A DNA stretch of 64,000 bases from Nitrospira sp. (GTDB lineage Bacteria > Nitrospirota > Nitrospiria > Nitrospirales > Nitrospiraceae): positions 2,207,501 through 2,271,500 of the forward strand of contig CP060501.1 of assembly GCA_024760545.1 (NCBI GenBank), read 5' to 3'. Position 1 is the stretch's first letter. Each line of letters opens with the position of its first letter. Positions 1 to 64,000 of this stretch are shown here, in pieces. A program made the position numbers and the translations under genes. The notes beneath the pieces are model-generated. The model saw only the letters and a list, made by a program, of their open reading frames with translations. It did not search any database and was not told where the DNA came from.

Positions 1-2150
1 GCTTCGAGCGCTTTATCGCGGGCTTCCGCTAGTTCTCTGTTTTTCCGTTCAAGAATTTGCGCGGCTTGTGTCAGCGCGCCATCCGATACCTTCCGTTCCG
101 TGATATCGATCATCGTGCCCATCATGCGAAGGGGGCGCCCCTGCTCATCCCACTGCACCACCTTTCCGCGCATGGCAAACCATTTCCATTCACCTGAGCG
201 GTGGCGGATGCGATGCTCGACGATATAGCTGGCGGTTCTGCCCTCGAGGTGACCGTCCAGTGCCTGCTCGACCCAAGGCCGATCGTCCTCATGAACGCGG
301 CTCTTCCAATCGAAGACGTTGTTCATGGGAATGTCCTGGTCTTCAAAGCCCAGGAGACGAATCCAACTGGGACTGTAGTAGGCCTGGAGGGTCGTGAGGT
401 TCCAGTCCCACAAGCCGTCCGTAGCGACATCGAGCGTGCAACGGAGGCGCGCCTCGCTGGTTTGGAGCGCTTCTCCCGCACGCTTGATGTCGGTGATGTC
501 ACGAACGAAGGCACAGTGAAACTCCTGCCCTTCATAGGCGAGGAAACTGACGCGAAGATCGATCGGGACGAGTCGCCCATCCTTGGCCCGATGGATGGTC
601 TCGAAGGACATGGTCTTGTTTCGCCGCGTCTCCTCCCAGAAGCCCGGCCACATGGACGCCGGAAAGTCCGGATTGAGGTCATGCACCGTCATGCCGAGGA
701 GTTCGTCTCTGGAGTAGCCCACCATGAGGCTGGCAGCCTCGTTGGCGTAGAGGATCTTGGCGTGACTATCAATCCAGTAAACCGCATCCACCGCTTGATC
801 CATAGCGAAAAGGGTTTGACGTAACCGTTCCTCGGCCCGCTTGCGCTCAGTGATGACCTCGGTAGACATGATGATGCCGCCGATCTCACCGATCTCATCG
901 TGCCACGGGCGCACTTCCCATCGAAGCCAGTCCTTGCTTCCATCCTTTCTCACAAAACAGTCCTCTTCTCGTCGCTCTACAGCGCCGGCCAGACAGCGCT
1001 GATGAACGGCCTGCCAATCAGGATACTGCCGAATTTCAGGGAACACGTCGTAATGATGCCGGCCAATGAAATCCTGGTCGCCGAGATGGTAATCCTGTAC
1101 CCAACGCCTGCTGACAGCAACATACCGGAGCTGCTTGTCGAACATCGCGACGGCGGCAGGCGTGTGTTCCACAAAGGACTTGAGGAGATCACGGCTGCGC
1201 GTAAGCCGTTCCTCGGCTTGCTTGCGCTCGGTGATGTCATCGGCAATACCGGCAATCCGATAGACCCGTCCCGCCGCGTCAGGGATCGGAAACGCTCGAT
1301 CCCTGATCCATCGCACAGACCCATCGGGCCGCACGATGCGGTATTCTTCGTCATAGGTACCGGATCTCTGTCTGGTCAACGCCGCCTGAAGCACTCGGTC
1401 GCGGTCGTCCGAATGGATCGTTTCCAGCCACGATCGCGGGAACGCGTACAGACTCTCACAGGTGCGGCCCCAAATGTTTTCATAGGCGGGGCTGATATAG
1501 AGGATGCGGTTCTTTTCGGGGTCGGAGAGCCAGAACACCTCCGTGATATGTTCCGCAATCTGTCGGAAGCGCTCCTCTCTCAGACGCTGAGCCTCATCAT
1601 GCCTCCAATAGGCAATAAGGCCGGCGCACTCGACGAAGATGAAGCCGCAGTACATCAAGGCCCAAATCCAAGCATGCTCGATGGCTGCGGGATGATTGTA
1701 GATGGAGGCAGGGGCCAGCTGGCTGACCCCACCATGGTAGAGCATCACGAGTCCCGCATTGATCAAGAGGGGTGGCCACTCCTGGTATCGCGCAATAAGC
1801 ACGAGCATGGCGAACGCATCCAGATGCATCTCGAAGTAGCCGCCGGAGAAGTGCACAAGCAACGCCGATGACATGAATGCACTGAGCGACGCGAGTACCG
1901 AGCGGTGGCTGCGGGACAATGGAGCGATCGATGCCAGGAGCGTGGCGACCCCTACCAAGCCTCCCGCCAAGCTACTGAGCATGAGGCCGTGGCCCATCCA
2001 GAGTCCGAACCCCAGGAGGGCGACGGCGTGACCCCATAGGATGATCAGGAGGGTCCGGTGCCGTTGTTGCCAGACTTCCCGAGACAGAAGCCGTCCTTCA
2101 GGCAAATTTTGCCGAGCGCGTTCGAGCAAGGTGCCCACACTGGTCGTCAC
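1..2150 (-). CDS. Multi-PAS membrane sensor protein (partial, C-terminus beyond the window)
   Basis: An open minus-strand frame runs from about 2150 off the left edge, giving 716 visible residues. The N-terminal 180 residues are hydrophobic, with several membrane helices. Four PAS/PAC units follow, each closed by the typical linker: DDITERK near residue 305, then EVITERK, RDITDIK and MIDITERK. The protein probably ends in a histidine kinase or GGDEF output, but that part is outside the window. There is no ATG near the 5' end. An in-frame TGA lies upstream, and the first good start is GTG at 2150, preceded by AAAGG. The ligand is unknown. The sensor role is known for the family; the specific signal cannot be inferred. 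Confidence 0.8.
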   Translation of the reverse strand, partial: MTTSVGTLLERARQNLPEGRLLSREVWQQRHRTLLIILWGHAVALLGFGLWMGHGLMLSSLAGGLVGVATLLASIAPLSRSHRSVLASLSAFMSSALLVHFSGGYFEMHLDAFAMLVLIARYQEWPPLLINAGLVMLYHGGVSQLAPASIYNHPAAIEHAWIWALMYCGFIFVECAGLIAYWRHDEAQRLREERFRQIAEHITEVFWLSDPEKNRILYISPAYENIWGRTCESLYAFPRSWLETIHSDDRDRVLQAALTRQRSGTYDEEYRIVRPDGSVRWIRDRAFPIPDAAGRVYRIAGIADDITERKQAEERLTRSRDLLKSFVEHTPAAVAMFDKQLRYVAVSRRWVQDYHLGDQDFIGRHHYDVFPEIRQYPDWQAVHQRCLAGAVERREEDCFVRKDGSKDWLRWEVRPWHDEIGEIGGIIMSTEVITERKRAEERLRQTLFAMDQAVDAVYWIDSHAKILYANEAASLMVGYSRDELLGMTVHDLNPDFPASMWPGFWEETRRNKTMSFETIHRAKDGRLVPIDLRVSFLAYEGQEFHCAFVRDITDIKRAGEALQTSEARLRCTLDVATDGLWDWNLTTLQAYYSPSWIRLLGFEDQDIPMNNVFDWKSRVHEDDRPWVEQALDGHLEGRTASYIVEHRIRHRSGEWKWFAMRGKVVQWDEQGRPLRMMGTMIDITERKVSDGALTQAAQILERKNRELAEARDKALE

Positions 2151-2431
2151 GACGAGAACCTTTTGCGCAATATAAACAATCGCTTCCGAGACAAAGCGAG
2201 ACGTTCCCTCTCAGAGTCTTCTCGGACGACGCTGACTATTCTTGATAGGGCTAGAGGGCTCTGTCCGGGTAAGAGCGAATGGCAGGAGGATACTGAATCG
2301 CCGTCAGACAGGGCGTGGTTTGGAGAGCCATACGGCAATTTGGGGAATGGCGAAGGGGCGGGCCTGCCCACCGAGGGTCCGTCGCGGCAGCGAATCCTCG
2401 GCCACCGCCGAAGCTCCATGAATAGTGCAGG

Positions 2432-4114
2432 CTAATTGCGCGTCAGCTTCCGGTATCGGATTCGATGCGGCTGATCGGCTTCCTTGCCCAAGCGTTTTTT
2501 GCGATCGGCTTCGTATTCACTGTAGTTCCCTTCGAACCAGACGACCTTGCTGTCACCTTCAAAGGCCAGAATGTGAGTCGCGATTCGGTCGAGGAACCAA
2601 CGGTCGTGGCTGCTGATCACGGCACAGCCTGCAAAATTTTCCAGCCCTTCTTCAAGAGCCCGCAGGGTATTCACGTCGAGATCGTTGGTCGGCTCGTCGA
2701 GGATGATCAGGTTCGCCCCTTCTTTCAGCATGCGGGCCAGATGCACCCGATTGCGCTCACCGCCTGAGAGATCCTTCACCTTTTTCTGCTGATCCGTCCC
2801 GGCAAAGTTGAAGCGGGCGCAGTAGCCGCGGGCATTGACTTCGGCCTTGCCCAGCTTGATGGTATCCTGGCCGTCCGAAATGATTTCGTACACGCTCTTG
2901 TTGCCGTCCAGACTGCGGTCCTGGTCCACGTAGCCGAGTTTGACCGTCTCGCCGACCTTGATCGACCCGGCATCCGGCTTCTCCTTGCCGATGATCATCT
3001 TGAACATGGTCGTCTTGCCGGCGCCGTTCGGACCGATCACACCGACAATGCCGCCCTTCGGCAGACTGAAGTTCACACTCTCATAGAGCACATTGTCACC
3101 GAAGGCTTTGCTGATGCCGTTCGCTTCGACCACCACATCGCCTAGCCGTGGCCCCGGTGGAATGTAGATTTCCAGATCGTCCGACACCTGATCCTGTTTT
3201 TGGTTGACCAATTCTTCGTAGCGATTCAAGCGCGCCTTGCCCTTGGACTGCCGAGCCTTCGGCGACATCCTGATCCACTCCAACTCATGCTCCAGCGTCT
3301 TCTTCCTCTTCGACTCCGCTTTTTCCTCTTTTTCCAGTCGGTCCTTCTTCTGCTCCAACCAAGACGTGTAATTGCCTTGGAATGGAATCCCATGACCTCG
3401 GTCCAACTCGAGAATCCATCCGGCCACATTGTCGAGAAAGTACCGATCGTGAGTCACGGCGATGACTGTGCCTTTATATTGTTGCAGATGCTGCTCAAGC
3501 CATTGGACCGACTCGGCATCCAGATGGTTCGTCGGCTCATCGAGCAACAGAATATCCGGCTCCTGGATCATCAGGCGGCAGAGCGCAACCCGACGCTTCT
3601 CACCACCCGACAGGGTCCCTACCTTCTGATCAGCCGGTGGACAGCGCAGCGCATCCATGGCGATGTCCAGCTGGTTTTCGAGTTCCCATCCGTTGGCCGC
3701 TTCGATCTTCTCTTGCAGTTGCGCCTGCTTATCGAGCAGTTTTTCCATTTCATCAGGCCCAACCTCGCCGATCTTGTTGCTGACCGCCTCGTACTCGTGG
3801 AGCAACGCCACCAAGTCGGCCTTCCCTTCCTCGACCACTTCCTTGACCGTTTTGTTCGCATCGAGCTGGGGTTCCTGTTCAAGCAGACCCACACTGTAAC
3901 CCTTTGATCGTGTGATCTCGCCCGTGTAGTTCGGATCCACTCCCGCGATGATCTTGAGCAACGAGCTCTTGCCCGACCCGTTCAAGCCCAGTACCCCGAT
4001 CTTCGCGCCGTAGTAAAAGCCCAGGTAGATCTCCCGCAGCACCTGCCGCTTCGGCGGATAGACCTTGCCGACATTGACGAGTGAAAAAATAACCTGTTTA
4101 TCGTTTGTTGCCAT
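2432..4114 (-). CDS. ettA: Energy-dependent translational throttle protein EttA (ABC-F ATPase)
   Basis: This 560-residue soluble ABC-F protein has two ATPase domains. Walker A1 is GLNGSGKS at residues 43-50, with signature LSGGEKRR. Walker A2 is GPNGAGKT near residue 360, with signature LSGGERNR. A charged linker lies between the domains. There are no membrane segments. EttA binds the ribosomal E site and gates entry into elongation according to the ATP/ADP ratio. The length and the N-terminal sequence match the EttA subgroup rather than Uup or the antibiotic-resistance ABC-F proteins. The start is ATG at 4114, preceded by GGGGAATGT. The gene appears to be monocistronic. Confidence 0.95.
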
Positions 4115-4191
4115 ACATTCCCCTATCTAGCTAGTAACTTACACCTGCGCTGAACTGCACATTCTCCTCAAGAAATGAGTGCAAGAGCCGC

Positions 4192-5202
4192 CTACAGCGA
4201 ATGCAGGATTGAGAGTCCTGCGTTCACCTGAACAACTAGGCCGGCCAAGCCGGCTCTGACTTCTGACTCATTACGAACTGGGCGCGCAAATGCCACACGC
4301 CCGCCCTGCATCCGGTCAGGAGTGGTAAATCGAAGATGAAATCCGAACCGATCCAGTGCCGTCACCGTAGCCTGCTGCACCTCCACATGGCCCAACGCAC
4401 GTGCCAGCAGTAATAACGTCTCCGCCTGCTCGGCATTGAGCTCGCGAATCAGATTCGAGGCTTCATCCGCAAGCGGGTCCACAGCCGCCGCTACATAGTC
4501 TGCCGGTGCCACCCAGCCCATCGACCCAAACCCTCCAACAAAGTAAATCTCCGCGATGGCCATGCGGAAGAAACCGAAATCTTGGTAGTCCACCCAGTAG
4601 GAGGCGTTGGCATGACGTTCCAAGTAGCATGCGCGAACCTCGGCGTTCTCCTCTTTCGGCACCTTGGTCACGGATCCCATCAACGTGACCCTGGCCGCCC
4701 CAAGGGGATCGATCCTGCTCTCAGGCGGAGTCACCAGTAAGCTGGCACGTGGATCGCCCAGGAGGTTCTGTGTGTGCATCGCCATCGTGCTGATCAGAAA
4801 GACCGGTTGCCCCTGTGCATCCAATCCGTAGGGCATCACCGATCCGAAGGGCCAACCTGGCTGCTTGCGCGAGAGTGTCGAGAGACTTCCTGTCTGCTGC
4901 AAGTACACAAGCGTCTTGGCCCGCTCAGCATGGGATGGTTCAGGAACATCAGGACCGTCTGAGTCCGCCCCGCTGTTATGTTGTCGTGATGAAGACATAA
5001 GATGATCGTGTGTCGGCACCCAATGAATTGCGTGACACATTACCCGGATCTGGTGAACATTTCCACTGAGAGCGAGGTCAGCGTGGAGAATTCCGTAAAG
5101 TACCGACCACACATAAACCAATAAAATGACGCTTATATGAAATGTCCCTCCTTTGTCTGTTACCCACTTCTGGACCCGATTGATCTCAAGCTTGAACAAC
5201 AC
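4192..5202 (-). CDS. HugZ-like pyridoxamine-phosphate-oxidase-fold protein with DUF2470 domain
   Basis: The 336-residue product contains a split-barrel flavin/haem-binding domain (about residues 85-240, similar to pyridoxamine 5'-phosphate oxidase) and a C-terminal DUF2470 domain (about 250-336). This arrangement is found in haem-utilisation proteins of the HugZ type. The GTG start at 5202 has a good GGAGGA ribosome site 9 bases upstream. It adds a 68-residue N-terminal extension with one hydrophobic segment (residues 23-45). A shorter form from ATG 4998 would be the canonical soluble protein but lacks a clear ribosome site. Function is inferred from family; no haem-uptake genes are adjacent. 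Confidence 0.75.
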   Translation of the reverse strand: MLFKLEINRVQKWVTDKGGTFHISVILLVYVWSVLYGILHADLALSGNVHQIRVMCHAIHWVPTHDHLMSSSRQHNSGADSDGPDVPEPSHAERAKTLVYLQQTGSLSTLSRKQPGWPFGSVMPYGLDAQGQPVFLISTMAMHTQNLLGDPRASLLVTPPESRIDPLGAARVTLMGSVTKVPKEENAEVRACYLERHANASYWVDYQDFGFFRMAIAEIYFVGGFGSMGWVAPADYVAAAVDPLADEASNLIRELNAEQAETLLLLARALGHVEVQQATVTALDRFGFHLRFTTPDRMQGGRVAFARPVRNESEVRAGLAGLVVQVNAGLSILHSL

Positions 5203-5204
5203 AT

Positions 5205-5569
5205 TCGGCTATCCTCCGTGACCCTGCTGCCTTGAGTAGTAACCCACTTTACGGTATCGTACCGCCCCAATTCCCAACTGAGGACCTCCTCGGATGCCTA
5301 CCGTCTTCCTGAGCTATTCAAGAGAAGCATTCCCATCAAGAATGGGAAAAGACGATGGTAGGTCTGGATATGGCGAAGAATGCACTCGCGAATTTGAAGT
5401 GACTCCTTCAGAAAACATTGTCCACGATTGAAAAAATTGAGAAGCTGTGGTTGGCACAGACGTTAGTTGATCTCCATTCTCCGCAGGCTCGTCGCGTGAT
5501 GACTCTGCAATTTCCAATTTTCAGCTTATAATCCCTCGCTACACGTACCTTCCACTTACGATCGGGGAC
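5205..5569. other. Intergenic region between divergent genes
   Basis: This 365-base gap separates the divergently transcribed HugZ-like gene and the flavin monooxygenase, so it should carry both promoters. A perfect 7-bp inverted repeat (TTCCCAT / ATGGGAA) occurs at 5330-5348 without a U-tract. I see no convincing gene. Confidence 0.4.
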
Positions 5570-6790
5570 GTGATGCTGGAAACCCTGTCGGTTCAGTGCT
5601 GTATTGCCGGCGGAGGGCCGGCCGGGATGATGCTGGGCCTTCTGCTGGCAAGGGCTGGTGTCTCGGTGCTGGTCCTCGAGAAGCACCCGGATTTTCTCCG
5701 TGATTTTCGCGGCGACACGTTGCATCCCTCGACGTTGGAAATCATCCATGAACTGGGGCTGCTGGACCGCTTCCTTCGATTGCCCCACCAGAAGGTGACG
5801 CGGATCAATGCGCGGTTCGGAGACCTGGAGTTCACGGTCGCGGATTTTTCTCATCTGCCGACCCAATGCCGCTATGTCGCCTTCATGCCGCAGTGGGACT
5901 TTCTCAACTTTCTCGTGGAGATGGGAAAGGGATATCCGGGATTTCGCGTCCGAATGAACGCGGAGGTGACGGACGTGATCGAGAGTGGAGGCTCGGTCGT
6001 AGGGCTTCGCGCTGAAACGGCAACAGGGCCGCTGGACGTTCATGCCGCACTCGTCGTGGGGGCCGATGGCCGGCACTCGATTGTCCGCGAGAGAGCGAAG
6101 CTTTCGGTGGAAGAATTCGGCGTGCCCATGGATGTGCTCTGGTTCCGACTCTCACGCAGTCCCGAAGACCCGGTCGATCCGATGGGCCGCTTCGACGCCG
6201 GTCGAATCTTCATCATGTTGAACCGGGGTGACTACTGGCAGTGCGGCTTTGTCATTGCGAAGGGATCACTCGGAGAGATTCGCGCACAAGGCCTCTCGCT
6301 GTTCCGCGAGAGTGTGGCGAAGCTGGCCCCGTTTGCCGCAGACCGTGTCCACGAGCTACGAGACTGGGAACCGATCAAACTGCTGACCGTCCAAGTCGAT
6401 CGGTTGCGGCAGTGGCACAAGCCTGGACTGCTCTGTATCGGAGACGCGGCCCACGCCATGTCGCCGGTCGGTGGCGTCGGAATCAATCTGGCGATCCAGG
6501 ACGCGGTGGCGTCGGCGAATCTGTTGGCGCAACCGTTGCGCGACGGGCGAGTGACCGAAGCGGACTTGGCCAAGGTGCAGGCCCGCCGTATGTGGCCCAC
6601 CCAGCTGACTCAACAGGCCCAACTTGCTATCCAGAATCGTGTCATCAGCCGTGTTTTGGATAGCAAGGTTCCGCTGTCGCCTCCTTCGGCCGTCCGGCTC
6701 CTTGCGCGGTTCCCCGTTCTACGGCGTATCCCCGCCAGATTGATTGGTCTTGGAGTCCGGCCTGAGCATGTACGGACACCGGTCGGCTGA
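5570..6790 (+). CDS. FAD-dependent monooxygenase (UbiH/PHBH-type)
   Basis: This 406-residue flavoprotein has the three hallmarks of the class A flavin monooxygenase family. They are the GGGPAG dinucleotide-binding motif at the N-terminus, a GADGRHS motif near residue 165, and the GDAAHAMSPVGG motif near residue 290 that binds the FAD ribityl and pyrophosphate. Such enzymes hydroxylate aromatic or isoprenoid-quinone substrates with NAD(P)H and O2; the substrate here cannot be told. GTG and ATG codons are adjacent at 5570/5573, with GGGGA just upstream. The gene stands alone, convergent with the hydrolase group downstream. Confidence 0.85.
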   Translation: MMLETLSVQCCIAGGGPAGMMLGLLLARAGVSVLVLEKHPDFLRDFRGDTLHPSTLEIIHELGLLDRFLRLPHQKVTRINARFGDLEFTVADFSHLPTQCRYVAFMPQWDFLNFLVEMGKGYPGFRVRMNAEVTDVIESGGSVVGLRAETATGPLDVHAALVVGADGRHSIVRERAKLSVEEFGVPMDVLWFRLSRSPEDPVDPMGRFDAGRIFIMLNRGDYWQCGFVIAKGSLGEIRAQGLSLFRESVAKLAPFAADRVHELRDWEPIKLLTVQVDRLRQWHKPGLLCIGDAAHAMSPVGGVGINLAIQDAVASANLLAQPLRDGRVTEADLAKVQARRMWPTQLTQQAQLAIQNRVISRVLDSKVPLSPPSAVRLLARFPVLRRIPARLIGLGVRPEHVRTPVG

Positions 6791-6983
6791 AACAGCCGTC
6801 AACTTTTATGCGCCATTCACGATAAAACGAGAATATCGGTAATAGCGCATATTTATGGATCATGATCCAAAGACGATATGTTCGATGCTTGGGGGGATAT
6901 CAGGGATTCAGCCTTAATGCCGAGGTGTCACGCATAGGAAGGTCTAGAGGATTTGGCGCTTAGACTGGGCGATCAAGTGTGAA

Positions 6984-7151
6984 TTAAATCCCCAACTCTT
7001 CCGACAGCCGTACTTCGGATTCGTCAAGGATCTCTTCCAGGCAGGAGAAGCAGGGGAAGGGAAAGCGATCGACCGGAATCGCACAGACTTCGCCAACCGG
7101 TGATTCGTCCAACGCCGGACCGCCGCATTCTTTGTGAATTAATACCAGCAT
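6984..7151 (-). CDS. Small conserved-looking Cys-containing protein (55 aa)
   Basis: This 55-residue acidic protein begins MLVLIHKECGG and ends in SEELGI. Its start codon overlaps the stop of the upstream hydrolase in a TGATG arrangement, which argues for translational coupling. Cysteines occur as one EC near residue 9, one in the middle and a CFSC pair. They could form a small zinc site, although the spacing is not a classic zinc ribbon. It is too short to assign to a family. Functional linkage to the two hydrolases upstream is inferred from the overlaps only. Confidence 0.6.
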   Translation of the reverse strand: MLVLIHKECGGPALDESPVGEVCAIPVDRFPFPCFSCLEEILDESEVRLSEELGI

Positions 7152-7903
7152 CAGGTTTGCCTCATGACCATCCGGCGAAACAGCTCAAGATGTTCCGGAC
7201 TACTGAGCCGATGGTCGCCCGAAATCAGCCGGAGGTCGAGCGGAAAGCTCGGATCGCGACGACGCAGTTCATCGGCAAATCGACGGGTACCTTCCGGCGG
7301 GATGACGGTGTCTTCCAGGCCGTGGAGAATCGTCGTCTTCACCTGACGGACCATGTCAAACGTCTTCGCCCACAACCGTTCGCTTTCTTCCACCCACTTC
7401 CAAGAGAGCGGCCAATCCTTATGCAACGGGTCATCATCCCACGGCATCCATCCGGCAGTATACCAGTGATCGAGCCGTTCCTTGGAGATGGTCTTGGTTC
7501 GTTCCCCCATCATATTGAACGCCGGAGCGATCAAGATCAGTTCTTCCACGAAGAGGAATTCTTGCGCAACCAGCCAAGCGATCCAACTGCCGAGCGAGTT
7601 TCCAACCAGGGTGACAGGTGGTCCGGATTTGACGGATTCCAGGATGGTCTTCCCATCGGCAATCCAATCACAGAGCGTGTAGTCCGTGAACTGACCTTCT
7701 GAATCGCCGAACCCGCGCACATCGTAACAACAGAACCCCCAGCCTCGCTCCTCGCACCATTGCGCCAACGCCTTACTCTTGTTGCCCCAGCGCTTCGAGA
7801 GAAAGCCGGTGATGAACAGGATTTGCCGGTCTGTCCCATCGGCACGATCGCCCTTGAGACGCTTGCCGTCGGTGCCGATCAGCTCGAACGGCTGCATGTT
7901 CAT
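7151..7903 (-). CDS. Alpha/beta hydrolase
   Basis: This is a 250-residue alpha/beta-hydrolase-fold protein. It has an oxyanion-side FITGFLS strand, a GNSLGS nucleophile elbow (Ser near residue 100), a late acidic residue in the LEDTVIPP segment and a catalytic His in the SGDHRLS segment. I chose the ATG at 7903 because it overlaps the stop of the preceding gene (ATGA) and starts at the natural domain boundary; a longer frame upstream lies inside that gene. Substrate unknown. It is the middle gene of a three-gene overlapping unit with an esterase and a 55-residue protein. Confidence 0.85.
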   Translation of the reverse strand: MNMQPFELIGTDGKRLKGDRADGTDRQILFITGFLSKRWGNKSKALAQWCEERGWGFCCYDVRGFGDSEGQFTDYTLCDWIADGKTILESVKSGPPVTLVGNSLGSWIAWLVAQEFLFVEELILIAPAFNMMGERTKTISKERLDHWYTAGWMPWDDDPLHKDWPLSWKWVEESERLWAKTFDMVRQVKTTILHGLEDTVIPPEGTRRFADELRRRDPSFPLDLRLISGDHRLSSPEHLELFRRMVMRQT

Positions 7904-8616
7904 GCCTTGAGCGCCTTCATGATGAATCCGCTCAATCGTCTGAGCACCGGTTCGGGAATCTCGTGCCCGCCCCGAAAGCTGTGCCACTCCACGGCAAGGC
8001 CCGATTGACTCAGCGCGTCTCGAAGACGTTCCGCCCCGATATGCGCGAGAATGTCATCCAACGTCCCATGACTTTGAAAGGCCGGCAGGCCCTTCCGTTT
8101 GGGCATGAGTGGGCTCCAGACTGACTGAGCCAGAAGGTTGCCGGACAACTGCACCAGGCCGGCAAACGGATAATCGGTATGCAAGACCGCATCGCAGGTG
8201 AGCATCGCGCCTTGTGAAAACCCGCCCACGACCGTCCTCTTGTAGTCGATCGGCAGCTGCCGCGGCAGTTCCTTGAGAAAGGCCAGCAGGCGGTCCCGTG
8301 CCAGAGCCAGACCCTGGGGAGTCTCCACGGACAGGTCACGAATCCGACCGGCGGCACGATCTTCCTGTATTTTCGCGAAGTCGACGATCCACCAGGCGCG
8401 CGAATCACCGAAGCCCATATTGAGCGAGAGAGGGGCTTCGGGAAACAGCCATCTGGTTTCTGCCGGAACATTGATGGCGTCCGCGAGCGGCACGAGGTCA
8501 TCCCCCGGTGCGCCGAAGCCATGGAGGAGCATGACAACCGGCCCGTTCCCGCCTCCGTGACCGTCCGATCCACCAAGGAGTCGGACCTTCAATCCACCCA
8601 GTAAGACTTCACGCAT
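7900..8616 (-). CDS. Phospholipase/carboxylesterase family alpha/beta hydrolase
   Basis: The 238-residue protein resembles bacterial carboxylesterases of the YpfH/lysophospholipase group. It has the HGFGAPGDD oxyanion-loop motif near residue 32, a GGFSQGA nucleophile elbow near residue 145, and Asp and His of the triad in HGTLDDI and GGHEIP near the C-terminus. It is the first gene of the overlapping hydrolase unit and starts 9 bases after the end of the giant membrane-protein gene, so all four may share a transcript. Natural substrate unknown. Confidence 0.85.
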   Translation of the reverse strand: MREVLLGGLKVRLLGGSDGHGGGNGPVVMLLHGFGAPGDDLVPLADAINVPAETRWLFPEAPLSLNMGFGDSRAWWIVDFAKIQEDRAAGRIRDLSVETPQGLALARDRLLAFLKELPRQLPIDYKRTVVGGFSQGAMLTCDAVLHTDYPFAGLVQLSGNLLAQSVWSPLMPKRKGLPAFQSHGTLDDILAHIGAERLRDALSQSGLAVEWHSFRGGHEIPEPVLRRLSGFIMKALKA

Positions 8617-8625
8617 TCGAGTCCC

Positions 8626-11600
8626 CTAGCTCAGATAGAGATACTGCAGCAGTGCCACGAGCCCATACAGTGATGATTCGACCACCGGCTGCTGATAGAG
8701 CGGCACAAAGGCGCCTTGTTCGTTGTCCTCCACTTCACCGATGATATGCTGGATCTGCCTGACCCGCACGTCGTGATCCTTGCCTATTCCCAAGGTCTGG
8801 ACGATTTGCCGGTTGAGTCCGGCCAGCATCGCCGCCTTCGCCTGACTGGCGGATTGATACAGGAGAAACGCGCCGAGCAGGGCGATCAGCACATTGACCG
8901 ACCAAGAGATCAAGAGCAGGAGTGGATAATTCCAGATGTCGAAATACTCGTTCCGGGCGGCGATCATGATCAAGAGCGCGATAAAGGGATACCGGATCAG
9001 TCGGTTGACCACCTGCGTCCGCTGGGCGATGAGATCCACGACTGCCAGGTACTTCAACTTTTCGAACTCGGCCTTCTGCGCTTCACCCAATCCATAATCG
9101 CGCAGGTATTCTTCTTGAACCTGCTCTGACCAGCCTCCCGTCGAACCAATCACCCATCCGATCCATCGCCGGCAGAGCATCACGGCGTCGAAGACCGCCA
9201 GATTCAGCAACACGACGATGCCGACGCTGGCGAGCGTCATGAACGAATCCACTCTACAGCTCAGGAGCCCGCGACAGGGATGGATATATTCTTCATCGAG
9301 CACGAAATACCCGATGGCCCACATCGCCCCCAAATACAGGAGGAACAACAGCATCGTGCGGACCATCCATTGGCCCAGCTGACTTGCTTCGCGATACCGA
9401 ACCCAGGCCTGGTCCACTTTCATCGAGGCCATGGTGGCGATGGGATGGTAGGCTCGCTGGAGATTCGTCCAGAATGTTCTGGACGAAAACCGAGGACGTT
9501 CCGATAGGTCTTCGAATCGGAATTTCTCCCCGATCCGTTCTCCGTTTTTCTTGAGATCGCGGACCCCCTTCACAAACAGCAGCATCGCCAGCATCACCAC
9601 GATCAGCCGGAGTAATTCGCTCGGCCAGATGCTGACCCCGGCGGTCCACGAAAAGGGCTCTCCTTCATCATGGTTGGCGAGCAACGCGGTTGCGCCACCG
9701 GCCAAGACGAACACCATGAATAACGTCACGAGTACCACTGCTGCGATGCTCAGTGTGCGCGGATACCTCGTGATCCCCGACCAAAGCCGCTGATTGCTCC
9801 AGGCCACGACAATGACAAGGGCAAAGCCCACCGCTGTCGCCGCGGCCACCGCAGTATTATTGAACCCGACCCCTTGGCTCAGCGCACCGTACCCCTTCGT
9901 GTAGGCCAGATCGGTCCGCAAGGGATGCACGGTGCGCACCTCTGCCTTCTTGACGATGCTCAGGTCGACCGCGCCGTTTCTCCCCACCTCGAACAACCGT
10001 AGATGCGCTCCGGCATCGTACAGGCGATCCTCCGGCGTCAGTAAGGCGTGGTACGCCGTCGTACAGGGACCGCTTGCAGCATCAGCCTGGTTGTCCCGAC
10101 GGCACACCACATGACCGACCGCTTGCAAGGCGGCGAAGTAGGCGGAGGACTGATAGCTGCTTCGGAACGGCGGGACATCGCGCTGGAGACCGCCGTCCAA
10201 CTGCAACCCGAAAGGAGAGGCGATGACCATGTTGCGTGTCCATTTATATTCACTCGGGTGGAGATGCCGGGCATCGAGACCGATCGTAAAGAAAATGGCG
10301 TGAGGAAATGCCGGACGGAGCGCTTTGATGATGAGCAACGAGTCATAGGGATCTGTCCCGAAGATCCCGATGGCTCGTGCACCCTCTCCTTCTTCGTGAA
10401 TACGGTTGACCAAGGCCCGCACGTAGTCCACTTGACTCGTGCCTTCAGGGCGATCCTGCTGGTTATCTTTCGAGCTGTCGGCACGAGCGGTTTTCCCTTT
10501 GTCTTCACCCGGCACCTCGCCGTCCAGTCCGCTCAGGTAGCTATATCGTTGCACATTGAGACGCAGCGACTCGTACTCAGCCTGCCGCTGGATCTGCAGG
10601 TCGACCGCATGGGGAATATCGGAACATCCCTGTTTGATCGCCACTGGAACCTCGATCAGCTCCAGGTCGCGCTCGGAAAAGGTCGCGATCTTTTTGCAGG
10701 CCGCGGCCCGAAATTCGATCGGGAGCGTCCTCCCATAGAACGAGTCCCATTCACCGATCAAAATTACGGCGTCCCACCCAAGACGCACCTGCCGCCGCTC
10801 CAGCTCCTCGACCAATGATTCGAAGAGCTGATCGTCAGACCCGATATCGTAGGCCAACCTGATATTCGCGTTCGACAAACGGTGGTAGAATTCCTGCTCG
10901 CAGGATTCGTATGTCGCGCAGGCCGTACCTTTCCCAATCCCTGTTTTGAGCCCATAGGCCAACAACCCTTTCATCGCGCTGCTCCAGGGCGAGTACAGCT
11001 CGATCCATCCATCGGCGTTCGGCCAGACACCGATACCCTCGTGCGGCTCGGCATACGACTCCCCCGCCTCAGCCAGCAACGCTCTAAATGCAGAAGAGCT
11101 GCGAGGCCCCAGGATCTTGAAGGTCACAGCCGGTTGCAGCCGTGGATCCAACTGAACGAGTTTGCGTTTATCGTCCGTCAGGAGACATTCGCTTTTCTTC
11201 TCTGCTTCCCGGCACACGAGGGCTTGGGAGAATGACGTCAAGCTCGCGAAAAACCCCCGGCTGAGCGCTTCGTCCGGAAACCAGACGACCAGCACACTCC
11301 GCGATCTCGGAGTTTCTTCGTCACAGACCCTCGTCTTCCTGAGTCGATACCATTCGTACGGGAGCGCTGGGATAGGGCTTTGCGGGTCCCACTCGACAAA
11401 AGATAGTTGACCTTCCTGTTCCGGTACATAGCAGGACACCCCTAACGCGGTGCCGACTGCGTAGCGGTCTCGGATACGCGACTCGGTGCTTTCGACGTAC
11501 GGCCCTCCGCTGGTCGTCACGAGGAGGACGGTGAGGGACTGGCCCTCCTTGAGAACGCGTTCGGCAATCGTTTGTCGAAGTGCTCGGAGTCGTTGTGTAA

Positions 11601-11853
11601 GAGGCGGAGAAGGGGTTGTGGTCGCGCGGTTCGTTTTGATCTCGCGCATGCCGCGTTGAACGGCCGCGACCGGATCTTCCCACAATCGCGCACGAATGGT
11701 TTGCTCCTCGATCGTCGCCTTCATGTCCAGTCCGGTGCCGACCGGCCGAGAGCTTCGCAATGGTTCCTTCACGAGCAAGACGCCGGCGAGCGCCAGCACG
11801 AGCGTGAGGGCTCCTGCTATCGCAATTTTGGAGTCGCTTGGCTTCTTCGCCAT
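8626..11853 (-). CDS. Large multi-domain membrane protein of unknown function (1075 aa)
   Basis: I do not recognise this family. The protein starts with one membrane helix (about residues 10-28). A roughly 640-residue extracytoplasmic part follows, and then at least six hydrophobic segments between about 670 and 1035, with a charged loop between them. Part of the soluble region (about 480-580, containing AIGIFGTDPYDSLLI) resembles the alternating beta-alpha pattern of periplasmic-binding-protein-like folds, such as branched-chain amino-acid receptors. That is a visual impression, not a confirmed match. No kinase, nuclease or GGDEF motif is visible. The start is ATG 11853 with AAGGAC upstream. 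Codon use looks like the neighbours, so it is unlikely to be a recent import. Confidence 0.75.
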   Translation of the reverse strand: MAKKPSDSKIAIAGALTLVLALAGVLLVKEPLRSSRPVGTGLDMKATIEEQTIRARLWEDPVAAVQRGMREIKTNRATTTPSPPLTQRLRALRQTIAERVLKEGQSLTVLLVTTSGGPYVESTESRIRDRYAVGTALGVSCYVPEQEGQLSFVEWDPQSPIPALPYEWYRLRKTRVCDEETPRSRSVLVVWFPDEALSRGFFASLTSFSQALVCREAEKKSECLLTDDKRKLVQLDPRLQPAVTFKILGPRSSSAFRALLAEAGESYAEPHEGIGVWPNADGWIELYSPWSSAMKGLLAYGLKTGIGKGTACATYESCEQEFYHRLSNANIRLAYDIGSDDQLFESLVEELERRQVRLGWDAVILIGEWDSFYGRTLPIEFRAAACKKIATFSERDLELIEVPVAIKQGCSDIPHAVDLQIQRQAEYESLRLNVQRYSYLSGLDGEVPGEDKGKTARADSSKDNQQDRPEGTSQVDYVRALVNRIHEEGEGARAIGIFGTDPYDSLLIIKALRPAFPHAIFFTIGLDARHLHPSEYKWTRNMVIASPFGLQLDGGLQRDVPPFRSSYQSSAYFAALQAVGHVVCRRDNQADAASGPCTTAYHALLTPEDRLYDAGAHLRLFEVGRNGAVDLSIVKKAEVRTVHPLRTDLAYTKGYGALSQGVGFNNTAVAAATAVGFALVIVVAWSNQRLWSGITRYPRTLSIAAVVLVTLFMVFVLAGGATALLANHDEGEPFSWTAGVSIWPSELLRLIVVMLAMLLFVKGVRDLKKNGERIGEKFRFEDLSERPRFSSRTFWTNLQRAYHPIATMASMKVDQAWVRYREASQLGQWMVRTMLLFLLYLGAMWAIGYFVLDEEYIHPCRGLLSCRVDSFMTLASVGIVVLLNLAVFDAVMLCRRWIGWVIGSTGGWSEQVQEEYLRDYGLGEAQKAEFEKLKYLAVVDLIAQRTQVVNRLIRYPFIALLIMIAARNEYFDIWNYPLLLLISWSVNVLIALLGAFLLYQSASQAKAAMLAGLNRQIVQTLGIGKDHDVRVRQIQHIIGEVEDNEQGAFVPLYQQPVVESSLYGLVALLQYLYLS

Positions 11854-11990
11854 GTCCTTCGAACCATGTGGGAAAAAGGAAGCTTCGATTCGAGTTGGAG
11901 CGTTGACACTCTACAACAGACGCTTCGGAGAGGGAAGCGAGCCCGGATGAGGGACGTTCGGAACGCACACGACGAAGGGCGATGCTCACC

Positions 11991-13466
11991 CTATGATGAG
12001 CAACTGACCGAGAGATGCTTGCCCCAGTTGGGCGGAGGAAGGGCATAGGCTTCCATGCCCTGTTGATCGTTGAAGGGATCTTGCAACAGAGTGAAGAGGC
12101 GATCGATTTCGGAGAAGTCCTTGTGTCGGGCCTTCTCAATGGCCGTCTGCGCGAGATAGTTGCGCAGCACGTATGTGGGATTCACACGGTTCATCCGGTC
12201 GCGTCGCTCATCGTCATGGCTGCGTTCATTCCGCAGTCGATCCCGATAGCGCTTCGCCCACTCATCGAAACGGTCACGGTTGAGGAAGTGTTCACGCAGC
12301 GTTTCGTTGGGCGCGCCGTCAGCCGTGGAGAAGGCGCTCAGTTCCCTCAACACGATCGTATAATCCGCATGGCTGCCCTGGAGAAGGCCCAGGAAGTCGC
12401 GAATGAGTTCGTCGTCTTCCGCTCGCTCGTCCATCAATCCGAATTTCACCCGCATGAGTTTCATATACTCCCGCTCAAACAGCGGTTGATAGATCTCAAG
12501 GCCCGCCTTCAGCGCCTCCTTTTCCGCCAACGGTAACAGCGCTTGAGCCAAGCAGCTCAGATTCCAAAGCCCGATGTAGGGCTGCTGGTTGAAGGCATAG
12601 CGGCCGTTGTGGTCCGAATGGTTGCAGATGAAACCGGCGTCATAGTCGTCCATGAAGCCGTAGGGTCCATAGTCCAGCGTAAGCCCGAGAATCGACATGT
12701 TGTCCGTGTTCATCACCCCATGCGCCCATCCCACGGCCTGCCATTGGGCGATCAGCCTCGCCGTGCGCTCGACCACTTCGGCAAAGAAGCGCGCGTATTT
12801 GTCGACGGTCTCACCAAGATGGGCAAAATGTTGCTCGATCACATAGTCGGCGAGGGCTTTTAGGTGCTCATGCTGTTTCCGGTAATAGAAGACCTCGAAC
12901 GTGCCGAACCGGACATGGGAAGGCGCCATGCGGACCAGCATCGCGCCGGTCTCGACCTGCTCGCGATAGACCTTGTCGTCGCTGCCCACGAGGCAGAGCG
13001 CTTGTGTGGTCGGGATCCCGAGACCCCGCATCGCGGCGCAACAGAGGTATTCGCGGATCGTCGAGCGCAGAACCGCTCGGCCGTCTCCGTCACGCGAAAA
13101 CGGCGTCATCCCCGCACCCTTGAGATGCAAGTCCCACCGCTCTCCTTTCCCGTTCTTCACCTCGCCGAGCAGAATCGCGCGGCCGTCACCGAGTTGCGGA
13201 ACGTAGACACCGAACTGATGGCCTGAGTACAGCATCGCGAGCGGCTCCATTCCGGGCGCCAATGCGCTGCCTCCGAAGAGCGTCGCGAACTCTGTCCGAG
13301 TGAATTGCTCGGGATCAAGATCGATCAGTTCAGCTGCGACCGGGTCTGCATGAATCAGATAGGGCTGGGCGCTGAACGGAGTCGGATTCAATCGCGCGTA
13401 AAAGGCCGGGGGAAGACGGACATAGCTATTGTCGAAGGAAAGCGTTTCCAGTGTGCGCCGAGTCAT
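11991..13466 (-). CDS. selO: Protein adenylyltransferase SelO (YdiU family)
   Basis: The 491-residue product matches SelO/YdiU, a pseudokinase-fold enzyme that transfers AMP from ATP to Ser/Thr/Tyr of proteins. It has the diagnostic YSGHQFGVYVPQLGDGRA segment near residue 80, a KGAGMTPFSRDGDGRAVLRS segment near 117-135 and the NTDNMS catalytic-loop region near 255. The last residues are SCSS, the position where eukaryotic SelO carries selenocysteine; here it is ordinary Cys. Length is typical. It lies 13 bases downstream of the MpsC-like gene, so the two are probably co-transcribed. Confidence 0.95.
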   Translation of the reverse strand: MTRRTLETLSFDNSYVRLPPAFYARLNPTPFSAQPYLIHADPVAAELIDLDPEQFTRTEFATLFGGSALAPGMEPLAMLYSGHQFGVYVPQLGDGRAILLGEVKNGKGERWDLHLKGAGMTPFSRDGDGRAVLRSTIREYLCCAAMRGLGIPTTQALCLVGSDDKVYREQVETGAMLVRMAPSHVRFGTFEVFYYRKQHEHLKALADYVIEQHFAHLGETVDKYARFFAEVVERTARLIAQWQAVGWAHGVMNTDNMSILGLTLDYGPYGFMDDYDAGFICNHSDHNGRYAFNQQPYIGLWNLSCLAQALLPLAEKEALKAGLEIYQPLFEREYMKLMRVKFGLMDERAEDDELIRDFLGLLQGSHADYTIVLRELSAFSTADGAPNETLREHFLNRDRFDEWAKRYRDRLRNERSHDDERRDRMNRVNPTYVLRNYLAQTAIEKARHKDFSEIDRLFTLLQDPFNDQQGMEAYALPPPNWGKHLSVSCSS

Positions 13467-13479
13467 GGAAGACTATAGC

Positions 13480-13824
13480 TTATCGGCTACCGTTCTGGAT
13501 ATCACGATCCATCGTAAAGACGAAGACTCGCTCTCCGAGCTGTACGTCGATATCGGTGAACAGACCCAGGATTTTGGTCCCGGTGATCTCACTGACTTGT
13601 TCGCACAGCCTGTCACGGCCCTGGGCAATCAGATTTTGCCGCAGCCGTTTCACCATCTCGATCCCTTCCGCAGTTTTCGCGAGTTGGCGTTCGGCCGGCG
13701 TCAGGACGCCTTTCAGGCGTACGACAACGAGATCGCGGGCGACAAGCGCACGGACTTCATCAGGGCCTCGGCCCAGAAACTCCTGTTCGAATTTGATGAC
13801 GGCATTGCGTATCGCGCTTTCCAT
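13480..13824 (-). CDS. mpsC: DUF2294 / MpsC-like protein
   Basis: The 114-residue soluble protein carries the DUF2294 core: GRGPDEVRALVARDLVVV, then KGVLTPAERQLAKT and a C-terminal VFTMD strand. Pfam groups this domain with MpsC of the staphylococcal membrane-potential-generating system MpsABC. MpsA and MpsB are the DabB and DabA homologues. Its position, divergent from the dab operon, supports that assignment. The chosen ATG at 13824 has AAGGAAG just upstream; a 15-residue longer frame exists but lacks support. Its biochemical role is not established. Confidence 0.75.
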   Translation of the reverse strand: MESAIRNAVIKFEQEFLGRGPDEVRALVARDLVVVRLKGVLTPAERQLAKTAEGIEMVKRLRQNLIAQGRDRLCEQVSEITGTKILGLFTDIDVQLGERVFVFTMDRDIQNGSR

Positions 13825-13965
13825 ACGTTCTTCCTTTACGATTATAGAATTGCGTGAGGAAGCGAACAAGTGCCGTCTAGGTCTTTTGTCTCCACCACGG
13901 GACCACTCCTGGGTCTTTCGGTTCCGGACACCTATGGATGGAAGTCCTGGTCCACCATTTCGGGC

Positions 13966-13992
13966 TTGACGCTATCCTTTGCGCCATATTAT
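13966..13992 (+). promoter_or_regulatory. Candidate sigma-70 promoter for dabB1 operon
   Basis: TTGACG at 13966-13971 and TATTAT at 13987-13992 are separated by 15 bases (or 17 to an overlapping TTATTC). Transcription from here would start near 14000 and give a leader of about 200 bases before the dabB1 start. This is inferred by eye only. Confidence 0.4.
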
Positions 13993-14022
13993 TCATGGAG
14001 TCGTATTTACTAAAGCGCAATG

Positions 14023-14118
14023 TTGCCAATCCCACGATTGAGAGTGGGCTGGCAAGAAAGCCTGATACTTTCATTACGGGCCGTAGGGTGACCGGCAATT
14101 CACTGGGAGAGGCCGGTC
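14023..14118 (+). promoter_or_regulatory. Structured dabB1 leader: two consecutive hairpins
   Basis: Hairpin 1 spans 14023-14055: TTGCCA plus CCCAC pair with GTGGG plus TGGCAA around an 8-base loop. Hairpin 2 spans 14090-14118: GACCGGC pairs perfectly with GCCGGTC around a 15-base loop rich in A and G. They precede a third, terminator-like hairpin and lie in the region between divergent genes, so they can only belong to the dabB1 leader or to a free small RNA. I could not match them to a riboswitch class I know. Confidence 0.5.
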
Positions 14119-14126
14119 GCAGTACA

Positions 14127-14182
14127 AGCCAACCGAACATGGCTCGATCACGCATCGAGCGGGCGGTTGGCTTTTGTGTTTT
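14127..14182 (+). terminator. Intrinsic terminator hairpin inside the dabB1 leader (possible attenuator)
   Basis: AGCCAACCG (14127-14135) pairs with CGGTTGGCT (14164-14172), and an inner GCTCGAT/ATCGAGC stem extends it. It is followed directly by TTTTGTGTTTT. It ends about 20-30 bases before the dabB1 start codon. Since no plus-strand gene lies upstream, it would stop transcripts that begin in the leader itself, which is the layout of an attenuator. Confidence 0.65.
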
Positions 14183-14200
14183 CAGAATCCGTTTGGGGTC

Positions 14201-15904
14201 ATGATGTCCGCTGTATTGCTTGTGCCGCTGCTTCCATTGATCGCCGCGCTTATCGTGGGCGTCGGGAGTGAAGCCACGCGTCACGCTCGTGCAAGAATCG
14301 CTGCCTGGCCGTTCGGCGGGGCCTTCTGCGGGGCCATCGCCACGCTGTACGTGGTGGCCACCGAAGGCCCGATTGCGCTTCGACTGTACGATCCGGTCGC
14401 CTCCACGGTGCTGGCTGTTCCGATCGGCATCTACGTCGACCGGTTGAGCGCAGTCATGATGGTATTGATCTCCGGCATCGGCACGATCATCTATACCTAC
14501 TCCGTCGGGTACATGTACCAAGATTTGCACGAGCGCCGGTACCTCGCCTTGATCGGGGTCACCGTGTTTGTCCTCCTCTGCATGGTGTCGAGCGCGAATC
14601 TATTGATGCTGTTCATGCTATGGCAGTTGCTGAGTTACCTCCTGTATCTGCTGGTCCACAATCATAGCCATCAAGAAACGTTGAAGAGCGCGTTTCGCAC
14701 GTTCACGCTCTTGCGGGTCGGTGATGTCGCCTTCTTGGGCGGAACGGTGCTGGCTTACTCGCTGTACGGTACGCTGGAATTTCCTGATCTGTTTGCCGTC
14801 GCCGTGCAATCGACGGCGACCGTGTCTCTGTTCCCCGGTGTCGAATTCAACGGCGCGACCGCGGTCACCTTCCTGCTCCTTGTCGGCGGGATGAGTAAGT
14901 CAGCCCAGTTTCCACTCCACGGCTGGCTTCCCCGGTATCTCTATGCCCCGACGTCGGTCACTGCGCTCCTGCACGCGGGCATCATCAATGCCGCGGGCTT
15001 TCTCATCAACCGCCTGGCTCCGCTCTTCGGGATGAGCTCGACCACTCTGCACATCGCCCTCGTGATCGGGACACTGACGGCCATCCTCGGCGCGACGATG
15101 ATGTTGGTGCAAAACGACATTAAGAACATGCTCGGCTTTTCGACGATCGGCCAGATGGGCTACATGATCATGGAATGCGGTCTCGGGGCCTTTTCGCTCG
15201 CAGTCTTTCACTTGATCGCCCACGGTCTGTTCAAAGCGACGGTGTTCTTGTACAGCGGGAATGTCATTCACAAGGCGAGACAGGAACCGATCCTCCCCCA
15301 TCCAAAACGCGAGACCGAAGAAGAAAGTTACTCGCCCCTGACCTGGATGACAGGATTTCTCACGACCCTGCTGATTCCCTTACTCATCTTGCTGGCGACT
15401 CACGGCGTACTACAGATCCCGCTGTTGGAATCTCAGGGGACCGTCATTTTTCTCTTTTTCATTTGGATCACGTCTTCGCAAGCGATCCTGACGCTGACGC
15501 GGTTGCGTGCCGTTGCCTCCTGGAAAGTCTCTGCGGCGATGTTAGTGACTTTGTTGTTCATCGTGTTCGTCTATCTGTTTGCCGTCGAATCGTTCACGGC
15601 ATTCCTCTACCCGAACCCGGAAGAAGTCGCCTCATACTTTAAGGCCGCCGATCTCCCGGACTGGCTCTTTGATCTCCTCCTCGTGGTATCGACGCTGGTC
15701 ACGATTGGAGGCTGGATCTATCTTTACATGCGAGCCCACGGACGGACCGTGTGGATACCATCATGGATTAGTGGCGTCCGGATCCGCCTCTATGTGCTGT
15801 TTCTCAATCGACTCTATGTCGACGCGGTTTTACATCGAGTGGGGCACACCCTGACATCTGCCATTCAACGCTTGGATAAGCGCGCCCAGGAACGCTCGCT
15901 TTGA
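14201..15904 (+). CDS. dabB: DabB/MpsA-type NuoL-like proton-conducting subunit, first copy
   Basis: This 567-residue protein of about 14 membrane helices belongs to the antiporter-like NuoL/MrpA superfamily. It carries the TM7 Lys in MSKSAQFPLH, the TM8 His in HAGIINAAGF and the TM12 Lys in HGLFKATVFL. The TM5 Glu of NuoL is replaced by Gln (W141-Q142). Downstream dabA identifies it as the membrane subunit of the DAB inorganic-carbon pump, which is thought to let H+ or Na+ drive CO2 hydration by DabA. The start is ATG 14201 or 14204 behind TTGGGG; a longer frame would begin inside the terminator tail. Confidence 0.85.
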   Translation: MMSAVLLVPLLPLIAALIVGVGSEATRHARARIAAWPFGGAFCGAIATLYVVATEGPIALRLYDPVASTVLAVPIGIYVDRLSAVMMVLISGIGTIIYTYSVGYMYQDLHERRYLALIGVTVFVLLCMVSSANLLMLFMLWQLLSYLLYLLVHNHSHQETLKSAFRTFTLLRVGDVAFLGGTVLAYSLYGTLEFPDLFAVAVQSTATVSLFPGVEFNGATAVTFLLLVGGMSKSAQFPLHGWLPRYLYAPTSVTALLHAGIINAAGFLINRLAPLFGMSSTTLHIALVIGTLTAILGATMMLVQNDIKNMLGFSTIGQMGYMIMECGLGAFSLAVFHLIAHGLFKATVFLYSGNVIHKARQEPILPHPKRETEEESYSPLTWMTGFLTTLLIPLLILLATHGVLQIPLLESQGTVIFLFFIWITSSQAILTLTRLRAVASWKVSAAMLVTLLFIVFVYLFAVESFTAFLYPNPEEVASYFKAADLPDWLFDLLLVVSTLVTIGGWIYLYMRAHGRTVWIPSWISGVRIRLYVLFLNRLYVDAVLHRVGHTLTSAIQRLDKRAQERSL

Positions 15905-16084
15905 CCGGCACTGGCAGGACCGTACCGAGTGAGACTGCCGAATTGTGAACGACAGAGACGCCTCGTGCACGACGGCGCATGAGGAGGGTCTGGCGGGGGC
16001 GGTCAGTCTTTGCTTGACGAAAATAGAGAACCCGTATTAATGGTTACCCTCCTCCCGTTGTAGATGGTGTGCCGATTGCCCGAT

Positions 16085-16331
16085 TGAGAGAGGACAAACG
16101 CTTTTCAGGAGAGCCTGCAGGCTGTTCAAAAAAGCCTGCCTTTTTCACCTGCCCAAACCCCAGCGCGCCAAGATGCGCTCTTCCGCGGGGCGGCCGCAGG
16201 AAGCGAGGCAGCGAAGCGTAACCAATTTTCACCCGGCCCACCCATCGCCTGTCGGTACAGGCGTGTACCCAAGGGCCGTACGTTGAGTCTCTAAGCACCG
16301 CGAGAACGCTGTTAGCGGACTTTTTCAACAG
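16085..16331. repeat. Hairpin-rich intergenic block, candidate dispersed repeat
   Basis: This compact run of inverted repeats includes the 12-bp perfect palindrome AGCCTGCAGGCT (16112-16123), AGCGC/GCGCT around 16161-16180, and a CTTCCGCGG/CCGC-GGAAG hairpin at 16180-16203. It ends with GACTTTTTCAACAG near 16318-16331. Its borders are abrupt and it separates two paralogous genes, which fits a small non-coding repeat. Only one copy is in the window, so the repeat status is inferred. Confidence 0.45.
16117..16145 (+). terminator. Intrinsic terminator after dabB1
   Basis: GCAGGCT (16117-16123) pairs with AGCCTGC (16133-16139), followed by CTTTTT. It lies 210 bases after the dabB1 stop and would separate dabB1 transcripts from dabB2. 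Confidence 0.6.
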
Positions 16332-16349
16332 TATGCTAGGGGGAATGAC

Positions 16350-18056
16350 GTGCTCCTGTCGCTGACACTCATCGTTCCATTTCTCCTCCTAGCCGCCGCC
16401 GGCATCGTGATGATCGGCGGTAAGACGCCGCGTTTCACCCGTGCAAAGGCGGCCGCCTATCCCGTCGGCCTGGCGTTCCTAGGCTCCATAGGCATCCTGA
16501 CGATGATCTCATCGCAGGGTCCCGTCACCGTTCGGTTCTATGATCCGGCCTCCGTCACGGCCTTCATTATTCCCATCGGTTTCTATGTCGACCGGCTGAG
16601 CGCGGTCATGATGACGTTGATCACGGGCGTGAGCACCATCATTTACTGCTACTCGACGAGCTACATGTACCAGGATGGTCATGCGCGCCGATATCTCGCC
16701 TTGATTTGCCTGACCGACTTCGTCTTGATCTGCATGGTCTCGAGCGGGAACCTCATGATGCTGTTTCTCTTTTGGCAAATCCTCAGCTACCTGCTCTACC
16801 TGCTCGCGCACAACCATATCCACCCTGCGACGTTGGCGGGCGCATTCAAGACGTTTACGCTGCTGCGTGTTGCCGATACGGCCTTTCTTGCCGGTATTGC
16901 TCTCGCGTATCAACTCTACGGCACCCTCGAATTCCAAGAGTTGTTTGCCAGAGCAGCTGGCACTCCCATCACCCTTTCGATTCTGCCTGGGATGGATGTC
17001 AGCGCCACAACGGCTGTGACGTTCCTCCTTTTTATCGGGGCGATGGGCAAATCCGCTCAGTTTCCTCTGCATCTGTGGCTGCCGGGATCGCTGTTCGCTC
17101 CCACGCCGGTCCACGCATTGCTGCACGCGGGTATTATCAACGCCGGAGGCTTTCTCATTAACCGCCTCGCGCCCCTCTTCGGAATGAGCTCAACCACCCT
17201 GCACGTCGCCTTCGTCATCGGGACCCTGACAGCCGCCCTCGGCGCGACGATGATGCTGGCCCAAAACGACATCAAGAAGACGTTGGGCTTCTCCACGATC
17301 GGCCAAATGGGCTATATGATTATGGAATGCGGCCTGGGGGCCTTCTCGCTGGCCGTGTTCCATCTGATCGCCCATGGTCTCTTCAAGGCCACGGTCTTCC
17401 TCAATTGTGGAAATGTCATCCATAAGGCGCGCCAGGAGCCGCATTTTCCCCATACAGACCACGCAGATGACGAGGCGGGATTCTCTCGCTTGACCTGGTC
17501 GACGGGGTTTGTGACGACACTCTTTATTCCGCTGCTTATCTTATTGGTCACGCATGGAGTCCTGCGCATTCCGTTGCTGGAATCACAGGGAACCGTTATT
17601 ATCCTGTTTTTCATCTGGATCACCTCGTCGCAAGCGATCCTGACGCTCACGCGACTTCGTGCCGTGGCTTCATGGAAGGTGTCGGTCATCATGTTGCTGA
17701 CGCTCCTCTTCATCGTGTTCGTCTATTTGTTTGCCGTCGAGTCGTTCACCGCATTTCTCTACCCCAACCCAGATGAAGTCGCGTCATATTTCAAGACCGC
17801 CGGTCTCCCGGACTGGCTCTTCGACCTCATGGTCGTGATGGCTGCGTTCATGACGGTCTTGGGCTGGACCTACCTCTACATGCGTGCCCACGGTCGGACG
17901 GTCTGGATGCCGGCTTGGATCGAAGGACTAAGGATCCGGCTCTATACGGTGTTCCTGAACCGGATCTATGCCGATGAGCTCTATCAGTTTGTCGGCTCGA
18001 TGACCGCGCAACTGATACATCGGATCGACAAGCTGGAACGCGGGTGGTCTCGATGA
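16350..18056 (+). CDS. dabB: DabB/MpsA-type NuoL-like proton-conducting subunit, second copy
   Basis: This 568-residue protein is a close paralogue of the first copy. Long identical stretches occur, such as INRLAPLFGMSSTTLH and LGFSTIGQMGYMIMECGLG, and the C-terminal third is very similar. As in copy one, the TM5 position is W142-Q143 rather than W-E, while the TM7, TM8 and TM12 charged residues are kept. The start is GTG 16350 with AGGGGGA upstream; the nearby ATG at 16345 is out of frame. Its stop overlaps the next gene by ATGA. The tandem pair most likely arose by gene duplication. Confidence 0.85.
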   Translation: MLLSLTLIVPFLLLAAAGIVMIGGKTPRFTRAKAAAYPVGLAFLGSIGILTMISSQGPVTVRFYDPASVTAFIIPIGFYVDRLSAVMMTLITGVSTIIYCYSTSYMYQDGHARRYLALICLTDFVLICMVSSGNLMMLFLFWQILSYLLYLLAHNHIHPATLAGAFKTFTLLRVADTAFLAGIALAYQLYGTLEFQELFARAAGTPITLSILPGMDVSATTAVTFLLFIGAMGKSAQFPLHLWLPGSLFAPTPVHALLHAGIINAGGFLINRLAPLFGMSSTTLHVAFVIGTLTAALGATMMLAQNDIKKTLGFSTIGQMGYMIMECGLGAFSLAVFHLIAHGLFKATVFLNCGNVIHKARQEPHFPHTDHADDEAGFSRLTWSTGFVTTLFIPLLILLVTHGVLRIPLLESQGTVIILFFIWITSSQAILTLTRLRAVASWKVSVIMLLTLLFIVFVYLFAVESFTAFLYPNPDEVASYFKTAGLPDWLFDLMVVMAAFMTVLGWTYLYMRAHGRTVWMPAWIEGLRIRLYTVFLNRIYADELYQFVGSMTAQLIHRIDKLERGWSR

Positions 18057-19360
18057 CGGACGTGTTCATCCCATGGCTGTGCGCCGGGATTCCATTCGCG
18101 GGTGCACTCGTCTGTCTGGCGTGTTGGTCCGATCCCTACCGCGTGAAGATGTGTGCGATCATCAGTTCTGTCATCAGCCTTGCGTCGATCACCGGAGTCG
18201 CCAATCTGCTTCCGACTCCGCCCGATGGTCTCTTGCCGCTCTATTTGCTGCCGATCGCAGCTATAGTGTCCGCATTAGGCCAGCCGGTTCACGAACACCA
18301 TCGGCTCTCTTGGACCATGACCTTGGTCTTTCTCGGTTTAGGAATGGCCGTGCTCACCGGTGGGAATTCGGTCGGCCCGCTCTGCCTGATCTCGCTCATG
18401 CTGATCATCATGTTCCTTCTGTACCGTCATCACACCACGCTCTGGCCCATCTCCTGGTGGGGCATCGGCTCCTTCGGTGTCGGGGTAGCCGGCACGGCAT
18501 TCTCTCTCGCGGCTGGACCGCCCATCTCATCGGTGGCATCCTTGGCGACTTGTGCCGTTCTGTTGCCGCTCATGCCTTTTCATGACGGGTACCTGACGGC
18601 GCTGACCAGGCTCCCGGGTAGCTTGCCGCCGTTCATTGTGTTACTGCTGCCCGTGCTCGGCCTTCATGGACTGGAGGCTGCCATGCCGACGATGCCGAAT
18701 GAATTCGTTGCGGTCGTCAGCCTCCTGGCCCTGGCCAGCGCGCTGTACGGCGCGATCAAGGCGTTGGCCCAGTCGCGGGTGCGTCTCTTGGTGGGCTACG
18801 GCAGCGTCTCGTTCTTTTCGATCCTCTGGTGGTTTGTGGCCGGAGCCCACACCGCGACGCCACGCGCGGCCGTGCTGGCCGGAGCAGTCGGTCTCGCCAC
18901 CGGCGGGCTCTTGGTGGCCTGGCAAGTGATCCGCACGAGATACGGCGACGATGTGGATCCGCAGTCCATCAGCGGCCTGGCCGCGGCGATGCCGAAATAT
19001 GCGGTTCTGTTTTCTCTGTTGGGCCTGGCTGCGATGGGAATCCCGCCCTTCGGCGTGTTCGCTGGATTCATGGGATTACTGTTGACGGCCCCTCCCTCGT
19101 CAACGATCGGCCTCTTCATCGCGCTCACGGCCTGGCTTGCCGCCTCGTGGTACATCATGCAAATGGTGCAACAGTTGCTCTTTGGTACTCGCCGGCCGGA
19201 TTTACGCTATGCCGATCTCCGGCAACCCGAATTTACTTCACTGTTGATCGTGGTGCTGGTCTTGCTGGCGCTTGGCCTGGCCCCGACCAACTGGTATGCC
19301 TCGAATCAGATTCCGAATAAGACCGCCGCCATGGAGCAGTCTCTCGTATGGAACCGCTAG
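18053..19360 (+). CDS. NuoM-like membrane subunit of the DAB operon
   Basis: The 435-residue product has about 12-13 hydrophobic helices and resembles the antiporter-like (NuoM/NuoN-type) subunits, for instance ALYGAIKALAQSRVRLLVG followed by GYGSVSFFS. The TM7-type Lys-Ser motif kept in both DabB copies is not recognisable here (PLMPFHDGYLTAL instead), so it may not conduct ions itself. The start ATG 18053 overlaps the dabB2 stop (ATGA), and its own end overlaps dabA by 13 bases, which indicates a co-translated complex. An extra subunit of this kind is not part of the minimal two-gene DAB system. Confidence 0.75.
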   Translation: MTDVFIPWLCAGIPFAGALVCLACWSDPYRVKMCAIISSVISLASITGVANLLPTPPDGLLPLYLLPIAAIVSALGQPVHEHHRLSWTMTLVFLGLGMAVLTGGNSVGPLCLISLMLIIMFLLYRHHTTLWPISWWGIGSFGVGVAGTAFSLAAGPPISSVASLATCAVLLPLMPFHDGYLTALTRLPGSLPPFIVLLLPVLGLHGLEAAMPTMPNEFVAVVSLLALASALYGAIKALAQSRVRLLVGYGSVSFFSILWWFVAGAHTATPRAAVLAGAVGLATGGLLVAWQVIRTRYGDDVDPQSISGLAAAMPKYAVLFSLLGLAAMGIPPFGVFAGFMGLLLTAPPSSTIGLFIALTAWLAASWYIMQMVQQLLFGTRRPDLRYADLRQPEFTSLLIVVLVLLALGLAPTNWYASNQIPNKTAAMEQSLVWNR

Positions 19361-22300
19361 AGCACGTGACTGACATTGAGTCCAGGCGGATGGAATTGCG
19401 CGGGGTCGTCCGTCTTGCTGGGGAAGTCATTGCGCAGTACTGGCCGATGAGGACCTTCGTCCACCACAATCCCTTGCACAGTATCGAATATCTGCCGTTC
19501 GAAGAAGCCGTCAAGCGCGGAAAGCAGTTCATGGGCGGTAACGGTTATCTTCCCAGCCATCTGTATCGTGAGTACCTCAAGGCCGGCCGAATCCGGTCCG
19601 CTCATCTCGATGACGCGCTCAAACCGCGCGTCATCGACAAGCATGTGCCCATCGGATCGCACGCCGTCACGCACGGCTCGGTCTTGCGCGCTTGTTTGGC
19701 TGAGGGACTGTGTGCTCCGGCCATGGAGCCGCTTGACGATCAACTTGAAGATCCCGACAGGCCGCTGATCGACGCACTGGCCCATAAGCTGGAGTGCGTG
19801 CTTCTTCCTTTTTCACTGGATGATCGAATCCGAAAAGTCGTGGATGAGAGCCACGCCGCGCTTTGCAAATGGCTCACCCTTTCGCACTGGTGCGATGACA
19901 CACTTGGAACACAGATCGTCCAGCAGATCAACGAGCAGATGATCAAGTGGTGCGGCGCCTTCCTGGACGAGGGCCATGCCACATGGGTCATGCCGGGACG
20001 TGAAAAGGGTCTGTATGAAGCCTGGAAGGCCATGGCCTCCCATGAATGGTCTCCCTGCGGGATCAAAGACAGTTGCAGGAAGATCGCGCAGTTGCCGGAC
20101 TATCCGGAAGACGCGCTCCTCGAGAGCCTGGGCGCATTGGGGATTCCTGATGAACTTCTACAAGATTATTTATCATTGCAATTGACGGCGCTGCCGGGCT
20201 GGGCCGGCTTCATCAAATGGCGAGGCGAGGAACGTGATTATCCGTGGCAGCAGGCCAATCCGGTGGGCCTCGTCAAATTTCTGGCAATTCGACTCTGGTA
20301 TGCGCGGGAACTGGTGCAGGCGGCCTGTCAGGACTATCTTGGCATTCAGGGCCGATTCGACGCCATCTCTGCCTACATGCGCGACTATCCCGAAGAATAT
20401 TACCTTCGACGGCAGCGGGTGGCCGGCCGGTTGCCCGCCCTCTATGCCGAGGAAGTTGACCGGCTCTCACATCGGAAAGGGCAAAGCTGGAACAATATCC
20501 TCACACGGTACCGCGCCGAAGTCATTCCCCGGCTGCAAGCGGCCTCTCGTCGCGGGGCCGCACGCCGGCTTCTCGCCTTGGCCCATTCATTGACCATTGA
20601 TGCCACGGCACTCCTTGAAAGCACCCCAGCGGATCTCAAGGAAGTCGTCGACTGGTTGGAGGCATTCCCCGAATCGGACCATGGACCCGTATGGCTCAAG
20701 GCCCTGGAGGCCGGCTACCAGGAACAGCTGTTGGGACACTTGCGCGCGCGCACCGAGCATGCCGCTCCCTCTGAGATGGCGCGCCCGTACTCACAGTCGG
20801 TCTACTGCATCGACGTGCGTTCCGAACCGTTCCGCCGCCATCTCGAATCGGTCGGCCCACACGAAACGTATGGCTTCGCGGGTTTCTTTGCCGCCTTTAT
20901 CCGCTATCGAGCCTGGGGAAAGGAGCATGATACGGAACAGTTCCCCGTGATCATGCGGGCGAAGAACGAGGTGCGGGAAATTCCGCGTAGCTATCTCGAT
21001 CATAAGGTATCGCAGCATGCGGCACGGGCCAAGTGGGTACATGCGGGTCACACGCTCTTGCACGACCTGAAGGAGAATGTCGTGACACCCTATGTCATGG
21101 TGGAATCGCTGGGGTGGTTTTACGGCCTGCCGATTTTCGGCAAAACGTTGGTCCCGGCGCTCTATCAGCGCTGGACCGCCTGGTTACGACGCCTGTTCGT
21201 CCCCTCATTGGCCACCACACTGACGATAGACAAATTGGCGCCCGGTGAAACCGCCGAGATGCTCGAAGCGGAACAACACGCTGTGATCAGGGAGGCCTTG
21301 CACGAACACTTCGGACTGCGCAGTTCCCGTATCATGCCCACGCTCGTGGAAGGTTTACGGCAGCGTGCGCTGACAGTGGAAGGAGACCCGGAACCTCCGA
21401 TCGGCGCCGAAGAAATCGAGCGGGCCGGTCTCACACCGGAGACGATCAACGCGTTTGTCGAAATCCTACGTCGGCAATACGATCTGACGACGAGATCCGC
21501 GTCACGACACAAGGAACGGCTCACCCGGACCGGGTTCACCTTGGAAGAACAGGTTCTGACTGTCGACACGGCACTCCGTATGATGGGGCTGACCAAGAAT
21601 TTCGCCCGGCTCGTCCTCTTCTGCGCCCACGGGAGCACGTCGGACAACAATCCCTACGAATCCGCGCTCGATTGCGGGGCCTGCGGCGGCAATGAGGGCA
21701 AACCCAATGCCCGTGTCCTCGCGATGATGGCGAACAATCCCAGGGTCCGCGAGCGAATCGCCAAACTGGGAATCAACATCCCCTCCGACACGCATTTTCT
21801 CGCCGGCCAGATGGATACGACGACCGATGCCGTACAACTATTCGACCTTGAAGACGCCCCGCCGACCCATCGCGCGGATATAGCTCGACTCCAAGAAGAC
21901 CTCAAAGATGCCTCCGTGCTCACTAGTCAAGAACGCTGTGCGCGCTTTCCCGATGTCCAACACGTGCTCAAGGAGACGGAGGCCGAAGCGCATGTCCGCA
22001 GGCGGAGCATGGACTGGAGTCAGGTCAGGCCGGAGTGGGGTCTGTCAAACAATACGTCGTTCCTGATCGGACGAAGGGAACTGACGAAAGGACTGGACCT
22101 GGGCGGTCGCGTCTTCCTGCACTCGTACGATTATCGAGAAGATCCGAGCAACCGATTGCTCGAAGTGTTGCTCACAGCCCCGCAGGTCGTGGCGCAGTGG
22201 ATCAACATGGAACACTATTTTTCGGCGGTGGACAACGAGGTCTACGGAAGCGGCAGTAAGATCTACCACAACGTGGTGGGACGGTTGGGCATCATGTCGG

Positions 22301-22581
22301 GGCCATGGAGCGACCTTCGGCTTGGATTGGCCAGGCAAACCGTCATGAGCGGCGAAGGCGCCTATCACGAGCCGATGCGGCTGTTGACGATCATTGAGGC
22401 GCCGCGTGAACGGATCGACAAGCTTATCGCGCGGCACGAAGTGCTCCGGCACTTCTATCATAATGAGTGGGTGCACCTGATCGCTCTCGATCCTGAAAAG
22501 AAGATATGGTATCGGTATCGCCCCACCGGCGAGTGGAACGCGATCATGGAGCAGGTGTACAGTGGGACCTCTCATTCGTGA
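19348..22581 (+). CDS. dabA: DabA/MpsB inorganic-carbon uptake protein (DUF2309), long form
   Basis: This 1077-residue soluble or peripheral protein of the DUF2309/UPF0753 family has a beta-carbonic-anhydrase-like zinc site. By comparison with characterised DabA, the ligands are C487 (in VYCIDVR, with D489), H761 (in CAHGS) and C776 (in LDCGACGG). The 15-residue H-to-C spacing matches, but C487 to H761 is about 100 residues longer than in Halothiobacillus DabA2. DabA is thought to hydrate CO2 vectorially with energy from DabB. The ATG at 19348 lies inside the end of the NuoM-like gene. Confidence 0.93.
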   Translation: MEPLEHVTDIESRRMELRGVVRLAGEVIAQYWPMRTFVHHNPLHSIEYLPFEEAVKRGKQFMGGNGYLPSHLYREYLKAGRIRSAHLDDALKPRVIDKHVPIGSHAVTHGSVLRACLAEGLCAPAMEPLDDQLEDPDRPLIDALAHKLECVLLPFSLDDRIRKVVDESHAALCKWLTLSHWCDDTLGTQIVQQINEQMIKWCGAFLDEGHATWVMPGREKGLYEAWKAMASHEWSPCGIKDSCRKIAQLPDYPEDALLESLGALGIPDELLQDYLSLQLTALPGWAGFIKWRGEERDYPWQQANPVGLVKFLAIRLWYARELVQAACQDYLGIQGRFDAISAYMRDYPEEYYLRRQRVAGRLPALYAEEVDRLSHRKGQSWNNILTRYRAEVIPRLQAASRRGAARRLLALAHSLTIDATALLESTPADLKEVVDWLEAFPESDHGPVWLKALEAGYQEQLLGHLRARTEHAAPSEMARPYSQSVYCIDVRSEPFRRHLESVGPHETYGFAGFFAAFIRYRAWGKEHDTEQFPVIMRAKNEVREIPRSYLDHKVSQHAARAKWVHAGHTLLHDLKENVVTPYVMVESLGWFYGLPIFGKTLVPALYQRWTAWLRRLFVPSLATTLTIDKLAPGETAEMLEAEQHAVIREALHEHFGLRSSRIMPTLVEGLRQRALTVEGDPEPPIGAEEIERAGLTPETINAFVEILRRQYDLTTRSASRHKERLTRTGFTLEEQVLTVDTALRMMGLTKNFARLVLFCAHGSTSDNNPYESALDCGACGGNEGKPNARVLAMMANNPRVRERIAKLGINIPSDTHFLAGQMDTTTDAVQLFDLEDAPPTHRADIARLQEDLKDASVLTSQERCARFPDVQHVLKETEAEAHVRRRSMDWSQVRPEWGLSNNTSFLIGRRELTKGLDLGGRVFLHSYDYREDPSNRLLEVLLTAPQVVAQWINMEHYFSAVDNEVYGSGSKIYHNVVGRLGIMSGPWSDLRLGLARQTVMSGEGAYHEPMRLLTIIEAPRERIDKLIARHEVLRHFYHNEWVHLIALDPEKKIWYRYRPTGEWNAIMEQVYSGTSHS

Positions 22582-22615
22582 AGGGTCCTCGCCCCGCGGC
22601 TACAAGGGAGCGAGC

Positions 22616-22666
22616 GTGGACGACGATAGCTATCATCAGAAGAAGGCCGAGAAAGGAGTGATGTAA
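22616..22666 (+). CDS. Possible 16-residue coupling or leader peptide before the PII-like gene
   Basis: A GTG at 22616, preceded by AAGGGAG, opens a 16-codon frame (MDDDSYHQKKAEKGVM). It ends in TAATG, sharing one base with the next start codon. The frame also contains the AAAGGAG ribosome site of the next gene. It may couple translation of the PII-like protein to ribosomes loading here. It is very short and could be chance. Confidence 0.3.
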   Translation: MDDDSYHQKKAEKGVM

Positions 22667-22995
22667 TGAGCTTGACGTTGCATCCGATGAAGGAAATCCG
22701 CGTGATTGTGGGAGGAGAACACCGGCCGTTCGTGACTGAGTTGCTCGACCGCGTCAAGGCTACGGGGTATACCATCATCGGCAATGTGTCCGGAAAAGGA
22801 CATCACAGCATACGCGAGGCTCACTTCATGTTCAGTGAGCAGGAGAGCCTCGAGATGATCATGACAGTCGTGCCGGAAGATAAGGTTGAGCCGATTCTCG
22901 CCGGTCTCCGACCGCTTTTCGAGCGGCATTCCGGCGTCATGTTCGTGTCAGATGTCACCGTGAGTCGCCAGGAATACTTTGGGAAGAAACGGTAA
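22666..22995 (+). CDS. PII-like signalling protein of the dab operon
   Basis: The 109-residue protein has the ferredoxin-like PII fold pattern. Strand MKEIRVIVGG is followed by a helix, then GYTIIGNVSGKGHHS at the T-loop position, and later the EMIMTVVPEDKVEPIL strand-helix and a C-terminal tail. It lacks the classic GlnB uridylylated Tyr signature and belongs with the PII-like proteins found next to bicarbonate transporters and DAB loci. There such proteins are thought to sense adenine nucleotides or bicarbonate. It lies 84 bases after dabA behind AAAGGAGTG, so it is probably the last gene of the operon. Confidence 0.8.
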   Translation: MSLTLHPMKEIRVIVGGEHRPFVTELLDRVKATGYTIIGNVSGKGHHSIREAHFMFSEQESLEMIMTVVPEDKVEPILAGLRPLFERHSGVMFVSDVTVSRQEYFGKKR

Positions 22996-23244
22996 GAGTC
23001 TTTGACTTCGAGTTCCACGCTGACTCCGCCCTACCTCATTTGTGCCATACCTCGGGATTGAATAATACCTTTCATCACCTGACGAGTGCGCGCGATAACG
23101 TCAAATGAACGGAGGTCTACTTGTAATGGTCTGTAAATCGACTGAATGTTGAAGAGGATTTCAATACGTTGCGCGACAGGAGGAAACTAACGTAACGGCC
23201 TACACCTGCAGTCCACAATGCGGAGAAGCTTGCTACTTAGGGCG

Positions 23245-23550
23245 TCAAATCAATTCCCGACATGGAAAAGAAAACAGTTTTAAGGGAATGGGACGCCCCT
23301 GTGAACTCTTGAGTCGAGCGGAGTGGAAGGCTTTCAAGGTGTTGACCGTGTTGTCAACGTGATCGTCAGGGAGCACAGCTAAGATGACAGAATTGCTTCC
23401 AGGATAGAAAAATGATCCAACCACATTCCCTGTTTCTCCCTTCCCCGAAGCATTGGGGATCAGAGTATACGCATCGATATGACATTCGCGCAGAACTTCT
23501 TGTATATCGCTGGTCATTGACGAACGAAACACAAGCATTAGGGTAACCAT
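23245..23550 (-). CDS. PII-like / DUF3240-type small protein, end of efflux operon
   Basis: The 101-residue protein has a beta-alpha-beta ferredoxin-like pattern. VTLMLVFRSS is followed by a helix, then AYTLIPNASGKGETG with Gly-rich loop, a VILAVLPDDHVDNTV strand-helix and a tail ending FPCRELI. Similar small PII-like proteins occur beside RND heavy-metal or multidrug pumps. It is read in the same direction as the RND genes, 136 bases after the DUF3365 gene. AGGGGAAT precedes ATG 23550. Ligand unknown; a metal or nucleotide is possible given the terminal Cys. Confidence 0.65.
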   Translation of the reverse strand: MVTLMLVFRSSMTSDIQEVLRECHIDAYTLIPNASGKGETGNVVGSFFYPGSNSVILAVLPDDHVDNTVNTLKAFHSARLKSSQGRPIPLKLFSFPCRELI

Positions 23551-23686
23551 ATAATCTAATTCCCCTAGAAAGTGGTTATAGATCCCAGCAGCCTCGCTGT
23601 AAGTAGGGAATGTACCACTTCTTCGTTATGGCGTAAATCATTCGGGATGGCAGCCTTAAGACTCTGCGGTGGTTTTCAAGGAATAC

Positions 23687-24262
23687 TCACTTTCCCAACG
23701 GGAATTCAATGACTAAGCCACCCATTATGTCACCTATCTGAAAGTCCTTTTTAGGACTCTTGGGATGGCCGTTGTGGCAGGCAACACAGGCATGACTGAT
23801 CGCCCTGTCGGCATATACCGCATGAAAATATGTTTGATCATCGATCTTGACCGTACGAGTAACAGGTTGCTCCGGTCTCGCGGCCACGGCTTCCAGGCTG
23901 CTCTTATCCAGGGGATCGCGGGGGCCATTTTTTCGGTTAATGGGCCACAGACTGATCAAGCGGTACCGGATCCCCGTGACTTTCGTCGAGAACATCTGGC
24001 TTGTTTCATTAATGACCTGAACTGGTAGTGGTACGGTTTTCTTTTGGGTGCGCCATTCTCCGTCCGCTTTGATTCCCTCCTGCTCCTCTAGGCGTTCGAC
24101 GACATGAGCCGTATAGAAGTCACGGTGGGTTTCAATGACAGCATGTATATAATCCGCAACCGTTTCTGGGGGAACGCCCGGTGCGTCTGCTGCGTCGACC
24201 CTCACCGTGAACCACGTAAGAACGATTATTGGAATGACTGTTAACGGAGCGATCCATTTCAT
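23687..24262 (-). CDS. Periplasmic DUF3365 (Tll0287-like) haem-binding protein
   Basis: The 191-residue product has an N-terminal signal peptide (MKWIAPLTVIPIIVLTW). A DUF3365 domain follows, containing ETHRDFYTAHVVE and, near the C-terminus, a c-type haem motif CVACH at residues 159-163. The fold is known as a haem-binding, PAS-like sensor or redox module in the periplasm. I chose ATG 24262 because a GAGGAAAT ribosome site precedes it and the signal peptide begins there; a frame 18 residues longer is unlikely. It follows the outer-membrane efflux gene, and its link to efflux is inferred from position. Confidence 0.8.
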   Translation of the reverse strand: MKWIAPLTVIPIIVLTWFTVRVDAADAPGVPPETVADYIHAVIETHRDFYTAHVVERLEEQEGIKADGEWRTQKKTVPLPVQVINETSQMFSTKVTGIRYRLISLWPINRKNGPRDPLDKSSLEAVAARPEQPVTRTVKIDDQTYFHAVYADRAISHACVACHNGHPKSPKKDFQIGDIMGGLVIEFPLGK

Positions 24263-24388
24263 GATTTCCTCTTCCAGCTTAGCGTGTGTGGCAAACTGGG
24301 ACAAGAGTAGGCACAAGGCTTGTCCTTACTCTCTAGCCAATCCCCCATGGCATGCATGAAAACTGCGTTCAAAGCTTGCTGGCGATGA

Positions 24389-25975
24389 TCATGGAACATG
24401 GGGTTTCGTCAGATCATTGTAGGGCTTTGCTGATTCACCAGTATTGACGTCGATTCCTCCCACCGGTTTCGGTTTGTCGAGATCGGAATATTGGAAAATA
24501 CCGAAAGGCTGAATCTGATCATCGGATGGGAGTTGACCACGGTTCCATCCCCCGCCAAACGCACGAATGAGATCGACGGTAGACTTCAGCAATTCCGTCT
24601 TAATTTCCACCGAGCTGATGCGGGCTTCAAGGGTGGCGAGCTGTGCATAAATCACTTCAAGACTATTCGCCAAACCTCCCCGATAGAGTTGCATCGTGAG
24701 ATTTTGTGTTTTGAAATTCGCGCCGACCGCAGCATCCTGCCTCTCACCGGCAACCGTCAGGCGGTTTGTCATAGTCAAATTGTTTGCCACTTCACGAAAG
24801 GCCTTGAGTACGGTCAAACGGTACAAATCTTCCGTCTCGCGATAGGCCGACCAGGCCTGTTGCAATTGTGCACGGCGGTAACCACTCTGAAATAGCGGCA
24901 CCGAGAACGTCGCGCCATAGGACCAGAAACTGTTGGCGAGCTTGATCAGATCCAGGCCTTTTTCTTCAAATCCCCCATCGAGGCGGAACGAAACATTGGG
25001 GAAAAAGGCGGCCCGGGCAATCCCAATGACTCGGTTTGCCTCGGCCATCCGTCGCTCCATCATGGCGACGTCGGGTCGACGCTCGAGTAAAGTGGACGGA
25101 ATAGTTCCAGGAATCGCGAACTTCGCCATCCGGAGCTCATCTATCGGCTCAATCGAGAAACTGTCCGGCGTCAAATTGAGCAACACAGCGATCGCCTGTT
25201 CAGCCACCTGACGCTGGCCTTCAATCCTCGCCAATCTCGTCTCTGTGCCGTAGAGCAGCGATTCGACACGGGCGACGTCGAGTGCTGAGGCGATCTTACC
25301 GGCGAACTGAGTTTTGACAACATTGAGCGTATCTCGATAGAGATCAATCGATTGCTTATAGATCGCCGTTTGGGCGTCGAAACCACGCACGGTGAAATAA
25401 TTCGCCGCGACCTCGGCTTGCAGACTCAACCTCGCAAGCCCATACTCGGCCGCACGTTCTTCGGCACGGAAGATCTCTGCCTGTGCAGCATTGCGGAGCG
25501 CCGACCAAAAGTCAGGCTCCCAGGATGCAATGCCGCCTGGATCCACGGTGCTTGACTGTAGCGGACTGTTTTCGGGGCGAAAGATCCGATCGAAGGATTG
25601 TCTCCTGTGAGAAGCGCCCATCTCAAGACCGATACGAGGGAAATACTGCGATCGGGCCGCCATCATGATATCGCGGGCTTGGACAAACCGTTCGGCCGCA
25701 GCTTGCAGATCCGGATTCGCCGCCATCGCCTGTTCGATGAGTTTTTCCAGCACCGGATCGTTATACAGTTTCCACCAATCCGGACGGAGTGCTCCATCGG
25801 CCGGTTTTGCCTCCACAAAGGGACTCGAACCATGCCACGAGTCAGGAACGACATATTGCGGCGGCTCATATTTTGGCGCCAGATTAACCGCCGGGAACCA
25901 ACTACAAGCCGACAGAGTCAGGATCACCAGCAAGCAGCTACTTCGCCATAACCAGGTCGGCCGGGTATGTGTCAT
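24389..25975 (-). CDS. Outer-membrane efflux lipoprotein (NodT/OprM-type, RND system)
   Basis: The 528-residue TolC-family channel has a lipoprotein signal ending in LTLSAC, then an NLAPKYEPP segment typical of NodT/CusC proteins and two repeated outer-membrane-factor halves rich in Ala/Gln helices. It forms the outer-membrane exit duct of the RND pump encoded just upstream. The start MTHTRP at 25975 puts the lipobox at the right place; a frame 18 residues longer exists without better support. It follows the adaptor gene by 92 bases. Confidence 0.9.
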   Translation of the reverse strand: MTHTRPTWLWRSSCLLVILTLSACSWFPAVNLAPKYEPPQYVVPDSWHGSSPFVEAKPADGALRPDWWKLYNDPVLEKLIEQAMAANPDLQAAAERFVQARDIMMAARSQYFPRIGLEMGASHRRQSFDRIFRPENSPLQSSTVDPGGIASWEPDFWSALRNAAQAEIFRAEERAAEYGLARLSLQAEVAANYFTVRGFDAQTAIYKQSIDLYRDTLNVVKTQFAGKIASALDVARVESLLYGTETRLARIEGQRQVAEQAIAVLLNLTPDSFSIEPIDELRMAKFAIPGTIPSTLLERRPDVAMMERRMAEANRVIGIARAAFFPNVSFRLDGGFEEKGLDLIKLANSFWSYGATFSVPLFQSGYRRAQLQQAWSAYRETEDLYRLTVLKAFREVANNLTMTNRLTVAGERQDAAVGANFKTQNLTMQLYRGGLANSLEVIYAQLATLEARISSVEIKTELLKSTVDLIRAFGGGWNRGQLPSDDQIQPFGIFQYSDLDKPKPVGGIDVNTGESAKPYNDLTKPHVP

Positions 25976-26067
25976 TGTCTGTCCGTTTACAAACCGGTAG
26001 CAATCGGGGTTGCCCGTCATAATCATCATGTCCGTTATCTTTATGTTAGAAAAAGAAATTTGGATGG

Positions 26068-27270
26068 TTATTTCTTCAAGGCAGCCGTCTCCGGCGTTTT
26101 CTCTTTTGGATTCATTATGTCGTATCCGGCTGCTGGTGTGACGACCCGCACCTTGTCTCCTTCGAGCAACGCGGCACTTGGATTATTTATGATTCGGTCG
26201 CCGTCGGAAATACCTGACGTAAGTTCAATGACGTTGTCGAGGATTTTGGTGACCTCAATCGATTTGAAGTGAACCCGATCGTCTTCTGTCACAACGGCCA
26301 CTTGCGTACCGTGTTCCTGGAATACCAATGCACTTGTGGGAATCGTCGTCACACCCGATTCCACTGGAGCGGTCAGACGAACCGTGGCGTAAGAACCTGG
26401 CCAGAGCGCGCGGTCCTTGTTGTCTATGGTAAAAACGGTGACCGCCGTGCGTGTGTTCACATCGAATCCCTTCGCCACTGTCAGAAAGTTGAAGGTGAAA
26501 TGACGGTTGGGAATTTGCGGTACAGTGACATCCGCCGACATTCCGGGATTGAGGAAGGGTCCGAAACGCGATGGCACGTTCACAAAGAGTCGTAATTTAT
26601 CCACCTCAGCAACGGTAAACAAGTTGTTTTTTGCATTGGTGGTGTTGATGCTGCCTTCTTTGGACACCAAATCACCGACATTGATGTTCCGCTGAATCAC
26701 GACTCCATCGAAGGGGGCCGTAATTTTTTTAAACCCGATGAAGGCCTCAATGTTCTTGACCTTTTGTTCTGCTGCCGCGACCTTCGCCGCCTCGGCCTGC
26801 GCCTCGGCGAGTTGCACTGAGATGGCTTGCTCGGAGAGCGCTTGATGTTCCCGCATGGCCACGTAGCGCTTGGCGGTCAGTTGAGCCAGCTCATTCCTGG
26901 CACGTTCAGATTGCAGATCCGCCATCGCCTGCCTGTAATCCGCATCTAGGTCCGGCGTGTTGAGTTCGGCGAGGACGTCGCCTTTCTTCACAGTGTCACC
27001 GTAGTCCTTGTACCACGCTTTCACATAGCCTTCGACACGCGCATAAATGGGTGCCTCGTACCACCCCTCAACTGTGCCGGGCAGCGTGATAGTGTCGGTC
27101 GGCTCCGACCGCTTCGCAGATGTGAGGGCCACAGGGGTTATGGCGCTTTGCAAAGTGTCCGCCTGCAATGCGGCGGCCTCATGCTGGTTCTCGCTGAAGC
27201 GGTAAACGAGAGTCGCGATTCCCACAAGGACGATGAGGATCAGAAAGGCTTTCCCACCCAAGTTACTCAT
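26068..27270 (-). CDS. RND efflux periplasmic adaptor (HlyD/MFP family)
   Basis: This 400-residue membrane fusion protein has an N-terminal anchor helix (about residues 8-24), a lipoyl/barrel-sandwich half (GYVKAWYKDYGDTVKKGDVLAEL) and a long Ala/Glu coiled-coil hairpin. A second lipoyl half (APFDGVVIQRNINVGDLVS), a beta-barrel and a membrane-proximal domain follow. The start ATG 27270 overlaps the end of the pump gene by 8 bases. It links the inner-membrane pump to the outer-membrane channel. Confidence 0.92.
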   Translation of the reverse strand: MSNLGGKAFLILIVLVGIATLVYRFSENQHEAAALQADTLQSAITPVALTSAKRSEPTDTITLPGTVEGWYEAPIYARVEGYVKAWYKDYGDTVKKGDVLAELNTPDLDADYRQAMADLQSERARNELAQLTAKRYVAMREHQALSEQAISVQLAEAQAEAAKVAAAEQKVKNIEAFIGFKKITAPFDGVVIQRNINVGDLVSKEGSINTTNAKNNLFTVAEVDKLRLFVNVPSRFGPFLNPGMSADVTVPQIPNRHFTFNFLTVAKGFDVNTRTAVTVFTIDNKDRALWPGSYATVRLTAPVESGVTTIPTSALVFQEHGTQVAVVTEDDRVHFKSIEVTKILDNVIELTSGISDGDRIINNPSAALLEGDKVRVVTPAAGYDIMNPKEKTPETAALKK

Positions 27271-30200
27271 ATTGAACACGCTCCTTTTGAGGAACAGCTC
27301 GACGGTTGTAGATGATGGCATAGACGCAGGGTACAAAGAACAGCGTGAAGAGGGTCGCCACTGTCAATCCTCCCATGACGGCTCGACCAAGCGGCGCGTT
27401 TTGGGAATTAGCCGTCGCCATCGGGAGCATACCGATAATCATCGCGGCAGCGGTCATGAGTACCGGACGAATGCGGGCTTTCCCGGCCTCAACCGCAGCC
27501 CGTATCGCATCACCGTGGACAGCGATCCGCTCTCGGGCATAGGCGACGAGCAAAATCGAATTGGCGGTGGCCGTGCCCATCGTCATGATGGCCCCAGTCA
27601 TCGCCGGTACGGAAATATACGTTTTGGTCACGAAGAGGGCCCACGCGATGCCTGCAAACGCGCCCACCAACGCTGTAATGATGATGAAGGGATCGAGCCA
27701 CGATTGGAAATTGACGACGATGAGTAGATAGACCAGCAGGATGGCGATAATGAGACCGCCACCTAGTTCGACAAAGGCGTCGTGCATGACTTCGGATTGG
27801 CCATGGATTTCGACTTCCGCCCCGCGAGGCAGGTCATCTTTCATGATCTCCGCTATATGGCGAACTTCCGCCAGCACCCCGCCGAGATCCCGTCCCTCCG
27901 CGGACACCAAGACGTCGATCATCGGAAGGAGATTCCGGTGCGTCACCACACCCGGTGTTCCAATCAAGGAAAGGTTGGTCATATTGCCGAGCAATTGCAC
28001 ACCGGTGGCCCCACCTTCCTCACGGCCACGATCTTCTGGAGCGACCGGGATCGTCTGGAGATCTTTAATGCTCGTCAGCTGTGGCTGAGGGGTATAAACA
28101 TTGAGGCGGTAAGACTGTTGGGTCGAGCGGTCGAGCCAATATTTCTGATCGATCTGCTGGCTGCCGGCGGTTGCCAGAAGCATGTTGAAGCCGAAATCCC
28201 TCTGGTTCAGATTCAAGCCGAGGGCGAATCTCCTATCACCTTCGACTAAGATGGTCGGTTGGAACATTGTTTGATAGATATACACGTCAGCGGCGCCTGG
28301 GATCTGGCGGAACTTGCCAGCCAATTTTTGCGCATACGAATAATTGGCATAGAGGTCCGGCCCATTGATTTGCAGGTCGATGGGCGCGAGCGAGCCGAAA
28401 TTCAGAATCTTATCGGTCAGATCAGCCGGCTGAAACGTGAATTCGGTTCCTGGATAGCGCTCTGTCAAACGTTGACGGAGAATCTGCCGATACTCCCACA
28501 CCGGTGATCGTAGATCCTTGAGCGTGATGGTGAGGTCGCAATCCTGAGTGCCGATCGTCGGCGTAGGAATGAACGCGAGGTTGTGCGCTCCGACCGGGAG
28601 ACCGCAATTACTCACCACCGCGTCGACGTTACCGTGCAGTAATTCCCTGACGTCATCTGAGACGCGGGCAGCCACACGACCTGCGGCCTCGATCCGCAGA
28701 CCTAGCGGCGCCCGCATGTGCATCTGCAGCAAGCCACCTTTGATCTGGGGGAAAAACTCTTGCCCCTCGAAATAAAACAGACCGAGCGATGCCACTGCGA
28801 ACACCATCGAGATCGCGACGAACCCCACGCGATGGGCGATCACCTGTTCAAGTTGCGCGGTGTAACCATCACGGAATCGTTCGAAGGCATTCTGGAACCC
28901 ATGTTGGAAGCGGGCAAAGATACCACCCTCCGGCCCAGTCGCGTGATGAACCTTCAAAATGTACTTCGCCATTGTGGGCACGAGGGTATAGGTCAAGATA
29001 AAGGAGGCCAACATAGCGAAGACGACGGCCTCCGCCATCGCCGGGAACACCCACCCGGCAATGCCGCTCAAATGGAACAGTGGGACCCACACGATCGTGA
29101 TGGCAAGGGTGGCAACGAACGTAGGGAGAATGATCTGATTAGCGGCATCGATGATCGCCTCTTCTAAGGGCTTGCCCATGGCGAGGTGGGTGTCGATATT
29201 CTCGATCATGACCGCGGCGTTGTCGACGAGAATGCCGACAGCCAACGCTAATCCGCCTAGAGTCATAATATTGATCGACTGTTCGAGCATATGGAGACCG
29301 ATGAGAGAACAGAGGATGGAGAGTGGGATCGAGGTGAGAACGATGACTGTCGGACGCCAAGAGCCGAGCATCACCAGCACGATGAATCCGACTAGCGCGG
29401 CGGCAATGACCATTTCGTGCACTACATCGGCGATGGCATCCCTGACGAATTCTGAGGAATCGCTGATCAGACTCACCTTCACATCAGGAGGCACAACCTC
29501 CGAGATGCGTGGGATCATTCTCTTGATTCCATCCACGATATCAATGGTCGAAGCCTCACTGCTCTTCATGACGACGACGATGACGGCCTGTTTGCCGTCG
29601 ACCAGCACGGAGTTCGTTTGTACTCGGCCAGCCAGGCGGACCGTGGCCACGTCGCGCAGGTGAATGAATGAGTTACCTTCTCGCTTGATCGGGATGTCGT
29701 CGAACTCTTCAATCTTCAATGGGGATGCATTCGTCAGAACAAGCCAGTCGGTTTCCTTAATCTTCATGTCCCCGCCGGGTAGCACGAGATTCTGCTTCTC
29801 AATAGCTTGGTGCACATCCTCCGTGGTGAGGTTACGGGCCAGCAGTTTATCCTGATCGACATTGATCATGACCTGCATGTCTTGCCCCCCGTAAGGGTGC
29901 GGCAGGATGGCACCGGGTATGGTGACAAGCATGGGTCGAATTCGCATGACGCAGAGATTGTAAAGCTCCGCCGGCGTTTGAACATCGGATTCAACTTGCA
30001 ATACGGCTACGGGCACTTGGGAAGGAAACAGCCGCATAACCATGGGCGCAGCAACATCAGGCGGTAGGGCTTTGACGGAGGTCTGCGAGATCCCCACAAT
30101 ATCGGCCTCGCTCCCAGCCAGATCAACTCCGTCCTGAAGAAATATATTTATGATGGAGTGACCGAAGTACGACGTGCTCACGATGGTCTTGATGCCTTCG

Positions 30201-30427
30201 ACCGTCTGAGTCAACATTTGCTCGAACACACGCGTGACTCGTCCCTCTGTCTCTTGCGGCATCAAGCCATCGTAGAGCCAGACCACCGAGCTAACAGGCA
30301 TCTGGATATTTGGGAAGACATCGGTCGGTGCCTCGATGATCGTCAACGCCCCAAATACGAGAATGAGAATAGCCAACACTACGAAAGTATAAGGTTTTTT
30401 TAAGGCAACCTGGACGAGCTTATTCAT
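27263..30427 (-). CDS. RND-family inner-membrane efflux pump
   Basis: The 1054-residue protein has the AcrB-type plan: a first membrane helix (about 14-32), a large periplasmic loop, helices 2-6 (about 340-490), a second periplasmic loop and helices 8-12. The helix-4 segment GGLALAVGILVDNAAVMIENI carries the proton-relay Asp region, here D followed by N rather than the D-D pair of AcrB. It resembles the broad-range HAE1/CzcA-like subgroup; the substrate cannot be told. It is first in a pump-adaptor-channel-DUF3365-PII-like operon. Confidence 0.92.
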   Translation of the reverse strand: MNKLVQVALKKPYTFVVLAILILVFGALTIIEAPTDVFPNIQMPVSSVVWLYDGLMPQETEGRVTRVFEQMLTQTVEGIKTIVSTSYFGHSIINIFLQDGVDLAGSEADIVGISQTSVKALPPDVAAPMVMRLFPSQVPVAVLQVESDVQTPAELYNLCVMRIRPMLVTIPGAILPHPYGGQDMQVMINVDQDKLLARNLTTEDVHQAIEKQNLVLPGGDMKIKETDWLVLTNASPLKIEEFDDIPIKREGNSFIHLRDVATVRLAGRVQTNSVLVDGKQAVIVVVMKSSEASTIDIVDGIKRMIPRISEVVPPDVKVSLISDSSEFVRDAIADVVHEMVIAAALVGFIVLVMLGSWRPTVIVLTSIPLSILCSLIGLHMLEQSINIMTLGGLALAVGILVDNAAVMIENIDTHLAMGKPLEEAIIDAANQIILPTFVATLAITIVWVPLFHLSGIAGWVFPAMAEAVVFAMLASFILTYTLVPTMAKYILKVHHATGPEGGIFARFQHGFQNAFERFRDGYTAQLEQVIAHRVGFVAISMVFAVASLGLFYFEGQEFFPQIKGGLLQMHMRAPLGLRIEAAGRVAARVSDDVRELLHGNVDAVVSNCGLPVGAHNLAFIPTPTIGTQDCDLTITLKDLRSPVWEYRQILRQRLTERYPGTEFTFQPADLTDKILNFGSLAPIDLQINGPDLYANYSYAQKLAGKFRQIPGAADVYIYQTMFQPTILVEGDRRFALGLNLNQRDFGFNMLLATAGSQQIDQKYWLDRSTQQSYRLNVYTPQPQLTSIKDLQTIPVAPEDRGREEGGATGVQLLGNMTNLSLIGTPGVVTHRNLLPMIDVLVSAEGRDLGGVLAEVRHIAEIMKDDLPRGAEVEIHGQSEVMHDAFVELGGGLIIAILLVYLLIVVNFQSWLDPFIIITALVGAFAGIAWALFVTKTYISVPAMTGAIMTMGTATANSILLVAYARERIAVHGDAIRAAVEAGKARIRPVLMTAAAMIIGMLPMATANSQNAPLGRAVMGGLTVATLFTLFFVPCVYAIIYNRRAVPQKERVQYE

Positions 30428-31089
30428 GCAAAAAAACTCCTACTGCCTCTGTAACAAATGGTCCTAAAGCAGCTATGACTGGAGGTGGACAGTGTTCTGA
30501 AAGAAATCTTAGGTCACGGCTCATGGGACAATGCTTAGCAAGGTGTTTGCCTGGCATGCCCGAGCCCGAAATTGTGACAATTCGTTACAAATAAACGCGG
30601 TCGACTGAATGAAGGAGAGGGTTATGATTCCCTCCATTGTAAGTTGTGCGTATTACAAAGGTGCGATATGTGCGATTACGCTCTTTTATGGAGATCGGAT
30701 GAATGGGAATATCGATGACACGCGAGGATTCGTCAGGATCATGATTTGCAGGGTTTGTCTGTGAGGCATTGTTCCAACGTGCTGGATGCTCAGGTTGGAG
30801 GCTAGAGGTTTTCTGCTGATGTAACAGGATTACTCCCTAAACATACGTCGTTCTTTTATCGTTCACTGGTGCTCCCTGCCTTGCAGGGAACACCTCAGGG
30901 AGTCTCGAACCTTTGAGCAGTTTTAACGAGGGAACACGAGCAAGAACTAGCGGGACTGGGGTGAATGAAATGTCTCCTCACTGGGTAGTAACAGACAACG
31001 ACGGTAGGGTTCCTCTTGAAGAGTAACTCCGGGATAGGGCATCGAGTTCACGATCGATTTGCCTGTCTGGAAAGAATGGAAATCCGCTG
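30428..31089. promoter_or_regulatory. Divergent control region between RND operon and sigma-54 regulator
   Basis: The 662-base gap contains no gene I can support. A near-perfect 13-base palindrome AATTGTGACAATT lies at 30570-30582, about 145 bases before the pump start, and could be a repressor or activator site. A stem-loop GGTGCTCCCTGC/GCAGGGAACACC spans 30868-30894. I did not find a clear -24/-12 (GG-N10-GC) sigma-54 promoter. Confidence 0.35.
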
Positions 31090-32499
31090 ATGTCAATAAG
31101 TGGCCTGCCTTCAATCCTCGTCGTAGAAAACGACCAACCGAATCGAGAGATGTTGGTGAAAGCGTTGAGTCATGCCGGATTTGAGGTGGCTATCGCTTGT
31201 GACGGCGCCGAAGCCATGAAGAGGGCCAACGCAGTCACATACGACGCCGTATTGAGCGACATCCGCGTGACACCATTGTCCGGGTTGGACCTTTTGGATT
31301 CACTTCACAAGACCATGCCGGAGTTGCCAATCGTGTTCTTGACGGCATCCAGTTCCGTCGACATGGCAATCCAAGCCATGAAGCACGGAGCATTCGATTA
31401 CATCGCCAAGCCCGTGAATCTCGAGGAACTCGTGCTCACGATGAAGCGAGCTATTGAGCACCGGCGTCTGATAGAAAATAATCGCACGCTTGAGCGTGCA
31501 TTCAGCGAACGACTGCGGGCTGCCTCTCTGATCGGACAAAGTAAAAAGATGGTCGAGGTCTTCAAACTCGTCAGAAAAGCCTCTCGAAGTAGCACAGCCG
31601 TCTTGATCCAGGGCGAGAGCGGTACCGGCAAGGAATTAATTGCTCGGGCAATCCACGATAACAGCGCTCGCGCAGCCCACCGGTTTGCCGCCATTAATTG
31701 TAGTGCCATTCCGGATTTCCTGCTTGAAAGCGAACTCTTCGGGCATATGAAGGATTCGTTCACCGGAGCCCACACCATGCGCCGTGGGTTACTTGAGGAG
31801 GCGAACGGTGGCACGTTCTTTTTCGACGAAGTCGGCGATCTCTCTCCGACCGGACAGGCTAAACTTCTTCGCCTGCTCCAGGAAGGGGAAATCCAAAGAA
31901 TTGGAAGCAATGAGTCCGCACGAGTCGATATACGCATTATTGCCGCCTCCCGCCAGAATCTCGCTGAACTGGTTGCGGCCAACCGGTTTCGCGAAGATCT
32001 GCTCGGCCGACTGAACGTGGTCACGATTCTCTTGCCGCCGCTTCGGGAACGCCCCGAGGACGTTCCCCTACTAGCCGAATTCTTTCTTGCGCGGTTCGGC
32101 GAACAGAAGGAAGTTCCCATCACGTCTTTTTCATCTGCCGCGATGCGGGCACTGACTGACTATTCCTGGCCGGGGAACGTGCGTGAATTAGAACAGGTCG
32201 TTGAACAGGCCGTGGCTCTCGCCTCGCCTGCGATCCTCTCGATTGACGACCTTCCACCTGAAGTTATTCAGAAGGGCGGAGGTGGTTCGGATTATATAGA
32301 CATGTTTCCCGGCACACTCAAGGCGTTGCAGCGTGAACAGGTTATCAAAATGTTGGAATCAACACATGGGCATAAGGAGCGTACAGCGCGGTTACTCGGC
32401 ATCAGTAGGCGCACGCTCTATCGACTCCTCGATCGATACGGTCTCGGTAAAAACGGACATTCCTCCGAAACCGACACGTCAGGCGCTACCAATTCCTAA
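31090..32499 (+). CDS. Sigma-54-dependent response regulator (NtrC family)
   Basis: The 469-residue protein has a receiver domain with phospho-acceptor D57 and K107-P108. An AAA+ domain with Walker A GESGTGKE (175-182) follows, and then a C-terminal Fis-type helix-turn-helix (ERTARLLGISRRTLYRLL near 435). The loop that contacts sigma-54, normally GAFTGA, reads DSFTGA (222-227), which is a deviation. It is divergent from the RND operon and is a natural candidate to control it. No partner kinase is adjacent. Start ATG 31090. Confidence 0.9.
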   Translation: MSISGLPSILVVENDQPNREMLVKALSHAGFEVAIACDGAEAMKRANAVTYDAVLSDIRVTPLSGLDLLDSLHKTMPELPIVFLTASSSVDMAIQAMKHGAFDYIAKPVNLEELVLTMKRAIEHRRLIENNRTLERAFSERLRAASLIGQSKKMVEVFKLVRKASRSSTAVLIQGESGTGKELIARAIHDNSARAAHRFAAINCSAIPDFLLESELFGHMKDSFTGAHTMRRGLLEEANGGTFFFDEVGDLSPTGQAKLLRLLQEGEIQRIGSNESARVDIRIIAASRQNLAELVAANRFREDLLGRLNVVTILLPPLRERPEDVPLLAEFFLARFGEQKEVPITSFSSAAMRALTDYSWPGNVRELEQVVEQAVALASPAILSIDDLPPEVIQKGGGGSDYIDMFPGTLKALQREQVIKMLESTHGHKERTARLLGISRRTLYRLLDRYGLGKNGHSSETDTSGATNS

Positions 32500-32635
32500 C
32501 ATAGCCTTTGTAAGGAGAACTCTTGTTGTGACTGGGGTTCACCCTCTTATGGAATACGAGCGCGCGCTCGGGCTGATGGCTATTGCGTTTCATCAAGCAT
32601 GTTGCGGCGACCACACGAAATGGGGCGCGCAGAAT

Positions 32636-33952
32636 TCAGGCCGGTTTTTCGAATTCATCGGGTGCGGGGGGGGGCGTCCGGGGGCGGGTGGTGCGAAAGT
32701 GGACGAGGTCCTTCGAGAACAGCACATCTAAGGTCCAGTCCAAGGCCACGAGGAGTTTCTTCTCCAAGCGCGGGAGTTTCAGCAAATAAATGGTGCGCCA
32801 GAGCCACCAGGCGAAGAAGCCGGAGAAGTTCACCCCGAGAATGTTGGCGACCCCGGTCCGTTTCCCGATGGGCGCCAGCAGCCCGAGCGTCGCGTAGCGG
32901 AAGGGTTTCATCGGGGCACCGCGCACGGTGGCGAGGATATTCCGCGCCGCCACCCGCCCTTCCCGCAACGCATGTTGCGCGGTGGGCGGATGGAAGGCGC
33001 CCGTCTGGCCATCCGGCACGAGCGCACAGTCCCCCAACGCCCACACGCCCGGCCACCCCGCCACTTCGAGATACTCATTGACGAGGACCCGGCCCTTCGT
33101 TTTCGGGCACGGCAGGGTGGCCAAGAGGGCATGCGGGGTAATGCCGGCGGTCCAGACCAGCGTATTGGTCGTCACGGTGGTCCCATCGCTGAGCATGACG
33201 TCGCGATCCGTCACGGCGGTGACTTTACAGTTCGCATGGATTTCCACCTGCTGCTCCCCAAGCTTGCGCTGAGCGTACGTGCCGAGCTTCTCCCCGAGTT
33301 CCGGTAAGATCACCGGCCCCGCACTGACCAGGATGAGCCGCAGCATGTCGCCCCGAAGATGTGGAAAGAACCGCACCGCCTCCCGCAAAAAGTCATTCAT
33401 GGCCGCAATGGTTTCGACCCCCGCAAACCCGCCGCCGGCCACGACGAAGTTCAGCAGCGGCGCCCGGAAGCCCCCCCCACACTCAAAGTCCGCTTCCTCC
33501 AGATTGGCAATGAGATGGTTGCGGAGCACAATCGCGTCACTCAGGGACTTCATCGTGAACGCCCGGCTGGCCACCCCGGGAATGTTGAAGAAATTCGTGG
33601 TGGAGCCGAGGGCCAGCACGAGGTGGTCATAGGGCAGCGAGTGGCAATGCTGCTCGTGCCCATGCGACAGGCCGACGCGTTTCTGCACGAGATCGATGGC
33701 CTCGATCTCGCCATGAAAGAACGTCACCCGACGCAGCAGCTTGCGGATCGGGCTGACGATATTGGTGATGTCCAGGTCGCTCGCGGCGACCTCGTGCAGC
33801 ATCGGGGTGAAGAGGAAAAAGTTATCGTGGTTGACGAGCGTGACGTCGACGGCCGCGCCGCGCGCCAGCGCCTGTTCGAAGGCCAACGCCGCATACATGC
33901 CCCCGAACCCCCCGCCCAAAATCACCACGCGTGCCTTACCTGGAGCCATCAT
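32636..33952 (-). CDS. Type II NADH dehydrogenase (NDH-2)
   Basis: The 438-residue flavoprotein has two nucleotide-binding motifs: VVILGGGFGGMYAAL at residues 8-22 for FAD and FVVAGGGFAGVET near 168 for NADH. It also has the ALGDCALVPDG FAD motif near 310 and a C-terminal membrane-associating region. It oxidises NADH and reduces quinone without pumping protons. The gene is visibly more GC-rich than its flanks, with many G/C runs. It overlaps no neighbour. A role in reverse electron flow or redox balance is plausible for this organism but inferred. Confidence 0.9.
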   Translation of the reverse strand: MMAPGKARVVILGGGFGGMYAALAFEQALARGAAVDVTLVNHDNFFLFTPMLHEVAASDLDITNIVSPIRKLLRRVTFFHGEIEAIDLVQKRVGLSHGHEQHCHSLPYDHLVLALGSTTNFFNIPGVASRAFTMKSLSDAIVLRNHLIANLEEADFECGGGFRAPLLNFVVAGGGFAGVETIAAMNDFLREAVRFFPHLRGDMLRLILVSAGPVILPELGEKLGTYAQRKLGEQQVEIHANCKVTAVTDRDVMLSDGTTVTTNTLVWTAGITPHALLATLPCPKTKGRVLVNEYLEVAGWPGVWALGDCALVPDGQTGAFHPPTAQHALREGRVAARNILATVRGAPMKPFRYATLGLLAPIGKRTGVANILGVNFSGFFAWWLWRTIYLLKLPRLEKKLLVALDWTLDVLFSKDLVHFRTTRPRTPPPAPDEFEKPA

Positions 33953-34048
33953 GCTTCAACAAACGCTCGTATTGTGGGGGTGGGCAGGAGCCGTTCTATC
34001 TGTTGTCTGATATACCCACATGGGTGTTCCATCCGCCAAGGAAGTGAA

Positions 34049-34438
34049 TCATCTCCACACTGAATATCCTTGCTTGATCATATCATGGGGAATTTCATGT
34101 TCTGCCACTTGAGCTTGTGCGCCTGCATATTCGGCCGCCTCCTGCGGTCGGTGAGCGAATAATCGCATCTGCTTTACGAACTCATCCGTCGCTGGCCCGG
34201 GTTTTCTCTTCAACACCAACTCCGCCTCACGCTCTCTCCGCATTGCCATGGTATGGAGTTCCTGCGCTTCCTCGCGCCAGTAAAACATTCGATCCGATGC
34301 ACGCATCTGTGGAATGGTCGATCGTACGACCGGCGCTGTAGGGGTATCTGTTGAAGGTACCACGCCGTTCGTCGTACAGGAAGTGAGCACCCCGAATACG
34401 ACACACATGGTGATGAGACAAGTTCTGGCCGGTTTCAT
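34049..34438 (-). CDS. Small lipoprotein of unknown function
   Basis: The 129-residue protein has a lipoprotein signal peptide ending in VLTSC (Cys near residue 21), a Thr/Pro-rich linker and an Arg/Glu-rich helical region (YWREEAQELHTMAMRRE). A strong GGAGG lies 5 bases before the ATG at 34438. The helical part is reminiscent of small coiled-coil lipoproteins. No function can be given. Confidence 0.75.
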   Translation of the reverse strand: MKPARTCLITMCVVFGVLTSCTTNGVVPSTDTPTAPVVRSTIPQMRASDRMFYWREEAQELHTMAMRREREAELVLKRKPGPATDEFVKQMRLFAHRPQEAAEYAGAQAQVAEHEIPHDMIKQGYSVWR

Positions 34439-34500
34439 ATGGCCTCCATAGCAAACAGGAGGGCCTCATGGTTGTTTGTTGTGGGCTTCTAAATGATTGA

Positions 34501-34600
34501 TTATGATGTTTGGAGTCGCGGTTCGCGGGTCAATTGAATGGCGTTCCTCATGAGCTCTAACAACTCAGCGAAATCATAAGGCTTTCGAATGCTGCCATAC
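34501..34600 (-). pseudogene. Remnant of a response-regulator receiver domain
   Basis: The minus-strand frame here encodes GSIRKPYDFAELLELMRN followed by a short tail, which matches the end of a receiver domain: conserved Lys-Pro after strand 5, then helix 5. Just upstream, AQGLYSDAIEQGG still resembles the preceding receiver segment. No phospho-acceptor Asp region or start is recognisable further upstream. This looks like a decayed 3' fragment, or an unusual short gene. Confidence 0.4.
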
Positions 34601-34690
34601 GTTCCTCCTTGTTCGATCGCATCTGAGTAAAGGCCTTGAGCACGACGATGCAACGGAACGCTCGGGGTCCAGCGCTCTTTTCTTCTTTTC

Positions 34691-34831
34691 CTAGTTAAGA
34701 TGCCGTTTAGGCCGAACCTCTTTGTGTTGCCTCTTCCCCTGCTCTTGTAGGATGAACTTGTAGAGCAGAATATCTGCAACGAGCTCGCGTACCCACTTGT
34801 CCTCCAGAATTTTCCGTTTCCGCCGCGCCAT
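34691..34831 (-). CDS. Possible 46-residue basic protein
   Basis: An ATG at 34831 with AGAGGCAGG upstream opens a 46-codon frame starting MARRKRKILEDKWVREL and ending in a basic tail (RPKRHLN). The composition (Lys/Arg-rich ends, amphipathic middle) is compatible with a small nucleic-acid-binding protein. It lies in a degraded stretch and may be a remnant. Confidence 0.35.
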   Translation of the reverse strand: MARRKRKILEDKWVRELVADILLYKFILQEQGKRQHKEVRPKRHLN

Positions 34832-34873
34832 GGCAGCCTGCCTCTTGGAAGGCCTCGAGTCTGGCATTGGTCT

Positions 34874-35104
34874 TTACCACCCCGTATAGAACTTGAGAAT
34901 GCGCCGTTGCCAATACCAAGAAAGCAGTGTCGTATTGGAGTAGCTCGAAAGGAAGGTTGAGCTGTTCAGACCGAGATGTTCTTGCTGCGGTTTCAGCTGC
35001 AGCGCTTCGAACGACTCACCATATGTCTGGTAGTGAGGGGATCCCTTCGGATAACCATGCCAAGTTTCTTCATCCGAGATAAACACGTATCCCATCACTT
35101 CCAT
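34874..35104 (-). pseudogene. HicB-like fragment
   Basis: The first 35 residues (GYVFISDEETWHGYPKGS, then HYQTYGESFEALQ) resemble HicB-type antitoxin N-termini. After about residue 37 the similarity is lost (Ser/Thr-rich, ending LKFYTGW), suggesting a frameshift or decay. No HicA toxin is recognisable next to it. Confidence 0.35.
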
Positions 35105-35222
35105 ACTGGATCGCTATCTGAAAAATAGTTTTGATTTTCGCACCGCCTCGTAAAACCCCCGTCTCGGATGGTTTCTTCCGATTCATTGCTCTACTGTGCC
35201 GGTTCTGCGGAGATACCGATCT

Positions 35223-35861
35223 TCAGGGTGGTGACGTGAGCTGAGTGCCCTGAGTTTGGAACGTGAGAACGAGAGGACTTTGCATCGACGTCCCTAACTG
35301 GGTCACCATCGGCGGCCATTCCCGATCCCCCATGATGGTCCGCATGTCCTTTTCAGCCTGATCCTGCTGGTCGAGCACTCGTCGCGTCAGTGATCCCGAG
35401 AAGAACCCCGTTTGCATCGTCAAGTCCCAGGTCCCAATATAGGTATATTCCTGAGGCCGAACGCTGAACGAGGTCGAAAGGGGCGTTTGCCAGATACCTA
35501 GCGCATTATCGAAACTGACCGCTGTCAGCTGATAAGAGCCCGCCGGCAGGTCCAGTACGAAGGGACCGTCGACTGGAACCTGATTAACGACCAGCTTGTC
35601 GCCGCTCTTTTCGTCCGTGAGACTCCACTTCATATCGAAGGGGAACTGTCCCACTGCTTGGGTCTTTCCATTCCACTGAAGATGCACCCGACCCACCACA
35701 TAGCCGTGATTAGGCCCCTCTACTGAAGTCGCAGCACCTGGCTTCAGCGGGGTGACCATAGTGGCGCAGCCCATCGTAAGGATCGGGCCGAGGAGCAGGA
35801 ACGTGACGGATTTCCTTAACCAGCCGGGAGAGGATCGAACATACGCCCATAGGTCTTTCAT
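35223..35861 (-). CDS. Predicted lipoprotein of unknown function
   Basis: The 212-residue product has a signal peptide with lipobox ILTMGC near residue 30. A beta-rich domain follows, with YVVGRVHLQW and a Carboxypeptidase-regulatory-like stretch GPFVLDLPAGSYQLTAV. Such domains occur in surface lipoproteins. Two Met codons lie close together; ATG 35861 has GGAGG 11 bases upstream, and 35870 is an alternative. It faces the beta-barrel gene across a 489-base gap, so a shared envelope role is possible but unproven. Confidence 0.7.
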   Translation of the reverse strand: MKDLWAYVRSSPGWLRKSVTFLLLGPILTMGCATMVTPLKPGAATSVEGPNHGYVVGRVHLQWNGKTQAVGQFPFDMKWSLTDEKSGDKLVVNQVPVDGPFVLDLPAGSYQLTAVSFDNALGIWQTPLSTSFSVRPQEYTYIGTWDLTMQTGFFSGSLTRRVLDQQDQAEKDMRTIMGDREWPPMVTQLGTSMQSPLVLTFQTQGTQLTSPP

Positions 35862-36350
35862 AGCGGTCATGACCTCCGTGCATCTTGTCTCGACAAGGTG
35901 GAGTAATTGGGTAACGAGCAAGATGCGCACCTAAGCCGGCGTGAATTTCACGATATGTAAGTGCTGGTTTTCATGGATCTACTTGATGACGGGGTTAGGG
36001 CGATGTTTAAGGGTCGGATTGATCCTCATAGTCGCACTGTGCAAGTAGTGCGGTAACGCTCTATTTTATATTCATATGTCAATCTACTTGAAAATTAAGG
36101 TGATATTTTGTCATAGTAGGCTCCGTTTTGAATCTTGCTTCAAGATGGGAATGGAATGATCGTGAACGGTAAGGATAGGACCGAACCTCGATTCCAACCA
36201 GACTACCAGAATCAAGTATCCATTCTCATCCAAGCCGATCATGCCCGACCCGCATTCACTGCCATCCGCGCTAATGCCCCGCCTTCATAGGTTATCAATA
36301 CAACGTAACCGGAGATTGACTCTTCGTGGGTGAGACAGAAAGGAAGCGGT
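35862..36350. promoter_or_regulatory. AT-rich divergent control region
   Basis: This gap holds a perfect palindrome CGTGAATTTCACG at 35940-35952 and a CGCACT/AGTGCG hairpin at 36033-36052. An AT-rich stretch follows at about 36060-36115. I see no gene. The palindrome lies about 80 bases before the lipoprotein start and could be an operator. Confidence 0.35.
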
Positions 36351-37346
36351 ATGTTGCAGAAGGTTTTGTTTTTGATTGGAATTTCAATCCTGGCGATGAT
36401 ACCTCCGGCTCAAGCCGAATGGTCTGTCACAGCTGATGGAAACCTCTACTACACTGATGATGTCGCCCTTTTTTCGGCCACTCGCCGATCAAACATCGAT
36501 GGCGATCCTTCTCAACCGGTCTTGGACGTGTCGCGCACGGGGTTTGGCTCGGACATGGTGTTCGAACCCGGTTTCCTTATATCTAATGCGATCACGACAG
36601 GACTGGGTCGGACGGCCTTCTCGATCAAACCCCAGGGATTTATTTATGCGGTCAATCCCGAATGGAGTCAGGCAAGCGTCGCAGCCGAAGCCTTGCACTC
36701 TTTTACGCCCAATACAGCACTGCGGCTCCGCTACTATACTGCTCCCGATCAACTTCTTGGAAATACTGAGGTGAGCCACCATGAACCGGAAGTCCTTGCA
36801 AACGAGAGGGTAACTTCGCATATCGGATACATTCGACTCGAACAACGCCTGTCTGACAATTGGGAACTCCGATTTCAGGGACGGGTGGGGAAGCGCCTCT
36901 ACAACGACCCCTTCGCTCGACGCAATACGACGTTATGGACCATCGGTCCTCACCTGTTTTGGCGGGCGACTGAACATCTGAAACTATTCGCCGCCTATCA
37001 CTACGAACGTGGTATGGCCGGCGGCCGGCTCGAGCACGAACCCGAAGAAGATCTGTCGTATGTTCAGCACTTCGTTGCGCTTGGGCTGGATGCCGAATTG
37101 ATGCCACATTTGGAATTGGAACTGGACTTTCACTACGAACGTAATAATTGGACGAGCGGGATCCTGGGGGATGAACGAAACGGCGGGCATGAGAACATCT
37201 TCCAAGGGAACGGGAGACTCTTATACAAACTGACGGATAACACCGCGGTGACATTATCTGTTCAGAGAGCAAATCGTCGCCAGAATTTCCACCAGACACA
37301 CGATTTCAACACTAACGTTGGAGTGGGGGTCATCCATCGCTTTTAG
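36351..37346 (+). CDS. Outer-membrane beta-barrel protein
   Basis: The 331-residue product has a clear signal peptide (cleavage after PPAQA). Alternating hydrophobic/aromatic strands follow (for example TALRLRYYTAP, HIGYIRLEQRL, LELELDFHYE), and it ends in HRF, the C-terminal aromatic expected for BAM-assembled barrels. About 12-14 strands would fit the length. ATG 36351 has AAAGGAAG upstream. Transport substrate or role unknown. Confidence 0.75.
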   Translation: MLQKVLFLIGISILAMIPPAQAEWSVTADGNLYYTDDVALFSATRRSNIDGDPSQPVLDVSRTGFGSDMVFEPGFLISNAITTGLGRTAFSIKPQGFIYAVNPEWSQASVAAEALHSFTPNTALRLRYYTAPDQLLGNTEVSHHEPEVLANERVTSHIGYIRLEQRLSDNWELRFQGRVGKRLYNDPFARRNTTLWTIGPHLFWRATEHLKLFAAYHYERGMAGGRLEHEPEEDLSYVQHFVALGLDAELMPHLELELDFHYERNNWTSGILGDERNGGHENIFQGNGRLLYKLTDNTAVTLSVQRANRRQNFHQTHDFNTNVGVGVIHRF

Positions 37347-37506
37347 TATGGCAGTACCATTTCTGCACTCTGAACTTGGCTCACCTCAGACTCATAGCCC
37401 GGCGGGTTTTGAGTCTCTTTAGTCGCAGACGCATGTGGACGTACGCCACGCTCCTCGCCGAGAGCGATGGTCACGTGACGCTAGGAATCTATGGGACAGA
37501 TTCGAG

Positions 37507-38112
37507 CTAGACCCTGTGCTCGTGGTGTGAAGCTGGTCTACTTTCCGTTGATTCGACATGCTTTGGTTCTTCTTCAGTCTGTCTACGGCGATCTATCTCC
37601 ATTCGTAGCTCTTGTGTCATTTCCTCCGTTTTTTTCCACGCCCACCGCCAAGTTTGTGCAAACCCGACCATCGCGAAACTGACGGTCAAGTAAACGGCAA
37701 CACCGGCTTGATCTTCCAGGTCTCCAAGGTCAAGTGTGTACCGCGGGTGAATGAAAACCCAATTGGCAAGCAACCCACCTAATGCAAAAGCCACCAAAGA
37801 AGGGCCTATCCCGCCATACCAAGTGGTAACCGCTATGGCGATGAGGAACGCAGCATAGGCAAGTCTATCGTCGCCAAGGTAAGAATCAAGGGACCAACGC
37901 AGGAGGAAGGCGAGGAGTGTGGTCCCGAAAGCTAGACCATACTCTTTACTCAATTGTGAACCGGTTGGGATCCATCCCCTGTCTTCCCGACGCGGCGGGT
38001 GTTCTGAATGTATACCTATCATGTCCGCCATAGCCTCGGGGAACAATGCCGTCCGAGGAGTGTGTCCTATTCCTTCGTTCTCCGCTTTGTCTTCGATATG
38101 GGAAGGCACCAC
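37507..38112 (-). CDS. DUF4118 membrane protein without kinase domain
   Basis: The 201-residue protein has three to four membrane helices (about residues 60-150). They match the DUF4118 sensor module found in KdpD and many histidine kinases (YGLAFGTTLLAFLLRWSLD, then TTWYGGIGPSLVAF). A short coiled coil (KKTEEMTQELRMEIDRRR) follows, and then the protein stops. Normally a PAS or kinase domain would follow the coiled coil, so this is either a truncated kinase or a stand-alone membrane partner. No kinase fragment is seen downstream. Confidence 0.7.
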   Translation of the reverse strand: MVPSHIEDKAENEGIGHTPRTALFPEAMADMIGIHSEHPPRREDRGWIPTGSQLSKEYGLAFGTTLLAFLLRWSLDSYLGDDRLAYAAFLIAIAVTTWYGGIGPSLVAFALGGLLANWVFIHPRYTLDLGDLEDQAGVAVYLTVSFAMVGFAQTWRWAWKKTEEMTQELRMEIDRRRQTEEEPKHVESTESRPASHHEHRV

Positions 38113-38402
38113 GCCCTTTAGTTAATCCCGTCGATTAACCGGAGAAGTAGGACACTATAAGGAACACACACCGAATCATACGACAACGGCACGGCCAATG
38201 GAAGCAGACGAATTGAGTCCTCGAAAACCTTACCGAGCGAGCGTCTATTGCGCCATCGGTCTTCCGTATGCTCCGGTCGGTAACTTGGGACGTCATGGAG
38301 ACGCGTCATGGCGGCTGGTCAGGGGAGAGCGGAGGCACTTCATGGCTCGGTCAGGTTTTCAGCGCAGGATGTCCATTCTAGTTCGGTGAAGTCGGGGACG
38401 CT

Positions 38403-39797
38403 TTACCTTGGTGAGTCCGTAAGCTTTTTCAAACGCCGGTCCAAGGAGAATCGGGTGAGGCCAAGCTGCTTAGCCGCCAAACTCTTGTTGTAGTCCGCCA
38501 GCCGTAGGACTTCTTCGATGATGGATTCTTCGATTCGCTCCAGAGTGTGCTTTCCGACTTGCATTTCAATGCGAATCAGACGTTCAGAGCCTTGGGAAAC
38601 CGACATGGTGGTTTGCCCGACATGTTCATGGAGTTCCCGCGGTAGATAATTCGCTGTCAAGGTTTGGCTCGAACAGAAAATCATCGCTCGTTCGAGCGTG
38701 TTTTCCAGCTCCCGAATATTCCCCGGATATTGATATCGCTCGAGCATTTCGCGAGTTTCTGCGTCCAATTCGGGGACTGGTTTCCCGAATTCCTGCGCAA
38801 AACGCACGATCGTCTTCCGGCAAAGAGGAAGAATATCCTCGAATCTCTTGCGAAGGGGAGGAATCTCAAATGCTACGACATTGAGACGAAAATAAAGATC
38901 TTCTCGAAAGGCTCCTCGTTCCACCTCCTTCTTGATTTCTCGATTCGTCGCCGTGATGAGACGAAAATCCACCCCGAGATCGTCGGTTCCCCCGAGCCGC
39001 CTGAATGAGCGCTCCTGAATCACTCGCAGTAACTTGGCCTGTGTCGAAAGATCGAGATCTCCGATCTCATCAAGAAACAGTGTGCCGCCTTCCGCCTTTT
39101 CGAGCAGACCGAGCTTGCGTTGATTGGCGCCGGTAAAGGCTCCGCGCTCATACCCGAATAGTTCGCTCTCAAAGAGATCCTTGGGAATCGCGGTGCAGTT
39201 GACCCCCACGAATGGCCCAGACGCCCTTGGGCCATTGTGATGGATAACCCGTGCGAGGAACTCTTTCCCTGTCCCTGTTTCTCCCAGCAGCATCACCGTA
39301 GGTTTTGGATTCTCCGCCACTTCCCGTACTTGTTCGAGCAATTGTTTCATCACGCGGCTGTGAGCTTCGACGTTGCTCAAATGGTACTGGTTGGTCTGTC
39401 CACTTACTTCCGATTCCAGACGGCGGCGGAGCTTGAGGACCTCGATCGCACGGGAAACAACGGCTTCGACTCCTTCAAGATCGACCGTTTTGACCAGGAA
39501 ATCGTACGCCCCCAATTTCATGGCTTCCACCGCATCGTGTACCGTCCCATACGCAGTCAGCATAATGACGATGGCGGAGGGAGCCAGTTGACGCACGTGT
39601 TTGAGCGCATCAAGGCCGCTGATGCCGGGCATCTTCAGATCGAGCAGCACAAGTTCGGGGAGCTTGTGCTCAAGCTCTTGCAACAACACCTCACCGGATT
39701 CATACCCGGTGGCGAAATGTCCCAGTCTGATCAGCCTCCTGACAATGGCGGTTCGAATAACTTGTTCGTCGTCGACCACAAAAACAACTGTGTGCAT
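38403..39797 (-). CDS. Sigma-54-dependent response regulator (NtrC family)
   Basis: The 464-residue protein has a receiver domain (phospho-acceptor D53), an AAA+ domain with Walker A GETGTGKE and an intact GAFTGA loop, and a C-terminal helix-turn-helix (SLAAKQLGLTRFSLDRRLK). The usual Lys-Pro after receiver strand 5 is K103-T104, shared with the paralogue at 41811-42983. It starts 3 bases after the stop of the histidine kinase gene, which is therefore its likely partner. Confidence 0.92.
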   Translation of the reverse strand: MHTVVFVVDDEQVIRTAIVRRLIRLGHFATGYESGEVLLQELEHKLPELVLLDLKMPGISGLDALKHVRQLAPSAIVIMLTAYGTVHDAVEAMKLGAYDFLVKTVDLEGVEAVVSRAIEVLKLRRRLESEVSGQTNQYHLSNVEAHSRVMKQLLEQVREVAENPKPTVMLLGETGTGKEFLARVIHHNGPRASGPFVGVNCTAIPKDLFESELFGYERGAFTGANQRKLGLLEKAEGGTLFLDEIGDLDLSTQAKLLRVIQERSFRRLGGTDDLGVDFRLITATNREIKKEVERGAFREDLYFRLNVVAFEIPPLRKRFEDILPLCRKTIVRFAQEFGKPVPELDAETREMLERYQYPGNIRELENTLERAMIFCSSQTLTANYLPRELHEHVGQTTMSVSQGSERLIRIEMQVGKHTLERIEESIIEEVLRLADYNKSLAAKQLGLTRFSLDRRLKKLTDSPR

Positions 39798-39800
39798 GGA

Positions 39801-41729
39801 TCAAAGCCTTTCCAGTGCGGTTTCTTGTTCCAATGGCAACCAGATGCCGACAATGGTGCCCTTTCCAACTTCGCTCGTCACATAGATGTCCCCCTCATGG
39901 CTTTCGACGATATTCTGACAAATAGCCAAGCCCAATCCGGTCCCATGCTTTTTCCCGGACGTCACGAACGGTTGAAACACATTCGGGAGCAGTTCCGGAG
40001 AAATGCCGACACCATCGTCTTTGACTTGAATCACCAAACCGGGCCGCTCCTCTCTGAACAATTCATGTCCCGTGATCTCGATGGGAGCGCCACCCTTCGG
40101 GGAGGCATCAATGGCGTTGTCTACAATATTCAGCAGCACTTGTCTCAGAAGGTCTCGATCGGCGGTGAATTCGCTGATCATGGGTGAAATACTGATCTTG
40201 ATCGTGAGGTGCTTATCCTCCAACCGGGACTTCAACAATTTGGACACCTCACCAACGAGCCGGTTGAGATCGATTCGTGTGGGAGCAAGTCGTCGTGGCC
40301 GCGCATAGTCCACGATCTGATTCACGATTCGATCCAACCGCCGAGTCTCCGATAGGATCACCTCGATCTCTTTACGCTTTGGATCATCGGATTCGAAGTC
40401 ATCCAGCAATACCTTTGCCGTCGAACCGATGCCCACCAGCGGATTTCTGAGCTCATGAGCGATGCCGGCCGCAACTTGCCCCAACGTCGCCAACTTTTCC
40501 GCCCGCCTTAATCGTAATTGCAGATTGTCCAGGGTGGTAATGTCGATATTAAAGCCCACATAGACCACATCGGGACTCTCTAAATCCATGATCGGCACAC
40601 GTTGACTGAGGACCGTCCGGATACTGCCGTCATCATGGAGTAACCGGAAAATCAGTTCGCAGGGCCGGCCTGCAGCAACGGCTTCTGAAAATGTTGTGAG
40701 CACACGGTCACGATCTTCAGGATGCACCCGTTGGCGGAATGTTTCGGGATCAAGATTCGATTCGGGATCCAGTCCCGCCAACTGCTGATTGTACCGATTG
40801 CTGAACGTGACCCTTACTCCTTTCGTCATAAAGATACCGAGTGGCGCGTGATCCACGAGTCCTCGATATTTCGCCTCGGAAGCCGACAAGTGCGCATTCA
40901 ACCTCTTGAGGGTCGCTTCGGACTGCTGGACCTCTTCGAGATCTTTGCGGATCTGCAAGCTCATTTTCTTCATCACGGTGGTCAGCACACCGATTTCATC
41001 CTTGCGGTCAAGGACCGGAATGGAGGGAATCGCCTGACCGGCCGTCGAACCTACGACCTTGGACAAGGCTGTAACCGGAGTGGCAATGGAACGCGCAATG
41101 AGTGCCAACGCGAAGATGACGAGGCAGAGGGTCACCAACCCACCTCCAAGAATAAGAAAGCGTGTCCACGCTCGATCATAGCTCAATCGCGATAGCTCCA
41201 GTTGCTGCATGCGATCTTGCTCTCGATCAAACCATGCCATCCATTTCCGAACCTCAACCATGATCTCCCGACTTCGTCCGTCTCGGACATACTTGATGGC
41301 ATCGGACCGATTTCCCAGCTGGATGGCTTGGAGCAGTGCTTCTTTTTCAAAAAATGACTTCTCCACCAGAGCGCGAATGTCTTCGAATTGTTCATGTTGC
41401 TGGGGGTGTTGGGTTTCTAGTTGCCGGTCCATTTCCAGGACGTTTTTTCGCCCCTCCTGAAACCGTGCCAGGTATCGATTGTTCTCAGAGATGACATAGC
41501 CCAGAAATGCCGTTTCCAAATCAGCGACCGACCGCATGTATTGGGCCGCCGTCTTTTGAAGAAGATAGAGACGTGTCAGGCGTTCTTCATCCTGTATAAA
41601 ATTCTGGACATCCAGATAGGTCATCACGCTGAAGATCATGAGAGAGATGAAGGGAATGGTTGGAATGAGAAGGAGCTTGGGTAGGATCGGGAGATCATCC
41701 AAGAACTTCTGAGGGAAACGCTCCTGCAT
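39801..41729 (-). CDS. Membrane sensor histidine kinase (HAMP-PAS-HisKA-HATPase)
   Basis: The 642-residue kinase has an N-terminal helix (about 20-38), a 150-residue CHASE3-like helical extracellular domain and a second helix (about 190-212). HAMP (about 212-262), a coiled coil, PAS (about 290-405), HisKA with phospho-acceptor His in GIAHELRNPLVG near 425, and an ATPase domain (DNAIDAS, DDGVGI, GTGLGLAIC boxes) follow. The start ATG 41729 has GGAG 5 bases upstream. It lies between two NtrC-like genes and probably phosphorylates one or both. Confidence 0.92.
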   Translation of the reverse strand: MQERFPQKFLDDLPILPKLLLIPTIPFISLMIFSVMTYLDVQNFIQDEERLTRLYLLQKTAAQYMRSVADLETAFLGYVISENNRYLARFQEGRKNVLEMDRQLETQHPQQHEQFEDIRALVEKSFFEKEALLQAIQLGNRSDAIKYVRDGRSREIMVEVRKWMAWFDREQDRMQQLELSRLSYDRAWTRFLILGGGLVTLCLVIFALALIARSIATPVTALSKVVGSTAGQAIPSIPVLDRKDEIGVLTTVMKKMSLQIRKDLEEVQQSEATLKRLNAHLSASEAKYRGLVDHAPLGIFMTKGVRVTFSNRYNQQLAGLDPESNLDPETFRQRVHPEDRDRVLTTFSEAVAAGRPCELIFRLLHDDGSIRTVLSQRVPIMDLESPDVVYVGFNIDITTLDNLQLRLRRAEKLATLGQVAAGIAHELRNPLVGIGSTAKVLLDDFESDDPKRKEIEVILSETRRLDRIVNQIVDYARPRRLAPTRIDLNRLVGEVSKLLKSRLEDKHLTIKISISPMISEFTADRDLLRQVLLNIVDNAIDASPKGGAPIEITGHELFREERPGLVIQVKDDGVGISPELLPNVFQPFVTSGKKHGTGLGLAICQNIVESHEGDIYVTSEVGKGTIVGIWLPLEQETALERL

Positions 41730-41810
41730 AAACACTCCGATGGAATCCGGGAATTGTTACCCACCCTACATACCGACACACCCGGGTCAACTGATCAAGG
41801 CCGCAAGAAC

Positions 41811-42983
41811 TCAATGTGCTCCGGGGAGGTCACTGCTGGTCAAGGTCTTGCCCACGCACAACATGATGGCCCGTTCGATGATGTTCTGTAGTTCGCGCAC
41901 ATTGCCCGGGAATGAGTAATGTTGAAGCGTGGCGACGGCTTTGGGATCGATATCGGTCACCTCTTTCCCAAACTCCAACCCATACTTCATCATGAACAGC
42001 TTGGCGAGGGGTATGATATCCTCGGTACGGTTCCGGATCGGCGGCACGACGAACTGCATCGCGTTCAGACGAAAGAAGAGATCCTCCCGAAAACGTCCTC
42101 CCGCCACTTCCTCCTTAAGATCCCGGTAGGAGGACGCGATCACGCGGAAGTCTCCGGAAATATCGTCAATTCCACCCAGACGGCGAAACATTCGATCCTG
42201 CACGATTCCCACCAGTTTTCCCTGCATCACGAGATCAAGATCGCCGATCTCATCGAGAAACAGCGTGCCGGTTTCCGCTTGATCCAGCAGGCCGAGCTTT
42301 CTCCTTTCGGCCCCGGCGAAGGCGCCCCTCTCATACCCAAACAGGTCGCGCTCGAACCGCATGGGCGACAGGGTGGTGCAACTGATCTTCACGAATGGCC
42401 CCTTGGCGCGCGCGCTATTGTGGTGGATGACACGGGCTAAGAATTCCTTCCCTGTTCCGGTTTCCCCCGTCAGGAGTATGGGCACATGTGGACTCTGGGC
42501 CACTTCTCGCACCTGAACCAGCAAGGCTCTCATCGCCAGGCTATGCGCGATCAGGTTGCTCAATCGATATTGATCGGCTTCGTGCTCGTTGTTGTAGGAC
42601 ACGCGCCGCTTCAGCAGAATATGTTCAAGGGCCCGGTTGACGACCGGTTCCAAGCTTTCAAGATCGACCGTTTTGATGAGGAAATCGAATGCCCCGAGCT
42701 TCATGGCTTCCACCGCATCCTCTACTGTTCCGTATGCGGTCAGCAGGATGACGAGGGCATCGCAGCCTTTGGGGCGAAGCGCCTGCAGAACTTCAATTCC
42801 GGACATGCCGGGCATTTTTAGATCAAGCAGAATTAAGTCCGGTACGTCCTCTTCTACTGCAGCAAGCAGTTGTTCACCGGATTGAAACGACCGAACCCGG
42901 TGCTGCATACGAGAAAGCAGTTTATCCAGGGCGTTACGAAACGCAGCCTGATCGTCCACTACGAAAATGCTCGCTTGCATCAT
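41811..42983 (-). CDS. NtrC-like response regulator lacking DNA-binding domain, GAFAGA loop
   Basis: The 390-residue protein has a receiver (D54; K104-T105 in place of Lys-Pro) and an AAA+ domain with Walker A GETGTGKE (173-180). The sigma-54 loop reads GAFAGA (220-225) instead of GAFTGA. The protein ends at SSDLPGAH, directly after the AAA+ lid, so the helix-turn-helix present in its neighbour is missing. ATG 42983 follows GGGGAATC. It heads an operon with the kinase and the full-length regulator. It may act as a decoy, phosphate sink or mixed-oligomer partner (inference). Confidence 0.9.
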   Translation of the reverse strand: MMQASIFVVDDQAAFRNALDKLLSRMQHRVRSFQSGEQLLAAVEEDVPDLILLDLKMPGMSGIEVLQALRPKGCDALVILLTAYGTVEDAVEAMKLGAFDFLIKTVDLESLEPVVNRALEHILLKRRVSYNNEHEADQYRLSNLIAHSLAMRALLVQVREVAQSPHVPILLTGETGTGKEFLARVIHHNSARAKGPFVKISCTTLSPMRFERDLFGYERGAFAGAERRKLGLLDQAETGTLFLDEIGDLDLVMQGKLVGIVQDRMFRRLGGIDDISGDFRVIASSYRDLKEEVAGGRFREDLFFRLNAMQFVVPPIRNRTEDIIPLAKLFMMKYGLEFGKEVTDIDPKAVATLQHYSFPGNVRELQNIIERAIMLCVGKTLTSSDLPGAH

Positions 42984-43254
42984 GCGAGATTCCCCTAGTG
43001 GCATGCTACTGTATGCGCGGGCACGCTGCAAGACGTTTGACGATGCCCACTTGTCTCGATCGAGGATTAATCATACGGATGTGGGCATGCACTTTCACCG
43101 ACCTGTGAAATTCCAACCATACAGCCTTGGCTGAGACATCGATACGACTGTACCCCCAATTCGACCACTTAATTGATCGCCGGCGTATCCCAACGTCTCA
43201 CGCGTGGCTCCCTGCCTGATCATGCGCTTGCCACATCTTTTCATTTGCCGATCT

Positions 43255-45015
43255 TCACCCATAGGCCATAGCGTCATCGGATTGACTCACCCGGTATGCC
43301 AACCGATGGTCGGAATGTGAAAGGAAATGCTGCGTTCCAAGGATTACGCATTTATGGCCTGCCTTCTCATGTTGGTCCCGGAACTGATACAAATACTCCA
43401 TCGCCGTATGATCCACCACATGCCCAGCCAAGATGATCATGAAGTTGTCCCTGTGATTAGGAAGAGCCTTGAGCTTCGCGTCGAGTTTCATCAGATTCAT
43501 GCAGCTGAGCGATGAGAGGTAGATCTTGTAGGGATGTTTCATATTTTGCGCCGCAACGCTCATAATGGTTGTATGTCCGCCTCGGGTGCGCCCGTCTCCA
43601 ATTCTGATAATGGGATCTCCGAACAGCTCTTTGAATGCAGCCCAGACACGCGCGGAGAAGGAATCGATGGTGCTGGCATTGGATTGCCGTTCAATCGTCA
43701 GCGCCCTGACCACGTCGAAACAAAGGACGAGAATCTTTGCCACTGTTCCAGCGATCACTCCCAACAAGATGTCTGACGTGTAGAGCGTGACCACGACACA
43801 GACGGTCGCGATCAGGAGTTGCTCTGCGCCGATCGAAAAGACCATGATGAAAATTCTCGGTGCACACAGCCTCCACCCGATGAAGATGAGTAACGCGGCC
43901 AGGACGGTGAGTGGGATTCTGTTAATCAGGCTGGTCCCAGACCATACAAAGAAGGCCATGAACAGGGCGTAGTAGAAATTCGCCCATAGGGTACGCCCTC
44001 CTGCGATCAGGTTTGCCGTGCTCTTGATTCCCCCTGGAATAATCGTCAATCCACCGGCTAAACCAGAAAGGATGTTCGACACGCCCATGGCGCGAAGCGT
44101 GGCATTGGGGTCCGATTTTCTGCGGAAAGGGTCGATCTTATCGATTGCGGCGATAGTGGCCAGAGTCTCGGTTCCGTCGATCAAAGTCAGGGTGATAACC
44201 GTAGTCAGTAACGTAAGCCATAGCTCCGATCGTTGCCATACTTCCGAGAAATTCGGGAAATGGATGCCTTGTGCAAGAACATCTTGCGGGACATGAACCA
44301 AATAGGTTTCGGGGAAGTTCAGCACCCAACCCGCTACGCCTCCTAAAGCAACGACCAAGAGTGACGCAGGAACACTCCGCGCCCATTTTTGACTCTTGAC
44401 TAGGTTGCTGTCGAGGCCGAATAGGAGGGCCAAGGCGATGCCTCCGACGGCAAAAACCTGGGGGTTCATCTCCATGATCTGCGCGGGTAGATGCAGGATA
44501 GCTTCAGGAATTGATTTCGTCGAAGTAGTCAAGTGGCCTAGGAGCGAGGGAATCTGCTTGATGATAATCAGCATCCCGATGGCGGCCAACATACCCTGGA
44601 GCACCGAAATGGGGAAATACATGGCAAAACGGCCGGCGTTATAGCTGCTCAGCACTATCTGTACGGCTCCGGTTAGACAGATGGCCACAAGCACTAGGGG
44701 GTACCCTACTTCGAGATCTCCCTGACCAAGAGCCAGCATACCGGCTAGGAGGGCCGGTGCAAGACCTGCCGCCGGCCCGCTAATGGTGATATAGGCACCA
44801 CCGAGAAAGGGAAAGACCAATCCTGCAATAATGGCGGAGATCACTCCTGTAATCGGAGCTGCCCCTGACGCCAGTGCAATTCCCAGGGATAGCGGGAGCC
44901 CGACCAGTGCAACTTGCAACCCTGCTACGAGGTCGTACCGCCAATGCTTTAGCCCAGATATTCCGTTTTGTGGCTTTTCGTCCTGGGTGACAGCCAAGTG
45001 TTCGAGAGACGACAC
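43255..45015 (-). CDS. SulP-family inorganic anion transporter
   Basis: The 586-residue protein has the SulP (SLC26-like) architecture. A 10-14 helix transport domain contains GLQVALVGLPLSLGIALASG near residue 35 and the ISGPAAGLAPAL motif near 80. A C-terminal cytoplasmic STAS-like domain starts near 480. Members carry sulfate, bicarbonate or other anions; bicarbonate is an attractive guess for an autotroph but not shown by the sequence. The start is GTG 45015 with GAGGG upstream. It lies upstream of the two-component operon on the same strand, 272 bases away. Confidence 0.88.
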   Translation of the reverse strand: MSSLEHLAVTQDEKPQNGISGLKHWRYDLVAGLQVALVGLPLSLGIALASGAAPITGVISAIIAGLVFPFLGGAYITISGPAAGLAPALLAGMLALGQGDLEVGYPLVLVAICLTGAVQIVLSSYNAGRFAMYFPISVLQGMLAAIGMLIIIKQIPSLLGHLTTSTKSIPEAILHLPAQIMEMNPQVFAVGGIALALLFGLDSNLVKSQKWARSVPASLLVVALGGVAGWVLNFPETYLVHVPQDVLAQGIHFPNFSEVWQRSELWLTLLTTVITLTLIDGTETLATIAAIDKIDPFRRKSDPNATLRAMGVSNILSGLAGGLTIIPGGIKSTANLIAGGRTLWANFYYALFMAFFVWSGTSLINRIPLTVLAALLIFIGWRLCAPRIFIMVFSIGAEQLLIATVCVVVTLYTSDILLGVIAGTVAKILVLCFDVVRALTIERQSNASTIDSFSARVWAAFKELFGDPIIRIGDGRTRGGHTTIMSVAAQNMKHPYKIYLSSLSCMNLMKLDAKLKALPNHRDNFMIILAGHVVDHTAMEYLYQFRDQHEKAGHKCVILGTQHFLSHSDHRLAYRVSQSDDAMAYG

Positions 45016-45733
45016 CGCACCCTCACTGAGCTTTTCAGGTAGGCCTGCCCTTCGCCGATCACTGAATAAAATTCGCTTCCAGCTACCATAACAACAGCAT
45101 GGCGCTTATGGACCATAAAGCACATCCGGTGCCTGTGTCGTGGATTGACGCAGTTCCCATGGGCGAGGCGCACAGAGCGAAGAAATTCAATAATAACCAT
45201 TAGTTGCAGTATTTTATGTGCGAAAATGCTGAACACATAGTTATTGTTCCCACATTGAAGTGAGCGAATTAGAGATGATGGTATAGTGCGATTTCGCTCT
45301 CAAGAATGAAGCTCCTATTTTCATGCTATTGAAGCCTTGGAGGGCTGCTCGCGCGAGGATTCTATTGGAATTCTAGGTACTGACCTGAATCTGAGAAACG
45401 ATGGAGAATTGTTGTGGTTTTTGAGAGATCGCACACTGACTAACCGATTCCTCAGACCATCGGCCAAGGAAATCCGCGATCCTGCTCTCTTCATTCTCCC
45501 GTGACGACATGAGCGGTATGCCACATTCCTCGCTCTGTTGACACGAGAAGAATGCACGCACTGCCGATACCTCCCCATCCGAACATATCCGTTTCGTCAA
45601 ACCGATTGCTCCACGTTGGCTTCAAGCCTCGGCTCGACGCAACTTTTTCCCGAACGTGCTGTTTGGAGTCTACTTTCGAGAACATAGCGACCAACGGGCC
45701 GGACGTGACGGAATACTCCGGTCTCCTCTCACA
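45016..45733. other. Long gap with at most one weak small ORF
   Basis: This 718-base region holds the SulP promoter. It also holds one minus-strand frame at 45373-45600 (75 codons from TTG, or 45 codons from an internal ATG: MSSRENEESRIADFLGRW). That frame has ordinary codon use but no ribosome site I trust. I see no RNA gene. Confidence 0.35.
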
Positions 45734-46057
45734 ATGCAGGTAATGTGGCAGCCTCCTCCCTTTGAGGTATTGTGGAACAGCCGGCAATCTGGCGATATGT
45801 ACCTCGCACAACACAACCGTGCCGCCGCCACTATGCCCCAGATTCTCAATTGCAGCGAGTATGCCAATGACGACGAGGTCCAGTACCTCACGACCCTGTT
45901 GCTCTATCATCTGGTCGAACGATGCGGAGGACAGTTGCAATTCAGCGTCCAGGACGTCCAACAGATGCGCGAACGCCTCTCCAGCAAGATGGTCCAGATT
46001 CACCTGGGCAATGAAGTAAGTCTCCGCATCATTGACCGCCTGCCGGAGTTGCAGTGA
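45734..46057 (+). CDS. Hypothetical protein (about 107 aa)
   Basis: The plus-strand frame encodes a soluble protein beginning MQVMWQPPPFEVLW. Its C-terminal part is convincing (DDEVQYLTTLLLYHLVER, then FSVQDVQQMRERL), with amphipathic helices. No family is recognised. The start is uncertain: 45734, 45743 and a GTG at 45656 are possible, and none has a strong ribosome site. A 256-codon minus-strand frame over the same bases looks non-biological by composition. Confidence 0.55.
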   Translation: MQVMWQPPPFEVLWNSRQSGDMYLAQHNRAAATMPQILNCSEYANDDEVQYLTTLLLYHLVERCGGQLQFSVQDVQQMRERLSSKMVQIHLGNEVSLRIIDRLPELQ

Positions 46058-46198
46058 CCCACGCCTGTGCAGTTTTGGATTTGAATCTCCACGACTTCCC
46101 CCGTATCTGGACAATTGACCGAATTGCCTAGTATTCGTTTGACCATTTGATACGTGTTTGCATAGACTGGCAGAGCGAAATGGAGTTCTTTTGCCGCC

Positions 46199-46618
46199 AT
46201 GAGTGCAGGACTGTATATCTCGCCCTTCGTCTCCATCTCCGATTCCGACATCCAACTCCACGCCATGCGGTCACAGGGCGCCGGTGGACAGAACGTCAAC
46301 AAAGTCGCAACCGCCATTCATTTGCAGTTCGACATCAGAAGGTCGTCACTGCCGCAGCTGTATAAGGACGAGCTGCTGAAGTTGCGGGATCACCGCATTT
46401 CAGCGGACGGCGTGATCACGATTAAGGCCCAGCAATACCGCACTCAGGAACGCAACCGCGAGGATGCCTTAAGTCGTTTGGTTGCGCTGATCCAAGGCGT
46501 TGCAACGCCGCGCAGAAAGCGAAAAGCGACTACCCCGACGAAGAGTGCTCACGAGCGACGGATTGAGCAGAAGAAGCGGCAGGGCCGATTGAAAGTGCTA
46601 CGAAGAGAGCTCGAATGA
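46199..46618 (+). CDS. arfB: Ribosome-rescue peptidyl-tRNA hydrolase ArfB (RF1-like domain)
   Basis: The 139-residue protein contains the release-factor catalytic motif GGQ (residues 29-31, in SQGAGGQNVNK). It lacks codon-recognition domains and ends with a Lys/Arg-rich tail (about 105-139) that in ArfB inserts into the empty mRNA channel of stalled ribosomes. It frees ribosomes on non-stop messages by hydrolysing peptidyl-tRNA. Length and layout match ArfB/YaeJ. Confidence 0.9.
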   Translation: MSAGLYISPFVSISDSDIQLHAMRSQGAGGQNVNKVATAIHLQFDIRRSSLPQLYKDELLKLRDHRISADGVITIKAQQYRTQERNREDALSRLVALIQGVATPRRKRKATTPTKSAHERRIEQKKRQGRLKVLRRELE

Positions 46619-46634
46619 CGGCGAGTTGAAGGGG

Positions 46635-47303
46635 TTACGACTGGGACTTGTGATTCGTGTTGCCGGCCTTGGTGAGCAGCTGCTGCAGCACGGCCTTTGC
46701 TTCAGGAATGAAGTCAATCCGTTTGAGTTTCTGAGCGATGGCCAACGCGTCTGAAGCCAGGGTCACCGCCTCTTGATGGTGGCCACGCTCACACCGGACT
46801 TTTGCGAGGGCAAGCCTCGCGTTGACCGCTCTGGGCGCCTGATTGACGACCTGCTGTAATAGTCGCTCGCCCTCTTGCGAGTTGCCGCCCAGAATTCTGG
46901 GGAGCTTCACGAGTAAGGTCCCTTTGGCCGAGAGCGCATCGATATGATGAGGAGCGAGCTCAAGGGTCCGATCGAGCTCGTTCATCATGCGGCGGAGTCC
47001 GAAAACCGACGTGAGAGACTCTCCATCGACCCGAAGCAGCTCCCCCAAGTTACAGAAAAGCGAGAAATGCGCGTCCGGGTATTTCTCATCTGCCGTAATG
47101 GCCTGTTCCCCCAGCACCTGTCCTCTTTGGAAATGCGCCAGCCTGACTTCGCGTTCTTCGGCCACCCGCCCTAGAGTACACTCCTGCAAGGCCTTACTCG
47201 ATAGCTCCCTGGCGGTCTCCTGTGCCAGAACCGGAAGTGGAACCAACGAGACGCCAACCGCGAAGAGGCTGACGACGGTTATGGGGAGACGCTTGATCCT
47301 CAT
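46635..47303 (-). CDS. Periplasmic TPR-repeat protein
   Basis: The 222-residue protein has a signal peptide (cleavage near PVLAQE, residue 28) followed by tetratricopeptide-like helices. Examples are GEQAITADEKYPDAHF, LDRTLELAPHHIDALSA, LLQQVVNQAPRAVNAR and a last repeat near 185. The LLVKLPRILGGNSQEGERLL segment resembles the TatT-type TPR proteins of the periplasm. It probably binds a protein partner. It is convergent with arfB, 16 bases apart. Confidence 0.75.
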   Translation of the reverse strand: MRIKRLPITVVSLFAVGVSLVPLPVLAQETARELSSKALQECTLGRVAEEREVRLAHFQRGQVLGEQAITADEKYPDAHFSLFCNLGELLRVDGESLTSVFGLRRMMNELDRTLELAPHHIDALSAKGTLLVKLPRILGGNSQEGERLLQQVVNQAPRAVNARLALAKVRCERGHHQEAVTLASDALAIAQKLKRIDFIPEAKAVLQQLLTKAGNTNHKSQS

Positions 47304-47450
47304 ATCTTTTTGATCAGCAAATCTGGTACCGCATCGTTAGGGGACTGAACTGCTTGATAACTTAGGGAGAGTTTCGACCTCTCAGCCGAACAGTTTGACT
47401 GACCCTGTACAAGATGTCCTGATACTGAATAGTCGCGCTCACAAGATTGT

Positions 47451-48230
47451 CTATCCTGCCGAGTTTATCATGCCCAGGATATTAAACCCTCCATCCACAT
47501 AGATCACTTCGCCGGTAATGCCACGCCCCAAAGAACTGACCAAGAACAAGGCGGTGTCGCCCACCTCACCTTGTTCTGTGGGACGCCGGAGCGGAGCCAC
47601 CACCTTGTGGTGGTCAACCATCTTGGTAATGCCCGAGACACCACGCGCAGCCAGTGTCTTAATCGGCCCGGCGGAGATCGCATTCACTCGAATATTCAGT
47701 GGGCCGAGGTCATGGGCCAGGTAGCGCACGGCCGATTCAAGCGCGGCTTTTGCCACACCCATGACATTGTAATGGGGCACGACGCGCTCGCTGCCTAGAT
47801 ACGTCAGTGTGACGACCGAGCCTCCGGCAGGCATCAACGGCAATGCCGCTCGTGTGACGGCCACAAGTGAATAGGCACTGATGTCGAGCGCCATCGCAAA
47901 CCCTTGTCGCGTGGTATTCACGAATTCCCCTGCCAATTCTTCACGGGGTGCGAAGGCCAGGGAGTGGACAAGAAAATCGATTTGCCCCACTTCCTTCTGG
48001 ACCTGTTGCATGAGCGAGGTAATTTCTCCATCATTGCTGACATCGCAGGGAAAGGCTTTCGCGCCAGGCAACGTCGCAGCGAGCTCCTCCACATTTTGTT
48101 TCAGTCGTTCATTCTGATAATTGAAAAGAAGTTGAGCCCCCTGGCCGGCGGTTGATTGCGCGATCGCCCACGCGATGCTGTGTTTGTTGGCCACGCCGAT
48201 GATGAGTCCTTTTTTCCCCGTCAACAACAT
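47451..48230 (-). CDS. fabI: Enoyl-ACP reductase (NADH) FabI
   Basis: The 259-residue short-chain dehydrogenase family enzyme has the FabI signature GLIIGVANKHSIAWAIA at the N-terminus. Catalytic Y144, Y154 and K161 lie in the YLGSERVVPHYNVMGVAK segment. It performs the last reductive step of each fatty-acid elongation cycle in the cytoplasm. ATG 48230 has AGAAGGAGAAAAGG-type purines upstream. A palindrome at 48260-48271 lies just before it. Confidence 0.95.
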   Translation of the reverse strand: MLLTGKKGLIIGVANKHSIAWAIAQSTAGQGAQLLFNYQNERLKQNVEELAATLPGAKAFPCDVSNDGEITSLMQQVQKEVGQIDFLVHSLAFAPREELAGEFVNTTRQGFAMALDISAYSLVAVTRAALPLMPAGGSVVTLTYLGSERVVPHYNVMGVAKAALESAVRYLAHDLGPLNIRVNAISAGPIKTLAARGVSGITKMVDHHKVVAPLRRPTEQGEVGDTALFLVSSLGRGITGEVIYVDGGFNILGMINSAG

Positions 48231-48649
48231 TGGTCCTTTTCTCCTTCTTTCAAGATCAACGACAATTGTCGGCGGTATGAGATGTCGACCAGGTTCCTCA
48301 TCTCACACACAAATCGACCCTTCCACCTGAGGATAGGTCAGAGGTGTAGCGAGGCACACCCTGGAGTCGGGAAGGGAAGATAGCACGATTCGTTCTCCCT
48401 GTGAACTGAGATACGTATGGCTTGAATCAACCAATGGAACCTGGGGCAGTTTAGTAGGGAGTAACGCCATACTGCCACAAGGATGAGTAGAACTCGCTAA
48501 CCCTGCACGATGGCAAGGTTCTAAACCCACTGATTACTGAGCGCAAGGATAGCGTAATCGAGATCGCGGAGCGTGGCACCATGTTTGCTCGGCTCTGTCT
48601 TAGGTGCCGAGTGGTCGGCACACAACTTATTCAAGGGAGGTAACTACTT
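48231..48649. promoter_or_regulatory. Divergent control region between fabI and a secreted repeat peptide
   Basis: This 419-base gap contains the perfect 12-bp palindrome CGACAATTGTCG (48260-48271), about 30 bases upstream of fabI. A TGAGATG/CATCTCA hairpin spans 48278-48305. Both are well placed to act on fabI as operator or leader structure. I see no further gene. Confidence 0.4.
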
Positions 48650-48862
48650 ATGAAGAGCATGTTGATGACAATCATGGCAGTGGCGATTGCGGTCACCTTC
48701 AGCGCACCATCTTTCGCCGGTGAGAAGAAAGAGGAAAAGAAGGGTGGCAAGTTTGTTGAGAGCATCTATGCGGCTGAGACCTTCAGCGACAAGAAGGAAG
48801 AGAAGAAGGGCGGCAAGGCTGAGACCTTCAGTGACAAGAAGGAAGAGAAGAAAGGGAAGTAA
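48650..48862 (+). CDS. Small secreted Lys/Glu-rich repeat peptide
   Basis: The 70-residue product has a clear signal peptide (MKSMLMTIMAVAIAVTFSAPSFA, described here in part; cleavage after SFA). The mature peptide of about 47 residues is made of the charged unit EKKEEKKGGK, then twice AETFSDKKEEKKGGK-like units. The DNA of the two units is nearly identical (GAGACCTTCAGYGACAAGAAGG), showing recent internal duplication. A very good GGGAGGT ribosome site precedes the ATG. No family is known to me; roles such as metal or polyanion binding are guesses. Confidence 0.75.
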   Translation: MKSMLMTIMAVAIAVTFSAPSFAGEKKEEKKGGKFVESIYAAETFSDKKEEKKGGKAETFSDKKEEKKGK

Positions 48863-48889
48863 GTTTTTGGGTTGCTGAGGCGAGCTGAC

Positions 48890-48928
48890 TGGGGGCACTC
48901 CACTTTACTCGCTGTGGATGTGCCCCCA
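48890..48928 (+). terminator. Strong hairpin after the repeat-peptide gene
   Basis: TGGGGGCAC (48890-48898) pairs with GTGCCCCCA (48920-48928), with CCAC/GTGG extending inside. There is no U-tract after it on the plus strand, so it may be a stability or Rho-assisted terminator hairpin. Confidence 0.45.
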
Positions 48929-49014
48929 AACCATCCTGACGTATCTTCTTCCGTGATTCTGCACACACGCAGCAACAGCGAAAGGGGTACACTCTCTTTC
49001 ACCGATAGGGTTAA

Positions 49015-49533
49015 TTATCGAGTTGTGACATTCCCTATGTAGACCGCTTGTAAACCTACGATCGTCTTTCCATCTCTGATGGTTCCATCCTGGATCATGT
49101 GAATCGCCTGATCCAGCGGCATTTCGACGACATCCAACACCTCATCTCGATCCAGTTGTTGCCGTCCTTTTGTAAGACCGGTGGCCTTGTAGACGTGAAT
49201 GACTTCATCCGCAAATCCCGGCGCGGTGAAGATACTGGAAAGCAGCTCAAACGACGACGCTCGATAGCCGACCTCTTCTTCTAATTCTCGTGAAGCACAA
49301 TTCAGTGGATCTTCTCCGGGAGACAGTTTTCCGGCTGGAATCTCGTAAATGAATCCTCCTGCAGCGTGCCGGAACTGTCGAATCAAGACCACGGTCCCAT
49401 CGTCTTTTACCGGAACCACCGCGGCAGCCCCCGGATGGCGAATGGTTTCGAGATCCACCGTCACCCCGTTCGGTAACTGTACGGTATCGACGTTCAACGT
49501 AACGACCTTTCCAGTATAGATGTTACGGACCAT
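49015..49533 (-). CDS. Nudix hydrolase (ADP-ribose pyrophosphatase type)
   Basis: The 172-residue protein has a canonical Nudix box at residues 68-90 (G68, E74, R82-E83, E86-E87, G89) in the context FIYEIPAGKLSPGEDP, typical of ADP-ribose pyrophosphatases. It would hydrolyse ADP-ribose or related nucleoside diphosphates, with Mg2+ bound by the Glu residues. It is the last gene of the long minus-strand run, 70 bases after gcvT. Confidence 0.9.
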   Translation of the reverse strand: MVRNIYTGKVVTLNVDTVQLPNGVTVDLETIRHPGAAAVVPVKDDGTVVLIRQFRHAAGGFIYEIPAGKLSPGEDPLNCASRELEEEVGYRASSFELLSSIFTAPGFADEVIHVYKATGLTKGRQQLDRDEVLDVVEMPLDQAIHMIQDGTIRDGKTIVGLQAVYIGNVTTR

Positions 49534-49603
49534 TCGATAGTCTCCTCAGTTGCTCACCATCGTTTTTCAGCAGGCAGACGACCACGGACGGTGCGTGTCT
49601 CAC

Positions 49604-50707
49604 CTACTTGGAAGGACGTCGATAGAACGGCGGCTTCACGATCCTCGCAGGAACCATTTTCCCCCTGATGTCGATCATGACGTCCGTCCCGGGTTTCATG
49701 TATGCCGGAGACACATAGCCCAAACCGATCCCCTTCTGAAGAAGAGGGGAAAGATTGCCGCTCGTAACCTCTCCGATCGGTGACTGCGGCGGTGATGAAG
49801 AGAGAATCTTGAAGCCGTGTCGGGGAACGCCCTTTTCTAACAATTCAAAACCGACGAATCGTCGGGATACGCCTGCTTGCAGTTGTGCAGTCAACACGGT
49901 CTTTCCGAGGAACTCCCCCTTCTCAAAGTTCACAGCCCATTCCGCCCCAGCTTCGATGGGCGTCGTTCCTTCGTCGATATCATTGCCATAAAGCAGATAT
50001 CCCATTTCGAGGCGAAGGAGATCCCGCGCACCGAGCCCGGCCGGTTTCAAACCAAACGACTTGCCGGTGTCCAGCAATCTCTCCCAGACGGTGGAGGCTT
50101 GTCCGTACACATAGAATTCGTAGCCAAACTCGCCTGTATAGCCCGTTCTGGCCGCAAGGCATTCCACGTCGCCGATCCGAAGGGTGGTTGATTCTCTCAG
50201 TTTGAGGTGATCCAGTTCGATCAACCCGAGCGCGGCCACGATCGATCGCGCCGCAGATCCCTGCAAGGCGATTTGAGCGATCTCCGCCGAACGATCGGAG
50301 ATATGACAGTCGGGGAATGCCTGACTGTGCTCACGAAGCCAGGAGAGAACCTTGTCTCGGTTTGATGCGTTGACACAGAGAAGAAATTCTCCTGCCCGAG
50401 CCAACCGATAGACGAAAATATCGTCCTTGATGCCGCCCTGCCCGTTGCACACCATCGAATACTGCGCGTGCAGGGGCTTCAGCGCAGCAAGATCATTCGT
50501 CGTCATTCGCTGAAGAAATGACTCCGCCCCGGAACCGCTGACCTCAATGCGGCCCATATGGCTGACATCAAAGAGGCCGGCTTTGCAGCGGACGGTTTGA
50601 TACTCATCCACCACGCCGGTGTATTGAATAGGCATTTCCCATCCGGCGAAGTCGACCAACTTTGCGCCGGCAGCGCGATGCTGCAGGATGAGGGGGGTCT
50701 GTTGCAC
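49604..50707 (-). CDS. gcvT: Aminomethyltransferase (glycine cleavage T protein)
   Basis: The 367-residue folate enzyme matches GcvT from its N-terminal LVDFAGWEMPIQY through VSHMGRIEVSG, ARTGYTGEFGYEFY and GARDLLRLEMGYLLYGND to the C-terminal GYVSPAYMKPGTDV segment. It moves the methylene group of glycine to tetrahydrofolate. No gcvH or gcvP is adjacent here. The GTG start 50707 lies 7 bases after the FKBP stop, so they are co-transcribed. Confidence 0.95.
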   Translation of the reverse strand: MQQTPLILQHRAAGAKLVDFAGWEMPIQYTGVVDEYQTVRCKAGLFDVSHMGRIEVSGSGAESFLQRMTTNDLAALKPLHAQYSMVCNGQGGIKDDIFVYRLARAGEFLLCVNASNRDKVLSWLREHSQAFPDCHISDRSAEIAQIALQGSAARSIVAALGLIELDHLKLRESTTLRIGDVECLAARTGYTGEFGYEFYVYGQASTVWERLLDTGKSFGLKPAGLGARDLLRLEMGYLLYGNDIDEGTTPIEAGAEWAVNFEKGEFLGKTVLTAQLQAGVSRRFVGFELLEKGVPRHGFKILSSSPPQSPIGEVTSGNLSPLLQKGIGLGYVSPAYMKPGTDVMIDIRGKMVPARIVKPPFYRRPSK

Positions 50708-50714
50708 GGTGATG

Positions 50715-51149
50715 TCACCGCACTCCGAGCAATTCGACGTCGAAAATCAGCGTGGCATTTGGTGGGATCACTCCGCCTGCACCGCGCGGCCCGTATCCTA
50801 GGTCAGATGGAATGGTCAATTTGCGTTTCCCACCCACTTTCATTCCTTGCACCCCTTCGTCCCAGCCTTTGATGACGCGTCCTGCCCCAAGGGGAAACGA
50901 GAAAGGCTGCCCACGATCGACCGAGCTGTCGAATTTTTTACCGTTCTCCAACCAGCCCGTGTAGTGCACCGTCGCGTTCTTGCCGGCGACGGCCACATCG
51001 CCGGTACCGACCACCTGGTCGACGTATTTGAGCCCGGACGGCGTACTGACTTCCTGCGCGTTCTCACCTGCTGCCATAATGTCTCCCCCTCCCAGGGTCG
51101 ATAGTAAAACCGACAGTGTACAGATAGCTATTCTGCTCAGACGTTTCAT
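50715..51149 (-). CDS. Exported FKBP-type peptidyl-prolyl isomerase
   Basis: The 144-residue protein has an N-terminal signal peptide ([17 protein letters not shown]) and one FKBP domain. The domain carries the usual [36 protein letters not shown] and [24 protein letters not shown] elements. It accelerates proline isomerisation of envelope proteins. ATG 51149 has AAGGAG 6 bases upstream; an adjacent GTG at 51152 is less likely. Confidence 0.92.
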
Positions 51150-51194
51150 CACGTTCTCCTTCTTGTGTTCTATGGCACGGAAGAGATCACCAGG

Positions 51195-52397
51195 TCAACT
51201 GTGACGTGACGACGAGTGGCGCTCTGCAAAAAGCGCCATACTGGCGGTGTACCCATGCAGGAAGTTTCGGTGACCGATGGGTCCAATCTCGCCTTGCGCA
51301 AAGAACCCCGCAACGGGAATTCGCCCCAGTTGCTGGGTCAGTGCAGCGGCATCATGATTCGGGCGTCCAAAGAGTCCCCGACCACGACCACAACAGCTGA
51401 ACATGAGCGCTCCCAGAGGGGGATGCCGTCGACCGGCTCGGTCGGCAGCCAGAAGGGAGTTCAAATCTTCGCTGGCGGATTCCGCGTCCCGAAGATGGAA
51501 TTGCACGGTTTGCCCCTCTTGCACCACATCTCCGATCGCGACAGCGCCCGTGGTTTGGTCGGCCCCGAGCAGATTACGAATGAGAAAATCCCCGCGCTCA
51601 AATCGATTTCGATGTTCGTCGATGACAATGCCGAGATGAAGCGCCCGATGCGCGCGGCGGCGATCTTCTTCCGTCAGCGATTCGAAGACAGCCTGCAACC
51701 GTTCCAGTGCGGGCGCTCCCCCGAGTTCGTGAATCAGATTGTGTTCGGCCTTTGTGACGACAAACCGGTCGCCGATCAGACGACACCCTTGGGAGATGAT
51801 TGGCCGAATATCCACAGCCCCCGATAGTCGGATCCCCACCAGGCCGCCCTCAAAGACTTGATCATTGAGGACCAACCGATTCATGCCGGCCTCTTGCCCA
51901 CCTCCGGCTAACCCTCCTACGGCTTTGGCTCCCGGATACCGGTCGTCCACCAGCCCAAGGATTTCTTGAACCGGGGCTGTGAAGGGGTCTGCCAGCAGGA
52001 GGAAAGAGGCATCCTCTGATCCTGGCTGAGGCCATCCGGTGAGTTGAAACTGATCGTGTGTCTGTGAAAACGATGTTCGCAACGGGTGCATGTCGACGTC
52101 AGGGAGCGTGGCCGCCCAAACTGTGATTGCCGGGGCTGTCTCCAACTCTTCTGCGCCGGAAATGACGCCCTCTCCGCTGCATCCGATCAGCCATTTTGGA
52201 CCAAGGGTTCGGGTGAGCACGCTCGCCAAGAGCTCAGAGTTTTCGGCATGATGTGCCGAGAAGAAGAGACAGGCAAGATCGATCGCCGTGCCGCTCAGCT
52301 GTGCGCGAATACCATCGGCCACCTCACGGGCGGCGGCTTCCGTCTCTAACTGTTTCGACAGGGCTACGGCGAACTGCACGGTCGTGCCTCGTTGCAA
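51195..52397 (-). CDS. FIST-domain sensor-like protein
   Basis: The 400-residue cytoplasmic protein has a FIST N domain (about residues 35-220, for example WLIGCSGEGVISGAEELE and AVGGLAGGG) and a FIST C domain (about 225-380), ending with FSCCGRGRGLFG and a GFFAQGEIGP motif. FIST domains are thought to bind small ligands such as amino acids, usually in signal transduction; no kinase or cyclase is attached. The only in-frame start is TTG 52397, and the true start may be uncertain. Confidence 0.85.
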   Translation of the reverse strand: MQRGTTVQFAVALSKQLETEAAAREVADGIRAQLSGTAIDLACLFFSAHHAENSELLASVLTRTLGPKWLIGCSGEGVISGAEELETAPAITVWAATLPDVDMHPLRTSFSQTHDQFQLTGWPQPGSEDASFLLLADPFTAPVQEILGLVDDRYPGAKAVGGLAGGGQEAGMNRLVLNDQVFEGGLVGIRLSGAVDIRPIISQGCRLIGDRFVVTKAEHNLIHELGGAPALERLQAVFESLTEEDRRRAHRALHLGIVIDEHRNRFERGDFLIRNLLGADQTTGAVAIGDVVQEGQTVQFHLRDAESASEDLNSLLAADRAGRRHPPLGALMFSCCGRGRGLFGRPNHDAAALTQQLGRIPVAGFFAQGEIGPIGHRNFLHGYTASMALFAERHSSSRHS

Positions 52398-52453
52398 GGG
52401 AAACCGATGAACCGCAAGGAGAGGGACGACGAACGATTCCGAGGCGTTACGAT

Positions 52454-52681
52454 TCAGACTCCCGGATCCATCCGCTGGGGTCGGGTCTGCGCCAGCTTCT
52501 TATAGTACCGCCACAGGTACGAATGGTAGTCGTCGACTTGAGCCAGGAGGTAGTGCAGTTCCGTCGGGTCCTCAGTTTCCAGCGCATGGAGCATTCTCGT
52601 TTTCAGGAATTCCCCAAATGCCTCGGTCTTTTGCACCGCCGTCAGCAGCTGCAGCCCGCCCCCGATCTGGTATTGGCTCAT
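52454..52681 (-). CDS. Small hypothetical protein (75 aa)
   Basis: The 75-residue soluble protein starts MSQYQIGGGLQLLTAVQKTE and is mostly helical, ending DDYHSYLWRYYKKLAQTRP. GGGAGGG stands 5 bases before the ATG at 52681. It sits between the P1 peptidase and FIST genes on the same strand. No family recognised. Confidence 0.7.
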   Translation of the reverse strand: MSQYQIGGGLQLLTAVQKTEAFGEFLKTRMLHALETEDPTELHYLLAQVDDYHSYLWRYYKKLAQTRPQRMDPGV

Positions 52682-52778
52682 ACCATCCCTCCCGGTTAAC
52701 GTGCCGCAGGATAACGAGGGAACAGCCACATTTGCAAGCGTTGCTCACTTCGCAACAGGTATGCAGGAGTCCTTGCGA

Positions 52779-54008
52779 TCAGTTTGGTCGCCCACCCGAC
52801 AGGAGTGCCTTGAGGCGATCGAGGTCGATCGCATCGGCCCGATGACCGTCTCGCCCGACCACCGTCGTGGCCGTCGTCAGGGCGTTCAAAATCGCTTCCT
52901 CCGTCGTTTCTACCGTTGCAGCAATCAGGGGGTTGAGGTGTGTATCCGCCAGATGTGTGAGTGTCAAGACCGGCTCTTTCGGATAGTGGGGGATCACGTT
53001 CGCGGTGGAAAATGCCAAGATGAAATCACCGCTCCCGTGGCGAACGGTCGACCCGGTTCGCGCAAGACCGAGCGCAGCGCGTTTCGCGAGGCGCGTAAGT
53101 TGTCTACCATCCAGCGGCGCATCGGTGGCGATCACAATAATGATAGACCCTTCACTTTGACCGGGTGAACGTGCTTCGGAGAGCTGCGGCGGCTGTTGAT
53201 AAAGCTTTCCGACCGGCACGTTGGCGACTATCAATTCCGGTTTCCGGCCATGGTTCGCATTCACGAGGACCCCGAGCGTATAGCCTCCTTCTTTGTCGGA
53301 TAATTTTCTCGACGCTGTGCCGATACCGCCTTTGAACCCGTACGACACCATACCGGTGCCGGCACCGACGGTACCTTCTTTGACCGGACCACTACTCGCG
53401 CTGTCCAACGCAGCGATCACATCCTGTTCCGAGACATGGCGCCCCTGGATGTCGTTGAGTCGGCCGTCGTCGCACTCCCCCACAACCGGCGTCAGCGTAT
53501 CATCGGTAATGCCGATCTCAGGATAGTGGCGAATCATCCAGCTCACCACTCCGTTGGCGACTCGAGGTACGTTTAACGTGTTCGTGAGGGCGATCGGATA
53601 CTCGAGAAATCCAGACTCCGCCACCCAGGAGAGGCCGGTCATTTCACCGGTTCCATTGAGCACGAAGGCTCCGGCCGCAACTTTTTTGTGCCAGACATCC
53701 TCGCGCGGAATGATGACGGTCACGCCGGTCCTTACCGGTCCATCTCCAGGTCTTAATGGCCCTTCGCCTCGTGTCAACGTCGTATGGCCGACTTTGACCC
53801 CCTCCACGTCGGTAATTGCATTGAACGGACCGGGCTGGTATTGGCCGACCACGATCCCCAAATCGCGCGCACGTTGCCGCTGTCGGTCCGGCTCGGCTGC
53901 GGCGGTGAACAGGCATCCTGAGAGCAGGGCAGTCACACAGGACAGGATCAGCAACCGGGCCGGTCGTTCGCCGAGGGCCCCCATCGCCAATAGAGCATTA
54001 GATTTCAT
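52779..54008 (-). CDS. P1-family (DmpA/BapA-like) aminopeptidase, lipoprotein
   Basis: The 409-residue product starts with a lipoprotein-type signal (LILSCVTALLSGC). It then matches Ntn-type P1 peptidases: FNAITDVEGVKVGHTTL near residue 60, GAGTGMVSYGFKGGIGTASR near 235, and EGSIIIVIATDAPL near 300. In the last segment self-cleavage before the Ser would free the catalytic nucleophile. Family members cleave beta- or D-aminoacyl peptides. ATG 54008 overlaps the nuclease stop by 11 bases; a second Met 8 codons later is possible. Confidence 0.88.
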   Translation of the reverse strand: MKSNALLAMGALGERPARLLILSCVTALLSGCLFTAAAEPDRQRQRARDLGIVVGQYQPGPFNAITDVEGVKVGHTTLTRGEGPLRPGDGPVRTGVTVIIPREDVWHKKVAAGAFVLNGTGEMTGLSWVAESGFLEYPIALTNTLNVPRVANGVVSWMIRHYPEIGITDDTLTPVVGECDDGRLNDIQGRHVSEQDVIAALDSASSGPVKEGTVGAGTGMVSYGFKGGIGTASRKLSDKEGGYTLGVLVNANHGRKPELIVANVPVGKLYQQPPQLSEARSPGQSEGSIIIVIATDAPLDGRQLTRLAKRAALGLARTGSTVRHGSGDFILAFSTANVIPHYPKEPVLTLTHLADTHLNPLIAATVETTEEAILNALTTATTVVGRDGHRADAIDLDRLKALLSGGRPN

Positions 54009-55395
54009 GCGTACTGCCTTGATGGGGAATTCGCACATCGACCTTTGGATGCTCCGCTTGGATCGCGGCGCCCAAGGAGAGGGCCTGCTTTTCTTCCCCA
54101 TGCACAATGAAGATCGTGCTGGGGCGCGGATCAATGGCTCGGACGTAAGCCAGCAGATCGTTGCGGTCCGCGTGGGCCGACAAGCCGTTGAACTTGACGA
54201 TCTGTGCCCGTCGTGGTGTCGGCACGCCGAAGATCGGAACGACGTCCCAGCCCTCGACGAGTTTACGGCCCAGTGTGTGTTCTGCTTGAAAACCCACGAA
54301 CACAATCACATTGGCCTCGTCCTGAATCGCATGTTTGAGATGGTGAATGATGCGTCCGCCTTCGCACATCCCCGATGAGGAGATGATGACACAGGGACCG
54401 CGCATCGTATTGAGCCGTTTGCTGTCTTCGGGTGAGGAGACAAAACGGATGTAGCGGGATGCGAAGACGTCACCCCCGGCGGAGAACGTTTTAAAGGTCT
54501 CTTCGTCATAACAATCAGGGTGACGCTTGAAGACCTCTGTGGTCTTATCGGCCAGCGGCGAATCGATATAAATCGGAACGGGGTCCACGCGACCTTCACC
54601 GACAAGTTCTTTGATTCGCATGACGAGTTCCTGTGTGCGCCCGACCGCGAAAGCAGGCACGATGATCTTGCTCTTGTGCGTCCGGGCATGCTCGAGGAGA
54701 TCCTGCGCCTTCTTCTTCGTCTCTTCACCGACTTGTTCATGTAAACGGTCACCATAGGTGGATTCGAGAATCAGGACATCGCAGGGAGGCGGAGGTTCGG
54801 GATCGCGCAGAATCGGCATGTGCGATCTACCCAGATCTCCGCTGAACAAGACCGTGGTGCTATTGCCTCGCGCCGTATACTTGATCCGGACGGCGGCGGA
54901 TCCCAGAATATGGCCGGCGTCATGAAATGAAGCTGTGAGGCGTGGCGCGATTTTGAGCTGATCTCCGTATCGTACGCCCTCAAATCTTTTGGCAATCTTC
55001 CGGACGTCCTCCCCATCGTACAGCGGGCGAACACAGGTGTTCCCGCGGCGTCGCTCCTGTTTGTTGACATACCGACAATCGTTCTCTTGAACACGAGCCG
55101 AATCTTCGAGCATAAGATTGGCCAGATCGGCCGATGCTCTGGTGAGGTAGACCTTCCCAGAAAAGCCCTGCCGAGGAAGAACCGGCAAGGCTCCTGAGTG
55201 GTCGATATGCGCATGCGAGAGTAAGACGGCGCCTACAGACTTCGGCTCAAAACCCAGCTCGCGGTTGCGCCGGACCGCGTCGTCTCGGCGTCCTTGAAAG
55301 AGCCCGCAATCCAATAAGACCCGAAAGCCCGGTATTTCCAATAGATGTCGGCTCCCAGTGACTGAACGAGCTGCACCGTGGAATGAGAGCTTCAT
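53998..55395 (-). CDS. Metallo-beta-lactamase/beta-CASP ribonuclease
   Basis: The 465-residue enzyme has the metal-binding HAHIDH motif at 61-66, further MBL His/Asp residues in FHDAGHILGS and FSGDLGR, and a beta-CASP domain (ILESTYGDRLH, then ISSSGMCEGG). A C-terminal RMMBL-like part with FNGLSAHADRND follows. This is the CPSF-like clade of RNA-processing nucleases, distinct from RNase J. It probably cuts RNA endo- or exonucleolytically. Its start overlaps the LOG gene stop (ATGA). Confidence 0.92.
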   Translation of the reverse strand: MKLSFHGAARSVTGSRHLLEIPGFRVLLDCGLFQGRRDDAVRRNRELGFEPKSVGAVLLSHAHIDHSGALPVLPRQGFSGKVYLTRASADLANLMLEDSARVQENDCRYVNKQERRRGNTCVRPLYDGEDVRKIAKRFEGVRYGDQLKIAPRLTASFHDAGHILGSAAVRIKYTARGNSTTVLFSGDLGRSHMPILRDPEPPPPCDVLILESTYGDRLHEQVGEETKKKAQDLLEHARTHKSKIIVPAFAVGRTQELVMRIKELVGEGRVDPVPIYIDSPLADKTTEVFKRHPDCYDEETFKTFSAGGDVFASRYIRFVSSPEDSKRLNTMRGPCVIISSSGMCEGGRIIHHLKHAIQDEANVIVFVGFQAEHTLGRKLVEGWDVVPIFGVPTPRRAQIVKFNGLSAHADRNDLLAYVRAIDPRPSTIFIVHGEEKQALSLGAAIQAEHPKVDVRIPHQGSTHEI

Positions 55396-56246
55396 ACGGC
55401 GGGTACCCCACTATGGCGCGCGATCAGGTCCCAGGCTTCCTGAGCCGTCTCGGCATAATGAAAGAGGCGAAGATCTGTTTGAGAGATCAGTCCATTGTCA
55501 ACGAGCCATTGCCAGTTGATCAAACGCTCCCAAAAGTGTCGCCCGACCAGTACAACCAGGACACTCTCCGTTTTGCCGGTTTGCAATAACGTGAGGGTTT
55601 CGAATAACTCATCAAGGGTGCCGAATCCTCCGGGGAAGGCGACAAGTGCCTTGGCACGGATGAGGAAATGCATCTTTCTGATGGCGAAATAGCGAAATTG
55701 AAAACTAAGCCTTGGCGTGACGTAGGGGTTGGGGTGCTGTTCGTGGGGAAGGGTAATGTTGAAGCCGATGGATTTGGCGTTCACATCCGCCGCCCCACGG
55801 TTGGCGGCTTCCATAATGCCGGGGCCTCCGCCGGTCACGATAACGTAGTCGCAACGGCCATCAATCTGGCAGGTTGACGATACCACCCGACCAAATTCCC
55901 GGGCGACGTCATAATACTTTGCGAGTTCGAGCTGCCTTTTGGCGATCGCCACTTTCTGTTGCCGGACAGGATCGTCCGAAGCACCAACCGCGTCCTCTTC
56001 CGCCGCCTGTACTGCCTGCCTTGCAGCAGCCGGCTCGAGAAGCCGTGAGCTGCCGAAGACGACGATGGTGGACCTGATGCCTTCTTCCCGTTGAATCAAT
56101 TCGGGTTTAAGCAGCTCAAGCCCGATCCGGACAGAACGCAGCTCATCTCGTTGAAGAAACTCAGTGTCCTTATCGGCCGGGATGTAGGAAGAGAACAGTT
56201 CGTCACTGTTGTGGGGATGTGGATGATCGGAAGTATTCCGGCCCAT
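55392..56246 (-). CDS. LOG-family protein (Rossmann-fold nucleotide-binding)
   Basis: The 284-residue protein contains the two LOG-family motifs GGGPGIMEAANRGA and PGGFGTLDELFE. Small LOG proteins release free cytokinin bases from nucleotide monophosphates. Longer bacterial forms like this one, with an N-terminal 100-residue extension, are likely phosphoribohydrolases or nucleotide sensors of unknown target. The first 44 bases overlap the end of the upstream lipoprotein gene, so a later start cannot be excluded. Confidence 0.9.
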   Translation of the reverse strand: MGRNTSDHPHPHNSDELFSSYIPADKDTEFLQRDELRSVRIGLELLKPELIQREEGIRSTIVVFGSSRLLEPAAARQAVQAAEEDAVGASDDPVRQQKVAIAKRQLELAKYYDVAREFGRVVSSTCQIDGRCDYVIVTGGGPGIMEAANRGAADVNAKSIGFNITLPHEQHPNPYVTPRLSFQFRYFAIRKMHFLIRAKALVAFPGGFGTLDELFETLTLLQTGKTESVLVVLVGRHFWERLINWQWLVDNGLISQTDLRLFHYAETAQEAWDLIARHSGVPAV

Positions 56247-56736
56247 GGCGCGCCATTATAGCGAGGCCACCGGCCGGCGGCAATTCGTTGGAAATGGACA
56301 GCCTTGATTGTTGGAAGGGATAGGGGTGAAAGGGAGGCCTGAGGAAATGACGTTGAAACCCCTGCTCTAACACAACCCACTGAGAATCACACAATACTTG
56401 GAACGAGTCGACGCCGAGTCCCGTACGTGAAAAGATCAAATCTGGATCCACGGGCGTCCAAGGTTTCGCCAACCACCCAAAATTGACACGTGAGTATTTC
56501 AGGTCGAGAAATCGGTACGTGGCGACAATCCCTGTATCTGAATTGGAGATGGAATCGGGGGCCCCCAACCTGGCAACCACATCAGCAAGTTTGGTCTTTC
56601 CTGGAACAATGAAGGCAACATCTTCTGGGGAGAGAGTGGTATTCAGAGAGATCCGGACCACGTTACAGCCGAGTGAAGGTAAACCGACCATCACGGCTAG
56701 CAAGAACGGAGTAACCTTTCTCCATACGCTGATCAT
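56203..56736 (-). CDS. BamE-like lipoprotein, second of tandem pair
   Basis: The 177-residue product has a lipoprotein signal with lipobox PSLGC near residue 24. A small BamE/SmpA-like domain follows (FIVPGKTKLADVVARLGAPDSISN), then a longer C-terminal tail. ATG 56736 lies one base after the stop of the upstream lipoprotein gene. The domain is used for protein contacts in the outer-membrane assembly machinery and in other lipoproteins; the role here is unknown. Confidence 0.72.
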   Translation of the reverse strand: MISVWRKVTPFLLAVMVGLPSLGCNVVRISLNTTLSPEDVAFIVPGKTKLADVVARLGAPDSISNSDTGIVATYRFLDLKYSRVNFGWLAKPWTPVDPDLIFSRTGLGVDSFQVLCDSQWVVLEQGFQRHFLRPPFHPYPFQQSRLSISNELPPAGGLAIMARHGPEYFRSSTSPQQ

Positions 56737-56737
56737 G

Positions 56738-57124
56738 TCACTCCCCAAATGGCCAGAATCGGAACTCCATGCCGTCTGTGCGTCTTGATGCGATGACGTC
56801 TTCGACAAGCCCATCCCGATTCAAGATGACGAACAGGTCATCACTTCTAATGGAAAGACGGGTGAAATTGAGGAGGATCAGCAGCAGACTTCCTGCTTTT
56901 GCGTCGTATCGATAGTACTGAAAAACGTCTCGTCCATTGAGCTGCAGCAGCCGATCGGGCGCCCCGAGTAATTGAAACACTTCGGCTTTCGTGGTTGTGC
57001 CTTTATGAATGGCGGCGATGGTATCGGGCTTGATATCGTCACCCAAGGTGCCTCGACTGAAGGCGCAGCCTTGAGACAGAAACACGAGAACCAAGAGCCC
57101 AAAAATGTAGCGACTGAGTTTCAT
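56738..57124 (-). CDS. BamE-like lipoprotein, first of tandem pair
   Basis: The 128-residue product has a lipobox FLSQGC near residue 20 and a SmpA/OmlA-like fold (AAIHKGTTTKAEVFQLLGAPDRLLQ, then QYYRYDAKAG and LFVILNRDGLVED). Length is normal for BamE. Its start overlaps the GNAT stop (ATGA), and its stop abuts the next lipoprotein. It could be the BamE of this organism, but such domains are common and I would not assign it firmly. Confidence 0.78.
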   Translation of the reverse strand: MKLSRYIFGLLVLVFLSQGCAFSRGTLGDDIKPDTIAAIHKGTTTKAEVFQLLGAPDRLLQLNGRDVFQYYRYDAKAGSLLLILLNFTRLSIRSDDLFVILNRDGLVEDVIASRRTDGMEFRFWPFGE

Positions 57125-57639
57125 GGCAACTCCTTGTTCATTTCTGTATCGAACGGATGCCCAAGGACAAAATCCCGTTCATAGACGGCATAGACGGATG
57201 GCAACAACCCAACCCGTTGGTAAACAGATTGAGCCCTGTGATTCTGCCGTTCGACGTACAATCGGATCCCGCAGACTCGCGGATCACTTTTGGCTTTGGT
57301 GACGATATGATCGTGCAGGGCTCGAAATACTCCCACCCCGCGCCGGTCCGGTGCAACATAGACACTCTGAATCCACCAAAAGAGCCCGTTGCGCCAGTCA
57401 CTCCACTCATACGTGATCATCAATTGACCGACAGGTTTGTGGCCGCTTACTTCCGGGAGCTCAGCAACGAGATAAAACCCATACTCAGGGGTCCCCAGAA
57501 ATGCCAAGGTTCCTGCGCGGAGTGTGGACAGATCCAGCCGGCGATGCTCTGTTTCAAGTGCCATCGCGCTATTGTACTGGACAATGGTCTCTACATCGTC
57601 CAGGCAGGCCGGCCTAATGTGGATTCTGTCAGAAGTCAT
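57121..57639 (-). CDS. GNAT-family N-acetyltransferase
   Basis: The 172-residue protein follows the GNAT pattern. N-terminal IRPACLDDVETIVQYN is followed by a central strand YEWSDWRNGLFWWIQSVYV and the acetyl-CoA loop PDRRGVGVFRALHDHI. A C-terminal IRLYVERQNHRAQSVYQRVG segment comes last. It would transfer acetyl from acetyl-CoA to an amine; the target is unknown. It overlaps the following lipoprotein gene by 4 bases. Confidence 0.9.
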   Translation of the reverse strand: MTSDRIHIRPACLDDVETIVQYNSAMALETEHRRLDLSTLRAGTLAFLGTPEYGFYLVAELPEVSGHKPVGQLMITYEWSDWRNGLFWWIQSVYVAPDRRGVGVFRALHDHIVTKAKSDPRVCGIRLYVERQNHRAQSVYQRVGLLPSVYAVYERDFVLGHPFDTEMNKELP

Positions 57640-57642
57640 TGA

Positions 57643-58251
57643 TCACGAGGAGATCGATTGTGATGTGCCGAGCCAGCCGTTCTTCGGCTTATAGAAACCC
57701 GCTGAGAACTCCATTTTCATGGCATCCTCAGGGAGAAGATTAATCGGGACGAGCGCCTGTTCCGGGATGAAAGCCAGGAATCCTGTAAAGGGATGGATGG
57801 CGGTTGGTACGAACACCATGAAAAGAGTGTCTGATGGCGCGACCTGGATCGATGGGGGGGCCGCGCCCATCACAAACCCTAGAGCCCAGCATCCATCGCG
57901 AGGAAAGGGAAACGCAACAACCTTGCTGCGGCCAAATCGAGATCGGAAATTTAGAACATCGGTCATGCCCTTCAATGTCAGGTAGATGCTCTGCACGAGC
58001 GGGATCTGTTCAAGGCGCTGCTCTAAGCGCGCCAATAAATTATGACCGATCACGTGATCAGCAATGAGCCCGGCAATAATAAGTAGAAGCACCAAGAGGA
58101 GCAAACCCAGTCCGGGGAGTGGATTCAACATGTATCGACCGACCAAGCCATCGAGTGTCGTAAAGAGGGCTGACAGAATCAAGAAGGTAGCCCAGGCAGG
58201 GAGCAAGACAATGAGTCCAGTCACGCAGGTTCGCCAGAAGGCTTTGATCAT
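57643..58251 (-). CDS. DUF502 membrane protein
   Basis: The 202-residue protein has two membrane helices near the N-terminus (CVTGLIVLLPAWATFLIL and GLGLLLLVLLLIIAGLIA) and the DUF502 segments LVQSIYLTLKGMTDVLN and GFVMGAAPP. A cytoplasmic/periplasmic beta-rich tail follows, with FVPTAIHPFTGFLAFIP. Homologues are widespread and uncharacterised. It heads the long minus-strand gene run and is divergent from the Trm112-like gene. Confidence 0.88.
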   Translation of the reverse strand: MIKAFWRTCVTGLIVLLPAWATFLILSALFTTLDGLVGRYMLNPLPGLGLLLLVLLLIIAGLIADHVIGHNLLARLEQRLEQIPLVQSIYLTLKGMTDVLNFRSRFGRSKVVAFPFPRDGCWALGFVMGAAPPSIQVAPSDTLFMVFVPTAIHPFTGFLAFIPEQALVPINLLPEDAMKMEFSAGFYKPKNGWLGTSQSISS

Positions 58252-58387
58252 GATGGAAGACCTTTGAGCAATTCCATGCCAGTGTAGCAGAAATGGGCAT
58301 TCAAGAGGAGTTCTTCGGAACAGCTTGCGCTCTCTACTCCTATCGACTATTCTAGCGCCTTCCTAGAGACAGGAAGATTGAAGACTC

Positions 58388-58648
58388 ATGAGTATTGATT
58401 CGGATCTCCTTGCTATTCTCTGTTGCCCTGAGACCAAGCAGCCGGTGAGTGTCGCCGATGGTTCCCTCATTGAAAAGATCAATGCGGCCCTTGCACGTGG
58501 GGAATTGAAAAATAAGGGGAACAGGCCGGTGACTGGGCAAATCGATGGAGGTCTGCTTCGTGCGGATCAGAAAATTCTTTACCCTATACGAGATAGCATC
58601 CCGGTGATGCTGATCGAGGAGGGTATTCCGATTGAACAAATCCAGTGA
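58388..58648 (+). CDS. Trm112-like small protein
   Basis: The 86-residue protein has the Trm112 layout: LLAILCCPETKQPV at the N-terminus with two Cys, a middle insertion and a YPIRDSIPVMLIEEG C-terminal strand. Eukaryotic Trm112 activates methyltransferases. Bacterial forms often lack part of the zinc site, as here, where the second Cys pair is missing. Function in bacteria is unknown. Confidence 0.85.
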   Translation: MSIDSDLLAILCCPETKQPVSVADGSLIEKINAALARGELKNKGNRPVTGQIDGGLLRADQKILYPIRDSIPVMLIEEGIPIEQIQ

Positions 58649-58848
58649 TCGAGAGAAGGCCTTTCTTCTGTCTTCCTAATCTTCTTCCTCAGAACACCCC
58701 CGGTATGAGACTCTCGATTTCTGGTCTTCCGGTTTCCCTTCTGTTGGTGGTGACAGAGTGTAACCGGCACGGGCTGTAGATGGTTAAGCCACCGTTGTGC
58801 ATCTCGCAGACCCCCAACCGAAACCTGGAATGAATAGGACTTTCTGGT

Positions 58849-59136
58849 CTAAGGGCTGACGATTTGAACGGTCTTCACCGCCGCTTCCGTTTTGGAGCCG
58901 GTGGATGTGCCGCAGTGAATGCAGAGATACTCATAAAGATTACCTGTTGGGAGCACGAGAAGTAAGCGTTCTCTGGTAGGTGTAGCGACTCGGCAACGTG
59001 GGCAGAAGAGCAGAGAAGCATTCAGAGAGCCGAATTGTCCTTGAGCCTCTTCGGGGCTTCTTCGCAGGCGAGTTCTAGGTGCCTGGCGAGTGCCTGGGAT
59101 CCAGGGGGTTCCTGGTTTTCGTGGAGGTTGAGGCAT
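58849..59136 (-). CDS. Small zinc-ribbon protein
   Basis: The 95-residue protein has a Pro/Arg-rich N-terminal half (about residues 1-35). A compact domain with CPRC near residue 45 and CIHC near 73 follows, an arrangement that should bind one zinc ion. No enzyme motif is present. It could bind nucleic acid or a protein. Isolated gene. Confidence 0.6.
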   Translation of the reverse strand: MPQPPRKPGTPWIPGTRQAPRTRLRRSPEEAQGQFGSLNASLLFCPRCRVATPTRERLLLVLPTGNLYEYLCIHCGTSTGSKTEAAVKTVQIVSP

Positions 59137-59322
59137 ATAGCAATATTATTGATGAACGGTCGGTAGGGTCAAGTAGTAATCTGATAGAGGGCCGGGTCCG
59201 GATAGCTCTCCGAAAGCATGTGGCGTAGTGAAAAGTACTTATGTGTTTTCAGGAGAGTGACACGGGGCCTTGCCTCTGCATCTCTTGTGTGAGACAGAGG
59301 AGCCCCGCTTAAAACATACCCA

Positions 59323-59691
59323 TTAGACGGTCGTCTTGGCAGACTCGATCTCGGTTGCGGTAATCAGGCTGGAGAGATAGTCGGCAACGAAATTGAGGGC
59401 TTCTTCGCGTCCGTCCGCTCGGCGGCCTTTTTCTCTGCGTTGGACGGATAGTTCGTGTTCCAAATCCGATTTCACTTCACTCAAGATACGCTGGAGCGAG
59501 GACGGCGTGAGGTTCGCATCCATCTCTTCAAGTTCCTGACAACGGTCAAGCACCCAGTTTAGCCCTTCAATGCGTCCGGCGTAATGTTCCTGTTCAGCCG
59601 TATCGATCCGCGCCATCGCGGTAGCGAAGGTTTGTGCTTCATAAATCAAGTTGTAGAAACTGGTGACGGCCCTTTGCAGCGATGGATTCAT
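59323..59691 (-). CDS. Hypothetical helical protein (122 aa)
   Basis: The 122-residue protein is fully soluble and helix-rich (SLQRAVTSFYNLIYEAQTF, RIEGLNWVLDRCQELEEM and a Lys/Arg-rich segment near 90). GGAGAATC precedes ATG 59691. It may be a small helical-bundle regulator. No family recognised. Same strand as nxrAB, but beyond their terminator. Confidence 0.65.
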   Translation of the reverse strand: MNPSLQRAVTSFYNLIYEAQTFATAMARIDTAEQEHYAGRIEGLNWVLDRCQELEEMDANLTPSSLQRILSEVKSDLEHELSVQRREKGRRADGREEALNFVADYLSSLITATEIESAKTTV

Positions 59692-59763
59692 GATTCTCCT
59701 TCTCTTATGGATGAAGGGTAATTATACATGAGATTGCAGTGCCGACAAGGAGTATTTTTGTTG

Positions 59764-60093
59764 TTATGTGAAGAGGAGGGAATGAAACTCGTTCATGAAC
59801 CCGTAGTAGAGGGAGGCGAAGTCTTTTAGACAGTCTGGGCTGGTTTCCTTCAATCGTTTGAAAAAGAAGACCTGAGTGCGGGGGTCGAGTTGTTCGAGCA
59901 ATTGGCTCAGTTGGGCCATGGAATAGCTGCCGGCCGGGACACTCAGGATATAGTGGACAAGTCGCTCTACAAATTGCTGGGCGACATATTCGCTGTTGAG
60001 GTAGCCATCTGGGAGTTTGCCGGCGGCGAGGAACTCGTCAAATGGAATGGCCTGCGCAGCAAAGGGGACTGATTGCTGCTGATCGGATATCAC
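59764..60093 (-). CDS. Hypothetical protein (109 aa)
   Basis: The 109-residue soluble protein (FDEFLAAGKLPDGYLNSEYV near the N-terminus, SQLLEQLDPRTQVFFFKRLK in the middle) is rich in aromatic and acidic residues. It probably shares a transcript with the 122-residue gene 72 bases downstream. The start at 60093 is reasonable (GAGCACTTTC upstream is weak). Unknown function. Confidence 0.6.
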   Translation of the reverse strand: MISDQQQSVPFAAQAIPFDEFLAAGKLPDGYLNSEYVAQQFVERLVHYILSVPAGSYSMAQLSQLLEQLDPRTQVFFFKRLKETSPDCLKDFASLYYGFMNEFHSLLFT

Positions 60094-60294
60094 GCTGAAA
60101 GTGCTCCCTCGTAGTAGAGCTCAAAATACGACCTTCCAAAACTCTACTGGAGGGAATATATCTCGTCAAGTGCGCAGAAGAAGTGGCATCTTCTGAGCCG
60201 AAAGACCGATGCGAGAGATATGTGATGCTCTGATAAGCCCTAGAGACGATAGGCACTATGCCATCTGATGCCGAAACATAATCTTAAGACTCGG

Positions 60295-60344
60295 TATAAA
60301 AAGAGAAGGGCAGAGCTCCTGGTTGGAACTCCGCCCTTCTCTCT
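60295..60344 (-). terminator. Intrinsic terminator of nxrAB
   Basis: On the minus strand AGAGAAGGGC (60342-60333) pairs with GCCCTTCTCT (60311-60302). An inner GGAG/CTCT-like extension and a 12-base loop complete the hairpin, followed by TTTTTATA. It lies 54 bases after the nxrB stop. Confidence 0.85.
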
Positions 60345-60395
60345 AACCTGCCCGCCCCCGAAACCGACGACGGGAGTGGACCCCGCGCGCCAGGC

Positions 60396-61685
60396 CTAGA
60401 GCCAGGTGACGCGTTCGGCGGGGCGAATATAGATGGGCTCCTCGACCTGAATACGGGCGACTTCCTTGCCCGACTTGTTGAAGCCCAAGACCGTATCGTT
60501 GTACATCTCGAACCGCTTGCCGTGGATCTGCGTCTCGAAGACTTTCGGCCCGGGAATCACGTCATAGCGGAAGACGATCTGCTGGCTGGCCCGCCACAGC
60601 TGCAGCACGGCCAACAGTTCCCGGCTCGGCACGAGATACTTCTCGATGGCATTGTCGACCCCGGGACCGAACATCTGCCGGGCATAGCCGCGCGGGCTGT
60701 GCCGCGGCGGAATGTAGTAGCCATTGGGCTCGGTCCCCCATTGCGGATAGAGCGGGAGCGCCACTTGCTCGACCCGAATGGCGTAGTACAGGGGGTGCCA
60801 CCGATCCTCCGCCCAGAGGCCGTCCTCCCCGATCCGCACCAGGCTCTGCATGCGAATCTTGCCGACGCAGGCCGCCATACAGCGCGTTTCCATCGGCTCG
60901 CCGCCCGTCAGCGGATCCTTGCCTTCGATCCGGGGATAGCACGCGATACACTTTTCACTGACTCGGGTCGTCCCCCGGTACATCGGCTTCTTGTACGGAC
61001 ACTGCTCGACACATTTCTTGTACCCCCGGCAGCGGTTCTGATCGATCAAGACGATGCCGTCCTCCGGCCGCTTGTAGATCGCTTTGCGCGGGCAGGCGGC
61101 CAAGCAGCCCGGGTAGGTACAGTGGTTACAGATCCGCTGCAGGTAGAAGAAGAAGGTTTCGTGCTCCGGCAGGCTGCTCCCCGTCATTTTCCACGGCTCG
61201 TCCCGGGAGAAGCCGGTCTTGTCGATCCCTTCGACCAAGGCCCGCATGGAGGTGGCGGTGTCTTCGTAGATGTTCACGAACCGCCATTCCTGGTCGGTCG
61301 GAATGTACCCGATCGCGGCCTGGCCCACTTTGGCCCCCGCATCGAAGATGGTCATCCCTTCGAACACGCCGTAGGGCGCATGGTGTTTGCGGCCCACCCG
61401 CACGTTCCACACCTGCCCTCCGGGGTTGACCTGTTCGATCAGCTGCGTGATCTTCACGTCGTAGAACTGCGGGTACCCGCCATAGGGCTTGGTCTCCACG
61501 TTGTTCCACCACATGTATTCCTGCCCCTTGGAGAACAGCCACGTCGACTTGTCCGCCATGCTGCAGGTCTGGCACGCCAGGCACCGGTTGATGTTGAACA
61601 CAAAGGCAAACTGCCACTTCGGATGTCGTTCCTCGTACGGGTACAACATCTTCCGCCCCAGTTGCCAGTTATAGACTTCAGGCAT
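60396..61685 (-). CDS. nxrB: Nitrite oxidoreductase beta subunit
   Basis: The 429-residue iron-sulfur protein of the type II DMSO-reductase group carries electrons from the molybdenum subunit. Cys groups for several clusters are visible: CLACQTC at residues 35-41, CNHCTYPGCLAACP near 190, CRGYKKCVEQCP near 223, and CIACYP with CMAAC near 250-275. At the fourth position of the first group (CxxCxxCxxx) there is Asp45 where Cys is usual. GGAGAGAC precedes the start. It follows nxrA by 75 bases. Confidence 0.96.
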   Translation of the reverse strand: MPEVYNWQLGRKMLYPYEERHPKWQFAFVFNINRCLACQTCSMADKSTWLFSKGQEYMWWNNVETKPYGGYPQFYDVKITQLIEQVNPGGQVWNVRVGRKHHAPYGVFEGMTIFDAGAKVGQAAIGYIPTDQEWRFVNIYEDTATSMRALVEGIDKTGFSRDEPWKMTGSSLPEHETFFFYLQRICNHCTYPGCLAACPRKAIYKRPEDGIVLIDQNRCRGYKKCVEQCPYKKPMYRGTTRVSEKCIACYPRIEGKDPLTGGEPMETRCMAACVGKIRMQSLVRIGEDGLWAEDRWHPLYYAIRVEQVALPLYPQWGTEPNGYYIPPRHSPRGYARQMFGPGVDNAIEKYLVPSRELLAVLQLWRASQQIVFRYDVIPGPKVFETQIHGKRFEMYNDTVLGFNKSGKEVARIQVEEPIYIRPAERVTWL

Positions 61686-61717
61686 TGCGTCTCTCCTTTT
61701 CGTTCGGTCCGAGGGAC

Positions 61718-61739
61718 GGGGCCGCGTGGAGGCGGCCCC
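61718..61739 (-). promoter_or_regulatory. Hairpin between nxrA and nxrB
   Basis: GGGGCCGC (61718-61725) pairs perfectly with GCGGCCCC (61732-61739) around a 6-base loop in the nxrA-nxrB gap. There is no U-tract. It may protect the nxrB end of a processed message or modulate the subunit ratio. Confidence 0.5.
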
Positions 61740-61760
61740 TCATTCCTCTCTGCCGGACGG

Positions 61761-64000
61761 TTAGACCTTGATTTTGATATGTTCGCCTTTGAGCCACTTG
61801 ATCATGAACTCGTTCTCTTGCCCGGGCGTAAAGCCGGTGCGCACCGGCTCCCACGGCCCCCGGGCCCCGATCCCGCCGTCTTCCGCCTTGGTGATGCGGA
61901 TCAGACACTCCTTCGGAACCGTATTAATAGCATGGTGGTCGACCTGATACCCCCATTTGAACTTCCAGGCAATTGCATGTTTGCCCGGGAGGGAGTCGGT
62001 CTGGTGTATAGGCATCAGCCAGTTCCTTGTAAAGGACTGTTGCGCGCCGTACCGGAAGTTCGATTGATACCCCGTGTCGATCGCGATGGCACGACCGTCC
62101 GGGCGGGTTTCATGACCCTTCACTGATTTCGGGGTCGACACATAGGGCGCATGCTTCGCCATCGTGACATGGTATGGATAGGATGGATTGTACTTCGCGC
62201 GGATCATGAGCCGCGCGACTTTGTAGTAGGGATCGCTGGGCTTCCAGCCGCGGTACGGACGGTCGACGGGGTTCCCGTCGACATACACATAGTCGCCGTC
62301 GTTGATGCCGCGATCTTTCGCCGCTTGCGGGTTGATGTGAATCTGGTGCTCTCCCACCCCCGGCGTCCGCTTATCCATGCGGTACGGATCCCCGAAGTTG
62401 GATTCGTAGATCTGTACCCAATCGTTCACCGACCATTGACTATGCACCCGGTGGCGCGTCTTAGGTGTCACGCAGTAGAACTGATAGCCCTTCTCCCAAA
62501 GAGGATTCGAGTGACGCATAATTTCATGCCACGACAACTTGATGTTCCGAACTGTTTTGTCGTCATGGTGTTGCGCCGTAATCGGAATGCCGTAGTCGTC
62601 GGGCCGGACGTAGGGATTCGTCGTGAAGATGGCGTTCGGCAAGTAAGGGGTCGCCTCCGGCCCCTCGCGGTGGGAAATAAAGTTTTCCCCGTATTCAATA
62701 GACTCCGGTTCGATACGATAGTTCTCATATCGTCCACTACGGGTCCACATCGGCTTCGACTCGTTAGTCTCTTCCCAGAAGGGATGCCGCGGGTAGGTGC
62801 GCACCATGACCATCCAGCCCTTTTCCGACTTCAGCATAACGTCCGCTGAATAGCCATAGAAGGTGCTGGAGGCATCGAGCATTCGTTGCGCATAGACGTC
62901 CACGCGGTTCGCGTAGACCATAGCGAAATAATCCTTCATACGCTTGTCGCCGGTCATCTCCGACAGTTTCGCCGCAACGCCGGCAAAGGTGTCGAGGTCG
63001 TTGCGGGTATCGTACAAGGGGCGAATCCCGCCTTTCCAAATCTGGACCCACGGATTAGAGACCGTGATGGTCATTTCCGGATAGGTGAATTCCATCCAGG
63101 AATTACAGGCAAAAGCGATATCGTTGTGATTGACGTCGGACGTCATCTCGATATCCTGCGTGATGAGACATTCGATGTTCGGATCGACGTTGCGCACCAT
63201 GTCGTAATGGTGCTTGGCGTTGTTCAAGACGTTGACATTGACCACCCAACGGAACTTGCTTGGCGTCGGCATGTGGGTCTTGCCGGTGAACACCTTGCGG
63301 CCATACTTCGGCGTATTGACGATCAACGCCGTATCGCCATGGTTCCAGTACCCAACTTCTTCGCCGTAATAGTAGGACTTCGTCTTAATTTCTTTCCCAT
63401 GGGCGTTGGGGTCTAAAGTGATGTTGAAGGGATCTTCGCCGGTGTGCACTGACAGACCAGCACCGGACCAAGGTGTTGCAGTCCAACAGCCGGCTTTGTA
63501 GTTACCGGCCCAGGTATGCTGCCCCGTGCCGAACTTGCCGACGTTGCCCGTAATGATGAGGACCATCGCAGCCGCGCGCCCGTTCGGCGTCATGTGGAAA
63601 TAGTGGCAAACCCCTTCGCCGTTGTGTATCGCAGCCGGCTTGATCGTGCCTGAATCCCGTGCCCAGCGTACGATGAGATCCTTCGGAGTACGGCAGATCT
63701 GATGCGTGGTATCCAGGTCGTAGTCTTGAAAGTGAACCAGATACATCTGCCAGACCGGCATCGCATCGATTTCACGGCCGTTGAGCAGCTTTACCCGGTA
63801 GGTGCCGTTGAGGGCGGCATCGATACCACTGTTGATATAGTGCCATCCCACTTGCTCCCGATGCAGAGGGATAGCTTGTTTCTTATTGAGGTCCCAGACC
63901 ATCATTCCGCCGAGTCGCTCAATCTGTTCGGGCTTCAGGGACTGAATGCGGCCCGAGTAGCTGTGTGAAAAATCGGGGAACTTATAGTCCGCCACCACAT
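61761..64000 (-). CDS. nxrA: Nitrite oxidoreductase alpha subunit (partial, N-terminus beyond the window)
   Basis: The visible 746 codons are the C-terminal two thirds of a molybdopterin oxidoreductase. It shows a mid-domain with HYFHMTPNGRAAAMVLIITGN and ACNSWMEFTYPEMTITVSNPW, and a C-terminal dinucleotide-binding domain with HSQWSVNDWVQIYE and EHQIHINPQAAKDRGINDGD. Its pairing with nxrB and the close resemblance to Nitrospira NxrA identify it. The enzyme oxidises nitrite to nitrate on the periplasmic side in this genus. The signal peptide, Fe-S cluster FS0 and promoter lie outside. Confidence 0.95.
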   Translation of the reverse strand, partial: VVADYKFPDFSHSYSGRIQSLKPEQIERLGGMMVWDLNKKQAIPLHREQVGWHYINSGIDAALNGTYRVKLLNGREIDAMPVWQMYLVHFQDYDLDTTHQICRTPKDLIVRWARDSGTIKPAAIHNGEGVCHYFHMTPNGRAAAMVLIITGNVGKFGTGQHTWAGNYKAGCWTATPWSGAGLSVHTGEDPFNITLDPNAHGKEIKTKSYYYGEEVGYWNHGDTALIVNTPKYGRKVFTGKTHMPTPSKFRWVVNVNVLNNAKHHYDMVRNVDPNIECLITQDIEMTSDVNHNDIAFACNSWMEFTYPEMTITVSNPWVQIWKGGIRPLYDTRNDLDTFAGVAAKLSEMTGDKRMKDYFAMVYANRVDVYAQRMLDASSTFYGYSADVMLKSEKGWMVMVRTYPRHPFWEETNESKPMWTRSGRYENYRIEPESIEYGENFISHREGPEATPYLPNAIFTTNPYVRPDDYGIPITAQHHDDKTVRNIKLSWHEIMRHSNPLWEKGYQFYCVTPKTRHRVHSQWSVNDWVQIYESNFGDPYRMDKRTPGVGEHQIHINPQAAKDRGINDGDYVYVDGNPVDRPYRGWKPSDPYYKVARLMIRAKYNPSYPYHVTMAKHAPYVSTPKSVKGHETRPDGRAIAIDTGYQSNFRYGAQQSFTRNWLMPIHQTDSLPGKHAIAWKFKWGYQVDHHAINTVPKECLIRITKAEDGGIGARGPWEPVRTGFTPGQENEFMIKWLKGEHIKIKV

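Follow-up and report, generated by a model that had tools for sequence, protein, structure and literature searches.

A conserved attenuating leader RNA upstream of inorganic-carbon uptake genes in Nitrospirales, a candidate riboswitch

Nitrospirales are major nitrite oxidisers. In the genome of Nitrospira sp. (GCA_024760545.1, contig CP060501.1), we analysed a stretch of 64,000 nt, positions 2,207,501-2,271,500 of the forward strand, which we call the window and in whose numbering all positions are given. There, a terminator stands between a promoter-like site and a dab operon, raising the question of what the leader RNA in between does and to what it responds. The DAB complex performs an energy-coupled hydration of CO2 that is linked, in the best studied case, to protons and not to sodium (DAB2 is H+-driven; PMC13144422), and MpsAB, its relative in staphylococci, is a supplier of inorganic carbon (PMC6689103). 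No account of how Nitrospirales set the uptake of CO2 and bicarbonate was found in the literature searched. The genes of the locus are the following.

13480-13869, minus strand: mpsC (Pfam PF10057), divergent neighbour and possible partner of the leader RNA
14204-15904, plus strand: dabB-type gene (NuoL/Mrp-like; Pfam PF00361, PF00662), the first gene under the putative control of the leader
16350-18056, plus strand: second dabB-type gene (Pfam PF00361, PF00662)
18044-19360, plus strand: ND2-like membrane subunit (Pfam PF00361)
19348-22581, plus strand: dabA (Pfam PF10070, E 1e-268)

The first dabB-type gene starts with ATGATG, its start codon being at 14201 or 14204, and GGGG is found at 14195-14198. 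A gene for a PII-type protein (PF00543, 22666-22995) directly follows dabA and may regulate the pump (compare cyanobacterial SbtB); the match of this protein to the NCBIfam PII-like transporter-associated family is below the cut-off. The minus strand also encodes, at 8626-11853, a protein of 1075 residues that has hydrophobic stretches, which probably span the membrane, and no Pfam match.

The elements of the leader itself are listed below.

13966-13971, plus strand: -35-like TTGACG, kept in homologous leaders; function inferred
13987-13992, plus strand: -10-like TATTAT after a 15-nt spacer, kept in homologous leaders; function inferred
13999-14182, plus strand: leader RNA, from fold and homology; start approximate, inferred from the -10, end at the end of the terminator T-run
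14023-14055, plus strand: P0, a 5' hairpin seen in Nitrospiraceae members, from covariation
14079-14081, plus strand: GGC, 5' arm of P1ext (the antiterminator extension), pairing with 14128-14130, from the placement of GGY and the fold of truncated RNA
14083-14088, plus strand: core 5' strand GUAGGG, i.e. P1 (GUA), loop GG and the first base of P2; near-invariant alignment columns
14088-14120, plus strand: P2 hairpin (14088-14096/14112-14120), from covariation; variable in sequence, length and loop
14121-14130, plus strand: core 3' strand AG-UAC-AA-GCC, near invariant; its AGCC is common to P1ext and the terminator
14126-14182, plus strand: intrinsic terminator (stem 14126-14135/14164-14173, inner hairpin 14142-14148/14154-14160), from sequence, fold and covarying pairs

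The leader folds with -81.2 kcal/mol, as compared with -59.5 kcal/mol for shuffled sequences (z -4.8; none of 200 shuffles was as good). Its core (14079-14130) is a hairpin in which a 2x2 internal loop separates P1 (14083-14085/14123-14125) from P2; the terminator directly follows, its 5' arm reusing the AGCC of the core, and its T-run, which is interrupted (TTTTGTGTTTT), extends to 14182. Automated scans listed neither the promoter-like site, since they used spacers of 16-18 nt, nor the terminator, since they permit only short loops. A preliminary description of the locus had placed both here, with a first hairpin at 14023-14055 and a dab operon divergent from mpsC, all of which we found as described. 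The promoter-like motif (TTGACN and TATTA[T/A], 14-18 nt apart) is also present ahead of the core in 24 of the 77 homologues, the first hairpin covaries in 25 homologous Nitrospiraceae leaders, and all 77 homologues have a like terminator. The second hairpin then proposed, 14090-14118, is present, though merely as the upper part of a longer element made up of P1, the 2x2 loop, P2 and P1ext.

By DNA search of 59 genomes, the leader was found, besides the window, directly upstream of dabB in 24 genomes of the same genus; the same RNA precedes dabB in one genome of another family (G049) and a SulP-type transporter in two genomes of a third (G050 and G057). A covariance model, R1, with a seed found by plain DNA similarity and a structure from RNAalifold, matched in 114 of 395 genomes of the phylum, with strong scores confined to one order. 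A second model, R2, was built from a core-only MAFFT alignment of 77 members (A3). It matched in 121 of 156 Nitrospirales genomes, from three families, and a second sample of the phylum likewise gave matches in Nitrospirales alone; in the fourth family of the order that was sampled, no match to the RNA was found. We infer, partly from PMC12342949, that the three families are Nitrospiraceae, UBA8639 (lineage IV, mostly marine) and NS-4, and that they are nitrite-oxidising.

Outside the phylum, with the same model in its own order as positive control, R2 had no match in 299 genomes of Pseudomonadota, 126 of Cyanobacteria and 128 of Desulfobacterota, under stricter filters that could miss weak relatives. 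The sole match, in one of 129 Planctomycetota genomes (L253), was not accepted, lying antisense to a kinase-like gene, which leaves no credible member in the 682 genomes of these four phyla. A pattern scan of all phyla led to no accepted relative outside Nitrospirales among the matches listed. Weak matches without the GUAGGG core (L064, L086 and L099-L102) were taken as terminators or chance and not counted as members. The E-values of the models are rough, and most members of A3 had been found with R1, so that the alignment may lean towards the RNAalifold structure of that model.

The consensus of the core is GGY-N(0-3)-GUA-[G/C/A]G-P2-A[G/A]-UAC-AA-GCC, followed by the terminator. In A3, nine of the 12 core pairs vary on both sides and yet stay paired; 83 such changes were observed versus 26.5 in shuffled alignments, a number reached by none of 500 shuffles, and 93% of the core cells were paired versus 85%. 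Kinship of the sequences inflates the counts of changes, which the shuffle control does not correct. It is corrected by sliding the partner by 1-3 columns, upon which pairing of the core falls to 20-52%. G13, T14 and G17 of the alignment are invariant in the 77 members, and the internal loop varies in concert: it is mostly GG/AG, elsewhere CG/AA or AG/AA, the second G and the first A being invariant. The conserved core is thus small, comprising the 2x2 loop and about 14 conserved nucleotides. The pairs of the terminator also vary on both sides (28 sequences), as do eight of the 13 pairs of P0 in 25 Nitrospiraceae leaders (37 such cells versus 11 in shuffles). Core, P0 and terminator all covary, and the absence of covarying pairs in relatives, which would have refuted the preliminary description, is not what the analysis found. 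P0 had no consensus fold in the mrp and dabA leaders of the other families, for which reason we rejected it as a part of the core and consider it an accessory element at most. A DNA operator or a mobile repeat was rejected, because the arms of P2 vary freely provided that their pairing holds.

How the core might act on the terminator is suggested by the strand that they have in common. In all 77 members, the 5' arm of the terminator (median stem 10 bp, six T in eight) contains the GCC stretch of the core. A GGY able to pair with it lies 0-3 nt from the GUA in 71 of the 77, where shuffling leads one to expect 14.6 (at most 28 in 1000 shuffles); it is missing from this place in the other six. 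In one locus (L066), a change of GCC to ACC is matched by one of GGC to GGU, giving a compensated GGU:ACC pair. When folded in silico, RNA ending before the 3' arm of the terminator forms GGY:GCC with a median probability of 0.95, and full-length RNA forms the terminator with a median probability of 1.0; both alternative folds were also seen with the window sequence. We conclude with high confidence that the GGY:GCC core helix and the terminator, which exclude each other in silico, constitute a transcription attenuator. The preliminary description had already proposed such an element before the dab operon, a proposal now well supported by the covariation and by the terminator arm shared in every member. 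Two features expected of a riboswitch can thus be assessed: a covarying core in the 5' leader of related genes is present, and the mutually exclusive expression platform is present in silico only.

The following sequence of events may be proposed from these folds. RNA polymerase would start near 13999 and, as the RNA emerges, P0 would fold first and then the core hairpin, GGC (14079-14081) pairing with GCC (14128-14130) around P1 and the conserved 2x2 internal loop. Once its 3' arm has been made, the 10-bp terminator is predicted to capture AGCC, and transcription would stop before dabB. If a signal bound to the core and stabilised it, AGCC would stay within the core helix and the terminator would be blocked, so that the dab operon could be transcribed. 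The arrangement is that of an attenuator with termination as its default state. The ON direction of the switch is an inference and could be the reverse, as the predicted fold allows the terminator to form alongside the short P1 when the latter is not extended.

The genes behind the RNA provide the main clue to the signal. Of 107 matches, 67 precede dabB, 14 SulP, 12 dabA, 12 mrpE and two none of these, one of the latter being cut by the end of its contig (L079) and the other a weak 21-bit false match (L086). Twelve more loci, found by R2 and inspected for their neighbourhood afterwards, are located before SulP (4), dabB (3), mrpE (3) and dabA (2). Altogether, 117 of the 119 checked matches are directly upstream of one of these four types of gene and in the same orientation. 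A separate match (L128), upstream of no such transport gene, was rejected as chance. The RNA is found in 120 of 142 genomes with DabA versus one of 14 without (Fisher p 6e-9); that single genome (G736), in which it precedes SulP, is 64% complete.

The genes of UBA8639 typically stand in the order SulP - mpsC - dabA - mrpEFG and so on, and a genome may carry as many as three copies of the RNA, located ahead of SulP, dabA and mrpE. Twelve of the 15 mrpE loci lie behind dabA, from which a single gene separates some of them; in the other three, the contig ends first (L062), dabA is about 10 kb upstream (L067) or it is elsewhere (L068), so that dabA precedes mrpE in 12 of the 14 with a readable upstream side. 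The intervening gene in one UBA8639-type genome (L060:11884-13422) encodes an HtrA/DegP-type protease. Mrp/Mnh clusters of marine lineage IV that follow dabA and bear the dab/SulP-type leader were observed at L060:13704-19328, L063:7940-15471, L071, L072, L074, L097 and L107. In PMC12342949, clusters of this kind are presented as Na+/H+ antiporters that serve to cope with salinity; the common leader suggests that they belong with DabA in carbon uptake.

The SulP family includes the bicarbonate transporter BicA. The substrate of the SulP protein behind the leader is uncertain, since it does not reach the cut-off of the BicA model. Inorganic-carbon uptake is nevertheless the one feature that fits all the target genes, and the link to bicarbonate uptake made in the preliminary description is strengthened by the presence of the same RNA before SulP, dabA and mrpE of the same kind of cluster. 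Second, divergent dab loci without the RNA were also encountered (L248:2030-5251, L249:6147-9362, L250:4910-9815 and L252:5785-10586; 43-49% identity to the dabA or dabB of the window), so that one genome can hold DAB types with and without it. In one genome (G034), a degenerate copy before another dabB (L029:1466-1578) has kept GUACAAGCC and the terminator and lost the 5' half of the core.

On this basis, we rather favour the view that the leader belongs to a new family of attenuators, acting as an ON switch whose core directly senses inorganic-carbon status for the uptake genes of nitrifying Nitrospirales. Most likely, the core senses a small molecule or ion that reports this status, i.e. 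the RNA is a riboswitch; direct sensing and the identity of the signal are inferred, in the absence of ligand data. That the ligand is bicarbonate, CO2 or carbonate itself, setting DAB, SulP and DabA-Mrp in nitrifiers whose CO2 fixation runs through the reverse TCA cycle, is a more doubtful proposition. The support for the riboswitch reading is entirely computed, with no ligand, RNA-seq or binding data behind it.

We considered the possibility that the same attenuator is read not by a small molecule but by an RNA-binding antiterminator protein, MpsC being the nearest candidate. This is the main rival to the riboswitch reading and remains possible, if on the whole unlikely. A core this small would also suit a protein site, and a small internal-loop hairpin with a 3' strand overlapping the terminator resembles the sites of protein-dependent antitermination. 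Many riboswitch classes are widespread, whereas this RNA was found in one order only. Furthermore, mpsC adjoins many copies of the leader, and the two co-occur, 113 genomes having both, eight only the RNA and eight only MpsC (Fisher p 2e-16). Yet MpsC adjoins dab genes anyway, so that co-occurrence is expected, and the eight genomes with the RNA and no MpsC match, which include one of 100% estimated completeness (G275) and two others (G397 and G720, 98%), weaken MpsC as sole partner. Homologues of MpsC also occur in Bacillus subtilis, and in S. aureus MpsAB does not need mpsC to be active (PMC6689103). No PDB fold match to its AlphaFold model (pLDDT 89) reaches E 0.001; the weak top matches are largely to ribosomal large-subunit proteins, which is a lead and not evidence. 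The model consists of two helix-strand-strand halves, and the function of this protein, conserved beside dab, is unknown. As to known antiterminators, BglG/LicT-type proteins are absent: their RNA-binding domain CAT_RBD (PF03123) was found in none of 141 Nitrospirales genomes, four control genomes being positive, and the RAT system was rejected. An ANTAR-target RNA, with its two hairpins and conserved hexaloops (A1 and G4), was also rejected, the apical loop of P2 varying in length and sequence among the 77 members.

Alternatively, the RNA could answer Na+ or alkalinity and switch on Na+/H+-linked transport (DAB/Mps, Mrp and SulP). The mrpE operons among its targets, two of them (L067 and L068) not directly behind dabA, would agree with this, as would the riboswitches known for Na+ and Li+, which act as ON attenuators and precede genes for cation transporters (PMC9337991, PMC9646797). 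However, the RNA matches neither the models of these riboswitches nor any other Rfam family, the majority of its members precede dab genes, and DAB2 is driven by H+, not Na+ (PMC13144422). Na+ also fits less well because most mrp operons with a readable upstream side lie behind dabA (12/14) and because in G328 the RNA is missing in front of the nhaD that adjoins SulP. We therefore regard an ion or pH sensor as improbable.

The promoter-like site, stable fold and terminator would equally befit a free small RNA of about 180 nt, ending at the terminator and acting elsewhere, the alternative raised in the preliminary description. It is disfavoured to the point of being very improbable, as the copies are tied to one class of downstream gene (117/119, same direction), which a trans-acting RNA need not be, and core and terminator have a strand in common in all members. 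Ribosome-mediated attenuation through a leader peptide is scarcely tenable and largely refuted. The leader of the window does have one frame that by chance stays open across the core. Such a frame exists, however, in no more than 41 of the 77 leaders, relatives do not agree in its phase or its sequence, and no short ORF is conserved among the 77.

We also compared the RNA with known families. Neither the window nor 19 diverse members matched any family of Rfam 15, whether the threshold was gathering or permissive; the families covered include 6S, T-box and the riboswitches for Na+ and Li+. This is in line with the earlier failure to match the leader to a known riboswitch. The best permissive matches were to the animal HOTAIR, mir-21 and mir-2058 models (E 1-5), and nothing beyond chance appeared even at E 5-10. 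In the open-licence papers searched, neither a riboswitch for bicarbonate or CO2 nor a Nitrospira RNA of similar kind was found. From these negative results, we conclude that the leader is a new RNA family, an attenuating leader and a riboswitch candidate; it is possibly the first case of an RNA sensor connected with the supply of inorganic carbon.

With this leader, DAB, SulP and Mrp genes have a concrete regulatory element in common. It also connects with carbon uptake the Mrp clusters of marine lineage IV, which have hitherto been seen as an adaptation to salt (PMC12342949). Inorganic carbon, if sensed by the RNA itself, would be a new type of ligand, and the RNA would be a tool for sensing CO2; reading by a protein would instead point to a new antitermination system.

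The evidence is of the same kind as that for the orphan riboswitch candidates of intergenic-region surveys (PMC11109978, PMC8632094), namely a conserved 5' leader, an expression platform and coherent genes. PMC11109978 makes no mention of Nitrospira, sulP or ndhF, and the leader RNA has no Rfam entry. The RAT sites of BglG/LicT antiterminators are short internal-loop hairpins of PTS sugar operons whose 3' strand overlaps the 5' arm of the terminator. The leader has a like overlap of hairpin and terminator, but differs in not serving PTS sugar genes and in belonging to an order without CAT_RBD in the 141 genomes searched. The Na+-I riboswitch (DUF1646 motif) and the Li+ riboswitches (nhaA-I/II) are, as is proposed for the leader, ON-type attenuators before ion transporters, in which the aptamer helix excludes the terminator (PMC9337991, PMC9646797). 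They have another core, with no covariance-model match to the leader RNA, and the latter, unlike them, targets the inorganic-carbon genes of a single order.
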